Shown here in pieces: positions 1 to 64,000 of a DNA stretch of 64,000 nt. Position numbers and translations under genes: made by a program. The stretch comes from Psychrobacter immobilis (GTDB lineage: Bacteria > Pseudomonadota > Gammaproteobacteria > Pseudomonadales > Moraxellaceae). The notes beneath the pieces were generated by a model that had not been told where the DNA came from, did no database searches, and saw nothing but the letters and a program-made list of their open reading frames with translations. The stretch's first letter is position 1; every line of letters starts with the position of its first letter. Location: assembly GCF_904846285.1 (NCBI RefSeq), contig NZ_CAJHAD010000006.1, forward strand, positions 62,001 to 126,000, given 5' to 3'.

Positions 1-391
1 CAGCGATATATAAGCCTTCGAGCGCCGTATTGGTATGCGGATGGATGCGTACTTGTAGCTGTAATCTTGTATTTTCTGGAGCATCGGTAATGGTTAATTT
101 GCCCTCAGCTTGTGTATAACGATCACTAGCAAGCGGCTCATCATTAAGCTTAATAGACATCAGCTCAAGCGCTTCGCCATACAGCACCAAGTCACCTTCA
201 GTCTGACGCTGCATCATCAAGGTGCTATCTACAACGGCATGATCATCAAAGAGCTTAATATCCAAATCAACGGTTTCGACATCAAAGCTTGGTGGTCTAT
301 AATCTTTTAAATGAATTTTACTTGGAGCATGTGGCGGCACATCTGGCATGTCAGGGTTAATAATTTGAGCAGCGGTTTCAGTGGCGGACAT
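1..391 (-). CDS. pepN: Aminopeptidase N, N-terminal part (runs off the left edge)
   Basis: The leftward reading frame starts at an ATG read from 391-389 and is still open at base 1, so only about 130 N-terminal residues are visible. The translation contains KDYRPPSFDVETVDLDIKLF, then LNDEPLAS and HPHTNTALEGLY. These match the order and spacing of the first beta-sandwich domain of gamma-proteobacterial PepN (HDYRAPDY, INDEPW and NTALEGLY in E. coli, from memory). PepN is a cytosolic M1-family zinc aminopeptidase that trims peptides during protein turnover. The catalytic HExxH region lies outside the window. The gene is divergent from pal, with 400 bp between them. Confidence 0.9.
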   Translation of the reverse strand, partial: MSATETAAQIINPDMPDVPPHAPSKIHLKDYRPPSFDVETVDLDIKLFDDHAVVDSTLMMQRQTEGDLVLYGEALELMSIKLNDEPLASDRYTQAEGKLTITDAPENTRLQLQVRIHPHTNTALEGLYIA

Positions 392-791
392 AGATATTCC
401 TATTATTATTTATGATAAAAAGCTTGTGATAAAAATGTATGGTCAGTTACGTTCGAGCGAGTCATCAGTGCAAATTACATTATAGTTAAACTTTTAGTGA
501 CACCTAGCTACATTGACCTAAAGCACCAAATTTCAAGTACGATGATCAATAAAATCGATTTAAATACTCATGCTCTACTCTTCGCTCATCGTAATATTGA
601 TTATTACATCAACACTAAGATTAAGGACAAAACTTTAATTAAAATCTACATATCTCTATTTAAGTTCTCGAATTATTTACAGTAATAGTACTTACATAAA
701 GTAACATTTAGTATATGATAGATAGCAATTGCCTAAGTTTTACTAAAGCAGTTTACAACAACAAATATCATTAAAATTTTAGGAGCTCATT
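392..791. other. Intergenic region between pepN and pal
   Basis: An AT-rich, 400 bp divergent spacer that must hold promoters for pepN (leftward) and pal (rightward). A weak pal promoter candidate is TTACAT at 692-697 and TATGAT at 714-719, with 16 bp between them. A 62-codon open frame at 497-685 has no ribosome site and no recognisable sequence, so I do not call it a gene. Confidence 0.4.
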
Positions 792-1310
792 ATGTCAACA
801 AGTTTTTCAAAAATCGCTGCCCTAGCAGTATTATCAAGCGCTGTAGTACTAGCATCAGGTTGTGCTAACAAACGCGCGACTTCAGAAGTTGTGGTTGCCC
901 CACTAGGTATCCCAGGTGGTCAAGCGGGTTATAACGGCGCAGTTATCGTTGGCAACTCAAATGCTGTTATTACTGGTGCCGAAAATATACAAGCAGTGGT
1001 TTACTTTGCTTTTGATAGCAGTGAAATCACTTCACAAGCCGCTAGCGTATTAAATCAACATGCAAGCCTACTAAGCTCAAATCCAAACGCCGGTGTTGTT
1101 ATCGCTGGTCACACCGATGAGCGCGGTAGCCGTGAATATAATATCGCTCTAGGTGAGCGCCGTGCCCAAGCCGCACGTGATTACCTAGCTGCCCAAGGCG
1201 TTGCGGCAAATAATATCCGTGTTATTAGCTACGGTGAAGAGCGTCCTGCTGCTGCTGGTACGAATGAAGATGCCTATGCACAAAACCGCCGTGCTGAGTT
1301 GTCTTACTAA
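792..1310 (+). CDS. pal: Peptidoglycan-associated lipoprotein Pal
   Basis: A 172-residue lipoprotein. The signal peptide ends in the lipobox LASGC (Cys at about residue 24). The C-terminal half is an OmpA-like peptidoglycan-binding domain with VYFAFDSS, the GHTDERG motif, ALGERRA and the closing NRRAELSY. Pal is anchored in the outer membrane, binds diaminopimelate in the cell wall, and works with TolB to constrict the outer membrane at division. The start is fixed by AGGAG at 781-785. tolB does not lie next to it in this window; if it is upstream, it is beyond the divergent pepN. A hairpin terminator follows directly. Confidence 0.95.
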   Translation: MSTSFSKIAALAVLSSAVVLASGCANKRATSEVVVAPLGIPGGQAGYNGAVIVGNSNAVITGAENIQAVVYFAFDSSEITSQAASVLNQHASLLSSNPNAGVVIAGHTDERGSREYNIALGERRAQAARDYLAAQGVAANNIRVISYGEERPAAAGTNEDAYAQNRRAELSY

Positions 1311-1361
1311 TATAATAGCCATTCAATAAGAATTTATTAGTATTCATTCTTTAGCACTAAG

Positions 1362-1393
1362 AAGCCTAGCAATCATATTGTTGGGCTTTTTTT
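1362..1393 (+). terminator. Rho-independent terminator of pal
   Basis: An 11 bp stem (1362-1372 with 1378-1388, two G-T wobbles) closes a 5 nt loop and runs into a T7 tract. Confidence 0.8.
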
Positions 1394-1512
1394 ATTCTAT
1401 TACGCTAAGATGAGTGTATAAAAGACTTTAGATTCTAAGAGTTTTTAATCATAACAAATTTTAAAGCTAAATCTCTTAACCACTATAAGCTATCAGCCTT
1501 TACTATAAATAA

Positions 1513-2229
1513 ATGATACAAATCTTAAACTTACATAATATTCAATATACTCAGCTTAACCCCATGACATGGTGCGCGACAGCTGAAGTAACTGCACCTT
1601 TCTCTCAAAATCGCGTGTATTTATTGAGTAATTCGCCAGTTCCATCTGCACGCGAAACCGCCTATCATCAGCGCATGCAACAACGCGCTGGCGTGCGCCT
1701 TTTATTACAGTCACTACTTGATAAGCTAAATATTATTGACAGTTTGGACGATACAAGCTTTCCCTATCGACTTGTTGACAGTCAATATTATGTGTGTTTT
1801 AGCCATACTGGGGCAAGTAATAAACCCGCTAATCATAAACATAAGAATGAAAAAGCATTTGAAGGTTTAGACAATAAAGTCGCTGTTGTCATTAGTCCTT
1901 ATTGCCCTGCAGGCATCGATATAGAAGTTAATAATGTTAAATGGCAAGTGGTGCAGCGATTTTATCATGCTAATGAAATAGTCATCTTGCAAACTCTACC
2001 AACTGTTCAACGAGATATTATCGCTAAGTTACTATGGCAAATAAAAGAGAGTTTTATCAAGATTTATCAATATAAGCTGGCGCAAGGTTTAGGAATAGAT
2101 TACTCCTATCTCATTGCTGATTTAATACGTGGCGTTACAAGCAATTCACCTTTACTGGTATTTAGCGATAACAAAAGCAATTACTATATTACTCTGTCAC
2201 TCTATCAGCAAACCGTGATTGTTCATTAA
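1513..2229 (+). CDS. 4'-phosphopantetheinyl transferase (Sfp/AcpT type)
   Basis: A 238-residue cytosolic protein with the PPTase signatures in the right order: FSHTG (96-100), GIDIE (134-138, giving the two Mg-binding acidic residues), RFYHANE (149-155) and WQIKESFIK (175-183). It should move the phosphopantetheine arm from CoA to a carrier protein. This type usually serves secondary-metabolite or specialised fatty-acid carriers in addition to the housekeeping AcpS. No carrier protein or synthase is nearby, so its partner is unknown. No clear Shine-Dalgarno precedes the ATG. The family call is firm; the substrate is not inferable. Confidence 0.8.
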   Translation: MIQILNLHNIQYTQLNPMTWCATAEVTAPFSQNRVYLLSNSPVPSARETAYHQRMQQRAGVRLLLQSLLDKLNIIDSLDDTSFPYRLVDSQYYVCFSHTGASNKPANHKHKNEKAFEGLDNKVAVVISPYCPAGIDIEVNNVKWQVVQRFYHANEIVILQTLPTVQRDIIAKLLWQIKESFIKIYQYKLAQGLGIDYSYLIADLIRGVTSNSPLLVFSDNKSNYYITLSLYQQTVIVH

Positions 2230-2273
2230 CGATTTTTTAATTCAATCAAAGTTGTGCTAAGTGATTTTAGACC

Positions 2274-2307
2274 AAAAAAAACGATCCTCGAAAGGATCGT
2301 TTTTTTA
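2274..2307. terminator. Bidirectional terminator between the PPTase and CarO-like genes
   Basis: A perfect 7 bp stem, ACGATCC (2281-2287) with GGATCGT (2294-2300), has an A tract on its left and a T tract on its right. It can therefore stop both converging transcripts. Confidence 0.85.
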
Positions 2308-2350
2308 TTACTACTTATCTTCTAATAACAGTCGTTAAACTGTGATTAGC

Positions 2351-3223
2351 TTAGAAGCGGTAAGTTGCACCAACTTTAACAATTGGCATCCACTCTAACC
2401 AATCTTTATCTTCTAGCTCTTTTTCTGCTTTAGAAGCAACTTGGCCAGCAGTAGTAGTAAGCTTATTGCCGTTTGCATCTACATAGTTAACTACACTATT
2501 AGGATCCTGTGCACGAACGGTTGCATCAGTTTGACCCATGTACGCTGCGCCGATTTCACCAAACAAACCAAAGTTGTTAGTGATATTAGGACGGAAACCG
2601 ATAGTAGCGTAAGGTGCTAACTTGTTACGGTGTTCCATAGTGCCTTGAAGGGTACCTACATCAGCAGAATTATATTGCTGACCATCAATTTTAAAGAAAC
2701 CACCATCAGCATTTGCAGTTACATCAAGGTCGTTATCAGGTACGATGATACCAGCACCCATTGTGAACCAGTTCGCCATAGGACGTAATTGTACGCCTAA
2801 GTACGGGTTGCTAAAATCTGCATCAACGTCATAGTTTACATCACCAGCGTCAAAATCACCGCCGAATAGGTCAGCAACATCGCCGCCTGCCCAACCAGCT
2901 TGTAGTTCAGTTTTGTCGTTAAGCGCCCAACCGATGTTAGCACCATAACCTAGTGTACCAACTTCAGCGCTGATAGCAGCTGGATGAGTAACAGTTTGGA
3001 AGAAAGTTTTAGTACCACCAACAACAGCACCAGTAGTATTACGTACAACACCAGCATCAGCATTGTATGCATAAGCAGGTTGTACTTCATAAGCAACAGC
3101 TACTGGCTCAGCTTCGTATACAACTGCGTCATTACCGTCTACAACGATAACTGGCTCAGCTGCTAATGCAGCACTTGATGCTAAAACAGCAGCAGAGATA
3201 GCTGTCAATTTAATAAGTTTCAT
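2351..3223 (-). CDS. CarO-like outer-membrane beta-barrel protein
   Basis: A 290-residue precursor with a clear signal peptide ending ASSAALA-AEP. The mature part alternates short amphipathic strands (EVGTLGYGANIGWALN, LGVQLRPMANWFTMGAGIIV, LAPYATIGFRPNITNNFGLF) and ends in VGATYRF with the terminal aromatic typical of Bam substrates. The order of blocks (AEVGTxGYG, the DVNYDVDAD stretch, RPMANWF, a DGQQY loop, APYATIGF, FGEIGAAYMG, EWMPIVKVG) closely follows Acinetobacter CarO, a small barrel linked to ornithine and carbapenem uptake. About 60 residues between the signal peptide and the barrel are additional. AGGAG lies just upstream of the ATG. Substrate specificity is not inferable. Confidence 0.65.
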   Translation of the reverse strand: MKLIKLTAISAAVLASSAALAAEPVIVVDGNDAVVYEAEPVAVAYEVQPAYAYNADAGVVRNTTGAVVGGTKTFFQTVTHPAAISAEVGTLGYGANIGWALNDKTELQAGWAGGDVADLFGGDFDAGDVNYDVDADFSNPYLGVQLRPMANWFTMGAGIIVPDNDLDVTANADGGFFKIDGQQYNSADVGTLQGTMEHRNKLAPYATIGFRPNITNNFGLFGEIGAAYMGQTDATVRAQDPNSVVNYVDANGNKLTTTAGQVASKAEKELEDKDWLEWMPIVKVGATYRF

Positions 3224-3852
3224 AAATACTCTCCTAAAGTGTGAAATAACTCGCCCATAAAAAATGATAATTTAGCTTCTTTTTAAACGACCATTTTTGT
3301 TGAGCTGATTAAAACAATTTTGGCTCCAAAAGTCACCCCCATGGATGCGCTTTTTATTTGCCGTTATGTAAAGATTGCATAGATATTGTAATAATTGCTA
3401 CACCAACCGGTAAAACTTCGCGTTCCTGTTACACAACACTCTCAAAGCAACCGAATAGTACAAACATGAATATTGAATTGCTTAACGCTCATGTAAAGGT
3501 ATTACAAAACATGTCAGTATAATGACCTACCTCACACATTAACTCAATTACAGTTATAGAGTTTATTACTACAGTTTGTTTTCGTTTGTGAGTTAACGTA
3601 TCTAACATTACCTAAACCACAGATTACCTAAAAAACAGATAGGCCAAAAGTACGACCATGTAGGAAATCGGTATGGTACATAAATGTGTTTATATATAAT
3701 GAGATATAAGCTTGTCTAAGCGCTATATTGTGCTAAATTATACTTAACAATAGATTTGTTTTTAGTCTTCGAATTTATTGACTTCTATTACCTTACTTAA
3801 AACGTTATTTTGTTCTTTGCTTTACTCTTATCATTCTTATTGAGCCATTTAT
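3224..3852. other. 629 bp intergenic region between carO-like and iclR-type genes
   Basis: AT-rich and non-coding in all frames that I checked. It must hold the leftward promoter of the outer-membrane protein and the rightward promoter of the regulator, but I cannot place either convincingly. The only structure noted is a 10 bp direct repeat, ATTACCTAAA, at 3607-3616 and 3623-3632, a possible regulator site. Confidence 0.3.
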
Positions 3853-4611
3853 ATGCCTAAAGTATCGTCGATTACCCGTGTGTTAGAGATTATCGAAGCG
3901 GTCTCTTACGCTTCTAAACCCCTCTCACCACTTGAGCTGTCGCAAGAGCTTGATATCCCAAAACCTACTATGCATCGATTGATTCAAAATTTGGTTGATG
4001 AAGGGTTTGTTACCGTCGATATTGGTGGTGGTATTATTCCTGGCAAGCGGGTACGTAATTTGAGCGTCGAGCTTTGGCAACAGCGTCAGTTCTTTAATGA
4101 GCGTCAGATAATTCTGCACAAATTGGTTGATGAGATTAAAGAGACCTGTGGTATTGCCATTCCTTATCAAATGGATATGATGTATACCAATCGTGCTAAC
4201 ACCTCGTTACCCTTGCAGATTTATCTTCCTGTAGGCGCAAAATCACCGATGTGGTGTACGGCCACGGGTAAGTTGTATCTAAGCCAATTATCTGCGACCA
4301 GCCGCGCTAAAATACTGCAAGGCCTACCGCTAGATAAATTCACCAAAAATACGATTACGGATATTGATGCGTTAAATGCTGAGCTTGATCGTATCGCAGA
4401 AACGGGTATCGGTATCGATAACGAAGAGTTTATCTCAGAGATGGTAGCGGTGTCGGTACCGGTACTGGATAAAAAATCACGCTATTTGGCATCCTTATAT
4501 ATTCATGCCCCAACCATCCGTGTGTCATTAGACGAGCTAATGACACACGTGCCGCGTTTGCAGACAGCAGCGCAGGATATTCAGGCGTTGGTGTATGAGC
4601 TACAAAACTAA
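3853..4611 (+). CDS. IclR-family transcriptional regulator
   Basis: A 252-residue DNA-binding protein. Residues ~5-60 form the IclR winged helix (SITRVLEIIEAVSYASKPLSPLELSQELDIPKPTMHRLIQNL). Residues ~75-250 form the ligand-binding domain, with SPMWCTATGKLYL and IGIDNEEFISEMVAVSVPV as family landmarks. IclR proteins typically control catabolic operons and respond to small organic acids. It converges on the valine/propionate block across a shared terminator, so control of that block is plausible but unproven. The start follows the family pattern; no strong ribosome site is visible. Confidence 0.85.
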   Translation: MPKVSSITRVLEIIEAVSYASKPLSPLELSQELDIPKPTMHRLIQNLVDEGFVTVDIGGGIIPGKRVRNLSVELWQQRQFFNERQIILHKLVDEIKETCGIAIPYQMDMMYTNRANTSLPLQIYLPVGAKSPMWCTATGKLYLSQLSATSRAKILQGLPLDKFTKNTITDIDALNAELDRIAETGIGIDNEEFISEMVAVSVPVLDKKSRYLASLYIHAPTIRVSLDELMTHVPRLQTAAQDIQALVYELQN

Positions 4612-4632
4612 AATCTGTATATTGCTAAATAA

Positions 4633-4671
4633 AAAAAGGTCTGCGCTATAAAACTAGCGCAGACCTTTTTT
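4633..4671. terminator. Bidirectional terminator between iclR-type gene and mmsB
   Basis: A perfect 12 bp stem (4637-4648 with 4655-4666), 6 nt loop, A tract on the left and T tract on the right. Confidence 0.9.
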
Positions 4672-4751
4672 CTTGCTCATACTATCTATATGAAAAGGTA
4701 TTAAGACTAAATATAGATAAACGTTCTAATTTAGAAAGCTCCTTAAGAAAA

Positions 4752-5690
4752 CTAAGACAAGACCGAACTGTCATGACGCGCCATAATACTAGAAAAGTCT
4801 TTATCGCCATTTTCTAGCGTATGTGCTTCGTAAAGCTCTGTCGCTTTGGCTCCCATTGGCGTCTCAACATTAGTATCCTTAGCCGTTTGCATCGCAAGAT
4901 TAAGATCCTTTTGCATCAGCTTACTCATAAAGCCGCCTTGATAGCCATTACTAGAGGGTACATTTTCCATCACTTGCGGATAAGGGTTATAGACCTCTAA
5001 TGTCCAATTACGGCCTGAGCTTTGTAGCATAATATCTGATAGTACTTTAGGGTCAAGGCCGTTTTTGACGCCTAAATTAATTGCCTCTGCCGTTCCCGCC
5101 ATTAGAATACCTAATAGCATGTTGTTGCAGATTTTCGCCACTTGTCCGGCACCATGGTCGCCTGCATGAAAAATATTTTTCCCCATGACAGCCAGTATCG
5201 GCTCGGCTTTAGAAAAGGCTTTATCCTCTCCACCAACGATAAAGGTTAACGTACCAGCGATAGCACCGCCTGTACCGCCAGAGACTGGTGCATCTAAGAA
5301 GTCGATACCAAGCTTACTTGCCGACTCTGCAACCAATCTAGCATCAGCTGCTGCGATGGTACTGCTATCGATGACTAATGTACCTTTTGGCAGTTCTGCT
5401 AATAAACCGTTATCTCTATCATCGCCTAAATAAACAGAATGGACGTGCTTGCCCGCAGGCAACATGCTGATAATGACCTGTGCATTGCTCGCAGCATCTT
5501 TAGGACTATCAGCCACACTGGCACCTGCTTGCTGCAAGCGCTGGGTCGCATCCGCAGACAAGTCATAAACCGATAGCGCATAACCTGCCTTTAACAAGTT
5601 CTCTGCCATCGGTGCGCCCATATTGCCAAGCCCAATAAAGGCTATATTTGGCTTGGCAGTATTGTTTGAACCTGAATCTTTTGTACCCAT
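4752..5690 (-). CDS. mmsB: 3-hydroxyisobutyrate dehydrogenase
   Basis: A 312-residue NAD-dependent dehydrogenase that oxidises 3-hydroxyisobutyrate to methylmalonate semialdehyde in valine breakdown. Visible motifs are the Rossmann signature FIGLGNMG (19-25), the substrate-binding DAPVSGG (133-139) and the catalytic lysine in KICNNML (Lys186). A 14-residue polar N-terminal tail is extra, but the start is backed by AAGGAG eight bases upstream. It is the last gene of the leftward valine block, 122 bp after the hydrolase gene. Confidence 0.93.
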   Translation of the reverse strand: MGTKDSGSNNTAKPNIAFIGLGNMGAPMAENLLKAGYALSVYDLSADATQRLQQAGASVADSPKDAASNAQVIISMLPAGKHVHSVYLGDDRDNGLLAELPKGTLVIDSSTIAAADARLVAESASKLGIDFLDAPVSGGTGGAIAGTLTFIVGGEDKAFSKAEPILAVMGKNIFHAGDHGAGQVAKICNNMLLGILMAGTAEAINLGVKNGLDPKVLSDIMLQSSGRNWTLEVYNPYPQVMENVPSSNGYQGGFMSKLMQKDLNLAMQTAKDTNVETPMGAKATELYEAHTLENGDKDFSSIMARHDSSVLS

Positions 5691-5812
5691 CTCATCGCTC
5701 CTTGATGATCGCTTATGTAGGTATTGCTACATAAGTTCTTGCATGATTTATTTAATTGAAATTGTTTGTATTGCTCTATATTTTGTATTGTTTTATAGAT
5801 ACTTAAAGACGC

Positions 5813-7045
5813 TTAACGCACCAACTGACTGCCTAAGGCTTCGTCACCCAACCAATTATCTAAGGGATGCTCACCTTTAGCATAAGGATTCACAAAATGC
5901 TGATGAATGTATGCTTGCCCTTCAGTACTGAGGCAGTCTGTTAATGAACGTGACCATTGTGGATTACGGTCTTTATCAATCAGTAGCGCACGTACGCCTT
6001 CTTTGAAATCCGGATTGGCTGCACAATGTACCGCCACGTTGGTTTCTAAATACAGAACTTGCTCTAGCGATAAGTCAGTGACTTTATGATAAAGCGCATA
6101 GGTCAGCGCTGCAGTCACTGGGCAGCCATGTCGATAGGTTGCTACGGCTCGCTGCGTCCAACTGTCGGCAGCAAAATCTGCATCAAGTTGTGTAAGCGCT
6201 TCGTCGCTTTGTAATAGCGCATCAATATCACCCAAGCCACCGCCGTTCATCAGATGCTGGATAGCACTCCAATGCTGTGCAAGCTTACTAACAGGCAATT
6301 TAGCAACTGGTGGCGCTGCCAGTGCGCGGCTCACGATACTATGGGCGCTATTGTTATGACATTGATCTGTGCTACCAGCTGTGGCTTGCCAATTACTCTG
6401 TTTTAAAAGTTGTATGACGATATCATAATCACTACTGGCGACTGCATACTCTGCAAGATTGGCCAATAAAGCGTCATTGCCATTACACATGGCACCTGTT
6501 AGTCCCAAGAACAAACCTGTTTTAGCCGGCATACGCTGTAGGAACCAACTGCCAGAGGCATCAGGGAATAGTCCAATAGTTACTTCTGGCATCGCAAAGC
6601 GGGTACGCTCAGTAACCAAACGATGACTACAACCTGCCATCAAGCCCATACCGCCACCCATAATAATGCCATCACCCCACAGGATAAGCGGCTTAGGGTA
6701 AAAGTGCATCTGTCGATAAAGGTTGTACTCACTACCAAAGAACTCTGTCGCATAAGGGTTTGGCAGTGGTGCTGTCTCTGACATACTGTCATAGAGCTTA
6801 CGGATATCACCGCCAGCACAAAACGCCTTATCGCCCGCCCCTTTTAATACCAATGCCACTATCTGATCGTCACGTTGCCACTGCTCTAGCTGCTCGGCTA
6901 ATAACTGACACATCTCAACGCTGAGTGCATTTAGAGATTTGGGCGTGTTTAACGTCATTATCCCAATTAAATGACCACAATCTGTCGGCTCAGTATTAAA
7001 CAATACCGGTGCTTCTTGTTCTTTGTTTTCTGTTACTGCTGTCAT
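5813..7045 (-). CDS. 3-hydroxyisobutyryl-CoA hydrolase (crotonase superfamily)
   Basis: 410 residues, much longer than a plain enoyl-CoA hydratase. It has the crotonase oxyanion loops FCAGGDI (75-81) and GGGMG (130-134), the block MPEVTIGLFPDASG with catalytic Glu154 and Asp162, and the C-terminal extension typical of HIBCH. The enzyme frees 3-hydroxyisobutyrate from its CoA ester, the step between the hydratase and MmsB encoded on either side. All valine-pathway neighbours run in the same direction with 57-122 bp gaps, consistent with one transcript. Confidence 0.88.
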   Translation of the reverse strand: MTAVTENKEQEAPVLFNTEPTDCGHLIGIMTLNTPKSLNALSVEMCQLLAEQLEQWQRDDQIVALVLKGAGDKAFCAGGDIRKLYDSMSETAPLPNPYATEFFGSEYNLYRQMHFYPKPLILWGDGIIMGGGMGLMAGCSHRLVTERTRFAMPEVTIGLFPDASGSWFLQRMPAKTGLFLGLTGAMCNGNDALLANLAEYAVASSDYDIVIQLLKQSNWQATAGSTDQCHNNSAHSIVSRALAAPPVAKLPVSKLAQHWSAIQHLMNGGGLGDIDALLQSDEALTQLDADFAADSWTQRAVATYRHGCPVTAALTYALYHKVTDLSLEQVLYLETNVAVHCAANPDFKEGVRALLIDKDRNPQWSRSLTDCLSTEGQAYIHQHFVNPYAKGEHPLDNWLGDEALGSQLVR

Positions 7046-7102
7046 AAAAGAGACCTACCAAAATTAAAATGAGTAAAGTAAATATTAAGACATGCCTACG
7101 GG

Positions 7103-7885
7103 CTATTTATTTTGCCAAGTGGGTTTGCGCTTTTCTAAGAATGCTTGCACGCCTTCGCGCTGATCTTTGGTGTCGAATAACTTAACAAAAGCTTCGCGCT
7201 CATGGATAAGGTTTTGGGCAGGTGGGGTGTTTCTCGCCGCTTGGATAAGCTGTTTAGAATAAGTGACGGCAACAGGAGACTGCTTAGCGACTTTTTGCGC
7301 CAATGCTTGCGCCGCTAATAAACCACCACCTTTTGCCGTGACTTCTTCGACTAAACCAATGCGTAATGCGGTATCAGCATCGACACGCTCACCGCATAAT
7401 ATCATGCGCTTTGCCCAGCCTTCACCAACCAGTAAAGGCAGATTCTGCGTACCGCCTGCACATGGCAACAAGCCTACGCCAGTCTCTGGTAAGGCCATCT
7501 GCGCATGCGCTTCTGCAATACGGATATCACAGGCAAGCGCACACTCAAGTCCACCACCCATCGCATAGCCGTTGATGACAGCGATACTCACACCGCGATA
7601 AGCTGATAGCGCTTCAAACGCTTCACCAAAAGCGATAGCCATACTGATGGCACGACCTTTATCACCATCTGCAAAATTATTTAAATCTGCACCAGCTGAA
7701 AAGAACTTCTCGCCATCGCCATGAATAATTAAGGCATAAACATCATCATTCGCATTGAGGTCAGAAACCAGCTGCTTGAGCGCTGGTAGACTTTCCATCG
7801 TCCATGTATGAGCTGGTGGGTTGTTCAATATCACGGTAGCAGTATGACCGTCAATCGATAATTGAAGATTGGTATAATCCGTCAT
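7103..7885 (-). CDS. Enoyl-CoA hydratase (valine pathway)
   Basis: A 260-residue crotonase. It shows AGADLNNF, the oxyanion loop GGGLECALACDIR with Glu114, and ALPETGVGLLPCAGGT with Glu134. These are the two acidic residues that activate water for hydration. In this operon the likely substrate is methacrylyl-CoA made by the adjacent acyl-CoA dehydrogenase; that is inferred from context. The C-terminal EGVQAFLEKRKPTW is the usual end of this family. Confidence 0.88.
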   Translation of the reverse strand: MTDYTNLQLSIDGHTATVILNNPPAHTWTMESLPALKQLVSDLNANDDVYALIIHGDGEKFFSAGADLNNFADGDKGRAISMAIAFGEAFEALSAYRGVSIAVINGYAMGGGLECALACDIRIAEAHAQMALPETGVGLLPCAGGTQNLPLLVGEGWAKRMILCGERVDADTALRIGLVEEVTAKGGGLLAAQALAQKVAKQSPVAVTYSKQLIQAARNTPPAQNLIHEREAFVKLFDTKDQREGVQAFLEKRKPTWQNK

Positions 7886-7990
7886 AAATAATCCTTTATT
7901 TTATTTGAGTTTGATACGGCTTCTTAAAAAGCAAAGTTATTAAACAGCCATAGAAAACCATAGCGAAATATAAACAGTAGCATTATAAAA

Positions 7991-9151
7991 TCAACGCAAT
8001 TGACTCAATGCCTCATCTTGTAGCAGCTGACGCGAGACAATCACGCGCATGATTTCATTGGTGCCTTCTAAAATTTGATGAACACGCAAATCTCGCACAT
8101 GGCGCTCAAGTGGATACTCATTTAGATAGCCATAGCCACCATGTAGTTGCAGAGCTTCATTAGCGACATCAAAACAAAGATCTGTAGAAAGACGCTTGGC
8201 CATAGCACAGTAGGTGGATGCTTGCCCATCATTGTTATCGACTTTATTAGCTGCTAAATACAGCATTTGCCTTGCAGTAATGGTTTGAGTGAGCATATCG
8301 GCCAGTTTAAACTGTACTGATTGTAAGCTGGCAATCGCGCTACCAAATTGGCTGCGTTCTTGCACGTAATTGGTTGCTGTTTCTAGTGCAGACTGCGCGG
8401 TACCCACTGCACAGATACCGATATTAATACGACCGCCATCTAAACCTTTCATAGCGATACGAAAACCTTGGCCTTCCTCACCTATCAGATTTTTTAATGG
8501 CACTTTGACATCTTTAAAGCTGATGGTGCGTGTTGGCTGCGCTTTCCAGCCCATTTTATGCTCATTTTTCCCATACTCGATACCGGCGCTATCAGCGTCT
8601 ACTACAAAAGCTGAAATGCCTTTTGGCCCTACACCGCCTGTACGTGCCATAACCACTAACACATTGGTCGAGCCTGCACCTGAGATAAAGGTTTTTTCCC
8701 CATTGAGTACGTAATGGTTGCCTTGCTTATCAGCTTTGGTACGTAACGATGCAGCATCAGAACCGGCGTTCGGCTCAGTTAAGCAGTAACTGCCAAGCCA
8801 CTCACCGCTGACCATATTTGGCAAATACTTCTTACACAAAGTATCGCTGCCATACTCACCGATCATCCAGCTAGCCATATTATGAATACTCATATAGGCA
8901 GCAACCGCCGTATCACCCCATGCCAGTTCCTCAAAAACCATGGCAGAGTCTAAGCGTGGCAATCCCAAACCATCATATTCTGGATTGGTATATAGCCCTA
9001 AAAAGCCAAGTTCGCCTGATTTTTTAATCACATCGACTGGGAAATGCGAGGTGCGATCCCATTCAGCCGCATTGGGCCTTAGCTCTTTTTGGGAAAACTG
9101 TCTGGCAGTTTGGCGAAAGGCCATTTGATCTTCGGTCAGTGAAAAATCCAT
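7991..9151 (-). CDS. Acyl-CoA dehydrogenase, probably isobutyryl-CoA dehydrogenase
   Basis: A 386-residue FAD flavoenzyme. I start it at MDFSLTEDQ (ATG at 9151) rather than 27 bases earlier, because AAGGA lies correctly before it and the family begins there. Family landmarks are YCLTEPNAGSDAASL (FAD/substrate site), MARTGGVGPKGISAFVV, and QLHGGYGYLNEYPLERHVRDLRV. The catalytic Glu lies in LEGTNEIMR. It feeds electrons to ETF. Isobutyryl-CoA as substrate is inferred from the valine-pathway neighbours; a general short/branched-chain enzyme is the alternative. Confidence 0.87.
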   Translation of the reverse strand: MDFSLTEDQMAFRQTARQFSQKELRPNAAEWDRTSHFPVDVIKKSGELGFLGLYTNPEYDGLGLPRLDSAMVFEELAWGDTAVAAYMSIHNMASWMIGEYGSDTLCKKYLPNMVSGEWLGSYCLTEPNAGSDAASLRTKADKQGNHYVLNGEKTFISGAGSTNVLVVMARTGGVGPKGISAFVVDADSAGIEYGKNEHKMGWKAQPTRTISFKDVKVPLKNLIGEEGQGFRIAMKGLDGGRINIGICAVGTAQSALETATNYVQERSQFGSAIASLQSVQFKLADMLTQTITARQMLYLAANKVDNNDGQASTYCAMAKRLSTDLCFDVANEALQLHGGYGYLNEYPLERHVRDLRVHQILEGTNEIMRVIVSRQLLQDEALSQLR

Positions 9152-9338
9152 AGGGTCATCCTTGTGCTTAAAAAGCAAATATGGTGGAGAGAATTTATTA
9201 AATTGTCAATTTAACGTCACTTCTATAATGCCACTTATAATAGCAGCGGCATAACGACAATCACAAAATCATGCATCAGTGTCTAAAAAACATAGTAAGC
9301 AAGATGGACGTTACACCGCTAATATAGTGAATTAATGA

Positions 9339-10823
9339 TTAAATTGAAATAGTGGTATTAACCCCGCGGCTCGCCTCATCATCAAACCAGCGCGCCGTGA
9401 CGGTCTTGGTTTGAGTATAGAATTGCACAGCCTGCTTACCATAAGGACCGAGATCACCAAGTTTACTGGCACGCGAGCCTGAGAATGAGAACATTGGTAG
9501 TGGCACAGGAATCGGCAAGTTGATACCGATTTGACCCACCTGAATATCTTGTTGGAACTTATGCGCCGCTGCGCCTGACTGAGTGAATATAGCAGTACCA
9601 TTGCCATGCGGATTAGCATTCAGCATCTCTATCGCTTCATCTAAGCTGTTAGCACGCATGATACACAGTACAGGTCCAAAGATTTCTTCTTTGTAGATTT
9701 GCATATCTGCAGTGACGTTATCAAAGATAGTAGGTCCTACAAAGTTGCCTTTCTCATACCCTTCAACCGTAATACCGCGACCATCAAGAATCAAGCTCGC
9801 CCCTTCTTCTACACCAGTACCAATCAAATGCTCAACACGGGCTTTTGCAGCAGGAGAAATCAGCGGACCTAAGTCTTTATCATGCTTACCCGCTGATACA
9901 ACCAAGCCTTCAGCTTTGGCTTTGATATCATCAATCCACTCACCTGCTGCACCGACTAGTACCACGACTGACAGCGCCATACAACGTTGGCCAGCAGCAC
10001 CAAATGCCGCACCCGCTAGCTGATTAAGCGTTTGCTCTTTATTGGCATCTGGCAGGATAACACCGTGATTTTTTGCGCCCATCATACACTGAGCGCGTTT
10101 GCCCGATTTACTAGCACGCTCATAAACGTGTTTACCGACATTGGTAGAGCCAACAAATGAAACCGCTTTGATGTCTGGGTGATCACAAATAGCATCAACC
10201 GTCGCCTTGCCACCATGAACCACGTTTAGTACGCCTTCAGGCACACCCGCTTCAACGGCTAGCTCAACCAAACGCATAGTGACCATAGGATCTTGTTCAG
10301 AAGGCTTAAGGATAAAGGTGTTGCCCGTGGCAATCGCCATTGGGAACATCCATAACGGAATCATCGCTGGAAAGTTAAACGGTGTAATGCCTGCGCAGAC
10401 GCCAAGTGGCTGCCAAATGCTGTAAGTATCAACGCCTGAGGCGACGTTTTCAACGAAATCACCAATCTGCAAGTTAGCAATACCAGCGGCATGCTCAACC
10501 ACTTCTAAGCCACGAAATACATCACCGCGCGCATCAGCAATCGTTTTGCCTTGCTCGGCCGTTAAGATTTCTGCCAGCTCGTCCATATGTTCACGTATCA
10601 ATGCTTGATACCTTAAGAAGATACGGGCGCGGGTGGTGATTGGCGTTTTTCGCCAAGTTTGAAAAGCCGTTTGAGCGGCCGCGACTGCTTGGTTAATCTC
10701 ATCATCGGTGGTTTGCGGAACTTTAGCGATGACTTCCTGCGTGGCAGGATCGGTAATATCAATCCATTCGCTAGTATTAGAATCAACAAATTGACCATTG
10801 ATGAGCTGCTGAACGTGGTGCAT
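9339..10823 (-). CDS. mmsA: CoA-acylating methylmalonate-semialdehyde dehydrogenase
   Basis: 494 residues of the ALDH superfamily. The nucleophile is Cys281 in GAAGQRCMA. The usual general-base motif ELGGK is replaced by CMMGAKNHG, as in the CoA-dependent MMSDH branch. Other landmarks are [16 protein letters not shown] and [15 protein letters not shown]. The product is propionyl-CoA, from both valine and thymine degradation. An AAGGA ribosome site precedes the ATG. It is the first gene of the leftward block mmsA - acyl-CoA dehydrogenase - hydratase - hydrolase - mmsB. Confidence 0.95.
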
Positions 10824-11060
10824 AAGATTTCCTTATCTTGTTTACCGGACTGCCGTGTGACGGTGTCTTCGTGTGCGTAAAAGGTGTTAAAAATAATAAG
10901 TTTTTAGCAATCAAATATAATTTTAAAATGATTTGTTTCGTATCGTTATTGACTATAACAATAAAACAATTTTAGGGTCAAGCTCTTTATGTTGCTTTTA
11001 GCAAAGTTAATGTTAATGTCCGATTTCTTTATCATTACCGATAAGTTATTGGCGACAATA
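10824..11060 (-). promoter_or_regulatory. Upstream region of the mmsA operon with a candidate operator dyad
   Basis: The spacer between prpE and mmsA. A dyad, TTATTG (10946-10951) and CAATAA (10959-10964) seven bases apart, lies about 125-140 bp before the mmsA start in AT-rich DNA. It could be the binding site of the nearby IclR-type regulator. This is inference only; I see no second copy. Confidence 0.3.
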
Positions 11061-11090
11061 AAAAAGCCCATGACCATTCATGAGCTTTTT
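11061..11090. terminator. Terminator of prpE
   Basis: A 13 bp stem with one mismatch (11061-11073 with 11078-11090) around a 4 nt loop, A/T tracts on both outer flanks. It lies 39 bp past the prpE stop and separates prpE from mmsA. Confidence 0.8.
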
Positions 11091-11128
11091 TAGATAAAGG
11101 CTATTTTAAAATATACCTAAAAATGTGC

Positions 11129-13174
11129 TTAGTAATCTTTCATAGATTGTTTAATGGCCTCAATCGCTGTTGGATTATCCAGTGTAGACATATCACCTGT
11201 CTCATTACCCTCTGCTAAAGCGCGAATAGCACGGCGTAAGATTTTACCAGAGCGTGTCTTTGGTAATGCTTGCGGGAAATAAATCGCCGCTGGCCTTGCA
11301 ATACCACCAAGCGATTTGACCACCGCGCCAATGACCTGCTGCTCAATGCGGAAGCGGTTTTCTGTCGTTGCCACTTGCTCATGATCTTTGAGCACACAGA
11401 AGGCGATGGGCAATTCGCCTTTTAATTCGTCCTGAATACCGACGACCGCACACTCCGCCATTTCTGGATGGGTGCTGATCGCTTCTTCAATCTCTTGCGT
11501 CCCAATACGATGACCGGCAACGTTAATCACATCATCGGTACGTCCTAATATATAAAAATAACCGTCTTTGTCAGTCACGGCATAGTCTGAGGTCGAGTAT
11601 TGCTTGCCGTCAAATAAACCAAAATAACTGCTAATAAAGCGCTCGTCATTACGCCATACTGTGGTTAAACAGCCCGGCGGTAAAGGTGCGCGAATCGCTA
11701 GCAGACCTTTTTCACCTGCAGCACAAGGCTCGCCAGTTTCTTCATTGATGACGTGCGCATCATAGCCATACATGGGATATCCCGGTGAGCCCTGCTTGTG
11801 CGGTTTATGATTAAACTTAGGCGTATTACTTAGAATCGGCCAGCCAGATTCTGTCTGCCAATAATGATCTAAAATTGGCACCCCTAAATGCTTCGTAAGC
11901 CAATTGGCCGTTGACTCATCCAGCGGTTCACCTGCCAAAAAGAAGGACTTAAGGCTAGAGACATCATATCGCGTCATCCACGTTTCATCTTGTTTTTTCA
12001 GCATACGCACACCCGTCGGTGCGGTAAATAGAATATTCACTTTATTTGCTTCAACAATCCGCCACCAAATACCTGGGTTTGGACGATGCGGCAAGCCCTC
12101 ATACATCACACTGGTCATGCCAGCAAGTAATGGCGCATAAATGGTATAAGAATGCCCAACTGCCCAGCCGATATCTGATATTGCCCAAAACGTCTCGCCC
12201 GCCTTGCCATCGTAGATATAATCCATCGACGTCGTCAGTGCCACTGCATGACCGCCCGTATCGCGTTGCACGCCTTTTGGCGTACCAGTGGTACCTGAGG
12301 TATAAAGCAAATAAGAGGGCGTGTTAGATTCTAGCCAAACTGGCTCAACAATGGCATTGGCTTCACAGCTGATGCGGCGCTGGGTTGCATAATCCACATC
12401 AATAGCTTGCGGCTCAAATGGTAGTACACCGCGATTAACGACTAATACATGCTCTGGCTTGACCGTTGCTTGCTCGATACCCTGATTCACAAGGCTCTTA
12501 TAGTTAACGACCTTACCGCCACGTAGGCCGGCATCAACGGTAATCACCATTTTTGCTTCGGCATCATCCATACGAATAGCCAGATTGTGCGCGGCAAATC
12601 CACCAAACACTACTGAATGTACCGCACCAATACGAGCACAGGCTAACATCGCGTAAGCGGCTTCTAGTATCATCGGCATATAGATAATGACACGATCGCC
12701 TTGCTTAATACCGTGACGCTGTAGCACATCTGCGAAATAATTGACTTCTTTATAAAGATCGTTGTAAGTCAGGCGACGCTTGGTATAGTCAGTATAAAAC
12801 TCAACGTTATTGCCCAAATCTTTAAACGCATCAACCACAGCGGGGAAGGTTTCTATTAACTCTTGGTTAATCTCAGATGAGAGCCAGATAAAAGCATCCT
12901 GCTCTGCGCGTTCTTCAAGGTGACGATCGACACAGTTATAGCAGAGATTGGTTTCACCGCCGACGTACCATTTGGCAAACGGCAAATTGCTGTCATCAAG
13001 GATTTGCTCAGGTTCTTTATGCCAATAAATACGCTTAGCTTGCTCTGCCCAAAACTGCGCTTTATTTTCAATAGAGGATCGATAAATATCAGCAAAGGTT
13101 TGATTGTTAGTTGGCGCTTGAGAGGTTTGGGTTGAAGTTTGGTTGGTCACTGCAGTGGCGGTTTGCTCGCTCAT
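11129..13174 (-). CDS. prpE: Propionate--CoA ligase
   Basis: 681 residues from the ATG at 13174, chosen because AAGGA lies eight bases before it; an ATG 18 bases upstream has no such site. After a 30-residue Thr/Gln-rich tail, the ACS-type N-terminal domain reads FADIYRSSIENKAQFWAEQ, then NLCYNCVDRHL and SVVFGGFAAHNLAIRMDDA. The P-loop YTSGTTGTPKGVQRDTGGHA and DHYWQTESGWPIL follow E. coli PrpE almost motif for motif. Lys in TRSGKILRR is the acyl-adenylate lysine. It makes propionyl-CoA from propionate, the product also made by MmsA. It has its own terminator. Confidence 0.88.
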   Translation of the reverse strand: MSEQTATAVTNQTSTQTSQAPTNNQTFADIYRSSIENKAQFWAEQAKRIYWHKEPEQILDDSNLPFAKWYVGGETNLCYNCVDRHLEERAEQDAFIWLSSEINQELIETFPAVVDAFKDLGNNVEFYTDYTKRRLTYNDLYKEVNYFADVLQRHGIKQGDRVIIYMPMILEAAYAMLACARIGAVHSVVFGGFAAHNLAIRMDDAEAKMVITVDAGLRGGKVVNYKSLVNQGIEQATVKPEHVLVVNRGVLPFEPQAIDVDYATQRRISCEANAIVEPVWLESNTPSYLLYTSGTTGTPKGVQRDTGGHAVALTTSMDYIYDGKAGETFWAISDIGWAVGHSYTIYAPLLAGMTSVMYEGLPHRPNPGIWWRIVEANKVNILFTAPTGVRMLKKQDETWMTRYDVSSLKSFFLAGEPLDESTANWLTKHLGVPILDHYWQTESGWPILSNTPKFNHKPHKQGSPGYPMYGYDAHVINEETGEPCAAGEKGLLAIRAPLPPGCLTTVWRNDERFISSYFGLFDGKQYSTSDYAVTDKDGYFYILGRTDDVINVAGHRIGTQEIEEAISTHPEMAECAVVGIQDELKGELPIAFCVLKDHEQVATTENRFRIEQQVIGAVVKSLGGIARPAAIYFPQALPKTRSGKILRRAIRALAEGNETGDMSTLDNPTAIEAIKQSMKDY

Positions 13175-13262
13175 AATAGCTGTCCTTAGCATAAATGATG
13201 GGTGATGCGATATATGTATCCGATAATATCATAATATAAGACTGGCTATCCCGGCCAGAACT

Positions 13263-13290
13263 AAAAAACCGATACGTTATGTATCGGTTT
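13263..13290 (-). terminator. Terminator of the fatty-acyl-CoA synthetase gene
   Basis: A perfect 10 bp stem (13266-13275 with 13281-13290), 5 nt loop, followed on the minus strand by a T6 tract. It lies about 105 bp after the stop. Confidence 0.75.
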
Positions 13291-13394
13291 AAAATGTAGC
13301 AGAGCGAACGATAAAGGTCAACTATTAAGCACGTAAGCCATTCGATATTTTGCTAGGCGTAAGTATGTTTAAAAGCCGACCACTCCCTAAAACA

Positions 13395-15065
13395 TTACAC
13401 CTCAGTCTGATTACCATACATCTCGCGCATGACCTTTTTATCATGTTTACCGACCGAGGTTTTTGGTAACTCATCGACAAACTTAAACTGACTTGGCACG
13501 CCATATTTGGGAATAATTCCGCGCTCAACGGCTTGCTCAGCAATGGCTTTGATATCATCGGCACTGGTATCTTGGCAGGCAGGTTTGAGTACAATCAAGG
13601 CTAAAGGACGCTCGCCCCATTGCTTATCACGTACACCAATCACTGACACATCAGCCACCGCTGGATGTAGCGATAAAATCGTCTCAATCTCTAATGACGA
13701 TATCCACTCACCGCCTGATTTGATCACATCCTTTAAACGATCGGTGATTTTAATATAACCATCAGGTTGGATGTAGGCGATATCTTGGGTGTGCATATAG
13801 CCATTTTCCCACAGCTCTTTACCGGCATCGTCATTTTTCAGATAGCTCTGCGTTAGCCAAGGGGCACGCAGTACCAACTCGCCCGTATTGTCTTTACCCG
13901 TACCAACAGGCTGATTGTCAGTATTCCATACTTGGGCGTCCACCATGAGTACCGGCTTGCCCGTCATACAGCGGCGAGCGATATCTTCGTCCTCAGACAT
14001 CTCAGGCTCATTGAGGCTAAATTCTGTCAAGCTAATAAGGGGTGCCGTCTCTGACATACCATAGCCAGTATAAACTTCAATACCTTGCGCCAACGCTGAT
14101 TTTGCTAGCCCTTCAGTCAGTTTAGAGCCACCGATAATCATTTTTAGACCCTTAAAACTGGCCTCGCGATCTTGCGCTTCTTTGAGTACCATTTGCAAAA
14201 TCGTTGGTACGCAATGGGTGATACTGACCTTTTCATTGATAATTAAATCCATCAATACATCAGGTGCATAGCGACCTGGATAGACTTGTTTTAGACCAAC
14301 CATCGTCGCGGTAAACGGGAAACCCCACGCATGGACGTGGAACATCGGCGTCATTGGCATATAAACATCGCCGTAACTGACGCCTTGCTTGTTGGGCAGC
14401 ATACCCAATGTCGCCGCCTCTGTGAGGGTATGTAATACCAGTTGGCGATGGCTAAAGAACACACCTTTTGGATCGCCGGTCGTGCCTGAAGTATAAAAAG
14501 TTGTGGCAATGGTGTTTTCATCAAAATCCGGGAAATCAAATTCGCTATTGGCCGCCTCTAACAATGCCTCATACTCACCTGTAACGCGGTTTTGGTTACC
14601 ACCGAAGACGCCTTCGTAAGATACCCCATTGTCATCGAGCCAAATAATATGCTCAATGCTGGAGTTTTCAAACTGATAATCTTTCACCAATGGCGCAAAT
14701 TCAGAATTGAGTAGTAGCACTTTAGGCTTAGCATGATTGATGGTATAGAGGATTTTTTCGGGCGACAGACGGATATTAACGGTTTGCAGGATATATTCTG
14801 ACATCGGTATGGCAAAATACGATTCTAAGTAGCGATGACTGTCCCAATCCATGACCGCAATCACATCACCGGCATCAAGATTCAAACTTGCCAAGACATT
14901 GGCTAAGCGATTGATACGCCCAAACAACTCTTTATAAGTGAAGCGCTTTTTATCGGCATAAACGATTTCTTGCTCTAGCGACACCGTTTTGGCACGATTT
15001 AACAGTTGCTTGACGATTAGCGGATAATCGTAGGCTGACGGCGCACTATGATAAATATTTGACAT
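13395..15065 (-). CDS. Medium/long-chain fatty-acid--CoA ligase (AlkK-like)
   Basis: A 556-residue adenylate-forming enzyme. It has the P-loop FYTSGTTGDPKGVFFSHRQL, MTPMFHVHAWGFPF, GYGMSETAPLI, GWxxTxD-type HTQDIAYIQPDGYIKITDRLKDVIKSGGEWIS, and the C-terminal lysine in LPKTSVGKHDKKVMRE. It activates fatty acids with ATP and CoA for beta-oxidation. The sequence fits the AlkK / FadD3-like soluble subgroup better than classic FadD; chain length is not inferable. It lies upstream of prpE in the same direction but has its own terminator. Confidence 0.85.
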   Translation of the reverse strand: MSNIYHSAPSAYDYPLIVKQLLNRAKTVSLEQEIVYADKKRFTYKELFGRINRLANVLASLNLDAGDVIAVMDWDSHRYLESYFAIPMSEYILQTVNIRLSPEKILYTINHAKPKVLLLNSEFAPLVKDYQFENSSIEHIIWLDDNGVSYEGVFGGNQNRVTGEYEALLEAANSEFDFPDFDENTIATTFYTSGTTGDPKGVFFSHRQLVLHTLTEAATLGMLPNKQGVSYGDVYMPMTPMFHVHAWGFPFTATMVGLKQVYPGRYAPDVLMDLIINEKVSITHCVPTILQMVLKEAQDREASFKGLKMIIGGSKLTEGLAKSALAQGIEVYTGYGMSETAPLISLTEFSLNEPEMSEDEDIARRCMTGKPVLMVDAQVWNTDNQPVGTGKDNTGELVLRAPWLTQSYLKNDDAGKELWENGYMHTQDIAYIQPDGYIKITDRLKDVIKSGGEWISSLEIETILSLHPAVADVSVIGVRDKQWGERPLALIVLKPACQDTSADDIKAIAEQAVERGIIPKYGVPSQFKFVDELPKTSVGKHDKKVMREMYGNQTEV

Positions 15066-15479
15066 AAATCTGACTTCCTTGTGGGTGGTTTTAATTATTT
15101 TAAAGCACTTTTGATAGCTATTTTAATAGGTCAGGAAACATATAAAAACTTAGCATTTTTATTGTCTTTTTTACCATTATGAGTGGTATAAACGCGGTTA
15201 TAGATGATTGTGATGCTTATCGTCATTCTTGATAAGCTCTATTGATAGTAAGAAAAAACCTAGGCTATGTAAAGCGTGCTTGCGTAAGTAGCATACGATG
15301 GCCAGTACGTTGATTGGCATTTAAACACTTGGGTTATTATGTTATGACAAGGCCATATTAAGTGAAAAGATATAGTGCTAAAAAGTGTTGAATTAATATG
15401 CAGTGTACTAAAAGCCAGTTTATTAAAAGAATCATTTTCTTAATAATAGGCGCTCAAAAAAAGCTATCGAAAAATCCTC
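15066..15479. other. Intergenic region upstream of the fatty-acyl-CoA synthetase gene
   Basis: A 414 bp AT-rich spacer between two leftward genes. It should contain the promoter of the synthetase gene. I see no gene, convincing promoter boxes or repeat in it. Confidence 0.3.
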
Positions 15480-15498
15480 TTAATTCGCGCGAGGATTT
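15470..15498 (-). terminator. Possible terminator overlapping the stop codon of the MFS gene
   Basis: An 8 bp stem, GAGGATTT (15491-15498) with AAATCCTC (15472-15479), is followed on the minus strand by a T-rich tract. The TAA stop codon lies in the 11 nt loop. Confidence 0.45.
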
Positions 15499-16832
15499 GT
15501 TTTGACCATCCCAATGCTAGCAACCAATAACGCCAGCACTTGTACAAACAATAACAACCAAACTGTCAGCGACCATTGGCCACGCGCATAAGCGATGCCG
15601 CAGAGCCATGCGCCCATCGTGCCGCCTGCGTAATAACCCATATAATATAAGCCCGACGCCAATGAACGTCCTTTTTTAACATTGACCGCGATATAACTGA
15701 TGGTAGCAGCTTGCGTAATAAAGACGCCAGTGGACATAACAGCAAGCCCTATCACGACTCCCCAAAGCGGTGTTAGTAATGTTAGCAGCACGCCAAGCAT
15801 CGAGATAACCATCGCTACTCGAACCGTACGCGCTGAGCCAAATCGGCGTAGCAACGTCGTTGATAATGGGGTGATGATAACGCCTATTAAATACACGGCA
15901 AAAATATTGGCAAGCGCACCTGTGCTTAATTCATAAGGTGTATCGGCCAAATGCAAATTAATAAAGGTAAAACAGCCTACCAAAGAAAACAACACGCAAG
16001 CACCAAGCAAGCAGGACGTGACGACATAGCGATTTACTAAATGCTCACCAAGGGTTTGCATGGCTGAGCGAAAATTGGGATTGGCAACAAAGTGCCGTGA
16101 CGATGGCAGCATTTTACCCACCCATAGTGCACCGACAAGCGTCATACCTGCCATCACATAGTAGCCGGCGCGCCAACCAATGAGCTCATGCAAGTGCCCA
16201 AGTAAAAAACGCCCCATAAAGCCGCCAAGCACCGAGCCTGAGACATAAAACGACATCAGCTCAGTGACCGCGCGCCCCTCAAACTCTTCACCGATATAAG
16301 CAATCGTCACCACCGTAATACCGGGTACAGACAATCCCTGCATAAACCGCCACATGCCCATCCAACCGATATTGGGACTTTGGGCAATTAACGCAGTAGG
16401 TATCGCTAAAAACAAGAGCGCCCCAACGATAAATGACTTACGACCAACGGCATCAGAAAGCATGCCCAAAAATGGCGACATGATAGCAATCGCCAATATG
16501 GTAGCGCCGACAATCATGCCTGCCTGCACCTCAGTTGCGGACATATCTACCATCAATACTGGCAAAATAGCCTGAATAGAATAGACCTGCAAAAAAGCAA
16601 ACATCCCAATCAAGCCAATCGTCAGCTTCAATAGCCATGAAGGTGCATCAAATGGCAGCGGTTGATTGGGTGGCTGAGTGGGCATTTGAATATGGCGGCG
16701 GATAGCGCTGCTATCTTTGCCACTACCATCAGCATTGACATTGATGTCGCTATTTATACTGTTATTTATATTATTATTCAAAGTATGACTGACTATATTG
16801 GACGCCTTTTTTAGCTGGAAGCTAGACGGCAT
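15480..16832 (-). CDS. MFS transporter, YnfM-like
   Basis: A 450-residue inner-membrane protein. About 60 polar, Asn/Asp-rich residues precede the first of some 12 hydrophobic segments. MVDMSATEVQAGMIVGATILA and the loop-2/3 motif GMLSDAVGRKSF are typical of the YnfM/AraJ drug:H+ antiporter-like group. YMGYYAGGTMGAWLCG near the end is also family-typical. Likely an exporter of small molecules; substrate unknown. The long N-terminal tail has no clear ribosome site before it, so the real start may be further in. It is divergent from the PETase-like gene. Confidence 0.75.
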   Translation of the reverse strand: MPSSFQLKKASNIVSHTLNNNINNSINSDINVNADGSGKDSSAIRRHIQMPTQPPNQPLPFDAPSWLLKLTIGLIGMFAFLQVYSIQAILPVLMVDMSATEVQAGMIVGATILAIAIMSPFLGMLSDAVGRKSFIVGALLFLAIPTALIAQSPNIGWMGMWRFMQGLSVPGITVVTIAYIGEEFEGRAVTELMSFYVSGSVLGGFMGRFLLGHLHELIGWRAGYYVMAGMTLVGALWVGKMLPSSRHFVANPNFRSAMQTLGEHLVNRYVVTSCLLGACVLFSLVGCFTFINLHLADTPYELSTGALANIFAVYLIGVIITPLSTTLLRRFGSARTVRVAMVISMLGVLLTLLTPLWGVVIGLAVMSTGVFITQAATISYIAVNVKKGRSLASGLYYMGYYAGGTMGAWLCGIAYARGQWSLTVWLLLFVQVLALLVASIGMVKTNPRAN

Positions 16833-17079
16833 AAGTGAGAGAAATAAAGCGATAGCATGAAATCGTGATAATAATAAAACTCATGACTGACTATAAAACG
16901 ATGCATGGTTTGTGAGTTTATCACAGCAAATACCAGACTCAGGTTTCGGTGTGTTATTCGCGATGCTATTTATGAATGTTATTTATAATAAAGGATTTTT
17001 ATTCAAGTGCTTTTAATGACAAATTTTCCAACCCTAAAACGCTAGGCTGATTTTAACACTGTAGAGGTGATTAATATTT

Positions 17080-17108
17080 TTGACAGCTAATAGATTACTG
17101 TCTACTAT
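17080..17108 (+). promoter_or_regulatory. Sigma-70-type promoter of the PETase-like gene
   Basis: A perfect -35 box TTGACA (17080-17085), a 17 bp spacer and TACTAT (17103-17108). Transcription would start near 17115, giving a leader of about 120 nt. Confidence 0.55.
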
Positions 17109-17160
17109 TATTTTGCCCTGCTATTTATGGTAGATATCGCCACTTTAGCACTAGCCTGAC

Positions 17161-17194
17161 AAAGTAATGCATAGAATAAAGTAACGCACAGAAT
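17161..17194 (+). repeat. 17 bp tandem duplication in the leader of the PETase-like gene
   Basis: Two adjacent 17-mers (17161-17177, 17178-17194) that differ at two positions. Origin probably slippage; a regulatory role is possible. Confidence 0.6.
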
Positions 17195-17237
17195 AAACCT
17201 TACATACAAAAAGACCTCAAATAATAGACCCTTTATC

Positions 17238-18242
17238 ATGTTAAACAACGCTATTTATCCAAGATTAATTGCCGCGACAGGCGCACTGATTGTTTCTATG
17301 CATGTGGCAGCGGTCACATCAGAACAAGTAACCCCAATTAAACAGCCAGCAATTGAAAAGCTTTCAATTAATGAGCTGTCAACCGCCACCTTAGCAACCA
17401 AAGTGCCCGCAACTAAAATACCTTTAACCACGACAACATCAGCATCGCCTACCTCAAACTGTATTCCTGACAGTGTCATTACCGCGGCTGAGCTGTCAGC
17501 TACGCGCGATAATGGTCCTTTTACGGTGGCAAGTAAATCTGTTCCTCGGCAACTAGCCAATGGCTTCGGCGGCGGCACCATTCATTATCCTACCAATGCT
17601 GGAGACTGCGGTCTGTTAGGCGGTATCGCAGTGATTCCCGGTTATGTGTCTTACGAAGCCTCTATCAAATGGTGGGGGCCGCGTCTGGCATCTTGGGGAT
17701 TTGTGGTTATTACTATCGATACCAACTCTATTTATGATGACCCCGATAGCCGTGCGACGCAGTTGAGCGCCGCGCTCGATCATATTCTTAGCGATAGTAC
17801 GGTGGGTGCGCAAATAGATAGCACACGTTTAGGGGCTATCGGCTGGTCAATGGGCGGTGGTGGCGCGCTGCAGTTAGCGACCAAGCGCAGTGACGTTCGG
17901 GCCATTATTCCGCAAACGCCCTATCATGATAAAGACTACGGCAACATGGACACGCCTGCTTTATTTATTACCTGTCAAAATGACCGCATTGCCTCTAATA
18001 AAAAGTACAGCAGTCCGTTTTATAATAATGCTGCTGGCGCAAAAATGAAGATTGAGATAAAAAATGGCAGCCACTTTTGTCCAAGCTATCGCTTTAACGA
18101 GATATTACTCAGCAAACCAGGTATTGCTTGGATGCATCGCTACATAAATGGTGATACTCGCTTCGATAAATTCTTATGCAACAATGAAAATTATGGCAAC
18201 AGCCCCCGTATATCGACTTACGATTATAAGAATTGTGTATAG
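17238..18242 (+). CDS. Secreted PETase-family polyester hydrolase (alpha/beta hydrolase)
   Basis: A 334-residue precursor: signal peptide to about residue 25, a Thr/Ala/Pro/Lys-rich linker (~28-73), then the catalytic domain. GPFTV, YPTNAG, SIKWWGPRLAS, GFVVITIDTNS, GWSMGGGG, AWMHRYINGDTRF and the closing YDYKNCV follow Ideonella sakaiensis PETase closely (remembered sequence). The predicted triad is Ser204, Asp249, His279; oxyanion hole Tyr136 and Met205. Trp203 (PETase W159) and the PETase-specific cysteine pair (Cys246/Cys281) are kept. Tyr229 replaces W185 and Phe280 replaces S238, which resembles the type IIa subgroup. Cys314/Cys333 match the second disulfide, and Cys75/Cys124 are two further cysteines. 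Likely substrates are aliphatic or aromatic polyesters, cutin-like esters or lipids; PET activity itself is untested. Confidence 0.88.
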   Translation: MLNNAIYPRLIAATGALIVSMHVAAVTSEQVTPIKQPAIEKLSINELSTATLATKVPATKIPLTTTTSASPTSNCIPDSVITAAELSATRDNGPFTVASKSVPRQLANGFGGGTIHYPTNAGDCGLLGGIAVIPGYVSYEASIKWWGPRLASWGFVVITIDTNSIYDDPDSRATQLSAALDHILSDSTVGAQIDSTRLGAIGWSMGGGGALQLATKRSDVRAIIPQTPYHDKDYGNMDTPALFITCQNDRIASNKKYSSPFYNNAAGAKMKIEIKNGSHFCPSYRFNEILLSKPGIAWMHRYINGDTRFDKFLCNNENYGNSPRISTYDYKNCV

Positions 18243-18550
18243 TCAATTTAAGCTAAAAACAATACAGGGCGGCTGGGATAAATTTTTCCCAGCCTCTGGA
18301 GTGTAAAGCACACAGCAAGCAAAGACAGAAGGAAGAAAGAAGAAGTTATCTCAGCAGAACGCTATTTTGAATTACATTACAGTCAAGGCAGTCCTCTAAC
18401 CAATTTTTAATATTTACACATCTATATGGCTGATATCTATTTCCTTACAGACTTTACGCACATGAACTACCCCCTACCTTAGAGGTAGAGATTTCTTAGG
18501 TAACGCTCTTACTTGACACGATATTCTGTATCAGCGGTTAAGCGAATCAA
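18243..18550. other. Spacer between PETase-like gene and tnpB
   Basis: 308 bp without a protein gene. The left part is dispersed repeat copy A; the right part (from about 18462) is the right end of the tnpB element and its probable omega-RNA region. Confidence 0.6.
18261..18377 (+). repeat. Dispersed intergenic repeat, copy A
   Basis: Shares a ~115 bp pattern with 20729-20850: AATACAG/GATACAG, then CTGGGAYAAATTTTTC, GCCTCTGGAGTG, GCACACAGCAAGCAA (GCGCAC... in B), a variable middle, and a CGCT...ATTTTGAA end. In this copy GGCTGGGA (18271-18278) and TCCCAGCC (18287-18294) form a perfect 8 bp hairpin. It lies in the same orientation as copy B. Confidence 0.7.
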
Positions 18551-18700
18551 CTAAGCTAACCCTGTCGCACCGACAGTTTTTGATTGTTTAGCCAGTATTA
18601 ATCCTTGATGTAAGATATTGATACTGGCATTGATATCGCGGTCATTTTGCTGCAAGCAACTTGGACAATTCCACATTCTAACCGACAGCGGTAATTCAGC
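18465..18700 (-). ncRNA. Probable omega-RNA (reRNA) region of element 1
   Basis: By analogy with known TnpB systems, the guide RNA scaffold overlaps the 3' end of tnpB and continues to the right end, with the guide taken from the bases just outside. The right-end hairpin at 18474-18488 fits. Boundaries are inferred, not seen. Confidence 0.4.
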
Positions 18701-19705
18701 TTTAGTCAGTAGATGGTTGCAGTTTGAGCAAGTCTTAGACGATGGAAACCATCGGTCTATTTTGACAAGCGTTTTGCCGTACCAGTCTGCTTTATAGGCA
18801 AGCATGGTGGTGAATGCTGACCATGAGCTATCACTGATTGCTTTTGCAAGTTTGTGATTCTTAACCATACCCTTGACGTTCAAGTCCTCTATCGCAATAA
18901 CATCGTGGTTTTTGATGAGATTGAATGAGAGTTTATGCAAGAAATCTTTGCGAGTATTGGTTATTTTCTCATAGACCTTGGCGACTTTTGTTTTTTGCTT
19001 TTGATAGTTGCGGCTCTCTGACAACTTGCGTTGATCCGCTTTGGCAACGGCTCTGCGTTTGGCTAGTATGTTCTGTTCACGCGCAAGCTTGGCTTGCAGC
19101 TTCGATAGAAACTTAGGATTGGCAACTTTCGTGCTGTCCGATAAGACGATAAAGTCTGTCAATCCTAAATCAATGCCGATGTTAGAGTGGGTTTTTGGTA
19201 ATTCATCAACGATGGTTTCAACCAGTAAGCTGACGTAATACTTACCTGATGGGATGCGGCTGATGGTGGCGCTCTTTATTAAGCCGTTTATTTTATCGGG
19301 GAACTTGGCGTTGATATGACCAACCTTAGGCAGCTTGACGGTGCTATCTGTGATCGTCACTGTACCCTTTTGATTGTTGGTGGTGTAACTGTCTTTAATG
19401 CCCTTTTTCTTGAACGTAGGGAAGCCTGTGCCGTTCTTAAAGAAGGCATTATAAGCCGCTCTTAGGTTTTGCTGCACATTCGCCAATGCTAAGCTATCGA
19501 CTTCTTTTAGCCATTCAAACTCTTTTTTATACTGAGCAGGGGTGTTGTTTAAGGTGGTCTTTGTGGTCTCATAGTGGTCTATTTTATCGCCAAGCATCCT
19601 ATTCCAAATAAAACGAGCACAACCGAACGACTTAGCAAAAAATATTTGCTGTTCTTCATTAGGGTACAGCCTGACTTTATGGGCTTTTAGGATTTGCTTT
19701 GGCAT
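18551..19705 (-). CDS. tnpB: TnpB RNA-guided nuclease (OrfB), element 1
   Basis: 384 residues, intact. The RuvC-type catalytic residues are present: Asp179 in IGIDLG, Glu273 in IAIEDL and Asp357 in NDRDINAS. The zinc-ribbon cysteines are CSNC (326/329) and CPSC (347/350). The N-terminal helix-turn-helix starts KAHKVRLYPNEEQQ. TnpB cleaves DNA next to a short target-adjacent motif when guided by the element's RNA, which helps the element persist after excision. No tnpA is adjacent. Only ~25% of the N-terminal part resembles element 2, so the two were acquired separately (by-eye estimate). Confidence 0.92.
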   Translation of the reverse strand: MPKQILKAHKVRLYPNEEQQIFFAKSFGCARFIWNRMLGDKIDHYETTKTTLNNTPAQYKKEFEWLKEVDSLALANVQQNLRAAYNAFFKNGTGFPTFKKKGIKDSYTTNNQKGTVTITDSTVKLPKVGHINAKFPDKINGLIKSATISRIPSGKYYVSLLVETIVDELPKTHSNIGIDLGLTDFIVLSDSTKVANPKFLSKLQAKLAREQNILAKRRAVAKADQRKLSESRNYQKQKTKVAKVYEKITNTRKDFLHKLSFNLIKNHDVIAIEDLNVKGMVKNHKLAKAISDSSWSAFTTMLAYKADWYGKTLVKIDRWFPSSKTCSNCNHLLTKAELPLSVRMWNCPSCLQQNDRDINASINILHQGLILAKQSKTVGATGLA

Positions 19706-19865
19706 GAAATACTTATTGTTAGTTGGTGTTATATTTATTATTAATTATACTACAGGTAGAGGTTATTATCACCAACAACGCATTCATCTCACCACCTTGG
19801 AGGTGGGAGAATTCTGCGCTAAGATGTTAAAAAACTCATAAAATAACCATTAAGGAAAAGTATCA

Positions 19866-20612
19866 ATGACCGATAAAATACATGATGTGGGTGCAGGATT
19901 TTGGAATATTCGTGGCACGTTTCGCTTAGGCGGGGTGCTAAATATAGGCACTCAGTGCTCGCTTGTAAAATTAGCCTCAGGGCGCTTTATATTTTTAGAC
20001 AGCTACGAGCTCACCGGCGACGTACGCGCTGAGGTAATGGCGTTAACCAACAATGGGCAAGATGTCGAAGCGGTCCTCAATGTCCACCCCTTTCATACTG
20101 TCCACTGCGCACAAATGGCAAAGGACTTCCCGCAAGCAACTTTTTATGGCAGTAGCCGTCATCATAAAAAAATCCCCGAAATTCAATGGGCAGACGATTT
20201 GGTCGAAAGCAATGCGGTCGCCAAGCGCTACCCTGAGCTGAAGTTTTCTATGTCAAAAGGTATTCATTATATCTCGCCCAATGAGATGATTCATGCAGGC
20301 TCGCTGTTGGTATTCCATCCTGCCAGTAAAAGCTTGCACGTCGATGATACTTTTATGAGTCCACCAACCAAATTACTAGAAGCGGTGTTACCGGAACTGT
20401 TATTGCACCCAACCACCAAAAAAGCACTAAAAGATGAGCCCAATGCTGGCAAGCAGTATTGCGACTGGGCGACTAATCTGGCGCATGAATGGCGCGAGGT
20501 ACGTAACTTCTGTGCCGCGCATTCTTATTTAGTGAAGTTTAAAGAGGGTGAGTTTGAAAAAGCCTTATTAAAAGCCATTGATAAAGCCCGTCCTAAGCTT
20601 GAAAACGCTTAA
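19866..20612 (+). CDS. Metallo-beta-lactamase-like protein of unknown role
   Basis: A 248-residue, probably cytosolic protein. The start has AAGGA ten bases upstream. It begins like an MBL-fold enzyme (FWNIRGTFRLGGVLNIGTQCSLVKLASGRFIFLDSY). The usual HxHxDH is replaced by HPFHTVH (His74, His77, His80), followed by FYGSSRHHKKIPEIQW and later SLHVDDTF (His158, Asp160/161). This resembles the divergent MBL-like families known only as conserved hypotheticals (DUF4336-type); the metal site is plausible but altered. The left end of tnpB element 1 lies about 45-60 bp upstream, so the insertion may have replaced the original promoter. Confidence 0.6.
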   Translation: MTDKIHDVGAGFWNIRGTFRLGGVLNIGTQCSLVKLASGRFIFLDSYELTGDVRAEVMALTNNGQDVEAVLNVHPFHTVHCAQMAKDFPQATFYGSSRHHKKIPEIQWADDLVESNAVAKRYPELKFSMSKGIHYISPNEMIHAGSLLVFHPASKSLHVDDTFMSPPTKLLEAVLPELLLHPTTKKALKDEPNAGKQYCDWATNLAHEWREVRNFCAAHSYLVKFKEGEFEKALLKAIDKARPKLENA

Positions 20613-20650
20613 ACGCTTAGATGCTTAGCTGCTTTAAAAATTGATAATAA

Positions 20651-20692
20651 AAAAGGCTGCCCATACTATTACTAGCGGGGCAGCCTTTTTTT
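20651..20692. terminator. Bidirectional terminator after the MBL-like gene
   Basis: A perfect stem GGCTGCCC (20655-20662) with GGGCAGCC (20678-20685), 15 nt loop, A tract left and T7 tract right. Confidence 0.85.
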
Positions 20693-20728
20693 GTGGCGAT
20701 TTTATATATCGTAGAATTACTTTAAAAT

Positions 20729-20850
20729 TGATACAGTGGGACTGGGACAAATTTTTCGTAGCCTCTGGAGTGCAAGGCGCACAGCAAGCAAGGAAAATTT
20801 ATACCAGTCGCACATAGCTATAACGTAGCGCTTTTATTTTGAACTGACTA
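20729..20850 (+). repeat. Dispersed intergenic repeat, copy B
   Basis: Second copy of the unit at 18261-18377 (about 70-80% identical over the conserved blocks by eye). The hairpin of copy A is not kept: the right arm reads TTTCGTAGCC. It lies between the terminator of the MBL-like gene and the 3' end of nsrR. Confidence 0.65.
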
Positions 20851-20860
20851 TATAAAACCT

Positions 20861-21457
20861 CTATTCTACAAAACTATTTAGGCCATTTCTATAAAACAAT
20901 AACTCCGCAAGCTCTGCCTCATTACTGATAATATCTGCCAATGTATAACGCTCAAGGACGTTGATAAAAGCCGTCAATGCTTCAAAGAATACCTGTTTTA
21001 GCTGACAGACAGGACTAATAATACAACCTGACTTGACCCCCGCACTTGCTTCCTCATCAATCAGCGTCAAAGATAAATCTTTGGCAACCGCATTATCATC
21101 AGTACCATTAAAAGAGCTGTCAGAATTAGCATTGTCAGGCTTAGGATTAATCAATAAATCGGTCGAAAAACATTCAACCAGATTAAAATCAGGCTCAATC
21201 TGTTTGATTAACACCCCCAAATTGATGTCTTTTGGCGCACACGCCAAGCGAATCCCACCGTTTTTACCGCGCACGCTATCTATATAGCCAAGTTGCCCGA
21301 GCTGATGAATAATCTTGGTCAAATGACTTCTAGAAATGTGATAACTGTTGGCAATATCACTGATATTTGCCAATAGGTGCGGCTCAGGCTTGGTCGCCAA
21401 ATATATTAATGAGCGCAGCGCATAATCACTATAGTTGGTCAGTCGCATTTTTTGCAC
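20861..21457 (-). CDS. nsrR: Rrf2-family nitric-oxide-sensing repressor NsrR
   Basis: 198 residues against about 140 in E. coli NsrR. The winged helix (~1-70) has MRLTNYSDYALRSLIYLA, SRSHLTKIIHQL and VRGKNGGIRL, nearly identical to NsrR. The C-terminal part CQLKQVFFEALTAFINVLERYTLADII also matches. The [Fe-S] ligand cysteines are Cys96 (NLVEC), Cys145 and Cys151 (CIISPVC). In E. coli the first two are five residues apart; here 49, because of an Asp/Asn/Ser-rich insertion of about 44 residues. NsrR represses NO-detoxification genes until NO damages the cluster. nnrS is upstream in the same direction. Confidence 0.85.
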   Translation of the reverse strand: MQKMRLTNYSDYALRSLIYLATKPEPHLLANISDIANSYHISRSHLTKIIHQLGQLGYIDSVRGKNGGIRLACAPKDINLGVLIKQIEPDFNLVECFSTDLLINPKPDNANSDSSFNGTDDNAVAKDLSLTLIDEEASAGVKSGCIISPVCQLKQVFFEALTAFINVLERYTLADIISNEAELAELLFYRNGLNSFVE

Positions 21458-21497
21458 TCCAATGTTTGTTATAACTATTAACTTTATAATTTGAAAT

Positions 21498-21527
21498 AAT
21501 GCTATGTTTTAAAATGCTATGTTTTAA
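21498..21527. repeat. Exact 15 bp tandem duplication in front of nsrR
   Basis: AATGCTATGTTTTAA occurs twice without a gap (21498-21512, 21513-21527), 40-70 bp before the nsrR start. Just beyond, GCTTTA is repeated. Minus-strand reading AACATAGCATTTT resembles an NsrR half-site with one extra base, so autoregulation is possible. Confidence 0.6.
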
Positions 21528-21599
21528 GTCGCTTTAGCTTTAGCTTTTAAACTATTTAACTACTTAAATCAGTTGCACTTTAACCGTTTCAATACCTTA

Positions 21600-22853
21600 T
21601 TAGCCAAATAAACCATCTGGTCGCGGGCGTGCCAGTATCGGCAAATAACTGATACAAAACAAGGCAAAACAAGCTATCCAAGCGCTTTGTGCCAGCATGA
21701 TCCATAATAAGTAATGACTCATATCGATTAATGGCAAAAATACCCGACTGACAAACGCCACTGCCATAAGCGCGAACATCGCATTGACGATTTTGGGTGG
21801 CTGATGAATACTGCGCCCCGTATGACCGAGCGACACCCGCGCCATCATCGCCACCGTCATCATGCCAATACCGGAAATCGATAATCCATGTACCGCAATG
21901 CTGTGATTATAGCCTAACCATGGCTGCAGTGCGTACAATACAAAGCTCACACACATCCCTAAAAAGGCGATATATAACGACCATAGTAACGGTTTTTGCC
22001 AAATACCACGATGATACCAGCCAACTAAGCGTACGATGTTGACCACCGCCACCCCAAGTGCACTGATGGTCAGCAAGTATTTATTGGGATAAAACATATC
22101 AGTGATAAAAAAAGCAAAGAAGAACAATAAGCTTGCGATATCCTGCGCTTTATTATTACGTACCGTCACTGCTTCGGTTTCACCTTGAGCATTTGGCACA
22201 CTTAGACCACGCTCAATAAAGAACGGCACCACGCGGCGACCGATGGTCAATACCAAGCCGATAATCAAATAAAAACCTAAATAAACACCAACTTTGGTCA
22301 GATTCATATTGGCGCTGATAATGCCCCAATAGCACAAAGCATTGCCCACTGTTAATAATGCAAGCTTGGCTAAAATCCCCATTTGCTTATATTGCTTAAC
22401 TTGCAATACTGCACGGAAAATCACAAAAGCCATCGTGCCGATGAACAATAAATCGAATACCGCCGCCGCATATAGTAACGCCACGCTGCTACCAGCAACC
22501 GTGATACCTAAGCCAAATCCTACCCAGCCCAAACGCGCCAGCAACCAACAGACAAAAATACCGAGCAGCTTGTAGCCATGCGGCATCATAACGCCCGTCC
22601 AAGTCTTAACTGCAGTCAATAAAAATCCCGCCACGATGGCCAGCGCATAGCCGTAAATCATTTCATGACCATGCCAATACAGCGGATTCAACGTTTGCGC
22701 ATCGATATCTGTATGTCCAGTAAACACAAATGCCCACAACGCCATGGTTATAATGGCAAATAGTGCGCCTGCGCTAAAAAATATCCGAAAGCTCAAGTTG
22801 AGTATGGGATGCGGCGAGCTTGGTGGCTTGCTAGGTAGATTAATTGATTGCAT
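21600..22853 (-). CDS. nnrS: NnrS-family membrane protein
   Basis: 417 residues with about 12 membrane segments. The family landmarks are FRIFFSAGALFAIITMALWA, NPLYWHGHEMIYGYALAIVAGFLLTAVKTWTG (the His-rich region linked to haem/copper), RRVVPFFIERGL and MMARVSLGHTGR. NnrS proteins are haem- and copper-containing inner-membrane proteins that protect cells from nitric oxide and reactive nitrogen. It is leftward, 142 bp before nsrR, and is preceded by a near-consensus NsrR operator, so it is very likely the main target of that repressor. Confidence 0.9.
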   Translation of the reverse strand: MQSINLPSKPPSSPHPILNLSFRIFFSAGALFAIITMALWAFVFTGHTDIDAQTLNPLYWHGHEMIYGYALAIVAGFLLTAVKTWTGVMMPHGYKLLGIFVCWLLARLGWVGFGLGITVAGSSVALLYAAAVFDLLFIGTMAFVIFRAVLQVKQYKQMGILAKLALLTVGNALCYWGIISANMNLTKVGVYLGFYLIIGLVLTIGRRVVPFFIERGLSVPNAQGETEAVTVRNNKAQDIASLLFFFAFFITDMFYPNKYLLTISALGVAVVNIVRLVGWYHRGIWQKPLLWSLYIAFLGMCVSFVLYALQPWLGYNHSIAVHGLSISGIGMMTVAMMARVSLGHTGRSIHQPPKIVNAMFALMAVAFVSRVFLPLIDMSHYLLWIMLAQSAWIACFALFCISYLPILARPRPDGLFG

Positions 22854-22892
22854 AGCAGACTTCTTATAATGAAAGTTAGAAGGTATGTCTTA

Positions 22893-22915
22893 AAGATTCA
22901 TTTTATATGAATGTT
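22893..22915 (-). promoter_or_regulatory. NsrR operator of nnrS
   Basis: Half-sites AAGATTCATTT (22893-22903) and ATATGAATGTT (22905-22915) are separated by one base, an 11-1-11 dyad. The first half differs at one position from the E. coli NsrR half-site AAGATGCATTT (consensus from memory). It lies about 40-60 bp before the nnrS start. Confidence 0.75.
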
Positions 22916-22954
22916 AATTATAATGCCACCTAAACTATAGGACTGCTATGGTTT

Positions 22955-22986
22955 ATTCAAGTAGTGATTCATTCAAGTAGTGACTC
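22955..22986. repeat. 16 bp tandem duplication
   Basis: ATTCAAGTAGTGATTC (22955-22970) and ATTCAAGTAGTGACTC (22971-22986), one mismatch, with a degenerate third unit after them. Confidence 0.55.
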
Positions 22987-23194
22987 ATTAAAGCAGTTAT
23001 CATATACAGCTATAATTGATATAAAGCGCTAGACTGGATAGTGTTATTTTAGCCCAATCTGTATTTAATAACTGATATTAGATAGCTTATACTCGATAAC
23101 AGATGTTCGATAAGTGATATTAGATAACTTACCTTCTATAATTTACAGCGGCATAAAACTCTAAAGTCACACATAGCTTGATATTTGCCCTCAC

Positions 23195-23239
23195 CATTAC
23201 CATCATAGGTAATGAGCACAGTTAATTTGACTGCGTCAA
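23195..23239 (+). promoter_or_regulatory. Two dyads ahead of the 76-residue gene
   Basis: CATTACC-atcata-GGTAATG (23195-23214, perfect 7 bp arms) and TTGAC-tgc-GTCAA (23227-23239, perfect 5 bp arms). Both lie within 70 bp of the start codon and look like operators or leader hairpins. The regulator is unknown. Confidence 0.45.
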
Positions 23240-23262
23240 TGGTTTACTTTTAGGAGATTGTC

Positions 23263-23493
23263 ATGACAGAAGCGCATGCACCGATTGAAAAACGTAAAAT
23301 CGTTAATAGGTTTTTGACCCTACTGACCAAAGAACAGCCGCAAATGTATTATGCAACGACATCTGAGATCTCTCGTAGCATCCATACAATGATAAAAGAA
23401 CATACCAACCGTCTGACAGTAGAAGAGCAAGCATTGGTTCGACATATGACTATCGAAGAGATTGAAGCATTACTAGGCTTTCATTCTAAATAA
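23263..23493 (+). CDS. Small conserved-looking protein of unknown function
   Basis: 76 residues, probably soluble and mostly helical, with no signal peptide or cysteine. I do not recognise the family. The case for a real gene: AGGAG at a good distance from the ATG, a strong terminator just behind it, two dyads just in front and a charged, protein-like composition. The C-terminal part (LTVEEQALVRHMTIEEIEALLGF) reads like a short helical dimerisation or partner-binding segment. It is divergent from nnrS, so a link to nitrosative or oxygen stress is possible but only by position. Confidence 0.6.
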   Translation: MTEAHAPIEKRKIVNRFLTLLTKEQPQMYYATTSEISRSIHTMIKEHTNRLTVEEQALVRHMTIEEIEALLGFHSK

Positions 23494-23534
23494 CATTAGA
23501 ACTATAAAACTTTAGAATCATTGCGTGTAAATAA

Positions 23535-23568
23535 GAAAAAAAGACCACCATTCAGGCGGTCTTTTTTT
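23535..23568. terminator. Bidirectional terminator between the small gene and the aldehyde dehydrogenase gene
   Basis: Stem AGACCACC with GGCGGTCT (one mismatch) around ATTCA, flanked by A7 and T8 tracts. Confidence 0.85.
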
Positions 23569-23636
23569 ATATCGAAATATTTATCTAACTACATCTAAGT
23601 ACGTTTATCCATAATGCGTTGATTAGAATGCACTGA

Positions 23637-25127
23637 TTAAAACGGATATTGACGCGGTTCGTTTTGCATTGATATCCAATGCGTTCTGGTAAATTCTTCC
23701 AGTATCCACTCACCATTAAAGCGACCAATACCTGAGTTTTTCTCACCGCCAAATGGCATGTTGCTCTCATCATTGACTGAGATATCATTAATATGGGTCA
23801 TGCCTGCTCTGATACCGCGCGCAAAGCGCAAACCTTTTTGCATATCTGCTGTAAATACCGCACTCGATAAACCATACATGGAGTCATTGGCTATCGATAA
23901 CGCATCATCTTCATCTTTGGCACGAATAATCCCGACCAATGGCCCAAACACCTCATTACGTGACAAATCCATCTCACGCGTGACTTCAGTAAAGATATGC
24001 GGCGGTACTACCTGACCTTTAATCTCACCACTCAAAATCATTTTGGCACCTTCTTGCTGTGCTTTAGCAATTTTTTCTTGCAGTGACTTGACTTGTTTTT
24101 CATTAATAATTGGACCGACTGCCGTATCTTGCTTGTTTGGATCACCGACGTTTAAGGTTTTAACGTGAGCTAAGAAGCGCTCAACAAAATCATCATAAAT
24201 CTCGTCTTCAACGATAATACGGTTGATAGCGAGACAGATTTGACCTTGATGCAGGAATTTACCAAAGGCGGCGGCTTTTACCGCTTGCTCAATATCCGCG
24301 TCCTTTAATACCACAAATGGGCTATTACCGCCGAGCTCAAGCGCAACTTGCTTGATGTAGTCGCCACCATTGGCCAGCTCGCCAATATGTTTGCCGACTG
24401 AAGTTGAACCGGTAAATGAGACAAAGCTTGGAATATCATGAGTGACGATGGCGTCCCCTATCTCACTACCCGCCCCAACAACGACGTTAAGCAGTCCTTT
24501 TGGTAAACCTGCTTCTTCGAATACTTTTGCTAACAGTAAACCACCCGTAATAGGTGTGTCACTTGCAGGCTTAAGCACGACCGCGTTACCAAGGGCTAAC
24601 GCAGGCGCGATAGAACGCTGGGTAAGATGTAGCGGAAAGTTCCATGGGCTAATAACGGCTACGACACCGATTGGCTCACGGTAGACGAAGTTTTCTTTAC
24701 CGGGGGTGTTTGAGGCGCGAATTTCACCATGGACACGATTAGGGAAACTGGCCGCTTCAAGGGTAATTGCACGCGCACTACCGAACTCTACCATTGCTTT
24801 GATACGCGTACTGCCCGACTCCTTAATGAGCCAATCGACAATCTCGTCTTGACGCTGATCTAAGACATTGACGACGTTATACATTAAACCGGCGCGTTCG
24901 GCTGGCGTATTTTGCGCCCATTCTTTTTGTGCCGCATTTGCCGCTTGATAGGCTTCATCAAGCTGCTTACTGGTAGCCTGTTTAATCTCGACCAGCGTGT
25001 CGCCATTATATGGATTAACATTAGTATTGATACTGTCATCTTTTCCGCTCTGCCACTCACCTGCAATATACTGCAAATGAAAGTCGCTATATACGCTCTG
25101 CTGAGTATTCTTAGTATCGGTTGACAT
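23637..25127 (-). CDS. NAD(P)-dependent aldehyde dehydrogenase
   Basis: A 496-residue ALDH. The general-base Glu lies in [13 protein letters not shown] and the nucleophile Cys in [38 protein letters not shown] is the cofactor/substrate tunnel. The C-terminal [25 protein letters not shown] is typical. The unusual [11 protein letters not shown] fits the benzaldehyde/vanillin-dehydrogenase-like branch, so aromatic or reactive aldehydes are likely substrates. It is divergent from the NemR-like regulator, and one of two matching operators (25334-25351) lies in the shared spacer, which supports induction by reactive electrophiles. Confidence 0.87.
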
Positions 25128-25541
25128 AATAATCCTTATTTATTTTATGTTTGTTGTTTAAAACGTTTGGTTCATTAAAACGCTTAATCAATTAAAGCAT
25201 CGAGCTGCTACATTTGGAATAGGGAGACTGCAAAACAGTTATGTGTAATGGTTACGTTGGGAAATGATGGTTTTATGAAACGATCGTGTAAAATAACCAT
25301 TTGCCGTTAACCATCGATAACAAACGTAACTTGCTAGACGACTGGTCTAATGCTAACATAGTCAGCATAAAAATAAGAATCATTTATTACTAAGTATTGT
25401 TGAAAAAACGTAACACTCAAAATTATTATTTTTCTTTCGATTAAAAAAGTACCTTTAAAGCCCTGCTTTATGTCACTTAATTTAACGACATCACCATTTA
25501 ATGACATCACCAAATAAAGATCTAAGGAGAACATCCTCTTC
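25128..25541. other. Divergent spacer between aldehyde dehydrogenase and NemR-like genes
   Basis: 414 bp without a gene. It holds operator 1 (25334-25351) roughly in its middle. Ribosome site AAGGAG for the regulator is at 25524-25529. Confidence 0.5.
25334..25351. promoter_or_regulatory. Palindromic operator 1 of the electrophile-defence cluster
   Basis: CTAGACGACTGGTCTAAT: arms TAGAC and GTCTA five bases apart. It is identical to operator 2 (26444-26461) except for one base. Probable site for the NemR-like TetR repressor encoded next to it. Confidence 0.75.
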
Positions 25542-26144
25542 ATGTCCGCTATTATAACCACTGCTCCATCAGATACCAGAGCGCATCTGTTAGCCATCGG
25601 CTATCAACTCATTGCGCAAAAAGGTTTTACCGCAGTCGGTATCAAACAAATACTTGATACCGCTGGTGTGCCAAAAGGCTCCTTTTATCATTACTTTGCA
25701 TCAAAAGAAGCCTTTGGTGAAGCCATCATCGAACACTATTTTGACAACTATAAAAATCGCCTCGAGGCGATTACTGCTGAAAAAATCAGCGCACAACAAA
25801 AGATTTATAACTATTTTCAAAACTGGTATGACACCCAGCAAAAGGGCTGTGACCATGAGAAATGCTTGGTAGTAAAACTCAGTGCAGAAGTGGCTGATAT
25901 CTCAGAAACCATGCGTAAGGCTCTGTATGCCGGTTATCAACAAACCATCAACTGGATTGCTGTGCAAATAAAAGCAGGCTGGGCAGATGGTTCTATACCT
26001 CACCCTGACAATATCGCCGCCGAAAGTATGGCCAAGCGTTGGTACTTTGCTTGGTTGGGTGCCAGCTTAGTCGCTAAAATCAGTCAAACCGATACGCCAT
26101 TAGCAGAAGTTTGGCTGATGACCACCTCGCAGCTTGGTCGCTAA
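25542..26144 (+). CDS. NemR-like TetR-family redox/electrophile-sensing repressor
   Basis: A 200-residue repressor. The N-terminal TetR helix-turn-helix reads AHLLAIGYQLIAQKGFTAVGIKQIL...VPKGSFYHYFASKEAFG, very close to E. coli NemR. The core keeps CLVVKLSAEVADISETMRKA, where Cys108 aligns with the reactive Cys106 of NemR, and WLGASLVAKIS keeps the matching lysine (K175). A second cysteine, Cys103, is extra. NemR releases DNA on reaction with quinones, aldehydes or hypochlorous acid. Two matching palindromes flank the gene, one before the divergent aldehyde dehydrogenase and one before the yqhD-like gene. Confidence 0.82.
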   Translation: MSAIITTAPSDTRAHLLAIGYQLIAQKGFTAVGIKQILDTAGVPKGSFYHYFASKEAFGEAIIEHYFDNYKNRLEAITAEKISAQQKIYNYFQNWYDTQQKGCDHEKCLVVKLSAEVADISETMRKALYAGYQQTINWIAVQIKAGWADGSIPHPDNIAAESMAKRWYFAWLGASLVAKISQTDTPLAEVWLMTTSQLGR

Positions 26145-26579
26145 ACGCTGTGTAAATAAAATTAATGCTAATAAAATCAGTACCCTAAAACCGATGTCAA
26201 TAAACTTGATATCGCGACTATCTATCTAGGTTGTTAATGCTCAGCTAGTAGCTACCGCCTTAGTTTATTAGCTACTCCCTTAACCATAGCAACCTAGCCG
26301 TTAATACCTTCTCGTTAATACCCAACCGTTAGCACTAACGTATAACGCTGATTGAGGGTTTTCAATCGCCAATAAGCAATTATTAATAAAATACTAAGAA
26401 CTTTCAGTTATACGATAGTTTTGTAAAATTAATAAAAAAATAACTAGACGACCGGTCTAATTCATGTACAATGCGCACAGATGGCAATAATTGCTATGAC
26501 GCATATCCGATATAAAAGACGTCATTCATTAGCACTTACATCACAACTTATCTCTTTATCATTAGAAACTAGGAATATT
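26145..26579. other. Spacer between NemR-like gene and yqhD-like gene
   Basis: 435 bp without a gene. It contains operator 2 and the promoter, a ~100 nt leader, and further upstream a short duplication (GTTAATACC twice around 26300-26320). An upstream in-frame ATG at 26481 is not used as the start because AGGAAT precedes 26580. Confidence 0.5.
26444..26472 (+). promoter_or_regulatory. Operator 2 and promoter of the yqhD-like operon
   Basis: CTAGACGACCGGTCTAAT (26444-26461) is an 18-mer that matches operator 1 at 17 positions. It covers a candidate -35 box (CTAGAC, 26444-26449) that is 17 bp before TACAAT (26467-26472), so bound repressor would block RNA polymerase. Confidence 0.7.
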
Positions 26580-27809
26580 ATGAATAACTTTCAATATTAC
26601 AATCCCGTCCGTATCGTCTTTGGCGAAGGTCAAATCAAACAACTATCAGAGCTCGTGCCAACAGAGGCACGCGTGCTAATCACTTATGGTGGCGGTTCAG
26701 CGCAGCGTACTGGTACGTTAGATGAAGTAAAGAATGCGCTAGCTGCAAATGGCAAACGTGAAGTATTTGAGTTTGGTGGTATTGAAGCCAACCCAGAATT
26801 CACCACCTTGCTAAAAGCCGCTGATATGGTGAATGAGCATAATATTGATTTCTTACTAGCAGTTGGTGGCGGTTCAGTCATTGATGGCAGTAAATTTGTC
26901 GCGCTTATCTCTTCATTAACTGAAGATGGCAACACCGATGGCACGGTTTCTCGTGAAAAAGCATGGGAGGCGCTGACCAGTTATTGCAAAAATATCGATT
27001 CAGCGATTGATTTGGGCGCGGTACTGACCATTCCAGCGACCGGTTCTGAGATGAACTCAGGCGGCGTGATTAACTATAGCGAACGCCAAGCAAAACTACC
27101 ATTTGGTAACCCACTTGCCTTCCCTAAATTCTCAATTTTAGACCCTGCGAAAACCTTAACCTTACCTGAGCGCCAAGTAATGAACGGTGTTGCGGATGCT
27201 TTTGTCCATGTGATGGAGCAGTACCTCACCTATCCAGTTAATGCGAAAGTTCAAGATGCCTTTTCTGAGAGCTTGCTTAAAATTCTGATTGAAGAAGGCG
27301 CAGCAGTCAAAGCAGATCCAGAGAATTTAGAAACGCGTAAAAACATCATGTGGACAGCAACCATGGCGTTGAATGGTCTGATTGGTACTGGTGTGCCGCA
27401 AGATTGGACGACGCATATGATTGGTCATGAACTGACCTCACTGCATGCGATTGACCATGCCCGTACGCTAACGATTGTATTGCCATCAGTATTGCGTGAG
27501 CTTAAAGACAGCAAAAAAGACAAACTGCTTCAGTATGCGCGTAACGTTTGGGGTATCAATAATAACGATACCGGTACACAACTAGACGATGACACCATCA
27601 TCGAAACTGCTATTGTTCATACTGAGAACTTCTTCCGCGAGCTTGGACTACCAGTTAGCTTAGAAGATGCAGAATTAACCGAGTCAGCCATTGACCCTAT
27701 TATCAAGCAACTTGAAGCACACAAAATGGTGAAATTGGGCGAACACGGTAAAAATGATTTAGACGTATCACGCCGCATCTTAGAACGCGCCGTTACCAGT
27801 AAAGCTTAA
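26580..27809 (+). CDS. yqhD: NADPH-dependent aldehyde reductase, YqhD-like
   Basis: 409 residues from ATG 26580. It begins MNNFQYYNPVRIVFGEGQ and keeps the YqhD pattern throughout: VLITYGGGSAQRTG, FEFGGIEANPE, AVGGGSVIDGSKF, LTIPATGSEMNSG, the metal ligands in NGVADAFVH (Asp, His) and HMIGHELTSLHAIDHA (two His), and LDVSRRI at the end. This group-III iron-containing (Zn or Fe) enzyme reduces toxic aldehydes such as glyoxal, acrolein and malondialdehyde to alcohols. The operator overlapping its promoter puts it under the neighbouring NemR-like repressor. Confidence 0.92.
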   Translation: MNNFQYYNPVRIVFGEGQIKQLSELVPTEARVLITYGGGSAQRTGTLDEVKNALAANGKREVFEFGGIEANPEFTTLLKAADMVNEHNIDFLLAVGGGSVIDGSKFVALISSLTEDGNTDGTVSREKAWEALTSYCKNIDSAIDLGAVLTIPATGSEMNSGGVINYSERQAKLPFGNPLAFPKFSILDPAKTLTLPERQVMNGVADAFVHVMEQYLTYPVNAKVQDAFSESLLKILIEEGAAVKADPENLETRKNIMWTATMALNGLIGTGVPQDWTTHMIGHELTSLHAIDHARTLTIVLPSVLRELKDSKKDKLLQYARNVWGINNNDTGTQLDDDTIIETAIVHTENFFRELGLPVSLEDAELTESAIDPIIKQLEAHKMVKLGEHGKNDLDVSRRILERAVTSKA

Positions 27810-27849
27810 TCGTCAAAAAACTTATAACTTTTTATTGTCACAACAATCG

Positions 27850-27875
27850 GTAGCCATGCACTTTGGCGTGGCTAC
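27850..27875 (+). other. Hairpin between yqhD-like and curA-like genes
   Basis: A 10 bp stem with one wobble (27850-27859 with 27866-27875), 6 nt loop, no T tract. It may be a partial terminator or an mRNA-stability element. Confidence 0.4.
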
Positions 27876-27932
27876 TGACTTTAAAACGAAAATGAATAAC
27901 TACAACCAATAACTAGAATAAGGAGCTTTAAC

Positions 27933-28994
27933 ATGAGCTTTGATAATAATTTTAATGCCCAACAAAACCAAAAACAAAACCGTCAAATCAAACTTGCCAG
28001 CCGTCCCAATGGCGCGCCAACCAGCGATAATTTCGAGCTAATTACTAGCGACATCCCTACTCCTAACGACAAGCAAATGCTACTGCGTACGGTATATATG
28101 TCACTTGACCCGTATATGCGCGGGCGTATGAGTGCTTCTAAAAGCTATGCTGACCCATTAGAAGTCGGCGATGTCATGCTAGGCGGCACGGTTGCACAAG
28201 TTGTCGAATCTAATATCGATAAATTCACCGTCGGTGATTTGGTCGTATCAAACTCAGGTTGGCAGGATTATAGTGTCAGTGATGGCGAAGGCGTGCTAAA
28301 ACTTGATAAAAATATGTCCAATCCTTCTTATGGTCTTGGTGTCCTCGGTATGCCTGGTTTCACCGGTTATATGGGTCTAACCGATATCGGTAAACCAAAA
28401 AAAGGTGAAACCTTAGTCGTCGCAGCCGCAACTGGTCCTGTAGGCGCAACGGTTGGACAAGTCGGTAATCATTTAGGCTTACGTACGGTCGGTGTCGCAG
28501 GCGGTGCGGAAAAATGCTCCTATGCGGTCGAAGAGTTGGGCTTTGATGTTTGTATCGACCATAAAGCGGACGACTTTGCCGAACAGCTTAAAAACGCTTG
28601 CCCAGATGGTATCGATATCTATTATGAAAACGTCGGTGGCAAGGTATTCGATGGCGTATTACCGCTATTAAATGCCCATGCACGTATTCCAGTATGCGGC
28701 TTGGTGTCTCAATATAACGCTACCGAGCTTCCTGATGGCAAAGACCGCCTAGGTATGTTGATGGGTCATATTCTCAGTCAGCGCCTGACCATCAAAGGCT
28801 TTATCATCTTTGAAGAATACGGCGACCATTTCCCAGAATTCTTAAAAACTATGGGCGAATGGGTTGAATCAGGTAAAGTCAAAACCAAAGAGCATATCGT
28901 GGATGGCTTAGCACAAGCACCACAAGCTTTCTTTGATATGCTAGAGGGTAAAAACTTCGGTAAAACCGTGGTTAAAGTTGCTGACGTTCAGTAG
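27933..28994 (+). CDS. NADP-dependent medium-chain oxidoreductase, CurA/leukotriene-B4-dehydrogenase-like
   Basis: A 353-residue zinc-free MDR enzyme. Landmarks are VYMSLDPYMRGRMS near residue 55, GVLGMPGFTGYMGLTDIG, the nucleotide loop VVAAATGPVGATVGQVG, YYENVGGKVFDGVL and RLTIKGFIIFEEYGD. CurA-type enzymes use NADPH to reduce activated alkenes (alpha,beta-unsaturated ketones and aldehydes). That fits a role in electrophile removal beside the YqhD-like reductase. AAGGAG precedes the start. The 20-residue Gln/Asn-rich beginning is unusual. Confidence 0.85.
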   Translation: MSFDNNFNAQQNQKQNRQIKLASRPNGAPTSDNFELITSDIPTPNDKQMLLRTVYMSLDPYMRGRMSASKSYADPLEVGDVMLGGTVAQVVESNIDKFTVGDLVVSNSGWQDYSVSDGEGVLKLDKNMSNPSYGLGVLGMPGFTGYMGLTDIGKPKKGETLVVAAATGPVGATVGQVGNHLGLRTVGVAGGAEKCSYAVEELGFDVCIDHKADDFAEQLKNACPDGIDIYYENVGGKVFDGVLPLLNAHARIPVCGLVSQYNATELPDGKDRLGMLMGHILSQRLTIKGFIIFEEYGDHFPEFLKTMGEWVESGKVKTKEHIVDGLAQAPQAFFDMLEGKNFGKTVVKVADVQ

Positions 28995-29120
28995 TTCATA
29001 TCAAGCGACTTATATAAAGGTATAAAGTAGCCAGCTTTAAATAACTTTCAGATAACCACTTAACAACATAATACGTTAAGACAGCTACTGAAAATAATGC
29101 TTAAAACATTAATACTGTTA

Positions 29121-29185
29121 GCAGCCAGTTTTTAGCAAAGATAGCTTTATCATGGTCTTTGCATAGCTTTAGCAAAGCTGGCTGC
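29121..29185 (+). other. Structured leader before the DJ-1-like gene
   Basis: Outer arms GCAGCCAG (29121-29128) and CTGGCTGC (29178-29185) are perfectly complementary. Inside, AGCTTT-agc-AAAGCT forms a competing smaller hairpin. This could be a leader fold or a weak terminator of the gene before; no T tract follows. Confidence 0.35.
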
Positions 29186-29257
29186 GACATATCTGAACTT
29201 GGTATTAAATTAGCATTAAAACCTAGCAAACAATACAAATAATAAATAAGGACAATT

Positions 29258-29935
29258 ATGAATATTTTAATGGTACTAACCTCACACGATAAATTGGGTG
29301 ATACAGGCAAAAAAACTGGCTTTTGGCTAGAAGAATTTGCCGCCCCTTACTATGCCTTTTTGGATGCTGGCGTCAATGTTACTCTAGCCTCTCCTGCTGG
29401 CGGTCAACCACCTCTTGACCCTAGTAGTGATACACCAGATGCACAAACCAAAGATACCAAACGCTTTAAAGAAGACAGTGAAGCTCAAGAGCGTCTTGCC
29501 AATACCAAAAAGCTTGCTGAAGTAAAAGCTGAAGACTTTGACTCCGTCTTTTATCCAGGTGGTCATGGTCCATTGTGGGATTTGGCAGTTGATAAAAACT
29601 CTATCGAGTTAATTGAAACCTTTGTTAAGCAAGACAAGCCTGTTGCCTTTGTTTGCCACTCTCCTGCCGCGCTTAAAAACGTCAAAATCGATGGCGAGTA
29701 TTTGGTCAAAGGTAAAAAGGTCACTGGCTTTACCAATACTGAAGAAGAAGGTGTTGGCCTAACTGACGTCGTACCTTTCTTATTGGAAGACGTATTAAAA
29801 GCCAATGGCGGTCACTACGAGAAAGGCGCGGATTGGGAATCGTATGTCGTTGAAGACGGCCTATTGATTACCGGTCAAAACCCAGCGTCATCAGAAGAAG
29901 CCGCTAAACGTTTACTTGCTAAGCTGCAAGCATAA
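29258..29935 (+). CDS. DJ-1/PfpI-family protein (Hsp31/glyoxalase III-like)
   Basis: A 225-residue cytosolic protein of the class I glutamine-amidotransferase-like fold. The nucleophile elbow is AFVCHSPAAL with the conserved Cys, and FYPGGHGPLWDLAVD carries the conserved Gly-Gly-His. GFWLEEFAAPYYAFLDAGVNVTLASPAGG is the usual opening. Proteins of this group convert methylglyoxal to lactate without cofactors and may repair glycated proteins. Its position after the YqhD- and CurA-like genes supports a role in aldehyde stress. Confidence 0.85.
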   Translation: MNILMVLTSHDKLGDTGKKTGFWLEEFAAPYYAFLDAGVNVTLASPAGGQPPLDPSSDTPDAQTKDTKRFKEDSEAQERLANTKKLAEVKAEDFDSVFYPGGHGPLWDLAVDKNSIELIETFVKQDKPVAFVCHSPAALKNVKIDGEYLVKGKKVTGFTNTEEEGVGLTDVVPFLLEDVLKANGGHYEKGADWESYVVEDGLLITGQNPASSEEAAKRLLAKLQA

Positions 29936-29964
29936 TATAAAAACATCGTAAAAAGGCTAATATC

Positions 29965-30600
29965 ATGATTCGCTTACATCATCTTAATCAATCGCGCTCA
30001 CTGCGTACGCTATGGCTATTAGAAGAATTTGGGCAACCTTATGAGCTGATTAGTCATCAGCGTGATACCAAAACGCATCTAGCACCAGACAGTCTAAAAG
30101 CAATTCATCCCCTCGGTAAGTCTCCGGTTATTGAGATGGATGGCGAGCTTTATGCCGAATCAGGGGCGATTATCGAGATGTTGATTGAGCGTTTTGCCCC
30201 CGAGCGCCTGCGCCCTGCTACCGATAGTGCAGAGTATGGTCATTACTTGCAGTGGATTCACTTTGCTGAAAGCTCGCTTATGTTGCCGCTACTGCTTGAG
30301 CTGTTTACCACTAAAGCAGGCGTTGGCGATAATGAATTCTTGGCGGGTTATATCAGCGCAGAAAAGCATAAAGTACTGAGCTACTTAAATGATGAAGTCA
30401 AAGACAAAGCATTTATCATCGGCAATAAATTAAGCGGTGCTGACTTTATGCTGGCATTTGACTTAATCATGCTCGCGCATCGTGGGGCGTTACAAGACTA
30501 TATGTATATCAAGCAATATGCGCTACAACTGGCGAGTATAGATAGCTATCAGCGTGCGATGCGTTTGGAAGCCAATTACGATGATTCTATTAAGCGTTAA
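29965..30600 (+). CDS. Glutathione S-transferase
   Basis: A 211-residue GST with thioredoxin-fold N-terminal domain (SRSLRTLWLLEEFG, then HPLGKSPVIEMDGELYAESGAIIEML, which holds the cis-Pro and the ES pair that binds glutathione) and an all-helical C-terminal domain (YGHYLQWIHFAESSLMLP, SGADFMLAFDL). It conjugates glutathione to electrophiles. It is 29 bp after the DJ-1-like gene and so almost certainly co-transcribed, which completes the detoxification set. Confidence 0.88.
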   Translation: MIRLHHLNQSRSLRTLWLLEEFGQPYELISHQRDTKTHLAPDSLKAIHPLGKSPVIEMDGELYAESGAIIEMLIERFAPERLRPATDSAEYGHYLQWIHFAESSLMLPLLLELFTTKAGVGDNEFLAGYISAEKHKVLSYLNDEVKDKAFIIGNKLSGADFMLAFDLIMLAHRGALQDYMYIKQYALQLASIDSYQRAMRLEANYDDSIKR

Positions 30601-30628
30601 GCCAAATAATTTTTATTGTTTAATATAA

Positions 30629-30657
30629 AAAAGCAGCTCTTTAAGAGCTGCCTTTTT
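30629..30657. terminator. Bidirectional terminator after the GST gene
   Basis: A perfect stem GCAGCTC (30633-30639) with GAGCTGC (30645-30651), with A and T tracts outside. Confidence 0.85.
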
Positions 30658-30692
30658 ATGCCTGATTGAAACTTAAGCCATTTATGAATACT

Positions 30693-32024
30693 TTAAATAC
30701 AAAATTTTTGCTCAAGCCAGCTATTCATAAAGACATTATCAGGGTCAAACTCTCGGCGAATCTCTAAGAAGCGATTGAGCTTTGGATACAGATTTTGTAG
30801 CTCCACATGGTTCAATTTATTTACTTTACCCCAATGCGGTCGACCCTGCCATTTTTTCATATACTCGTACAGCCATTTAAATAACGGCTCACAGTCCATG
30901 CCTTTATAGACATGGAATGACAATACCGCGCAATCCTCTCCCTGTGTGGGACTGAGCATCCCAGTCTCGCCTTTATGCGTGCGCACTTCGATGGGAAAGT
31001 GCGAGCCTTTATTGTCTTTTAATAAAATATGATTGACCTCCGAGATACATTCATCAAAATCAGATAGCTTAATAAAGTACTCAGACTCATTAAACTTGAC
31101 GCCGCGCGGTGTCGGAAACACCTCATAGCTATAGCCTTCACGCTTGGTATTAGGGATAGAGTTTGCGGAGATTTCACTCACCTTTTGGGTCAGCGACGGC
31201 TTCATACGAGCCAGCTCGCACAGCACATAAAAAGCGCCGTTAAGGGTAACAATGCTATCAAAATGGTCTTTAAGCTTTTGTGTGCCCGTCATGGCTTTGG
31301 GCGCTATCACCGACAGCGTCTTTTGCTGAATTTTATTGGTACCAGGAAATAAAAACCATTCTAAATGACGATGGCTATGCGCCGTTTCATGAAAGCGCGC
31401 CAATCCTTCTTCGAAACCTAATACCTCATTGGCTTCTTTAAGCCCGTATAGGTCGACTACTTTAAGGGTTAATTTGGTAAAAATACCAAGCATACCAAGG
31501 CTTGCATGCAAGGCATTACCCAACTCATCGGTTTTTGGATCGCCGCGATGATGGGTATGTACTTCTCCTTTACCATCGACCCATTCCCAGGTTACCACTT
31601 GATTGGCAATGGAGCCTAGAGTAATCCCTGTGCCATGGGTCGCCGTACTGGCAGCACCAGCGATAGTTTGCGCTTGCACATCGCCCATATTTTCTAACGC
31701 CAAACCATGTTCTTTAAGGGCTCCGCCAATTTCATATAAATAGGTGCCAGCATGTAAAGTAGCAAGCTTCGCTTCTTTATCCACCGAGATAAGACCGCGC
31801 ATATTATGCAGACTGACGGCAATTTCTTCAGGTTTCGCACAACCACTAAACGAATGCGCGGCGCCCGTGACTCTAACGCGCTTTTTATTTGCCCGGGCAT
31901 TTTTAACGATATCTTGTAGCTCTGCAACCGATGAGGGAGTAAGTTTTTGCTCAGGTGTAGCACGTTCATAACCGACCCAATTTTGCCATTCATTGCTTCC
32001 TTGCCACAGTCTTAATGAAAACAT
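30693..32024 (-). CDS. FAD-linked aldonolactone-oxidase-like oxidoreductase
   Basis: A 443-residue member of the VAO/PCMH flavoprotein family with the D-arabinono-1,4-lactone oxidase C-terminal domain. The FAD-binding region shows TPSSVAELQDIVKNAR, VRVTGAAHSFSG and TIAGAASTATHGTG; the C-terminal part has the GRPHWGKVN motif and RREFDPDNVFMNSW. No signal peptide is visible. The start overlaps the upstream gene by 13 bp and its GAGGAG ribosome site lies inside that gene, so translation is probably coupled. Sugar-lactone oxidation is the family reaction; the substrate here is unknown. Confidence 0.82.
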   Translation of the reverse strand: MFSLRLWQGSNEWQNWVGYERATPEQKLTPSSVAELQDIVKNARANKKRVRVTGAAHSFSGCAKPEEIAVSLHNMRGLISVDKEAKLATLHAGTYLYEIGGALKEHGLALENMGDVQAQTIAGAASTATHGTGITLGSIANQVVTWEWVDGKGEVHTHHRGDPKTDELGNALHASLGMLGIFTKLTLKVVDLYGLKEANEVLGFEEGLARFHETAHSHRHLEWFLFPGTNKIQQKTLSVIAPKAMTGTQKLKDHFDSIVTLNGAFYVLCELARMKPSLTQKVSEISANSIPNTKREGYSYEVFPTPRGVKFNESEYFIKLSDFDECISEVNHILLKDNKGSHFPIEVRTHKGETGMLSPTQGEDCAVLSFHVYKGMDCEPLFKWLYEYMKKWQGRPHWGKVNKLNHVELQNLYPKLNRFLEIRREFDPDNVFMNSWLEQKFCI

Positions 32025-33268
32025 TTGCCCTCTCCTCGGTAGGTTGTCATTACCTGATTTTTAGTTTTTGTATTTATTATTGGACGCGTTCCTTCGCTTC
32101 TTGCAAAACCATCTGTTATAGATTGAGCAGACTGTCGATAACAAATAAGCTCATTAAAATGCTCACACAGCTCGCCTGCCTTTGCATGGCGGCACCAAAC
32201 CACATCACCGATACTAAGACGAGGTGTGTTGCCATCTTTTTTAGCTTTAGAGATGGACATCGGCGTTTGTACTTCGCCAAAGCCTTCATCGTTTAATAAG
32301 GATAGATATTCGGGATAATGTATCACTGGCGCTTTGTCCGCGCCTGTCGCACCTGAGGCGATAAATCCACCGCTATGACAAGTAATCACACCTTTTTCAG
32401 GCTGACGCGTCACGGACAGCACAAATCCAGCAGCTGGCTGAAACTCATGCATGCTATCCATATAATCGAAATAAGCCGGTTTATAATACGCAGAACCCAC
32501 GGTTATCTCGCTCACTTCAGGCTGGCTTGAAGTAAAATCCATACTGCCGCTACCGCCACCGTTGACGAGCTTCAAGGTATAACCTTGTTTATTGAGATAT
32601 TCAACGATGGAGCGGCGACGTTTACTAACTTGTCTTTGTGAGCGGCTTTTTAATAAGCGGATGGCTGGCGACAACAAGGCTTTACCCGGTAAATGCTCAG
32701 GCAAACCAGCGATTTGTGCCTCATAACCCATTGCCGCACTGACATTAATATGGCGGCATTTTTTGATATGCTTTAGGAGTTTTTTAACGTCTTTTATGCT
32801 CATCAATGCCGAGCGCTTGGTACCGAAATAGAGCTTTGGCAGCGGCATCGACATATTGATATCGAGACAAACATCAATAACAACATCATGAATTTTGCCG
32901 ACTTCATTAAGTACATCAACATGCTCAGGGCGATCAACCATCCAAATCATGGTCGCGCCCTGTTTGGTATAGTCAAACGTTGCCGCGACGCTCGCCATAT
33001 CAAGAGTTGGATAAGCGCAGAGAATATTATCAAAGCCATTTTCTAACAGATATACTGATTCGTCGGCCGCATAAGACATTAGGCCGATAAAGTTAGGAGA
33101 TTTGTCTTTGATGTAATGCAGAACGTCGATAGAGCGAATAGATTTGGTCGCCAAGCGTAGTTGAACAGACTTAGTTTTTTGGTTGACCAGTGTTATATTA
33201 TGATCGAGCGCGTCCATATCAAGCCACGCACTCGGAGCTTTCGGCGGAATAATGTGGGCAAAATCCAT
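32012..33268 (-). CDS. PLP-dependent D-threonine-aldolase / D-serine-dehydratase-like enzyme
   Basis: A 418-residue protein with an alanine-racemase-type PLP barrel: AWLDMDALDHNI at the start and LRLATKSIRS, where Lys should bind PLP. LVNGGGSGSMDF is the phosphate-binding loop. The C-terminal domain has SGGFIASGATG and GDVVWCRHAKAGELCEHFNEL, whose His/Cys/His cluster resembles the metal site of D-threonine aldolases and D-serine dehydratases. The reaction is probably retro-aldol cleavage or deamination of a beta-hydroxy D-amino acid. It overlaps the flavoenzyme gene by 13 bp and is the first gene of the pair. Confidence 0.75.
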   Translation of the reverse strand: MDFAHIIPPKAPSAWLDMDALDHNITLVNQKTKSVQLRLATKSIRSIDVLHYIKDKSPNFIGLMSYAADESVYLLENGFDNILCAYPTLDMASVAATFDYTKQGATMIWMVDRPEHVDVLNEVGKIHDVVIDVCLDINMSMPLPKLYFGTKRSALMSIKDVKKLLKHIKKCRHINVSAAMGYEAQIAGLPEHLPGKALLSPAIRLLKSRSQRQVSKRRRSIVEYLNKQGYTLKLVNGGGSGSMDFTSSQPEVSEITVGSAYYKPAYFDYMDSMHEFQPAAGFVLSVTRQPEKGVITCHSGGFIASGATGADKAPVIHYPEYLSLLNDEGFGEVQTPMSISKAKKDGNTPRLSIGDVVWCRHAKAGELCEHFNELICYRQSAQSITDGFARSEGTRPIINTKTKNQVMTTYRGEGKCFH

Positions 33269-33734
33269 TTTACTTTCCTTGTAACGACCATTAAATACGA
33301 CCTTGTATTTCTTATAATACTGTTATTATGCCTCTAAAAAAGAGGATATATCAGCATCATAGTTTGTACCCAGAGCTTAGCTCAGTCAAGCGCCATATTT
33401 ATAAAAAATCGACATTTGTTACTTGTAAAATTAAGTTTAGCTAAGAAGATCTTCGAGCAAAAACTCTAAATAAAAGTGGAATTATTTATATCTTTAAACA
33501 TAAAAATAACTATGACGCTCTCACCTTTTTAAACTAAAAAAGTACAATCACTAAATAGTCTCAAATTGAAATCATGATAAAATGATGCAAACAGTCCTTT
33601 GACTGTTTTTTATTTTTTATAGCTACTATTTATAGCTACTAAATGAAGCACTTATGGCTCAATTTGATAATAGCTCGTCTAGGAATCCTACGATGTCACT
33701 TTATCTTTCTACTTTTAGCAGGTGGCGATAGACA
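33269..33734. other. Divergent spacer before the EmrB/EmrA-type pair
   Basis: 466 bp without a gene. A hairpin AACAGTC-cttt-GACTGTT with a T-rich tail lies at 33590-33619, in the probable leader of the efflux pair, and could attenuate it. A 12 bp direct repeat TTATAGCTACTA follows (33617-33628, 33630-33641). Confidence 0.45.
33590..33619 (+). terminator. Possible leader terminator/attenuator before the efflux pair
   Basis: A perfect 7 bp stem (33590-33596 with 33601-33607) followed by TTTTATTTTTT. No rightward gene lies upstream of it, so it would act inside the leader of 33735. Confidence 0.45.
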
Positions 33735-35423
33735 ATGAGCAATGAATACCAATTCAAACCGCACGAACAACCCTTTATGGTGGGTTCTCCCGCCACACCC
33801 GACCATCCTACGCGCCGCAAAGTATTTTATCTATTGATTGGTATTTTTATTGGCATCACCGCCAGCTTTCAAAATGGTTTATTGGTGGCAAATCTGACCC
33901 AAATCCAAGGTGAAATGGGCTTGACGCCAGTCGAAGGTGGCTGGATATCGGTCGCCTATAATATGACCAATGCTTGTATCACCGTGCTGCTATACAAAAT
34001 CCGTCAGCAATTTGGTATGGCGCTCTTTAGCAAAATCACCCTGTTCTCACTGTTGGCGGCCACCAGTTTACAATGGTTGGTCAGTAGCCATCTCTTAGAC
34101 ACCAGCGCTATTATCATTGAGCCTTATTATCTAGAAATCATCGCCCGCGGCTTAAGCGGTATGGTTGCTAGTGCCATGACGGTATTGGCTATTTTTTATT
34201 GCCTGCAAGGTATGCCAACCGCCAAACGCATTAGCGGTCTGATTTTGGGGTTTGGCTTAGTACAATTTGGCATTCCTCTCTCAAGGATTATCTCGCCATA
34301 TCTTGCGGTCGATGGCCAGCTTGAAACGCTATTTTTGTTTGAATTGGGCTTAACCCTGATTTGCTTTGCCCTGATTAATATCTTAGAGCTACCACCCGGC
34401 AATACCGAAAAAGTATTCGAAAAACTGGATTTTTTAAGCTTCGCGTTTTTTGCCAGCGGACTTGCAGCGTTAGCAGTCTTTTTGGTTCAAGGGCGTATCC
34501 AGTGGTGGACGACGCCTTGGCTGAGCTATCCGCTCATCATTGCGGTGGTGACGATTAGCATCGCTTTATGGATTGAAACGCACCGTAAAAACCCAATGTT
34601 ACAAGTGCGCTGGATGCGTAGCCGCAATATCATCGCTTTTACGATAACCGGCGCGGTGATGCGTATTTTATTATCCGAGCAAAATGTCGGTGCAGCAGGC
34701 TTACTGGCCAATTTGGGCTACGGAAATGATCAGTTGATTACCTTTTATGCGGTGATACTTGCCGCCAGCGTTCTGGCCTTGGTCATCAGTATTTTTAGGA
34801 CCAATGCGATGGATTTACGCCGTCCAGTCATTTTCGCTGTCGCCCTGATTGCGGTTGGCGCATGGCTAGATACAGATATTTCGCTAAATTCTGCCCCTTA
34901 TATGTTTTATGTCAGTCAATTTATGATTGCCTTTGCTGCCGTTTACTTTATGGGTCCCATGGTTTTTGAAGGGATGTTTCGCGCTATCGCTAACGGCCCC
35001 GCTTACATTATTAGTTTTTCGGTTATTTTTAGCATCTCGCAGACCATTGGCGGACTTGCAGGCGCGGCAGCGATTCAAGCGTTTACCACCATACGTACAC
35101 AGATACACTACGCTGATATGGTCAGCTCGCTTAATTTGGGCGACCCGGCCTTAATGGCACAAGTTGCAGGCGCAGGACGTATATTATCTACCCAAATCAC
35201 GGATGCCAATCAAGCAAATGTCGCAGCGATGGGACAAGTATTGCAAGGTATTCAGCGCCAAGCGACTGTCGCCGCCTATGCTGATTTATTTTTTCTTATG
35301 GCAACTATCGCCTCCATCACAACGCTGATTTTATTACTAAATTACTTGTATAATCGCTACCATAAACGTAATCCATTGGCTAAAGAATTGGCAGCGATTG
35401 CAAAAATGCGCGAAGCAAAATAG
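33735..35423 (+). CDS. DHA2-type MFS efflux transporter (EmrB-like)
   Basis: 562 residues with about 14 membrane segments. Family landmarks are LTQIQGEMGLTPVEGGWISVAYNMT in the first extracytoplasmic stretch and IARGLSGMVASAM, then the long C-terminal periplasmic part before the last helix. EmrB-like proteins export toxic compounds with the proton gradient and pair with an EmrA/HlyD adaptor, here encoded 99 bp downstream. The sequence diverges from EmrB in the conserved Pro/Gly motif C region; substrates are unknown. Confidence 0.8.
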   Translation: MSNEYQFKPHEQPFMVGSPATPDHPTRRKVFYLLIGIFIGITASFQNGLLVANLTQIQGEMGLTPVEGGWISVAYNMTNACITVLLYKIRQQFGMALFSKITLFSLLAATSLQWLVSSHLLDTSAIIIEPYYLEIIARGLSGMVASAMTVLAIFYCLQGMPTAKRISGLILGFGLVQFGIPLSRIISPYLAVDGQLETLFLFELGLTLICFALINILELPPGNTEKVFEKLDFLSFAFFASGLAALAVFLVQGRIQWWTTPWLSYPLIIAVVTISIALWIETHRKNPMLQVRWMRSRNIIAFTITGAVMRILLSEQNVGAAGLLANLGYGNDQLITFYAVILAASVLALVISIFRTNAMDLRRPVIFAVALIAVGAWLDTDISLNSAPYMFYVSQFMIAFAAVYFMGPMVFEGMFRAIANGPAYIISFSVIFSISQTIGGLAGAAAIQAFTTIRTQIHYADMVSSLNLGDPALMAQVAGAGRILSTQITDANQANVAAMGQVLQGIQRQATVAAYADLFFLMATIASITTLILLLNYLYNRYHKRNPLAKELAAIAKMREAK

Positions 35424-35522
35424 CCCGAATAATTAAAGCATTTTCTTCATTTAAAAATGCCACTTAACATATTAATTAATGCAAAAAACTTATGATAACT
35501 ATTCAAACTTTAGGAGCGCAGC

Positions 35523-36827
35523 ATGAGTCAAGAAAAATCTGATGAGCTTAACCAAAACCCTAAGCCTGCCTCTGACGCGCTAACCAACGACACTCATGCT
35601 CCTGATGCAACAAATCATCCAAGTGCTGCGGTCAATATAGATAAATCAGCTAACGACAGGCTCGTAAATGATGAGAGTATTGTTAATGACGAGAGTACTG
35701 TTAATGAGAGTCTTACTGACAGTGATGAGTCGTCCATGCCGCCTATGCCGCCAAAGGAGCCTATTCCTAGCAGCGACGGCTGGTCGCCAAAGAAGAAATC
35801 TTATTTAAATTTAGGCATACTAATCGCCTTGATTGTGATTGGCGTGGCATTAATTTTGTATGCTTGGAAGCTGCCGCCCTTTACTCCGACGGTCCAGCAG
35901 ACCAATAATGCCTTTATTAAAGGACAAACCACTATTATTAGTCCGCAAGTATCTGGCTACGTGACTGAGGTGGCGGTTGAGGATTTTGCCAATGTTAAAG
36001 AAGGTGATTTATTAATCAAAATAGACGATCGTACTTTTAGACAGCAGCTTGAGCAAGCGCAGGCAAACATTGAAATCGCTGTGACCAATCGCGCTAGTAA
36101 TGCGCAGGATACAGGAACCAGCCAAGCGCAAATCGAAGCACGCGAGGCGGACTTATATAGTGCTAAAGTCAGCGTCGACAGTGCGCGTGAAGATGTCAAA
36201 CGCTATCAAGGTTTAGACGCTATCGGCGCGGTATCAAAGGCAGAAGTGGCGCATATCAAAGCGCAACTTGCAAAAGCGCAGGCCAACGTGCAACAAGCAG
36301 AAGCGAATTTACAAGTGGCTCGTGAGGCAAGCGAGAAGACCAGCGGTAGCCGCTCATCTTTAGATGCCAATATTAAGAGTGCAGATGCCGGTGCCAAGCA
36401 AGCTCAGATTAATTTAGATAATACCGTTATTAAGGCACCGGAATCTGGGCAGCTGAGTCAAATCAGTGTCAAAGAAGGACAATACGTGAGCGCAGGTACG
36501 CAGCTGATGTATATCGTACCAAAAGGCGTATGGATTATTGCCAACTTTAAAGAAACGCAAGTAGCCAATATGCGTATCGGTGAGCCCGCCACCATTCATG
36601 TTGATGCCCTTAGCGGTGCCAAATTTCGCGGTCATGTCAGTAATATCTCGCCTGCAACGGGCAGCGAATTTAGCGCGGGCGCGGCCAACCCTGCGACGGG
36701 TAACTATATCAAAATTGCCCAGCGCGTTCCTGTTAGAATTGATTTAAACCAAAACCAGCCTAACCTTGCGCGGTTACGTCCAGGTATGTCAGTATCAGTG
36801 AATGTCGATACCAAAGCAAGAAGTTAA
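35523..36827 (+). CDS. HlyD/EmrA-family membrane-fusion protein
   Basis: 434 residues. The first ~90 are cytoplasmic, acidic and low in complexity (VNDES units near 48-62), followed by one membrane anchor (~95-114). The periplasmic part has the split lipoyl domain (TNNAFIKGQTTIISPQVSGYVTEVAV at the front, NTVIKAPESGQLSQISVKEGQYV at the back) around a long coiled coil (~160-290). Standard EmrA has only ~25 residues before the anchor, so the tail is an oddity. It links the EmrB-like pump to an outer-membrane channel. AGGAG precedes the start. Confidence 0.87.
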   Translation: MSQEKSDELNQNPKPASDALTNDTHAPDATNHPSAAVNIDKSANDRLVNDESIVNDESTVNESLTDSDESSMPPMPPKEPIPSSDGWSPKKKSYLNLGILIALIVIGVALILYAWKLPPFTPTVQQTNNAFIKGQTTIISPQVSGYVTEVAVEDFANVKEGDLLIKIDDRTFRQQLEQAQANIEIAVTNRASNAQDTGTSQAQIEAREADLYSAKVSVDSAREDVKRYQGLDAIGAVSKAEVAHIKAQLAKAQANVQQAEANLQVAREASEKTSGSRSSLDANIKSADAGAKQAQINLDNTVIKAPESGQLSQISVKEGQYVSAGTQLMYIVPKGVWIIANFKETQVANMRIGEPATIHVDALSGAKFRGHVSNISPATGSEFSAGAANPATGNYIKIAQRVPVRIDLNQNQPNLARLRPGMSVSVNVDTKARS

Positions 36828-36860
36828 TGCAAGAAATTAGGCTAAAAATCAGCGCAAGAA

Positions 36861-36905
36861 AAGCCTCTTTAAATGCCTAACGTGTTAGGTTTAAAGAGGC
36901 TTTTT
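36861..36905. terminator. Strong terminator between the efflux pair and pdxH
   Basis: A long two-part stem: 13 bp (36861-36873 with 36890-36902) plus 5 bp (36876-36880 with 36885-36889) around a CGTG loop, ending in T5. Confidence 0.9.
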
Positions 36906-36956
36906 GATTTTTGCAATATCTTATTTTCAGTAGATTTTAGCTTAAATGAGCTAATT

Positions 36957-37622
36957 TTATGGTAACAAGCGTTTGGTTGTCCATTTTGCCGCGTCGCCCG
37001 TGCCACTCTTATCTTGCGTATAAACAATGCGGTCATGCATACGATTGGCACGGCCTTGCCAAAACTCGATGCTCTCAATCGTAATCTCATAGCCACCCCA
37101 AAACTCAGGGGTTGGTACTTGACTGTCTGCTGGATAATCATTTTGCAACTGCTCAAACGTTTGCTCCATGACCTCGCGATTGGCAACCTCACCACTTTGC
37201 GGCTGGCTAACCCACGCGCCCACTTGATTATCATGCGGACGTTTTTGGAAATAAGCCGCTGATTTAGTAGCGTCTATTTTAGCAATACTGCCGCTGATAC
37301 GGATTTGACGCTCAAGCTTATGCCAAAAAAACAGCGCTTCGGCATTGGGATTTTCGGCGATATCTTGGCCCTTGGCGCTTTCGTAATTGGTATAAAACAC
37401 GATGCCTTTTTCAGTAATTTCGCGCAGCAAAACGATACGCACGCTGGGCTTATTGTCTGCGCCGCACGTCGCTAAACTCATCGCATAAGGTTCTTGCACT
37501 TCTGCTGCTATCGCTTCATTCATCCACGCGTGTAGCAGCTCAAATGGTGAATCTGGTACTGACTGTTGGTCGAGTTGCCCTTTCTCATACGATAGGCGCT
37601 GATCGGTAAAATCCATACTCAT
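36957..37622 (-). CDS. pdxH: Pyridoxine/pyridoxamine 5'-phosphate oxidase
   Basis: A 221-residue FMN enzyme that makes pyridoxal 5'-phosphate. It shows YEKGQLDQQSVPDSPFELLHAWMNEA, the FMN-binding RIVLLREITEKGIVFYTNYESAKGQDI, then ALFFWHKLERQIRISG, YFQKRPHDNQVGAWVSQPQS, and the closing FWQGRANRMHDRIVY with WTTKRLLP. Length matches the family (~218). It lies 57 bp downstream of glmM in the same direction. Confidence 0.95.
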   Translation of the reverse strand: MSMDFTDQRLSYEKGQLDQQSVPDSPFELLHAWMNEAIAAEVQEPYAMSLATCGADNKPSVRIVLLREITEKGIVFYTNYESAKGQDIAENPNAEALFFWHKLERQIRISGSIAKIDATKSAAYFQKRPHDNQVGAWVSQPQSGEVANREVMEQTFEQLQNDYPADSQVPTPEFWGGYEITIESIEFWQGRANRMHDRIVYTQDKSGTGDAAKWTTKRLLP

Positions 37623-37679
37623 GATTGTTTCTCGCTAACTTTCAAATATTATTAATATAAGTCTATTTAACTAAGACGT

Positions 37680-39047
37680 TTAGCCTAAAACCGTTTTGAT
37701 TTTATCGGCCAAATCATTGGCCATCACATCGCATTCTATCTCATCGTCTGACTCAACCATGACCCGAATCATCGGCTCTGTACCTGACTGACGGATAAGT
37801 AGGCGACCACGACCTTCTAAAGTAGCGCGGGCTCTATCAAAAGCGTTGACCAATTCTTCATGTTCAAACGGATCTTGCATTTGCGATAAGCGCACATTGA
37901 CCAGTTTTTGCGGTAATACTTCAAAACCTTCGGTCAAATCACTAAGCGCTTTACCACGTGCTTGCATGACTGCGAGTATTTGTAATCCTGCAATAATGGC
38001 ATCGCCGGTACGGCTTTTATCCAAGCATAAGATATGACCAGATGGCTCACCGCCCAATATCCAACCATTGGCTTCAAGGTCTTGCATTACGTAACGGTCA
38101 CCCACTTTTGCACGGGTAAACTCAATATCAGCGTCTTTTAATGCCAATTCTAAGCCCATGTTACTCATCAATGTCCCAACGACGCCTTTGGCTTTGGTTT
38201 GACCTTGGGTAGCAAGCACATACAAAATGCCATCGCCATCGACCAACTCGCCGGCTTCATCGACCATCACGATACGATCACCATCGCCATCTAAGGCAAT
38301 ACCGACATCGGCTTCATGCTCGAGTACGGCTTTTTGCAAACTTTCAGGATGCGTTGAGCCGCACTTTGCATTGATATTAATGCCATCGGGTTTGTTGTTA
38401 ATCGCAATGACATTGGCGCCAAGCTCACGCATGACACGCGGGGCGACACTGTAACCTGCGCCATTAGCACAGTCGACGACAACGGTTAAATGGTCCAAGT
38501 CGTATTGATAAGGAAAGCTGCCTTTGCAAAACTCAATATAGCGCCCTTTAGCATCATTAATGCGATTATTTTTACCCAATTTTGCTGGATCTAAAATAGG
38601 CATCAGAGCATCGTTATTGCCCGAGGCAGCCATGATAGCGGTCAATTTATCGTTGATGGCATTTTGCAGCTCATCGGTGAGTTTTTTGCCATCACCTGAA
38701 AAGAATTTAATACCGTTATCAAAATAAGGATTGTGCGAGGCTGAAATCACTACACCAGCATCAGCATTAAAGCTGCGCGTCAGATGCGCAATAGCAGGCG
38801 TTGGTAGCGGCCCTAGCATATGGACGTCGACACCGGCGGCATTAAAACCCGCTTGCAGCGCCCCTTCAATCACATAACCTGATAGACGCGTGTCTTTACC
38901 AATAACCACACTGGGTTTACGAGCAGGATTATTATTATTTTCTATCAGCACCAACCCCGTGACATAGCCTAACTTTAAAATAAAATCAGGGGTAATGGGT
39001 AACTCACCAAATTTTCCGCGAATACCATCAGTGCCAAAGTAGCTCAT
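37680..39047 (-). CDS. glmM: Phosphoglucosamine mutase
   Basis: 455 residues. It starts [27 protein letters not shown]. The phosphoserine loop is [19 protein letters not shown], the metal loop ALDGDGDRI, the sugar loop GGEPSGH and the phosphate-binding loop [14 protein letters not shown]. It interconverts glucosamine 6- and 1-phosphate for peptidoglycan and LPS. The region just upstream holds a GATACA hexanucleotide repeat (39114-39154). Confidence 0.95.
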
Positions 39048-39113
39048 TATTATTATTCCTCAATGTTAAAAATTAAAAATCAGACGTGCGCACAGGCATA
39101 GCCCATAGCCGTA

Positions 39114-39154
39114 GATACAGATACAGATACAGATACAGATACAGATACAGATAC
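39114..39154. repeat. GATACA hexanucleotide tandem repeat upstream of glmM
   Basis: Six full GATACA units and a seventh lacking its last base, without interruption (41 bp). It lies 67-107 bp before the glmM start, within its probable promoter/leader. Confidence 0.9.
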
Positions 39155-39177
39155 GCTTAATCCAATCTTGTATTTTA

Positions 39178-39217
39178 CAAAAAAAACAGCCAACAATAAC
39201 AAGGCATTGTTGGCTGT
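39178..39217 (-). terminator. Terminator of guaB
   Basis: A perfect 12 bp stem (39186-39197 with 39206-39217) around an 8 nt loop, followed on the minus strand by a T8 tract. Confidence 0.9.
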
Positions 39218-39285
39218 TTGTATCTCGACGTCACGACAACGCTACTAAGCCAGAAATTTGCACTTAGGCAGCGTTAAAAATGCTA

Positions 39286-41227
<1,942 letters not shown>

Positions 41228-43117
41228 TCATTCATCACCTGTTTTGACAATCAAACGCTCAGCCGGTAAATACTCTTTTTGTTCGTTATATAAATAGCCT
41301 AGCATTTGCTCACGTACTTCACACTCGAGTGTCCATGCATCAATAGGGCTATTAGCCGCTTGGCTACAGCGTAGCTTAATAGTGGTTTCTGATACCGAGA
41401 CGGTAAACAGCTCAGGCTCAGTTTCACCGTCCCATAGCGCATTGTCTTTTACCAGCTCGATGTATTTTTGTCGAATGGCGTCAATATCAGCGCCATAATC
41501 GACATACAAATAAATCACTGAGGTTTGATGCGATTCGGTATGCGACCAGTTTTCGACAATCTCAGTGATAAAATGCCGCATAGGTACTATCAAGCGGCGC
41601 TCATCCCACGTTTTTAGTACCGCATAGGTGTAGCCTAAATCCTCAATCGTGCACCATTCACCCTCCATCATCACCGTATCGCCGATACGCACAGGCTGGG
41701 TAATGGCGACCTGCATCCCTGCGATGATATTGCCTAAAATGGGCTGGGCGGCAATACCTATCACCGCGCCGGCAATCCCCGCTGAAGTGAGTAAGGTCTT
41801 ACCCAAACCATCGATATTGGTAAATTCACTCAGCCCTATCCAAATGCCGCCTAAAATCATCACAAAGATAAAGACGCGGCGAAAGATAGACACATAAGTG
41901 CGACGGCTGCGGCCTTTATCAAACTGCTCTTCGCTTAAATTTTCGATTTGCAAATCTTTATAACGATTGGCAAAGAAATTAATGGCCCGAATGCCAAGCC
42001 ACATGGCACTAAATACCAAGCCAATCCAAATAATGGGTCGTGTCGATGAGGCTAAGGCATCCAAATAAGGAAAGCCGCCTGATACCAAGGTATAAACAGA
42101 CGAAAAACTGATGGTAAAAGTCAAAGGCACGGTCAGTTTATTGACTAAATCTTCCACCCCGTTGTGATGAACAGTACCAAGTCGGTTGCCTTCTTTGTCT
42201 AAAACATACCAATTCAGCAGTTTACCGGCCGCTTTACTTAACAGCCAACCGGCGCCCATGGTAAAAGAAAAGAACATGAATAGTGCTATAAATTCCCAAA
42301 TGGCAATACCAAAGACTTTTAACTTGGTCCAGTCGGGCAAATAACGCTCAAACTTTGCGGGCTGATATTGCTCGTATAGCTTATCGATATTGGCCACCGT
42401 CTGCGCAGAAAATACCCAAAAAGGCGCGCTATCATCGAGGCGAACGCGTTCGAGATGTATCGGTATGCGGCGCTCGCGATAGTCGATATAGCCTAATTGA
42501 ATCGAACGCCTAGGAATGCCTTGAATACTATTCGTGCTACCAAGTGGCGGCTCTATCAAACCATCTGGGCGATCTGGCAGCTTGTCAAATACATAAAGCT
42601 TTTTTTCTACCAATAAAAAATCAAGTTGTTTGACTAGATCCATTGCTTGGCTGCTTTGTTGCTTTTCATCAATCAAGTTCATATTGAGCGCATAAGCGGC
42701 CAAGTCATACTGCTGCTTTATAACCGCTGATTGAAAAAACTCTAACGTTGCCAGTGGTGTCGATAAATTCGGTGGCTCAGATAAGGGCGGCAAGCCTGCA
42801 TTGAGAGTACTTAATGCATAATAGCCTTCGTTATAATCGCCCGTCAGACCAGAATCGCCTTGTAGCACGCCCGCTTGCTGCACGGTTTTTTTCTCAAGCG
42901 GACTAATCATCTCTTCGGCAATAGCAGAGGCGCTCACGCCTTCTCTTTTTAGCTTATCAAGCTGTTGCTCGGCATAATCAACGATGTTTTCTGGCGCAGT
43001 ATTATCAGTATCGGCAGCATTAGCGGGCATATAAACAATGCTTAGGATAATAACGGCCATGCTGAGAATAAAGTGACGGATACTTAAATGCTTATTAAAT
43101 CTTTTTCCATTAGCCAT
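41228..43117 (-). CDS. MscS-family mechanosensitive channel with periplasmic N-terminal domain
   Basis: 629 residues from the ATG at 43117. I prefer this start to one 141 bases earlier because a signal peptide (FILSMAVIILSIVYMPANA-AD) then stands at the N-terminus. A ~220-residue extracytoplasmic region is followed by about five membrane segments and the MscS pore and beta domains: LLTSAGIAGAVIGIAAQPILGNIIAGMQVAI, IGDTVMMEGEWCTIEDLGYTYAVLKTWDERRLIVPM. Such large MscS homologues release solutes on osmotic downshock. The length and layout resemble the YbiO/MscM-like group rather than small MscS. Confidence 0.85.
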   Translation of the reverse strand: MANGKRFNKHLSIRHFILSMAVIILSIVYMPANAADTDNTAPENIVDYAEQQLDKLKREGVSASAIAEEMISPLEKKTVQQAGVLQGDSGLTGDYNEGYYALSTLNAGLPPLSEPPNLSTPLATLEFFQSAVIKQQYDLAAYALNMNLIDEKQQSSQAMDLVKQLDFLLVEKKLYVFDKLPDRPDGLIEPPLGSTNSIQGIPRRSIQLGYIDYRERRIPIHLERVRLDDSAPFWVFSAQTVANIDKLYEQYQPAKFERYLPDWTKLKVFGIAIWEFIALFMFFSFTMGAGWLLSKAAGKLLNWYVLDKEGNRLGTVHHNGVEDLVNKLTVPLTFTISFSSVYTLVSGGFPYLDALASSTRPIIWIGLVFSAMWLGIRAINFFANRYKDLQIENLSEEQFDKGRSRRTYVSIFRRVFIFVMILGGIWIGLSEFTNIDGLGKTLLTSAGIAGAVIGIAAQPILGNIIAGMQVAITQPVRIGDTVMMEGEWCTIEDLGYTYAVLKTWDERRLIVPMRHFITEIVENWSHTESHQTSVIYLYVDYGADIDAIRQKYIELVKDNALWDGETEPELFTVSVSETTIKLRCSQAANSPIDAWTLECEVREQMLGYLYNEQKEYLPAERLIVKTGDE

Positions 43118-43308
43118 AATAATATTCACACTCTCAAGTTTTTTGAAAGTCTCAAATTTTTCCCAATTATCAAAACCAACAATATCAGCATCACGAATAT
43201 TGCCAGTATTTAGAATTTGGAGGTTTTTAACAATCAAAGACCAATGAGAGTGTTTCATACGATAAGGCTCTGCTGCATTAAGTATAGGATTAAGCTAATG
43301 CACTGGGC

Positions 43309-43335
43309 AAAAAAAAGCCAGCGCTAAGCTGACTT
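43309..43335 (-). terminator. Terminator of cysS
   Basis: An 8 bp stem with one wobble (43328-43335 with 43315-43322), 5 nt loop, followed on the minus strand by T8. Confidence 0.8.
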
Positions 43336-43386
43336 AATTTATGGGCAAACTGTTAATCAATACAATTGGTTAATAGATAATATGAT

Positions 43387-44847
43387 TTAAGCACGGCGCC
43401 AAGTCGTACCCGCGCGGCTGTCTTCAAGCTCAATACCAGCATTCTTTAACTGCTCGCGTATCTCGTCAGCACGGGCGAAGTTTTTATTGGTTTTGGCATC
43501 TGCGCGCTCGATGATTAATCCATCAATAGCCGCATCGCTTAAACCGTCAGCTTGCGCCTCACCGATGACCGCTTGTAGAAACTGCTGTACTGGCAGCTGC
43601 AATATATTTAGCGTCTGCGCCAAGGCTTTAAGCTGCTGCGCCAATTGCCATGCACCCTCTACGTCTTCCGCCTTAAGTGCTTTATTGATATCACGTGCCA
43701 ACCCAAACAATACACTAATAGCCGTTGAGCTATTAAAATCATCGTTCATGGCTTTAATAAAGTCTTGGCCCGCCGCACTGTCATAAGCAGCTGTTATCAG
43801 CGCATCATTGATAATAAGCGCTTGCCCTTTTTGTTGTTCAGCAGCTTTTAACGCTTGATATAGCCTGCTTAGGCTATTATGTGCTTCATTTAAAGCGCTA
43901 TCGGAGAAGTTTACTTGGCTGCGGTAATGGCTCGATAATAAGAAAAAACGCAGCGTTTCAGGATGGAAATGCTTGATGACGTCACGAATGGTCGCAAAGT
44001 TACCCAAAGATTTGGACATTTTTTCGCCATCGACATTGATAAAGCCAACGTGCATCCAATTACGCGCGTACTCGCAGCCCGTCGCCGCTTCCGATTGTGC
44101 TATCTCATTTTCATGATGTGGAAACTGTAAATCATGACCGCCACCATGAATATCAAAGGTATTGCCAAGGCATTTGGTCGACATCGCTGAACACTCAATA
44201 TGCCAGCCAGGACGTCCTTGACCCCATGGCGATGCCCATTGTGGCTCACCAGGTTTTGCCGCTTTCCATAGGACAAAGTCAAACGGATTGCGCTTGTCAT
44301 TTTCGACATCAACACGCGAGCCCGCTTGCATATCGTCCAAATTGCGCTTGGATAATTTGCCATAATCAGGAAAGCTATCGACCGCATAATAAACATCGCC
44401 ATTATCGCCAGCGTAAGCGTAATCATTACTGACCAAATTGCCAATCATCTGCTGCATCTCATCGATATGGTCGGTCGCGCGCGGCTCGGCATCAGGCGAT
44501 AAGCAACCAAGCGCCGCAAAGTCTTCGTGCATCGCTGCAATAAAACGCTGGGTTAATGCGCCAATCTCTTCGCCGTTTTCGGCAGCACGGGTGATGATTT
44601 TGTCATCAATATCGGTGATATTACGCACATAATTAACGTCATAACCCAATTGTTTGAGCCAGCGTACCGCCATATCAAAGGCAACCATCATCCGCGCATG
44701 ACCGATATGACAATAATCATAGACCGTCATCCCGCACACATACATGCCGACTTTGCCCGCAACAAGCGGTTTGAATGACTGCTTGCGCCCAGTGAGTGAG
44801 TCGTAGATGGCAAGCTGAGACATAGCGTCTGCAAGAGGTGTGGTCAT
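43387..44847 (-). CDS. cysS: Cysteinyl-tRNA synthetase
   Basis: 486 residues. It has the zinc-binding YVCGMTVYD, the class I signatures [12 protein letters not shown] and [24 protein letters not shown] and [21 protein letters not shown], and the C-terminal DALR/anticodon region ([28 protein letters not shown]). It charges tRNA-Cys. Divergent from the adenosyltransferase gene; has its own terminator. Confidence 0.97.
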
Positions 44848-45079
44848 AGTAGAAAAGCCTTTTGATTAAAAGTATAAGAAATAAACGAGCATATCCATAC
44901 TGCATTCCGTGGTCATAAAATGTCTATCTATAAAAGATTTTAACGTGATTATTACCCTAAGGAGCACAGCAATATAAAACTTAACCCATTATCTTAGCGA
45001 AAATGCTCGTAAAATACTACAATGAGCGCACAACTAAGACTCGCAATGATAAAAAACACCGACCGCTAAGGATGCAAAC

Positions 45080-45679
45080 ATGGGCAATCGTTTAAGCAAA
45101 ATATATACACGTACCGGAGATGACGGCACCACCGGCATGGCAGATGGCAGCCGCGTGAGTAAAGCAGACAATCTATTTAGCGTCATGGGTGATGTTGATG
45201 AGCTCAATTCACACATAGGTTTAATCCGCGCGCAATTGACGCAAACTTCAACTGACGTAAATAAACAAGCCGATTTTGCGCAGGCATTAGTGATTATTCA
45301 GCATTTGCTATTTAATATCGGTGGCGAGCTTGCCATGCCAGAATATGAAGGCGTGAGCGCCGTCCATATCGACTGGTTAGAGCAGCAAATTGATGCGATG
45401 AATAGCACCTTGCCAGCGTTGAAAGATTTTATCTTACCCACAGGCTCAGTGCTTGTCAGTCAACTGCATGTGGCACGTACCGTCTGTCGCCGCGCTGAGC
45501 GTCAAGCAGTATTATTGCAACAGCAGCGCCCACAAGCGATTCGTCCAACAGCGGTCAGCTTTATCAATCGCTTATCTGATTGGCTGTTTGTTGCCGCCCG
45601 CTTCTGTACGGACCCTGAGCAAGTTTCTGAAGTATTATGGGACAGTCAAGTACTACAAAAATTCGCTGATAATAAATAG
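45080..45679 (+). CDS. ATP:cob(I)alamin adenosyltransferase (PduO type)
   Basis: 199 residues. The ATP-binding N-terminus reads KIYTRTGDDGTTGMADGSRVSK, followed by DVDELNSHIGL and the helical core with HVARTVCRRAERQAV and FINRLSDWLFVAARF. It makes adenosylcobalamin, the cofactor of methylmalonyl-CoA mutase and related enzymes. This fits a cell that makes propionyl-CoA from valine (mmsA block) if it uses the methylmalonyl route, but no mutase gene is in the window. Terminator at 45728-45764. Confidence 0.9.
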   Translation: MGNRLSKIYTRTGDDGTTGMADGSRVSKADNLFSVMGDVDELNSHIGLIRAQLTQTSTDVNKQADFAQALVIIQHLLFNIGGELAMPEYEGVSAVHIDWLEQQIDAMNSTLPALKDFILPTGSVLVSQLHVARTVCRRAERQAVLLQQQRPQAIRPTAVSFINRLSDWLFVAARFCTDPEQVSEVLWDSQVLQKFADNK

Positions 45680-45727
45680 CGTAAGTTTAACCATTACATT
45701 ATTAGCCAAAGGCTTAATCTAGCAAGC

Positions 45728-45764
45728 AAAACGCCCGCAACTTACGATGGTTGCGGGCGTTTTT
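45728..45764. terminator. Bidirectional terminator between adenosyltransferase and lipoprotein genes
   Basis: A perfect 14 bp stem (45728-45741 with 45750-45763), 8 nt loop and T-rich end; GC-rich core GCCCGCAAC. Confidence 0.9.
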
Positions 45765-45805
45765 ATTTCAAACTCTAGGCTTAAACAGTAACTACTGACA
45801 TTTTA

Positions 45806-46783
45806 TTAATAAGTGGCGTTTTTATCTTCAATAATCACCATGTCGATACTTTCATCTTTAGGTACTGACTTAGGTGTGTCTGGAGTCACAGGCGCTGACG
45901 TACTAGGCGTTGCGGCAGCTTGGTTACTGCTTTGACTGTTCTGACTATTGCTACTCTGACTACTAGAGCTTTGACTGCTGCTATCTTGATTACTTTGCTT
46001 CACAGTCGGTGGCGTAGCAGGTTGAGTTGGGCGCACAGGAGTTACTGGCGTGACTTGTCTTGGCTGACGCGGTTGGCTGTCGTTGTTATTTTGCGCAGTT
46101 TGACGGCGACGTTCAGCTTGCTGGGCACGCTGCTCTTCTAGCGCCGACTGAAAGACTGAGCCTGCCACCACTTCTGATACGACTGTAATCAACGCCGGCT
46201 GCCCTGCGATACGCGTACGTACTTGACCACCTTGCGTACCAACGACATAAGTAAAGGCATCATCAACTAGCATATTGTTATTGATACGGATATTGTCATT
46301 GGCTAAACGAGACTGCAAGCTTGGCTGATTGTTGGCAGCTTGCAGTTGGCTCGCTTGATATAAATCTTCACTTGGCAAGGTCATGCTGACGCTCGCTTGA
46401 CACGTGGTCATGCCATTGGCATTGGCTGCTTGTAAAACTGCGGCATTTTGGACGTCGATGACGATACCATTGGTTTTCTCAGTGACAGCGCCACCATTTA
46501 GACCAATCTCAGCATCGTTGGCGTAGCTTGCAGCCAGCGTTTGTCCTTGTTGATTGAGCGTATTTTTTAAAGCGGATTTAAGGCGATCTTGTACCATCGG
46601 GTCATCACAGCTAACCGCAGTAGCAGCAGCGTTTTCGCTAGCAGTGGTGTCTTCGGTTAGCTCTGCTGTCTCCGTCGTTTCTTCTTTTTCTGAGCGGTCA
46701 CAGCCAGCCAGCGCCAAACTGCATGCGATGCCAATACCAGCAACCTTATACCATTTGCTCAAACTCTTATTTGCTACGCTCAT
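45806..46783 (-). CDS. Lipoprotein of unknown function with Ser/Gln/Asn-rich tail
   Basis: 325 residues from the ATG at 46783; an in-frame start 57 bases earlier would put 19 extra residues before the signal peptide. KVAGIGIACSLALAGC is a lipobox (Cys at about residue 28). An acidic Thr/Glu-rich linker follows. The middle (~60-220) is a folded-looking region with two cysteines (VSCDDPMVQDRLKSALK and GMTTCQASVSMTL). The last ~100 residues are Pro/Thr-rich and then Ser/Gln/Asn-rich (SQSSSSQSSNSQNSQSS), likely unstructured. I do not recognise the family. Probably outer-membrane anchored and facing the periplasm. Confidence 0.7.
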   Translation of the reverse strand: MSVANKSLSKWYKVAGIGIACSLALAGCDRSEKEETTETAELTEDTTASENAAATAVSCDDPMVQDRLKSALKNTLNQQGQTLAASYANDAEIGLNGGAVTEKTNGIVIDVQNAAVLQAANANGMTTCQASVSMTLPSEDLYQASQLQAANNQPSLQSRLANDNIRINNNMLVDDAFTYVVGTQGGQVRTRIAGQPALITVVSEVVAGSVFQSALEEQRAQQAERRRQTAQNNNDSQPRQPRQVTPVTPVRPTQPATPPTVKQSNQDSSSQSSSSQSSNSQNSQSSNQAAATPSTSAPVTPDTPKSVPKDESIDMVIIEDKNATY

Positions 46784-47178
46784 CTTTACTTTGCTCCAAT
46801 TTACTGATTCGTACCGCCAATGATGGACATTGTTTAACATTCAAAGACTCACACTGCAACCATCACGCTAAAATCGTAACTAACAATTAGCAATCGTAAC
46901 AATTAACAGTCATCGTGCAAGTTTCGAAAACCACATTATTATACGGTGTTTGAATTAAATGGTCATCAGTGTAGCCTATCGATATACAAATAACGCCTAA
47001 CATTAGGGCTAAAATCGAGGTTTGGTTGCAAAAACGCAACAAATACCTAGGGAAATAATGGCGTAAGTTATTGGCCCGTTCAATATAAGCGATGAATCTG
47101 CTATCCGGCAAATATTTTATTAGACCCAGTTTTCTAGAGGCGATATGATGGCGGTAAAATACTTTATAGTTATTGATA
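46784..47178. other. Divergent spacer between lipoprotein and phosphodiesterase genes
   Basis: 395 bp. A 103-codon leftward frame (46887-47198) overlaps it but has no ribosome site or recognisable sequence. A weak dyad GTTGC-aaaaac-GCAAC lies at 47025-47040. Nothing else convincing. Confidence 0.3.
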
Positions 47179-47919
47179 ATGATAAATTTTAAAAACACGC
47201 TTTTATTAGGCCATCGCGGCGCGCGCGGTGAAGCAGTAGAAAATACTGTAGCAGGTTTTAAGCTTGCGCAAAATCTGCAAACATCGGGCTTGGCCGGTGT
47301 GGAATTCGATGTGCAGTTGACTGCGGATGGTCACTTAATGGTCTTTCACGATGACAACTTACAACGTATGTGCGCGCAGCAATCACGTATCGATCAGTTA
47401 AGCCTGGCTGAAATTGAGCGCTACTCGCAATTGGATGATAAGCAATCTGGCCATAAGATTACGCCATTAGCGCATATAGCAGCTGCATTAGAAGGCTTTA
47501 GTTATATTGAGCTTGAGATTAAGACTCATGAGCGCACGGATTATCGCAAGCTAATTAAGGCTTTGATGACGGATTTAATCGATAGTCCGCTTGCCAGCTT
47601 GCCTATCGTGTTGACCAGCTTTGATGTCGAGCTGCACGCCGGACTGCAACGCAATAAGCTGTTGCAGCATATACCGCGTGGTTTATTGATTCGGACGCCT
47701 GAAACCTTGATCACGGCATCTAATACTGCGCTGCAACTTGGCTGTGTGCAACTCGGTATTCACTATCCGCTGCTGAATCAAGCAGTCATTGCCCGCTGTC
47801 ATCGTTATAACTTGCCTATCAGTGCGTGGACGGTCAATGATAGCAACACGATTGAACAATTGATCGCGTGGCAAGTCGATGTCATTATCACTGACTATCC
47901 AACCTATTTACTTACATAA
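47179..47919 (+). CDS. Glycerophosphodiester phosphodiesterase (UgpQ-like)
   Basis: 246 residues from ATG 47179 (a TTG six bases earlier is less likely). The GDPD signature is LLGHRGARGEAVENTVAGF, then GVEFDVQLTADGHLMVFHDDNL (metal ligands and catalytic His pair) and IELEIKTHERTDY. The C-terminal ISAWTVNDSNTIEQLIAWQVDVIITDYP is characteristic. It has no signal peptide, so it should be cytosolic and split glycerophosphodiesters into glycerol 3-phosphate and an alcohol. No clear Shine-Dalgarno. Confidence 0.9.
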   Translation: MINFKNTLLLGHRGARGEAVENTVAGFKLAQNLQTSGLAGVEFDVQLTADGHLMVFHDDNLQRMCAQQSRIDQLSLAEIERYSQLDDKQSGHKITPLAHIAAALEGFSYIELEIKTHERTDYRKLIKALMTDLIDSPLASLPIVLTSFDVELHAGLQRNKLLQHIPRGLLIRTPETLITASNTALQLGCVQLGIHYPLLNQAVIARCHRYNLPISAWTVNDSNTIEQLIAWQVDVIITDYPTYLLT

Positions 47920-48226
47920 CCTATTTGCTCACATCACCTATCTATTCATAGATAGAAGGGGTTATTTATGCTCATGCAACCTTTTGCTACCTATATATAA
48001 CCCACGCCTCTTTTAATGACTACCATAGTTTACTACCCTACATATCTACCGTCGTACTTACACTTTTACTAAATTGCTGATAAGTCTTGGGTTATTTACG
48101 ATAATACATTCCATAAATCATACAAGTTATTGTTATTTAGCAATATTTTTCTAGTGTATAACTGTTCACTTTGTCTTTCTTTTCAGGTAACATGGGGTCT
48201 AAAATTAATACCGTTAGGAATATTAC
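47920..48226. other. Spacer before the desaturase gene
   Basis: 307 bp, AT-rich. A palindrome CTATCTA-ttca-TAGATAG lies at about 47938-47956 without a T tract. AGGAAT precedes the desaturase start. No promoter placed with confidence. Confidence 0.35.
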
Positions 48227-49624
48227 ATGATTGCTAAAAAAGTAATAGGCTTACCACTTAAGGGCTTACGTTTGGCCATGAAGTCGGGTGATACGCTTAT
48301 ACAGCACGCTGGCACTCAAGCACTACGCGTAAAGACGTGGCTTGATACTAGCAAAAGCAAAACTGACGACGCTGCCGATACGCAGTTTGCGACCACCAGC
48401 GGCTATAAAAATGCCAATGCAGCGAGCAACGATGAAGGCATCAATCCTCTGGAGCTTGAATTCCAAAAATCGCCGATAAACTTGGTACCAGCGATTTTCC
48501 TTATTACAACGCCTATTGCTGCGGCAGTCATTACGCCATGGTACTTACTGACCCATCAGGTTAGTGCGCCTGTTTGGGGTGTGTTTGGTGCCTTTATGGT
48601 CTGGACAGGTATTAGTATTACCGCAGGCTATCACCGCCTACTGTCGCACCGTGCGTATAAAGCCCATCCTTTGGTAAAAAACTTCCTATTGCTAGGCTCA
48701 ACCCTTGCGGTTCAAGGCTCAGCCTTTGACTGGGTGTCAGGTCACCGTACCCATCACCGTCATGTTGATGATCGCATGGATGACCCTTATTCGGCACAGC
48801 GTGGGTTTTTCTTTAGCCACATTGGCTGGATGCTACGTAATTACCCTAGCGGGCGCTTTGACTATAAAAACATTCCTGACTTAACCAAAGATAAAGTGCT
48901 GCAGATTCAGCACAAATATTATGGTTTATGGGTATTGGCAACCAACGTTGCGATGGTCGCTGCGGTTGGTTGGTTAATCGGTGATGTTTGGGGTACGTTA
49001 ATCTTGGCAGGTTTACTGCGCTTGGTGCTGACCCATCACTTTACCTTCTTTATTAACTCGCTATGCCATATGTTTGGTACGCGTCCTTATACCGACACCA
49101 ATAGTGCGCGTGATAACTTCTTCCTTGCTATCTTTACGTGGGGTGAGGGTTATCATAACTATCATCACTTCTTCCAATACGACTATCGTAATGGTGTGAA
49201 ATGGTGGCAATATGACCCAACTAAATGGTTGATTGTTGGCCTATCTAAACTTGGTTTAACTAGTGAATTGCGTACGGTTGACGACACCACTATCAAGCAT
49301 GCTGAAGTGCAAATGCAGTTCAAAAAAGCCCAACAGCAGATTGATAATGCCACCGCAAACGGACTTGATATTCCTCATGCGATGAAGAGTTTCCAAGATC
49401 GTATTAAGTTTGAATACGATGCCTTTACGCAGACGGTCGAAGAATGGCAAGCGCTAAAAGCCAAAACCATTGAGCTGAAAAAGACTGAATTTGCTGATCG
49501 CTTGCATGAAGTTGAAGAAACGCTAAAACAGGATTATGCCAAGGTTGAACAAAAAATACTGGCGCATAACAGCAATCTAAAAAATGCGTTTCGCTCTATC
49601 GGTCAAAGCCCAAAAGCCGCTTAA
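48227..49624 (+). CDS. Delta-9 acyl desaturase (membrane fatty acid desaturase)
   Basis: 465 residues. The three histidine boxes for the di-iron centre are HRLLSH, HRTHHRHVDD and HNYHH, among about four membrane helices. The first ~80 residues are a polar extension, and the last ~110 (from TIKHAEVQMQF) are charged and helical, likely a coiled coil. The enzyme puts a double bond in saturated acyl chains (acyl-CoA type), keeping membranes fluid at low temperature. Both extensions exceed the catalytic core of the family. Confidence 0.9.
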   Translation: MIAKKVIGLPLKGLRLAMKSGDTLIQHAGTQALRVKTWLDTSKSKTDDAADTQFATTSGYKNANAASNDEGINPLELEFQKSPINLVPAIFLITTPIAAAVITPWYLLTHQVSAPVWGVFGAFMVWTGISITAGYHRLLSHRAYKAHPLVKNFLLLGSTLAVQGSAFDWVSGHRTHHRHVDDRMDDPYSAQRGFFFSHIGWMLRNYPSGRFDYKNIPDLTKDKVLQIQHKYYGLWVLATNVAMVAAVGWLIGDVWGTLILAGLLRLVLTHHFTFFINSLCHMFGTRPYTDTNSARDNFFLAIFTWGEGYHNYHHFFQYDYRNGVKWWQYDPTKWLIVGLSKLGLTSELRTVDDTTIKHAEVQMQFKKAQQQIDNATANGLDIPHAMKSFQDRIKFEYDAFTQTVEEWQALKAKTIELKKTEFADRLHEVEETLKQDYAKVEQKILAHNSNLKNAFRSIGQSPKAA

Positions 49625-49686
49625 GTATTTATAAAGATTACTGATTTAACTCCTTTATTATCAGCCTTTATTGTCAGTCTCTCCTG

Positions 49687-49717
49687 CCCTCTATCTGTAA
49701 AGATAGGGGGTTTTTTT
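49687..49717 (+). terminator. Terminator of the desaturase gene
   Basis: A 10 bp stem with one G-T wobble (49687-49696 with 49701-49710), 4 nt loop and T7. Confidence 0.8.
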
Positions 49718-49844
49718 ATGGTAATGATTTGCGTGCTAATTACTTATGGACTAATTACAAGAGATGGACAGAGTGAAACGCGGCATTATTAAGGCTATGT
49801 TTTGACATACTCCCACCACTTTCGACAAGCTCAAGTAGGGGATT

Positions 49845-49864
49845 CTAAGAGCAAACGCTCTTAG
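49845..49864 (-). other. Hairpin at the stop codon of tnpB 2
   Basis: A perfect 8 bp stem, CTAAGAGC (49864-49857 minus strand) with GCTCTTAG, 4 nt loop, containing the TAA stop. It may be a stem of the element's omega-RNA. Confidence 0.5.
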
Positions 49865-51177
49865 GCGACTTTCTCACGAAGGTCACAAGTTTTCTGTTTC
49901 AAAGGGCGACCTTTACCGCATCCTCCCTCCACAGACAACACGGCATGTCCTGCCGCAAGAATATTTTTAGCTGCATTCACATCAGCATTTGCTTTATGCC
50001 CGCATTTGACGCACTCAAATTTAGCCTGAGTTTGTCTATTCTCTTTGGTAATATGCTGACATTGGGAGCAGGTCTGACTGGTGTATTGCGGATTGACTTT
50101 GACAAGTAATCCGCCTGTCCAGTGCTGCTTATACTCAAGCATATCAACCATCATGCCCCAGCCTTGATCTAAGATGGATTTGTTTAATCCTGATTTGGCT
50201 TTGACATTACGCCCTTTGTTTTCTAGCGTACCGCTTGCAGATTTCGACATATTGGCTACTTTTAAGTCCTCACAAGCAATCATGGCGTGGTTTTTGCTGA
50301 TCGCGGTGGTGATTTTGTGCAAGTAATCATGGCGAATATTGGCGATGTGATGGTGTAATTTTTGAATCTTACGGTTCTGCTGTTTCCAGTTTTGACTGAA
50401 TAAGACTTTTCTACTTAATTGGCGCTGTAATGCGGCCAGTTTAATTTGATTGGCTTTAAAGCTGTTTTTGGGTTGGATGTACTGACCTTCTGAGGTGGTA
50501 ATCAGTTTAGTGACACCCAAATCAATCCCTATGGCGCTTGTAGAGGGGTGAATTGGGTTTTGATCCAGTTCTCGCTCACACCCAAAAGACACGTACCAGT
50601 GCCCTGATTTCTTGCTAATGGTGACGTTTTTGATGGTGCCGATGATGTCTTGTGATTTTCTAAATTTCACAAATCCCACGCCATTAGGTAGTTTGACGCG
50701 ATTACCCTCAACACGGCAATATTTATCAAACTGAACCAAGCGCATGGAGTCGCGGCGGTCAATTTTACGTTTCCACTGCGGCATCAGGGGTCGTAATTGA
50801 ATCTCTGTGCCATCAAGCAACTTAAAGGATTTGGGCTTTTTAGGTTTCTTCTTATTTTCTTTATATCGGGCATGGACTTTAGGGTCGAAAAATCTTGACC
50901 AAGCCGATGCCAAGTCACGAATCTTTTGCTGCAAGGACACCGCATTTGATTGAGATTTCAAAAAAGAAAAATCAGGATTGTTCTTTAGATCAATGATTTT
51001 ATTGACCAAACTGGTGGCATTAATATACTCATTTTTAGCAAACATCTCAAACGAGGCGGCCAAAATTTGATTCCAAACAAAGCGTGCAGAGCCGACAAGA
51101 TTGTTCAAAACAACGGCTTGCTCTACAGTAGGCTCAAGCCTAAATTGATACGCTTTGTTGATTTTCATAACACCCAT
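49861..51177 (-). CDS. tnpB: TnpB RNA-guided nuclease (OrfB), element 2
   Basis: 438 residues, intact; a start three codons in (MKINKAYQFRLEPT) is equally good. RuvC residues are Asp219 (IGIDLG), Glu303 (IACEDL) and Asp399 (NADVNAAKN). The zinc ribbon is CSQC (370/373) and CVKC (389/392). A basic stretch (KENKKKPKKPKSFK) lies near 107-119. It is longer than element 1's protein and belongs to a different TnpB lineage. The C-terminus GGCGKGRPLKQKTCD is the usual tail of this group. Confidence 0.92.
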   Translation of the reverse strand: MGVMKINKAYQFRLEPTVEQAVVLNNLVGSARFVWNQILAASFEMFAKNEYINATSLVNKIIDLKNNPDFSFLKSQSNAVSLQQKIRDLASAWSRFFDPKVHARYKENKKKPKKPKSFKLLDGTEIQLRPLMPQWKRKIDRRDSMRLVQFDKYCRVEGNRVKLPNGVGFVKFRKSQDIIGTIKNVTISKKSGHWYVSFGCERELDQNPIHPSTSAIGIDLGVTKLITTSEGQYIQPKNSFKANQIKLAALQRQLSRKVLFSQNWKQQNRKIQKLHHHIANIRHDYLHKITTAISKNHAMIACEDLKVANMSKSASGTLENKGRNVKAKSGLNKSILDQGWGMMVDMLEYKQHWTGGLLVKVNPQYTSQTCSQCQHITKENRQTQAKFECVKCGHKANADVNAAKNILAAGHAVLSVEGGCGKGRPLKQKTCDLREKVA

Positions 51178-51420
51178 TCATTTTGCTTTATGTTTTTCTT
51201 GATATAATATCAACTCTAAAGTTTATAATAATTTACTTCAACGGATAGTTTGTATAAAAATATAATAAATACTAGGCGAAATTCACCTCTACCCTAATGT
51301 CGGGTGGAGTCCTCTTTCGCGGTTTTGATAGTGAGTTATTGTATTTAGCATTTGATTTTATATCTTTATTTTTGAACTTTCCTTCTACAACTACTTCACC
51401 CTTAAATCGGAACGGCACCT

Positions 51421-52887
51421 ATGCGTTATCAAAATACTTACGTCAAATTAGACACTCGCCTTTATCATGAGCAGCCACCGACACCGCTCGACAATCCTCG
51501 CGCCGGTCATTTTAATACCCAAGTTGCCGAGCAATTGGGCTGGCTTGATGACGATGAGCTGATGGCGCGTTGGGTCGAGATATTGGGTGGTCAATACGTG
51601 CCAGCTCAGTTTCAGCCGCTATCGATGGCCTATGCTGGTCATCAGTTTGGACAATGGGCGGGACAATTGGGCGATGGCCGTGGTTTACTCATGGCACAAG
51701 TACTCGATAATAACGGCCAATTGCAGGACTTACATCTAAAGGGCGCTGGTCTAACCCCTTATTCACGGATGGGCGATGGTCGCGCGGTACTGCGTAGTAC
51801 CATCCGCGAATATTTATGTGGCCATGCGCTGACCCAACTTGGCATCCCCTCGTCTAATGCCTTGGGCTTTGTGGTATCAGATACCAAAGTGCGCCGCGAG
51901 CGTATGGAAGCTGGAGCAGCCTTGATGCGCGTTGCTGACAGTCACATTCGCTTCGGTCATGTTGAGTGGATTGCCAGCTTTGCACCTGACCTGCTTGGCG
52001 AGTTTACCGACTATATGATTGATACTTACTATCCAGAATGCCGTGATAGTGAAACGCCGGTCTTGGCATTTTTACAAGCCGTAGTTGAGCGTACGGCGCG
52101 TATGATTGCGGACTGGCAGCTGATTGGCTTTGCCCATGGGGTGATGAATACCGATAACTTATCGATTACTGGCAGCACCTTAGACTTTGGTCCATTTGGT
52201 TTTATGGAGCGTTTTAATCCTGCTTGGATTAACAATCACTCCGACCATACCGGACGCTATGCTTATCAAAATCAACCTGCCATTGGGCATTGGAACTTAA
52301 ATATTTGGCTACCGCACTTTATGCGTCTAGAGGGTGTCACACGCGATACCTTGGCTGATTGCCTAGCGCCGTATGAAGCGACTTTTATGCAGCATTATCA
52401 GCAAGGGCTGTGCCGTAAGCTGGGATTACCACACGCCAAAGAGAGCTTGACCCTTGCCTTTGAATGGCTGACATTGCTAGAAGATAACTTACTCGACTAT
52501 AGCAATAGTTTCCGCGCGCTATTGGGTTTGGTCGCACCAAACGAGCATCCTCATGAACAGCAGCTGCTCACAATAATGACTGCTGAGTTTAATAATGAGG
52601 CGCAGCAAGTCTGGCAAGATTGGTCAACACGGTATTTGGCAGCGCTGCAGCCGTTATCTAGCGAGGCATCTATTGAGGAGATGCGCAGCAATAATCCGGT
52701 TTATGTGTTACGTAATAGTATGGCGCAGCGCGTTATCACGGCGGCGGAACAGGGACAGTTTGATGAGTTAAGTCGAGTCTTTGAATTGCTTGCTACTCCT
52801 TATAGCGTACAAGACATCGCCACCGAACTTGATACCTTACCACCTGCTCCGCATGCGCCGCAGATACCGATTAGTTGCTCTTCTTAA
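51421..52887 (+). CDS. selO: Protein adenylyltransferase SelO
   Basis: A 488-residue pseudokinase-fold enzyme (former UPF0061/YdiU). It has AYAGHQFGQWAGQLGDGRGLLM, LHLKGAGLTPYSRMGDGRAVLRSTIREYL, the catalytic block FAHGVMNTDNLSITGSTLDFGPFGFMERF and RNNPVYVLRN-type end (SNNPVYVLRNSMAQRVI). It transfers AMP to Ser/Thr/Tyr of redox proteins and takes part in the oxidative-stress response. It ends ISCSS, where the Cys corresponds to the selenocysteine of animal SelO. No clear Shine-Dalgarno. It begins about 100 bp after the left end of tnpB element 2. Confidence 0.94.
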   Translation: MRYQNTYVKLDTRLYHEQPPTPLDNPRAGHFNTQVAEQLGWLDDDELMARWVEILGGQYVPAQFQPLSMAYAGHQFGQWAGQLGDGRGLLMAQVLDNNGQLQDLHLKGAGLTPYSRMGDGRAVLRSTIREYLCGHALTQLGIPSSNALGFVVSDTKVRRERMEAGAALMRVADSHIRFGHVEWIASFAPDLLGEFTDYMIDTYYPECRDSETPVLAFLQAVVERTARMIADWQLIGFAHGVMNTDNLSITGSTLDFGPFGFMERFNPAWINNHSDHTGRYAYQNQPAIGHWNLNIWLPHFMRLEGVTRDTLADCLAPYEATFMQHYQQGLCRKLGLPHAKESLTLAFEWLTLLEDNLLDYSNSFRALLGLVAPNEHPHEQQLLTIMTAEFNNEAQQVWQDWSTRYLAALQPLSSEASIEEMRSNNPVYVLRNSMAQRVITAAEQGQFDELSRVFELLATPYSVQDIATELDTLPPAPHAPQIPISCSS

Positions 52888-53216
52888 TAAAATACGAGTA
52901 AGCGACTATTCTGTAATATTTTGAAACATGATGCAATTATGGTTGATATTTCGCCCTATTATTTGTCATCATCAACCAGCGAAATAATGAATATCATTTT
53001 ATTATATTGCTTGCACTATTCAGTCGAGCTGACTAGGCAGTTAAATGCCAATAATGCTAGAATAGCTGTTTTTGTACGATTGTTGTTTTTACCCTGATGT
53101 CTAGTCGCCAATCATGACCTTTTTAGTATAAAAGCACCCTCATTGTCATCTTTCATGGTTTTGAGGTTTAGACGTTAGTTTTTTATCCCATTTACTTTAT
53201 TCCAATTATCCCAACC
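52888..53216. other. Spacer between selO and maeB
   Basis: 329 bp, AT-rich, no gene. Should hold the maeB promoter, since nothing co-transcribed precedes it closely; I cannot place it. No terminator for selO is evident. Confidence 0.3.
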
Positions 53217-55550
53217 ATGGCAATTATTATGAATGACGATATCACTTTGAATACGGATGCTCCTACCACGGAAAAAGAGCAGTTTGAACAAGCTGCCCTA
53301 CATTACCATGAGTTCCCACGCCCGGGTAAAATCTCAGTAACACCTATCAAGCAACTGGCCAACCAACGTGATCTGGCGCTCGCCTATTCACCAGGGGTTG
53401 CGATACCTTGTCTTGAGATTCAAAGAGATCCAGCTTTAGCAGCTAAATATACTGCTCGTAGCAACTTGGTCGGTGTGATTACCAACGGTACTGCGGTACT
53501 TGGTTTAGGGAATATTGGTCCATTGGCATCAAAGCCTGTGATGGAAGGTAAAGGGGTTCTATTCAAAAAATTCGCTGGTATTGACGTTTTTGATATTGAA
53601 ATTGCTCAAAACGATCCAGATAAGTTCATCGAAGCGGTTGCGTCTCTAGAGCCTACTTTTGGTGGTATTAACTTAGAAGACATCAAAGCACCAGAATGTT
53701 TCAAAATCGAGCTCGAATTGCGTAAACGTATGAACATTCCAGTATTCCACGATGACCAACATGGTACGTCAATCATTGTTGCCGCAGCGATGCTAAACGC
53801 TTTGCTCATCACTGGCAAAAAAATTGAAGAAATTAAAGTCGTTTGTTCAGGCGCTGGTGCAGCCGCTATCTCTTGTTTGGATATCATTTGTGCGCTTGGT
53901 GTTGATAAAAATAACATCTTGGTATCAGACTCACGCGGTATCATTACTACCAGCCGTGAAAACCTTGATGAGACTAAGCAGCGTTATGCCCGTGATACCA
54001 CTGCATCTACCATCGAAGAAGTGATGGATGATGTCGATATGTTCTTAGGCTTGTCTATGCCTGGTACATTGACCGAAGACATGGTTCGCCGTATGGCAAA
54101 AGACCCTATCGTCTTTGCCCTTGCCAATCCAACGCCTGAGATTATGCCAGAATTGGCCCATGCGGTACGTCCAGACGTCATCATGGCAACAGGTCGCTCA
54201 GATTATCCCAACCAAGTAAACAACGCGTTATGCTTCCCTTATATCTTCCGCGGTGCGTTAGACGTTGGCGCAACGACCGTTAATGAAGAGATGAAAATTG
54301 CTTGCGTAAAAGCAATCGCCGCCATGGCGCATGTTGAAGCCACGCCAATGAGCAACGTGAAAAACGTTGAAAGCACGCCAAGCTTTGGACGCGAATATTT
54401 GATTCCAGGACCTTTGGAGCCGAACTTAATCATCGAAATTGCTTCTGCTGTTGCTAAAGCGGCGATGGATTCTGGGGTTGCGACGCTACCTATCACGGAT
54501 ATGAAAGCCTACCGTCAACGCTTGTCTGAGTTTGTTTATAACTCAGCGTTTGTCATGAAGCCTATCTTTGCCCGCGCGAAAGCTGACCCTAAGCGTATCG
54601 TGTACTGTGAAGGCGAAGACAGCAACGTCTTGCTCGCGGTACAAGTGGTCGTCGATGAGCAGTTGGCACATCCAATCTTGGTAGGTCGTCCTGCCATCAT
54701 CGAAAAGAATATTGAAAAATTAGCGCTACGCCTAAAAGATGGTGAGAATATCACCATTGTGAATCAAGATGACGATCCACGCTATAAAGACTACTGGCAA
54801 GGCTATTACGAGAAAAACAAACGTAATGGCGTCAGTATCGAGCTTGCCCGCCGTGATGTCCGTCGCAAGACTTCTTTAATCGGTGCCTTACTGGTTGAAA
54901 ATGGTGATGCTGATGGCATGATTTGTGGCACATTCAGCTACTATCATCTACATTTAAAATATGTCAGCAGAGTCATTGGTAAAAAAGACGGCGTCAGTGA
55001 TTTTTATGCGATGAACGCTGTGCTAATGCAAGATCGCAATATCTTTATTGCTGATACTTATATCCATGAAGACCCAACGGCTGAACAATTGGCTGAAATG
55101 ACGGTACTGGCAGCCGATCAATTACGCCGCTTTAGTATCACGCCACGCGTGGCACTGGTTTCGCATTCAAACTTTGGTACATCAGACCGTGCCAGCGCAG
55201 TAAAAATGCGTAAAGTACATCAACTACTGACAGAAATGAATGTCGACTTTGAATTCGATGGTGAAATGCAAGGTGATGCGGCACTTGATGAGCATATTCG
55301 TGCTAATGATTTACCATCAAGTAACCTAAAAGGCTCAGCAAATCTGCTAATTTTGCCAACGCTTGATGCAGCGAACATTGCTTTTAACCTACTCAAAACA
55401 GCAACCCGCAGTGCGTCTATTGGTCCTATCTTGCTAGGGGCTAATAAACCTGTGCATATCCTAACCCCATCAGCGACAGCGCGTCGTGTGGTTAATATGA
55501 CAGCGCTTGCAGTTACTGAAGCTCAAGACTTAATCAATGAGCAGAAGTAG
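53217..55550 (+). CDS. maeB: NADP-dependent malic enzyme (MaeB type)
   Basis: 777 residues in two parts. Residues ~20-430 are the malic-enzyme domain ([63 protein letters not shown]). Residues ~440-777 are a phosphotransacetylase-like domain ([33 protein letters not shown]), which in MaeB is regulatory. It converts malate to pyruvate, CO2 and NADPH. The start may be four codons further in (MNDDITLN); neither has a strong ribosome site. Confidence 0.93.
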
Positions 55551-55626
55551 TTGTTTATATAGCGTATAAACACATGGCTAAGCCGGTCTTCTGTTAGTTA
55601 TTTATAGAAGCCGTCTGCTATACTAA

Positions 55627-55668
55627 AACCAGTCAATACTCCTAAGCGAGCGTTGACTGGTTTTTTTT
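55627..55668 (+). terminator. Terminator of maeB
   Basis: A 10 bp stem (55627-55636 with 55653-55662), 16 nt loop and T8 tract. Confidence 0.85.
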
Positions 55669-55710
55669 GGCAAAACGATTTAGTAAATACTGGATAAAAA
55701 AGAGACTATT

Positions 55711-56940
55711 ATGCAAGTGTATCTCGTCGGCGGTGCTGTCCGTGACCAACTGTTAGGTCGTCCTATCAAAGACAAAGACTTTGTCGTCGTCGGCGCCACT
55801 GTCGCAGATATGCTGGCGGCAGGCTTTCAACAAGTGGGCGCAGACTTTCCGGTGTTTTTGCATCCCGTTAGCCGTGAAGAATATGCTCTAGCACGTACGG
55901 AGCGCAAACAAGGCCTAGGCTATCAAGGCTTTAGCGTGCATGCCAGCCCTGATGTCACCTTGCGTGAAGACTTGCAGCGTCGTGATTTAACTGTCAATGC
56001 TATGGCGATTGAAGTCAAGAGCCTTACCGATGACACGCCCATCAATGGTGAAGTGGTTGACTACTATGGCGGATTGGATGACATTAAAAGTAAAACCCTA
56101 CGTCATGTCTCAAGTGCTTTTAGTGAAGACCCATTGAGGGTACTGCGAACCGCACGCTTTTATGGACGTTATTACGATTTGGGCTTTCGCATCGCCGATG
56201 AAACCTTGCTATTGATGCGCCAATTGGTAGGCTCAGGCGAGCTTGCGCATTTAAGTAGTGAACGTATTTGGCAAGAATCGAGCCGTGCCATGATGCAAGT
56301 GTCGCCGCAGGTATATTGGCAGCAGCTGTTTGAGATTGGGGCGCTAACAGAGTATTTTGCCCCGCTACATCAAGTTTGGAGTCATGCTCAATACGGTCAA
56401 ATAAAAGAGATTGTACAAACCGCATTGTATTTCGCCGGTCAAATGCAATTGAATTTATCGCAGCGCTGGGCGTTATTAATGGCTAGTATGAACACAGATT
56501 TATTTGCTCTGAAACCTACAGACTCGAATTCAGATAATACAACATCAAATAATATAGAATCAGCTAGCATAGTAACTGCTGTTAAAGATATTAATGAGAT
56601 AGGAAACAGCGCAAAAGTGCCAAAAGCGCAGACCCAATTTGCCACTTTATTTGTGCAGCAGGCAAAGAATATTAGCATCATAGACAAACTTAGCGCCGCC
56701 GAGAAAATTGATCTTATCCAAGCTTGTAGCGCCCATAAAACGCCGGAAAAACTCTCACAGCTCTTGGTCACGAGCCATGTATTAAAACTCGCCATACAGC
56801 ATCGACAAATGATGTTGGCACTAGGCAGCTTTCATGCAATCGGCATTGATGATATTGATGAAAATCTCAAAGGTCCAGCGATTGGCGAAGCATTACGACA
56901 ACGTAGAATTGAGCATTTACAAGCACAACATTTCTCGTAA
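55711..56940 (+). CDS. cca: CCA-adding tRNA nucleotidyltransferase without a recognisable HD motif
   Basis: 409 residues. The class II nucleotidyltransferase head is complete: [26 protein letters not shown] with Asp21 and Asp23, [44 protein letters not shown]. It adds or repairs the CCA end of tRNAs. In E. coli Cca a C-terminal HD domain follows, with CHDLGK. Here that region reads [15 protein letters not shown], so the His-Asp pair is missing, and a Ser/Asn/Thr-rich insertion follows (~270-305). Phosphodiesterase/phosphatase side activities are therefore not expected. Confidence 0.88.
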
Positions 56941-56986
56941 ACAAGCTCTCTAAACCAGCACTTTAAATAATAAAAACATATCTTTT

Positions 56987-57799
56987 ATGAATCAAGAATT
57001 TATTTCCACTCAAACAGCGATTAGTAATAACATAGCACCTGTTATGCTCGTAACCGGTGGCGCTAAGCGTATCGGTGCGGCTATTGTCCGTGCCGCCCAT
57101 GAGCAAGGCTATCGTGTCATTATTCATTGTCATCATAGTAAGCAAGAAGCCAATACGTTAGCTGATGCGCTTAATCAAATTCGTCCTGATAGTGCGGTCG
57201 TTGTCCTTGCAGATTTGGCGGTTATTAATAATAGCGAGACGCTACAGCAATTTATTCGCAATATCATGCAAGCATTTGAGCAACTCGATGTCTTAATACA
57301 TAACGCATCACGCTTTTATCCAACTCCGCTTGGTCATATCAATCTTGATCAATGGGATGAATTGTTTTTGACCAATGCCAAAGCACCTTTATTATTAAGC
57401 CAAGCGTTATATCCTTATCTACGCACACAGCAGGGCTGCATCATTAGCCTACTTGATATCCATGCTCATGATAAACCTTTTAAAAATTACGTCGTCTACA
57501 ATATGGCAAAGGCGGCACATCGGATGATGGTCCAGTCTCTGGCACTTGATATGGCGCCCGAGGTACGCGTCAATGGCGTCGCTCCTGGCGTGAACATCTT
57601 GCCAGAAGCGGATAGCGACCAAGCGCTTGACCCGCAGCAGCAAAAAAGCATCATCAACTCTATCCCTATGCAGCGGATAGGCAGACCTGAGGAAATTGCG
57701 TATAGTGTCCTTTATCTGGCGCACGCCAGTTACGTCACTGGTGAGATAATTACGGTAGATGGCGGTCGCAGCCTGACATTGGCTGGTGGTCATATTTGA
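56987..57799 (+). CDS. Short-chain reductase of the pteridine reductase / FolM type
   Basis: A 270-residue SDR. The NADP loop is VTGGAKRIGAAIVRAAHEQGY (about 22-40); the Arg after the Lys is typical of pteridine reductases. HNASRFYPTPLG, the catalytic YNMAK pair and RVNGVAPG follow, with VTGEIITVDGGRSLTL at the end. FolM reduces dihydromonapterin; pteridine reductases reduce dihydrobiopterin or folate. It lies 46 bp after cca in the same direction. No strong ribosome site. The family call is good; the exact pterin is not known. Confidence 0.78.
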   Translation: MNQEFISTQTAISNNIAPVMLVTGGAKRIGAAIVRAAHEQGYRVIIHCHHSKQEANTLADALNQIRPDSAVVVLADLAVINNSETLQQFIRNIMQAFEQLDVLIHNASRFYPTPLGHINLDQWDELFLTNAKAPLLLSQALYPYLRTQQGCIISLLDIHAHDKPFKNYVVYNMAKAAHRMMVQSLALDMAPEVRVNGVAPGVNILPEADSDQALDPQQQKSIINSIPMQRIGRPEEIAYSVLYLAHASYVTGEIITVDGGRSLTLAGGHI

Positions 57800-57892
57800 T
57801 AGAAAGTAGTGCTGCATGAAAATATCTTGATTAGTTCCTATCTTTTACTTGAAAATCTAGAAAAATCAGGTATCATTGTGCGTCTAACGTTA

Positions 57893-57969
57893 GGGCCCAT
57901 AGCTCAGTTGGTTAGAGCAGAGGACTCATAATCCTTTGGTCGTAGGTTCAAGTCCTACTGGGCCCACCA
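57893..57969 (+). tRNA. tRNA-Ile2, anticodon CAU (lysidine-modified)
   Basis: A 77-base cloverleaf including the encoded CCA. The acceptor stem is GGGCCCA with TGGGCCC; D-loop AGCTCAGTTGGTTAGAGC; anticodon loop CTCATAA; T-arm GTAGGTTCAAGTCCTAC. The anticodon CAT could mean Met, but C4-G69, C5-G68 and C6-G67 are the determinants for TilS, and the layout AATCxxTTGGTCG...GGTTCAAGTCC matches E. coli tRNA-Ile2 rather than elongator tRNA-Met (GGCTACG...). It should read AUA codons after lysidine modification. Confidence 0.85.
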
Positions 57970-57975
57970 AATTTA

Positions 57976-58009
57976 AACCCTTACAGTCATCGACTTGTAA
58001 GGGTTTTTT
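57976..58009 (+). terminator. Terminator of the tRNA gene
   Basis: A perfect 10 bp stem (57976-57985 with 57996-58005), 10 nt loop and T6. Confidence 0.85.
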
Positions 58010-58045
58010 ATTGCTCAAATTTTAGCAAAGCATAGTGTGGAGTGT

Positions 58046-59086
58046 TTAAAAGGTATATTTCGCCATAACCTCTACTTCCTGACCCGCTTGTCTCCAAGGA
58101 AGCGTCGTGTCACTACGGTCTCGCCATTCAACACCAATATCAAGATTTGGTAAATAGGTGTAGATAAGGTTAGCGCTCTTTATATCGATCGAAGTATCTG
58201 CCTCATGATCTACATTGACCTCTCCGTAACGCATATTGCCACGCAGTTTTGGTGAAAAGACATGACGATAGCCTATACTAAAGCCAGTTTGCGAAACAAG
58301 GTCACCGTTTTCAGCATCACAATTTAGGCTGACTGGCGTTAGTGCGCCCGTCGTACACACGCCAGAATAAACCCCCATGCCCTTACCTGTATAAACACTA
58401 ACATGTAGCGAGCCGTCGCTCAAGCTTAGCTTACCTGCCAATGAAACACCCAAACCCACATCCGAATCCAAATCATTGCCAACACCCGTTCCAGCTTCAC
58501 GAGCAGTAACCGCTAAAGTATAGCCAATATTGGAGATATCATCACTATAGCTTGCCACCATATCTGGCAAATCCGCCTCTTCATAAACAGGGTCTTGAGC
58601 CGTCAAACGCAGTCCCTTGTTAGCATAATGCAACGTCAAATCTGGACGAGCATAAATCCCACTACCAGCGATGGTTCCAAGACCAGTGCCCCAGAAATCA
58701 AGTTGTTCAGTCAAACGTGGAGCGACCGCAAAAAACTGACCATTCCAAGTCTTACCAACCGTCACATTATCTACCTGCAAATAAGCATGACGCAATCGCA
58801 AATTGGAGCCACCTGATGCATAGTCTCCGTAAAAGTCCCCTTCAATGAAACCTTTCAATTTTCTATTATCTACTAGCGTCGTAGTGGTGAAGTTAATGCG
58901 AGACTCACGAGCATTGCCTTCAAAATCAGACTCTCCTTTATCTGGCGAGGCAAATACGCCTTCTGCTTTAACATAGCCACCAACACTGAAGGTGGTATCG
59001 CCATTTTTGACCAGTTCTATCGCTTGCGCCTGTGTACACAGCACACCAGCAATCACTGCCAAAGATATATTTGTGAGTTTATGCAT
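58046..59086 (-). CDS. Outer-membrane porin, DcaP-like
   Basis: A 346-residue precursor with signal peptide (LTNISLAVIAGVLCTQAQA-IEL). The mature part starts with FSVGGYVKAEGVF and RESRINFTTTTLVDNRKLKGFIEGDFYGD, LRLRHAYLQVDNVTVGKTWNGQF, the pattern of the DcaP family that in Acinetobacter takes up dicarboxylic and aromatic acids. It ends in VMAKYTF. Last gene of the aromatic operon, 53 bp after the MFS gene, which suggests that it admits the operon's substrate. Confidence 0.8.
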   Translation of the reverse strand: MHKLTNISLAVIAGVLCTQAQAIELVKNGDTTFSVGGYVKAEGVFASPDKGESDFEGNARESRINFTTTTLVDNRKLKGFIEGDFYGDYASGGSNLRLRHAYLQVDNVTVGKTWNGQFFAVAPRLTEQLDFWGTGLGTIAGSGIYARPDLTLHYANKGLRLTAQDPVYEEADLPDMVASYSDDISNIGYTLAVTAREAGTGVGNDLDSDVGLGVSLAGKLSLSDGSLHVSVYTGKGMGVYSGVCTTGALTPVSLNCDAENGDLVSQTGFSIGYRHVFSPKLRGNMRYGEVNVDHEADTSIDIKSANLIYTYLPNLDIGVEWRDRSDTTLPWRQAGQEVEVMAKYTF

Positions 59087-59139
59087 GATTGTTTTATTCC
59101 CTATGGTTCTATCAATAAAGTCCGTTTTATAAGATTAAT

Positions 59140-60393
59140 TTAAGCCTTTAAAAGTAAAGCATGATCTACTTTTTCACGTCGAGCGATGTTATTTGCCAGT
59201 AATATTGCAGCCATACCAGCAATAACAATGACCGGAATACTACTGCCAATCACAAATGAAGAGTTTGAGTTATAAGAGAAAATAACACCCGCTAATAAAG
59301 GCCCTACGAATGAACCAACCCGCCCCATAGCAACAGCCACCCCAACGCCTGTACCGCGCATGTTCTTGCTATAAGCTCTCGCCGCAAGCGCATATAAAGC
59401 AGACTGACCGCCCGTGATGAAAAACCCTGAAAGACCTGAGGCTAATATAAGTCCGGTTAGGGATTTGGAGAAAGTTAAAGCAGACAGTCCGATCAAAATA
59501 CCGATATAAATCATGATGACGACAGACCTAAGCTTGATACTAGATAACAACCAACCCAAAATCAGCACGCCGCAAACGCCGCCAACTTGATAAGCGACTT
59601 GGATGTTGCTTGCGCTTTTTAGACTCAAGCCATTGTTCTGCATCAGCACGGGTAGCCAATTTAAAATAAAATACAAAACAATTAAGGTGCCTAAGAAACT
59701 TAGCCAGATTTGAATAGTGGTTGCGGTACGCCCTTCACCGAATAAGATAAATTTAAAATCCGTGTTTTCCGTCACAGCATCTTGGCTAACTTCTTTTTTG
59801 GTATACGTTTCTTTTAAGAAAATAAAGAGCAGTGGCACAAGTGCAATCGGTGTTAGTCCACCTAAGTAAAAGATGCTTTTCCACTCTCCTACACCAGTGA
59901 ATCCTCCAGCAATCAGCGCCGTGATACCCGCACCAAAGGGTACGCCTGCATACATCACGCTGACGGCAGTGGCACTCCAACGCTCGGGGACAGATTCTGA
60001 CGACATGGCAATCATCAAAGGTAGCGCCCCGCCCATACCGATGCCGGTGAGAAAACGTACGATGACTAATGAGTTAAAATCAGTGGTAAATGCCGTCATA
60101 AGTGACATAATGCCAAATAACGCGACGCTAAAGATGAGTATCTTTTTACGACCAATTTTATCTGAGAGACGTCCAGCAACGATTGCTCCTGGAAACATGC
60201 CCAAAGTGGCAGCGCTAAAAATCCAGCCCAGCTGCCCTTTACTTAAATTAAATTCCGCTTGAATAGATGATGCCACCACACCGATGGATTGAATATCGAA
60301 GCCTTCTAGAATGGCAATACAAAAACACATGAATAATGTCATATACATTACTGCAGGTTTCTTTGGCACAGCATTAGGCACAGAGATTGTCAT
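59140..60393 (-). CDS. Aromatic-acid:H+ symporter (MFS, AAHS family)
   Basis: 417 residues with 12 membrane segments. It has the family signature in helix 1 (CIAILEGFDIQSIGVVASSIQAEF), motif A GRLSDKIGRKKIL, and RFLTGIGMGGALPLMIAMSSE in helix 4. AAHS carriers (PcaK, BenK, MhpT) import aromatic acids with protons. AAGGAAGAG precedes the start. It lies between the diol dehydrogenase and the porin, and its substrate should be that of the dioxygenase or a precursor. Confidence 0.9.
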   Translation of the reverse strand: MTISVPNAVPKKPAVMYMTLFMCFCIAILEGFDIQSIGVVASSIQAEFNLSKGQLGWIFSAATLGMFPGAIVAGRLSDKIGRKKILIFSVALFGIMSLMTAFTTDFNSLVIVRFLTGIGMGGALPLMIAMSSESVPERWSATAVSVMYAGVPFGAGITALIAGGFTGVGEWKSIFYLGGLTPIALVPLLFIFLKETYTKKEVSQDAVTENTDFKFILFGEGRTATTIQIWLSFLGTLIVLYFILNWLPVLMQNNGLSLKSASNIQVAYQVGGVCGVLILGWLLSSIKLRSVVIMIYIGILIGLSALTFSKSLTGLILASGLSGFFITGGQSALYALAARAYSKNMRGTGVGVAVAMGRVGSFVGPLLAGVIFSYNSNSSFVIGSSIPVIVIAGMAAILLANNIARREKVDHALLLKA

Positions 60394-60490
60394 AGACTCT
60401 TCCTTGAGTACAAAATAAATATGAAAGTTAGGTTTGGTTATTTTTACAGCTATTGCTTATTGTCAGAATTAAAAGCACGTTTGATAAATA

Positions 60491-61270
60491 CTATTGGCCG
60501 GCAGATAATCCTCCATCACTGACTAAGATAGTGCCAGTTACATAGCGTGCACCCTTCGCGCTTGCTAACATGACATAAAGATCAGTATGTTCCTCAGGAG
60601 AGGAGACACGACCTAGAGGGATATGTTTGCCCATAGATTCTAGGCGCGCGCGATCTTTATTCATGGATTTGCCCGTTTGATTTAATGCATCCGTACCGCC
60701 GATTGGTGTATCTGTGGCGCCAGGTGCGATGCCGCAGACGCGCACATTTGGGGCAAAATCTAATGCTAACTGAGCAACAACGCCGCGTAGCGCGTATTTA
60801 GAAGCGGTATATAAAGGCCCACCACCGCCCGGACGGAAGCAAGCGTTAGAGCCTGTGGTTACAAAGCAGCCTCGCGAGTCTTCTAAAGCTGCATAGCTGG
60901 CATGAGCCGCCATCAATACGGCTCTGACATTGGTTGACATGATTTGCTCAAAACCGTCTTCTAACTCTTGCGCCGACATTTTTTGCAGCTTTTTAAAGAA
61001 ATCCCACACGCCAGCATTGGCTACCATGGCATCAAGCCCGCCCCACTTCTCAATTGCCGTATCGACAGCGGATTGGTTGGTCGCATAATCATTGACGTCA
61101 CCGACCACATAACAGAAGTTTTCATTGGTTAAAAACTTCTCTATTTGTTCAGGTTTGCGTACGACAGCAAGCACTTTAGCGCCTTCTTGCAGAAATCTGT
61201 CTACAATAGCTTTACCGATACCGCTGCCGGCGCCAGTGATAATCACTCGTCTATTCAATAGCATTTGCAT
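60491..61270 (-). CDS. cis-Dihydrodiol dehydrogenase (SDR, BphB/HcaB-like)
   Basis: 259 residues. NAD loop VIITGAGSGIGKAIVDRF, NAGVWDF, the catalytic Ser-Tyr-Lys set (TTGSNACFRPGGGGPLYTASKYAL) and VRVCGIAPGATDTPIGG. The last two blocks and the spacing resemble the dehydrogenases of biphenyl and phenylpropionate pathways. It would rearomatise the dioxygenase product to a catechol. Placement directly after the dioxygenase subunits supports this. Confidence 0.83.
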   Translation of the reverse strand: MQMLLNRRVIITGAGSGIGKAIVDRFLQEGAKVLAVVRKPEQIEKFLTNENFCYVVGDVNDYATNQSAVDTAIEKWGGLDAMVANAGVWDFFKKLQKMSAQELEDGFEQIMSTNVRAVLMAAHASYAALEDSRGCFVTTGSNACFRPGGGGPLYTASKYALRGVVAQLALDFAPNVRVCGIAPGATDTPIGGTDALNQTGKSMNKDRARLESMGKHIPLGRVSSPEEHTDLYVMLASAKGARYVTGTILVSDGGLSAGQ

Positions 61271-61309
61271 ATTATTGCCTTAAAATCACCTATTAAATTT
61301 TATAAAGCG

Positions 61310-61858
61310 CTACATAAATACGTTTAGGTTTTTGGTCAGTAACGTAGATTGTTGCAGCAGAATCAGCCGTCCAGCCAAACGATACTCATCGCCTACTTTG
61401 CGCCAGATGTCTTTACGGCGTCCCATCAAGGTAGAGTCATCACGCTCAAAGCGACTGCGGTATAAAGTAAATACACTATGGACTTCAAACTCGTCCGCTT
61501 TATCGGTATGAAAGACCTCTAAGTTTGATATCGCCGTTACCTGACGGGTTGGCGGATCTTCTGTCCAGCACATGCCACTATCATTGCGTTTTAGGCGCAT
61601 CATGATTGAATCTTTATCTTCTTCAAACAAGGATACTCTAGCTGTGGTAATTTCTGGCGTACGGTTCCTACGCAGAATGTTCTCGCGAATAGGTGCCCAG
61701 TAAATTAAATCGTCTTCCAAGTTGTCTGCCCATTTATCAAGAATCTCGTGATTTAGCAGATATATTTCATGATTGACAAACCTTTGAATATCAAAAAAAG
61801 TCTGAATATCTACATGTTTACCTTTAGCTTCAAGTGCTAATAACTGATCTCTGGTCAT
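61310..61858 (-). CDS. Ring-hydroxylating dioxygenase, beta subunit
   Basis: 182 residues of the SnoaL-like cone fold. Family landmarks are FVNHEIYLLNHEILDKWADNLEDDLIYWAPIREN, DPPTRQVTAISNLEV, VHSVFTLYRSRFERDDSTLMGRRKDIWRK and the closing AGRLILLQQSTLLTKNLNVFM. It has a structural role in an alpha3beta3 oxygenase. AGGAG lies 6 bases before the start; only 12 bp separate it from the alpha gene. Confidence 0.92.
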   Translation of the reverse strand: MTRDQLLALEAKGKHVDIQTFFDIQRFVNHEIYLLNHEILDKWADNLEDDLIYWAPIRENILRRNRTPEITTARVSLFEEDKDSIMMRLKRNDSGMCWTEDPPTRQVTAISNLEVFHTDKADEFEVHSVFTLYRSRFERDDSTLMGRRKDIWRKVGDEYRLAGRLILLQQSTLLTKNLNVFM

Positions 61859-61870
61859 GGTTAGCTCCTT

Positions 61871-63175
61871 TTAGAATTTTGACTCTGCTAGTGGAATATC
61901 AGCCCAACTGCCAGCTTCCATAAATTCGGTATAGCGTTTGAAAAACAGACGTTGGTTGGCGTCATTCAACTGACCTTTGGTAACCGTACCTGGCAAGTCA
62001 ATAGGAACCGCTTCGCCCTTCGTTGGATTCATGGCATAGCACAATTTTTGATTACGAGTGACGTATCCTGAGTTGCCAAGCGTGGCATGTTCCCAGTTTT
62101 CACCGTCGTCCATCTCCAAAATCCCACTTGGCGAAAAAGTACGCATCGCGCCCAGTCGCCACTTATCTTTTATCTCGTCCGATGCTTCGCTTGGAACTAA
62201 CGTCCAGCTATGCAGTTCTGTCTCTGTTGGTCCTTTGGGTAAAAAAGTTCTAAAGGTTAGGTAACCAGGTAAGAAAGCAAAGTTAGGGAAGATAAGTCCC
62301 GATGCCACCGAACCTAGCATTTTTCCACGTGCTACCCCTAAGCGCTTGCTAATCTCTTGCTCACGAGAGCGTAGATATTTGATGATATCTTTGTCGCCCA
62401 TGGTCGCCGCATTACCAAAGTTATTGGCTAATGAAAATTCCCAACCATGACCATTGACACTGGCTTGATAAGAATTTTCATTACTGACCATAATGCCGCC
62501 AGCCTCTTTAAGTGTTGCCTCTGCCGCACCAAGGTGCGTCCATAAAGCATGATAAATATCACCGACAAAGTTATCAGCAGGATATTTCCAATTACATTTA
62601 AGTAATGAGCGTGTCGTCCCAGGCAAAAACTCAGTGCCTTTATCGTCTACGTCCAAGATTGCATCCAAATACCAGCGGAAATCACCCAAATACTCTCCTA
62701 ACGACGGCGCTTCTTCATCAAAAGTTGCAAAGACCAAGCCTTTATAAGTTTCGACGCGAGCTCTATGCAAGCCCCAGTCTTCTTTGTTAAAGCCTTCGGT
62801 TTTGTCATACAGCTCATTTGCAGGCATACCATTGAGCTTACCGTCTAGACCAAACGCCCAGCCATGATAATTACAGACAAATGAGCGAATTTTACCTTCA
62901 CCGGCAAAGCACACTTTATTGCCGCGATGCGGACAAGCATTAAGCATGACGTTGATGCTTTTATCTTTTGCTCTCGCGACAATAACTGCATCTTCTCCGA
63001 TGTAAGTGGTGATAAAGTCGCCAAAGGATTCGACTTGTGATTCGTGGGCGACAAAATGCCAGCAGCGTGCAAAAATCTGCTTTAGCTCTTGTTGATAGAT
63101 AGCCTCATCCCAAAAAATACGTCTATCTATTAATCCATTTTCGTGATCAACCATTGACCGTATATTCATTGACAT
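61871..63175 (-). CDS. Rieske ring-hydroxylating dioxygenase, alpha subunit
   Basis: 434 residues. The Rieske ligands are Cys81/His83 (CPHRG) and Cys101/His104 (CNYHGW). The mononuclear-iron site is DNFVGDIYHALWTH: His209, His214 and bridging Asp206, with the third ligand in MDDGENWE (356/357). The motif is that of naphthalene/biphenyl/cumate-type enzymes, not of terephthalate dioxygenase. GGAG precedes the start. It should form cis-dihydrodiols from an aromatic acid. The ferredoxin and reductase are not encoded nearby. Confidence 0.9.
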   Translation of the reverse strand: MSMNIRSMVDHENGLIDRRIFWDEAIYQQELKQIFARCWHFVAHESQVESFGDFITTYIGEDAVIVARAKDKSINVMLNACPHRGNKVCFAGEGKIRSFVCNYHGWAFGLDGKLNGMPANELYDKTEGFNKEDWGLHRARVETYKGLVFATFDEEAPSLGEYLGDFRWYLDAILDVDDKGTEFLPGTTRSLLKCNWKYPADNFVGDIYHALWTHLGAAEATLKEAGGIMVSNENSYQASVNGHGWEFSLANNFGNAATMGDKDIIKYLRSREQEISKRLGVARGKMLGSVASGLIFPNFAFLPGYLTFRTFLPKGPTETELHSWTLVPSEASDEIKDKWRLGAMRTFSPSGILEMDDGENWEHATLGNSGYVTRNQKLCYAMNPTKGEAVPIDLPGTVTKGQLNDANQRLFFKRYTEFMEAGSWADIPLAESKF

Positions 63176-63230
63176 TAGTGTTTCTCCGTAATTAAAATTA
63201 AGCGATTTTAGTTTAGTAAGCGGTTATTAT

Positions 63231-64000
63231 TTAAAAATAATGGAAGTAAATACTCGATTGTCTTTCTTTGTCATACATCTTATCGATGAGTTCTGACCAA
63301 CTTTCTAATAAGGCTCGTTGATTTAAATAGCCCTTATCAGTTATTTCATTTTTTTCAATTGATGGTTGCTCAGGTATGATTGCCACCCTACCTATTCTGG
63401 TACTATTACTGAAATACACGTCGTTATATTGTTGCAATAGCTCAACGACCTGATGAACAACCGCATCCAGCTGTTGCAAATGGGCGGCATTTTGTTGCTC
63501 TTCCGTCAATTGATACTCTTTAGCCAGACGCTCAATGTTTGGCACGATAAGTAAACCAATCTCCGACTGGTTGTGTCCTGTAATAACTGCGTCTAAAAAG
63601 TAAGGTTTTAATGCCGTCACGACTCCCACTCTAATTGCATTGACATTGACCCAAGTACCAGAGCGCAGTTTGAAGTTCTCGGACGTTCTGCCATCAAATA
63701 TCAAGCCTTCAGATGGGTTGTCTGGATTGATTAATCGACCTGCATCACCCATCGAATAAAAACCGTCTGCATCAAAAGCTTCAGCCGTTGCCTTCTCATT
63801 GCGCCAATACCCTGGCGTCACATTGGGACCACGTACCGCAAGTGCCATCTTATCCTGCACCGGTGTTAATTTAATCTCGGTTCCGGGCATAGGCACACCG
63901 ATATTAACGGCGACATCAGACTCAAAGTTTAGACAGGTTGCAAAAGGTGCGGTTTCTGTAGAACCCCAGCCAGCCAAAAGCTTAGGACTGGTGCCAACCA
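63231..64000 (-). CDS. Feruloyl-CoA-synthetase-like acyl-CoA ligase, C-terminal part (runs off the right edge)
   Basis: The frame is open through base 64000; the TTG at 63977 is an internal Leu codon, since TSPKLL precedes AGWGSTETAP in frame. Landmarks are GWGSTETAPFAT, the GYWRNEKATAEAFDADGFYSMGDAGRL block, FDGRTSENFKLRSGTWVNV, and a C-terminal domain that keeps Lys in IEKNEITDKGYLNQRAL. This pattern is that of Fcs-type ligases, which activate phenylpropenoic acids. It is the most upstream gene seen of the leftward aromatic operon. The substrate is not known. Confidence 0.82.
   Translation of the reverse strand, partial: VGTSPKLLAGWGSTETAPFATCLNFESDVAVNIGVPMPGTEIKLTPVQDKMALAVRGPNVTPGYWRNEKATAEAFDADGFYSMGDAGRLINPDNPSEGLIFDGRTSENFKLRSGTWVNVNAIRVGVVTALKPYFLDAVITGHNQSEIGLLIVPNIERLAKEYQLTEEQQNAAHLQQLDAVVHQVVELLQQYNDVYFSNSTRIGRVAIIPEQPSIEKNEITDKGYLNQRALLESWSELIDKMYDKERQSSIYFHYF

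Follow-up and report, generated by a model that had tools for sequence, protein, structure and literature searches.

A gene of Psychrobacter immobilis whose product resembles the PETase of Ideonella sakaiensis raises the question of whether it encodes a dedicated plastic-degrading enzyme, an ordinary lipase, or a secreted ester hydrolase for which PET is a side substrate. The gene lies in a 64,000-nucleotide stretch of contig NZ_CAJHAD010000006.1 (hereafter the window), in which an earlier note, made from the letters alone, had placed a PETase-family reading frame. A reading frame of 334 amino acids was found there, at 17238-18242 on the forward strand. Its product matched the PF12740 profile with 295.9 bits (E 3.4e-88), against a curated cut-off of 28 bits. 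Because this cut-off was also exceeded in 4 of 14 control genomes, passing it is non-specific by itself, while the 296-bit score is specific. No other reading frame in the source genome (3.23 Mb, 79 contigs, 99.9% complete) matched PF12740 at E ≤ 0.001. The best sequence match in the PDB was 8spk_A (E 2e-138), which the structure title and residue numbers identify as Mors1. The NCBIfam model of the bis(hydroxyethyl) terephthalate hydrolase BdeA (NF051441) gave 248 bits, short of the 520-bit cut-off.

An AlphaFold2 model built from a 27-row alignment had a mean pLDDT of 74.7 and a pTM of 0.74, with residues 1-71 below a pLDDT of 50. When this model was compared with the PDB using Foldseek, 8spk ranked first (E 1.4e-41, TMt 0.93, rmsd 2.0, 75% identity). 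Ser204, Asp249 and His279 correspond by alignment to the Ser-Asp-His triad of a GxSxG alpha/beta hydrolase, and the predicted fold matches 8spk. The likeness to an Antarctic Moraxella enzyme, remarked on in the earlier note, was borne out, with Mors1 being the nearest solved structure at 75% core identity. Our preferred reading (probability about 0.93) is that this Psychrobacter gene is orthologous to Mors1 and encodes a type IIa PET hydrolase, which is probably exported and would act as a serine ester hydrolase with PET as a slow side activity. It adds an ordinary member to a group that is already known and structurally solved, and whose enzyme type and peculiarities have been published. The label of a cold-environment enzyme, also given earlier, derives from the genus alone.

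Residues 1-25 (17238-17312, forward strand) probably form a Sec signal peptide, judged by eye from an Arg, a hydrophobic run and then small residues, and from this look of the N-terminus the protein is probably exported. The linker that had been proposed to follow the signal peptide was recovered as residues 26-74 (17313-17459, forward strand). It comprises 49 residues, is rich in Thr, Ser and Pro (11 Thr, 6 Ser, 5 Pro, 5 Ala, 4 Lys), is variable and is predicted to be disordered. GspL, the sole type II secretion component sought, gave a family match of 40 bits in the genome.

Active site and disulfides

To place residues, we used an alignment of the window protein, 38 Psychrobacter loci, 14 other Pseudomonadales loci (Pseudomonas, Stutzerimonas, Ketobacter and one unplaced MAG, here called Pseudomonas-type) and the cores of 8spk, 8cru and 7z6b. 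L055 and L062 were left out for their internal stops, and the aligned loci are biased towards close relatives. Numbering was anchored at S160 for 8cru, an IsPETase variant, and at Cys60 for 8spk (Mors1). Trp203, Ser204, Tyr229, Cys246, Asp249, His279, Phe280, Cys281 and Cys333 fell on W159, S160, W185, C203, D206, H237, S238, C239 and C289 of IsPETase, respectively. The earlier note had been prepared to give up its reading if the triad and the Cys246/Cys281 pair missed the PETase residues; all sit on PETase positions, and its placements of Trp203, Tyr229 (W185) and Phe280 (S238) were equally correct. Six Mors1 residues named in a 2024 review (Cys60, Cys109, Asp153, Tyr214, Cys231 and Cys266; PMC11509169) mapped to residues 75, 124, 168, 229, 246 and 281 of the window protein, always 15 positions higher.

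The nucleophile Ser204 (17847-17849) lies in the motif GWSMGGGG and, like the catalytic acid Asp249 (17982-17984), was invariant in 27 rows. The catalytic His279, the type IIa Phe280 and the active-site disulfide residue Cys281 are encoded at 18072-18080; these and all residues below are on the forward strand. The triad was kept in all 39 Psychrobacter and all 14 Pseudomonas-type rows, as were Trp203, Tyr229 (17922-17924; Tyr214 of Mors1) and Cys246/Cys281 throughout the Psychrobacter rows. Phe280 was present in 35 of these 39; L051-L053 have Leu there and L054 has Ser. At position 168 in subsite I (IsPETase Q119), 19 Psychrobacter rows have Asp, 15 Asn, three Arg, one His and one Gln, which makes a series of natural active-site variants.

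The active site had been described earlier as type IIa-like. This stood for Phe280 at the S238 position, a feature named for OaCut in the review (PMC11509169), and for the two conserved disulfides, for which Cys246/Cys281 and Cys314/Cys333 are suitably positioned. It needs qualifying for the loop after the catalytic His, which is divergent in sequence and one residue shorter than in the 14 Pseudomonas-type rows (HFCPSYRF-NEILL in the window protein vs HFCANSGYPNEDLL in relatives). The loop of Mors1 is HFCPSYRFNEILL, and that of the window protein is the same. The 15-residue region of Mors1 has been swapped for the 13 residues of LCC, according to the same review (PMC11509169). By position, Cys75, Cys124, Tyr229 and Asp168 reproduce the features of the Mors1 group, Cys60-Cys109, Tyr214 and Asp153.

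These residues bear on whether the protein could be an ordinary secreted lipase or esterase that has short-chain lipids as substrates and is of no useful activity towards solid polyesters. The 8spk chain was deposited as 'Lipase 1', the Trp of subsite I is replaced by Tyr in the window protein, and the post-His loop is unlike that of the Pseudomonas-type relatives. However, Mors1, with the same Tyr, Asp and loop, is described in the review as hydrolysing both PCL and PET (PMC11509169), and we regard a plain lipase as unlikely.

The window protein contains exactly six Cys, at 75, 124, 246, 281, 314 and 333. Cys246 (17973-17975; C203 of IsPETase, Cys231 of Mors1) would pair with Cys281 in the active-site disulfide. 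The C-terminal pair pointed out in the earlier note corresponds to Cys314 (18177-18179) and Cys333 (18234-18236), which, going by the family, would form a second bond. Both were present in 38 of 39 Psychrobacter rows, L031 having no Cys333 equivalent, and in 14 of 14 others. A third disulfide between Cys75 (17460-17462) and Cys124 (17607-17609) had been guessed. Every one of the 39 Psychrobacter rows had Cys at both positions, and Cys124 had no counterpart in any of the 14 Pseudomonas-type rows. They align with Cys60 and Cys109 of Mors1, whose disulfide was confirmed in the crystal structure as reported in the review (PMC11509169). The guessed pair is thus the equivalent of a disulfide already solved in the nearest homologue, and by analogy with Mors1 the bond would be expected to form in the window protein. 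In this arrangement, three disulfides (75-124, 246-281 and 314-333) would staple the core, and the linker would act as a weakly constrained spacer.

A CxxC motif ending at the Cys75 position was found in 14 of 14 Pseudomonas-type rows and in none of the 39 Psychrobacter rows, the window protein included. The third disulfide of PET6 is given as Cys27-Cys30 in PMC9679969. This spacing fits CxxC; PET6 entered the alignment without its N-terminal part. The third disulfides of PET6 and Mors1 are treated as one in the review (PMC11509169). Judged from residue numbers and the alignment, they are different bonds, a small new point, and the idea of a single shared cold adaptation therefore needs care. 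One tentative explanation, to which we give slightly less than even odds, is that the N-terminal disulfide was rewired in the Psychrobacter/Mors1 lineage, which lost the first Cys of the CxxC, kept the second as Cys75 and gained Cys124. Cys124 may then, just as tentatively, have arisen within a two-residue insertion, with the type IIa relatives closing the local CxxC as PET6 does. The descent of Cys75 from the second CxxC Cys hinges on how a weakly conserved stretch is aligned. If true, the rewiring would be a natural partner swap that stapled the linker to the core over a long range, a candidate for a role in cold activity.

Selection, spread and locus

To assess selection, the window gene was compared with those of other Psychrobacter in twelve pairs, which share ancestry and are non-independent. 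Core dN/dS was 0.037-0.081 in nine of the twelve, dS being saturated in the other three, and the catalytic core is under strong purifying selection. In the linker, pN/pS reached 0.7 or more in 10 of the 12 pairs and was lower for L022 (0.068 vs 0.235) and L036 (0.427 vs 0.803). This pattern indicates that the linker is weakly constrained at most. Core synonymous divergence from the window gene was 0.365 for L025, 0.290 for L026 and 0.664 for L022. The neighbouring MFS and 248-amino-acid protein genes are closer to the window in L022 than in L025 and L026. The lower core divergence of L025 and L026 despite the closer flanks of L022 suggests that the catalytic core has recombined between species.

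We constructed a core tree of 41 rows, from which 15 near-duplicates were omitted, and drew it with a midpoint root. Mors1 and every Psychrobacter row fell into one group (100/100). Mors1 was sister to P. glacincola ACAM483 (95/87) inside Psychrobacter, and the window protein and Mors1 shared an 18-row group (96/91), with P. maritimus as the nearest row to the window protein. The nesting of Mors1 indicates that this 'Moraxella' enzyme belongs to the Psychrobacter orthologue group. The solved cold-active PET hydrolase is now tied to natural variants across the genus, which are useful for structure-function work on cold-active polyesterases.

Searching 57 genomes (the source genome and its relatives) with the window protein gave a match in 19, of which 18 were in the genus and one, weak (37 bits), was in another family. 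Among 105 Psychrobacter genomes, PF12740 was matched in 69, above the cut-off in 55 and above 200 bits in 50; the remaining 19 of the 69 had only matches below 30 bits. One genome (G067) carries two strong copies, and another (G087) has the gene broken into two reading frames. The closest named genome, P. maritimus Pi2-25 (L021), encodes a PETase 99% identical over all 334 residues. P. glacincola ACAM483, represented by L036, has a second copy (L054:7923-8810) that is basal in the Psychrobacter group. The N-terminus of this copy is short, residue 168 is Gln, and the S238 position has Ser as in IsPETase (HSCANSGY-NEALL); the equivalents of Cys75 and Cys124 are both kept.

The gene was found to have conserved neighbours on both sides. 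A divergent MFS transporter gene (PF07690; 15480-16832, reverse strand) occurs in 36 of the 39 Psychrobacter loci L021-L059. It is one of the upstream genes on the opposite strand, together with those for an acyl-CoA ligase, the propionate-CoA ligase PrpE and methylmalonate-semialdehyde dehydrogenase. Downstream, a 248-amino-acid protein is encoded at 19866-20612 (forward strand), with a homologue downstream in 37 of 39 loci. This protein had no Pfam match at 1e-5 and no NCBIfam match at 1e-10 (DUF4336 at E 0.16), and it may be a functional partner of the PETase. Its homologue is often present in two copies and also adjoins the differently placed PETase copy of L054. Nine other window proteins were found in L021, eight of them 97-100% identical and the PrpE-like ligase 92%. 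At the P. frigidicola locus (L035), 0 of 10 other window proteins searched were found.

A gene for an IS200/IS605-type TnpB of the RNA-guided endonuclease family (462 bits) is inserted at 18551-19705, between the PETase and the 248-amino-acid protein genes. The gap between these two genes is 1.6 kb with tnpB in the window and 0.3 kb without it in L021. No match to tnpB was found between the two genes in the other loci, and one 31%-identical match lies elsewhere in L029. No near match to the TnpB gene was found in the plasmid collection. A plasmid origin of the PETase was rejected, since the five plasmid records that matched were all below 60% identity.

Natural substrate and comparison with known enzymes

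Only one PF00848 match was found in the 79-contig genome, at 61871-63175 (reverse strand) within the window. This protein scored 321 bits for biphenyl dioxygenase, 312 bits for cinnamate dioxygenase and 117 bits for terephthalate dioxygenase. The single PF00848 oxygenase of the genome is thus biphenyl/cinnamate-dioxygenase-like and not terephthalate-dioxygenase-like, which makes PET an improbable natural substrate. A search of the genome for MHETase (tannase, PF07519) gave no match, and the control genomes were likewise without one. Nothing observed in the genome points to growth on PET, and from the genome content the natural substrate is probably something else. The oxygenase belongs to an aromatic ring-hydroxylating dioxygenase cluster at 60491-63977, comprising an HcaE/BphA-like alpha subunit, a beta subunit, an HcaB-like dehydrogenase and an acyl-CoA ligase that lies near the window edge. 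For the alpha subunit and the dehydrogenase, the scores against the best NCBIfam equivalogs are under the respective cut-offs.

That the protein is a dedicated PET-degrading enzyme, recently acquired in adaptation to plastic pollution and feeding a terephthalate pathway, is highly improbable: Mors1, 75% identical, does hydrolyse amorphous PET film at 25 C, with release of MHET and TPA, according to the review (PMC11509169), but the locus is the same in most of the 39 named Psychrobacter loci (the MFS gene in 36), synonymous divergence is high with low dN/dS, and the PF00848 search of the genome found no terephthalate-dioxygenase-like gene. We rejected a recently acquired plastic-eating trait on the conserved locus and low dN/dS, and a link to a terephthalate pathway on the biphenyl/cinnamate-dioxygenase-like nature of the lone PF00848 oxygenase.

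As a Mors1 orthologue, the enzyme would probably be exported by Sec and then by type II secretion and act outside the cell; a secreted ester-cutting function is probable. Ser204, activated by His279 and Asp249, would attack the ester carbonyl, and the backbone amides of Tyr136 and Met205 (IsPETase positions Y87 and M161, with the role taken from the family) would hold the oxyanion. The substrates would most likely be lipids or natural or aliphatic polyesters in the cold, with PET cleaved slowly on the side. In nature the enzyme may act on lipids or aliphatic polyesters, and its activity and temperature range would be those suggested by Mors1 and IsPETase. On PCL, Mors1 has its optimum at about 25 C.

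PETase transcripts in the ocean include members of the Moraxellaceae, as stated in an ISME J survey (PMC12224614). Of the known enzymes, Mors1 (Moraxella sp. TA144, PDB 8SPK) is closest, with 196 of 261 core residues identical (75.1%), the same triad, the Tyr214 and Asp153 equivalents, the same post-His loop and the Cys positions of all three disulfides. It differs in 65 core residues, and the N-terminal region of the window protein is 15 residues longer by numbering. We take P19833 to be identical with Mors1. P19833 appears as a Moraxella sp. entry in PMC8857425, where a Psychrobacter nivimaris LAMA 639 homologue is entered as a poly(ethylene terephthalate) hydrolase whose similarity to P19833.1 is 69.5%; other Psychrobacter PET hydrolases may be in print. 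The LAMA 639 enzyme (L043) is from the same genus and has the same Cys pair, but is 65% identical to the window protein and has Asn at 168 as well as Ala282 and His284 in the loop.

PET6 (Vibrio gazogenes, PDB 7Z6B) shares 122 of 236 residues (51.7%) and also has three disulfides (PMC9679969). However, its third, Cys27-Cys30, is near the N-terminus, and it has no Cys at the Cys124 position and Trp at that of Tyr229. IsPETase (Ideonella sakaiensis, type IIb) shares the triad, the Trp159 equivalent and the Cys of the active-site and C-terminal disulfides, the 8cru variant being identical to the core of the window protein at 114 of 241 residues (47.3%). The window protein differs from IsPETase in having Phe, Tyr and Asp in place of S238, W185 and Q119, respectively, as well as the Cys75-Cys124 pair and a long linker.
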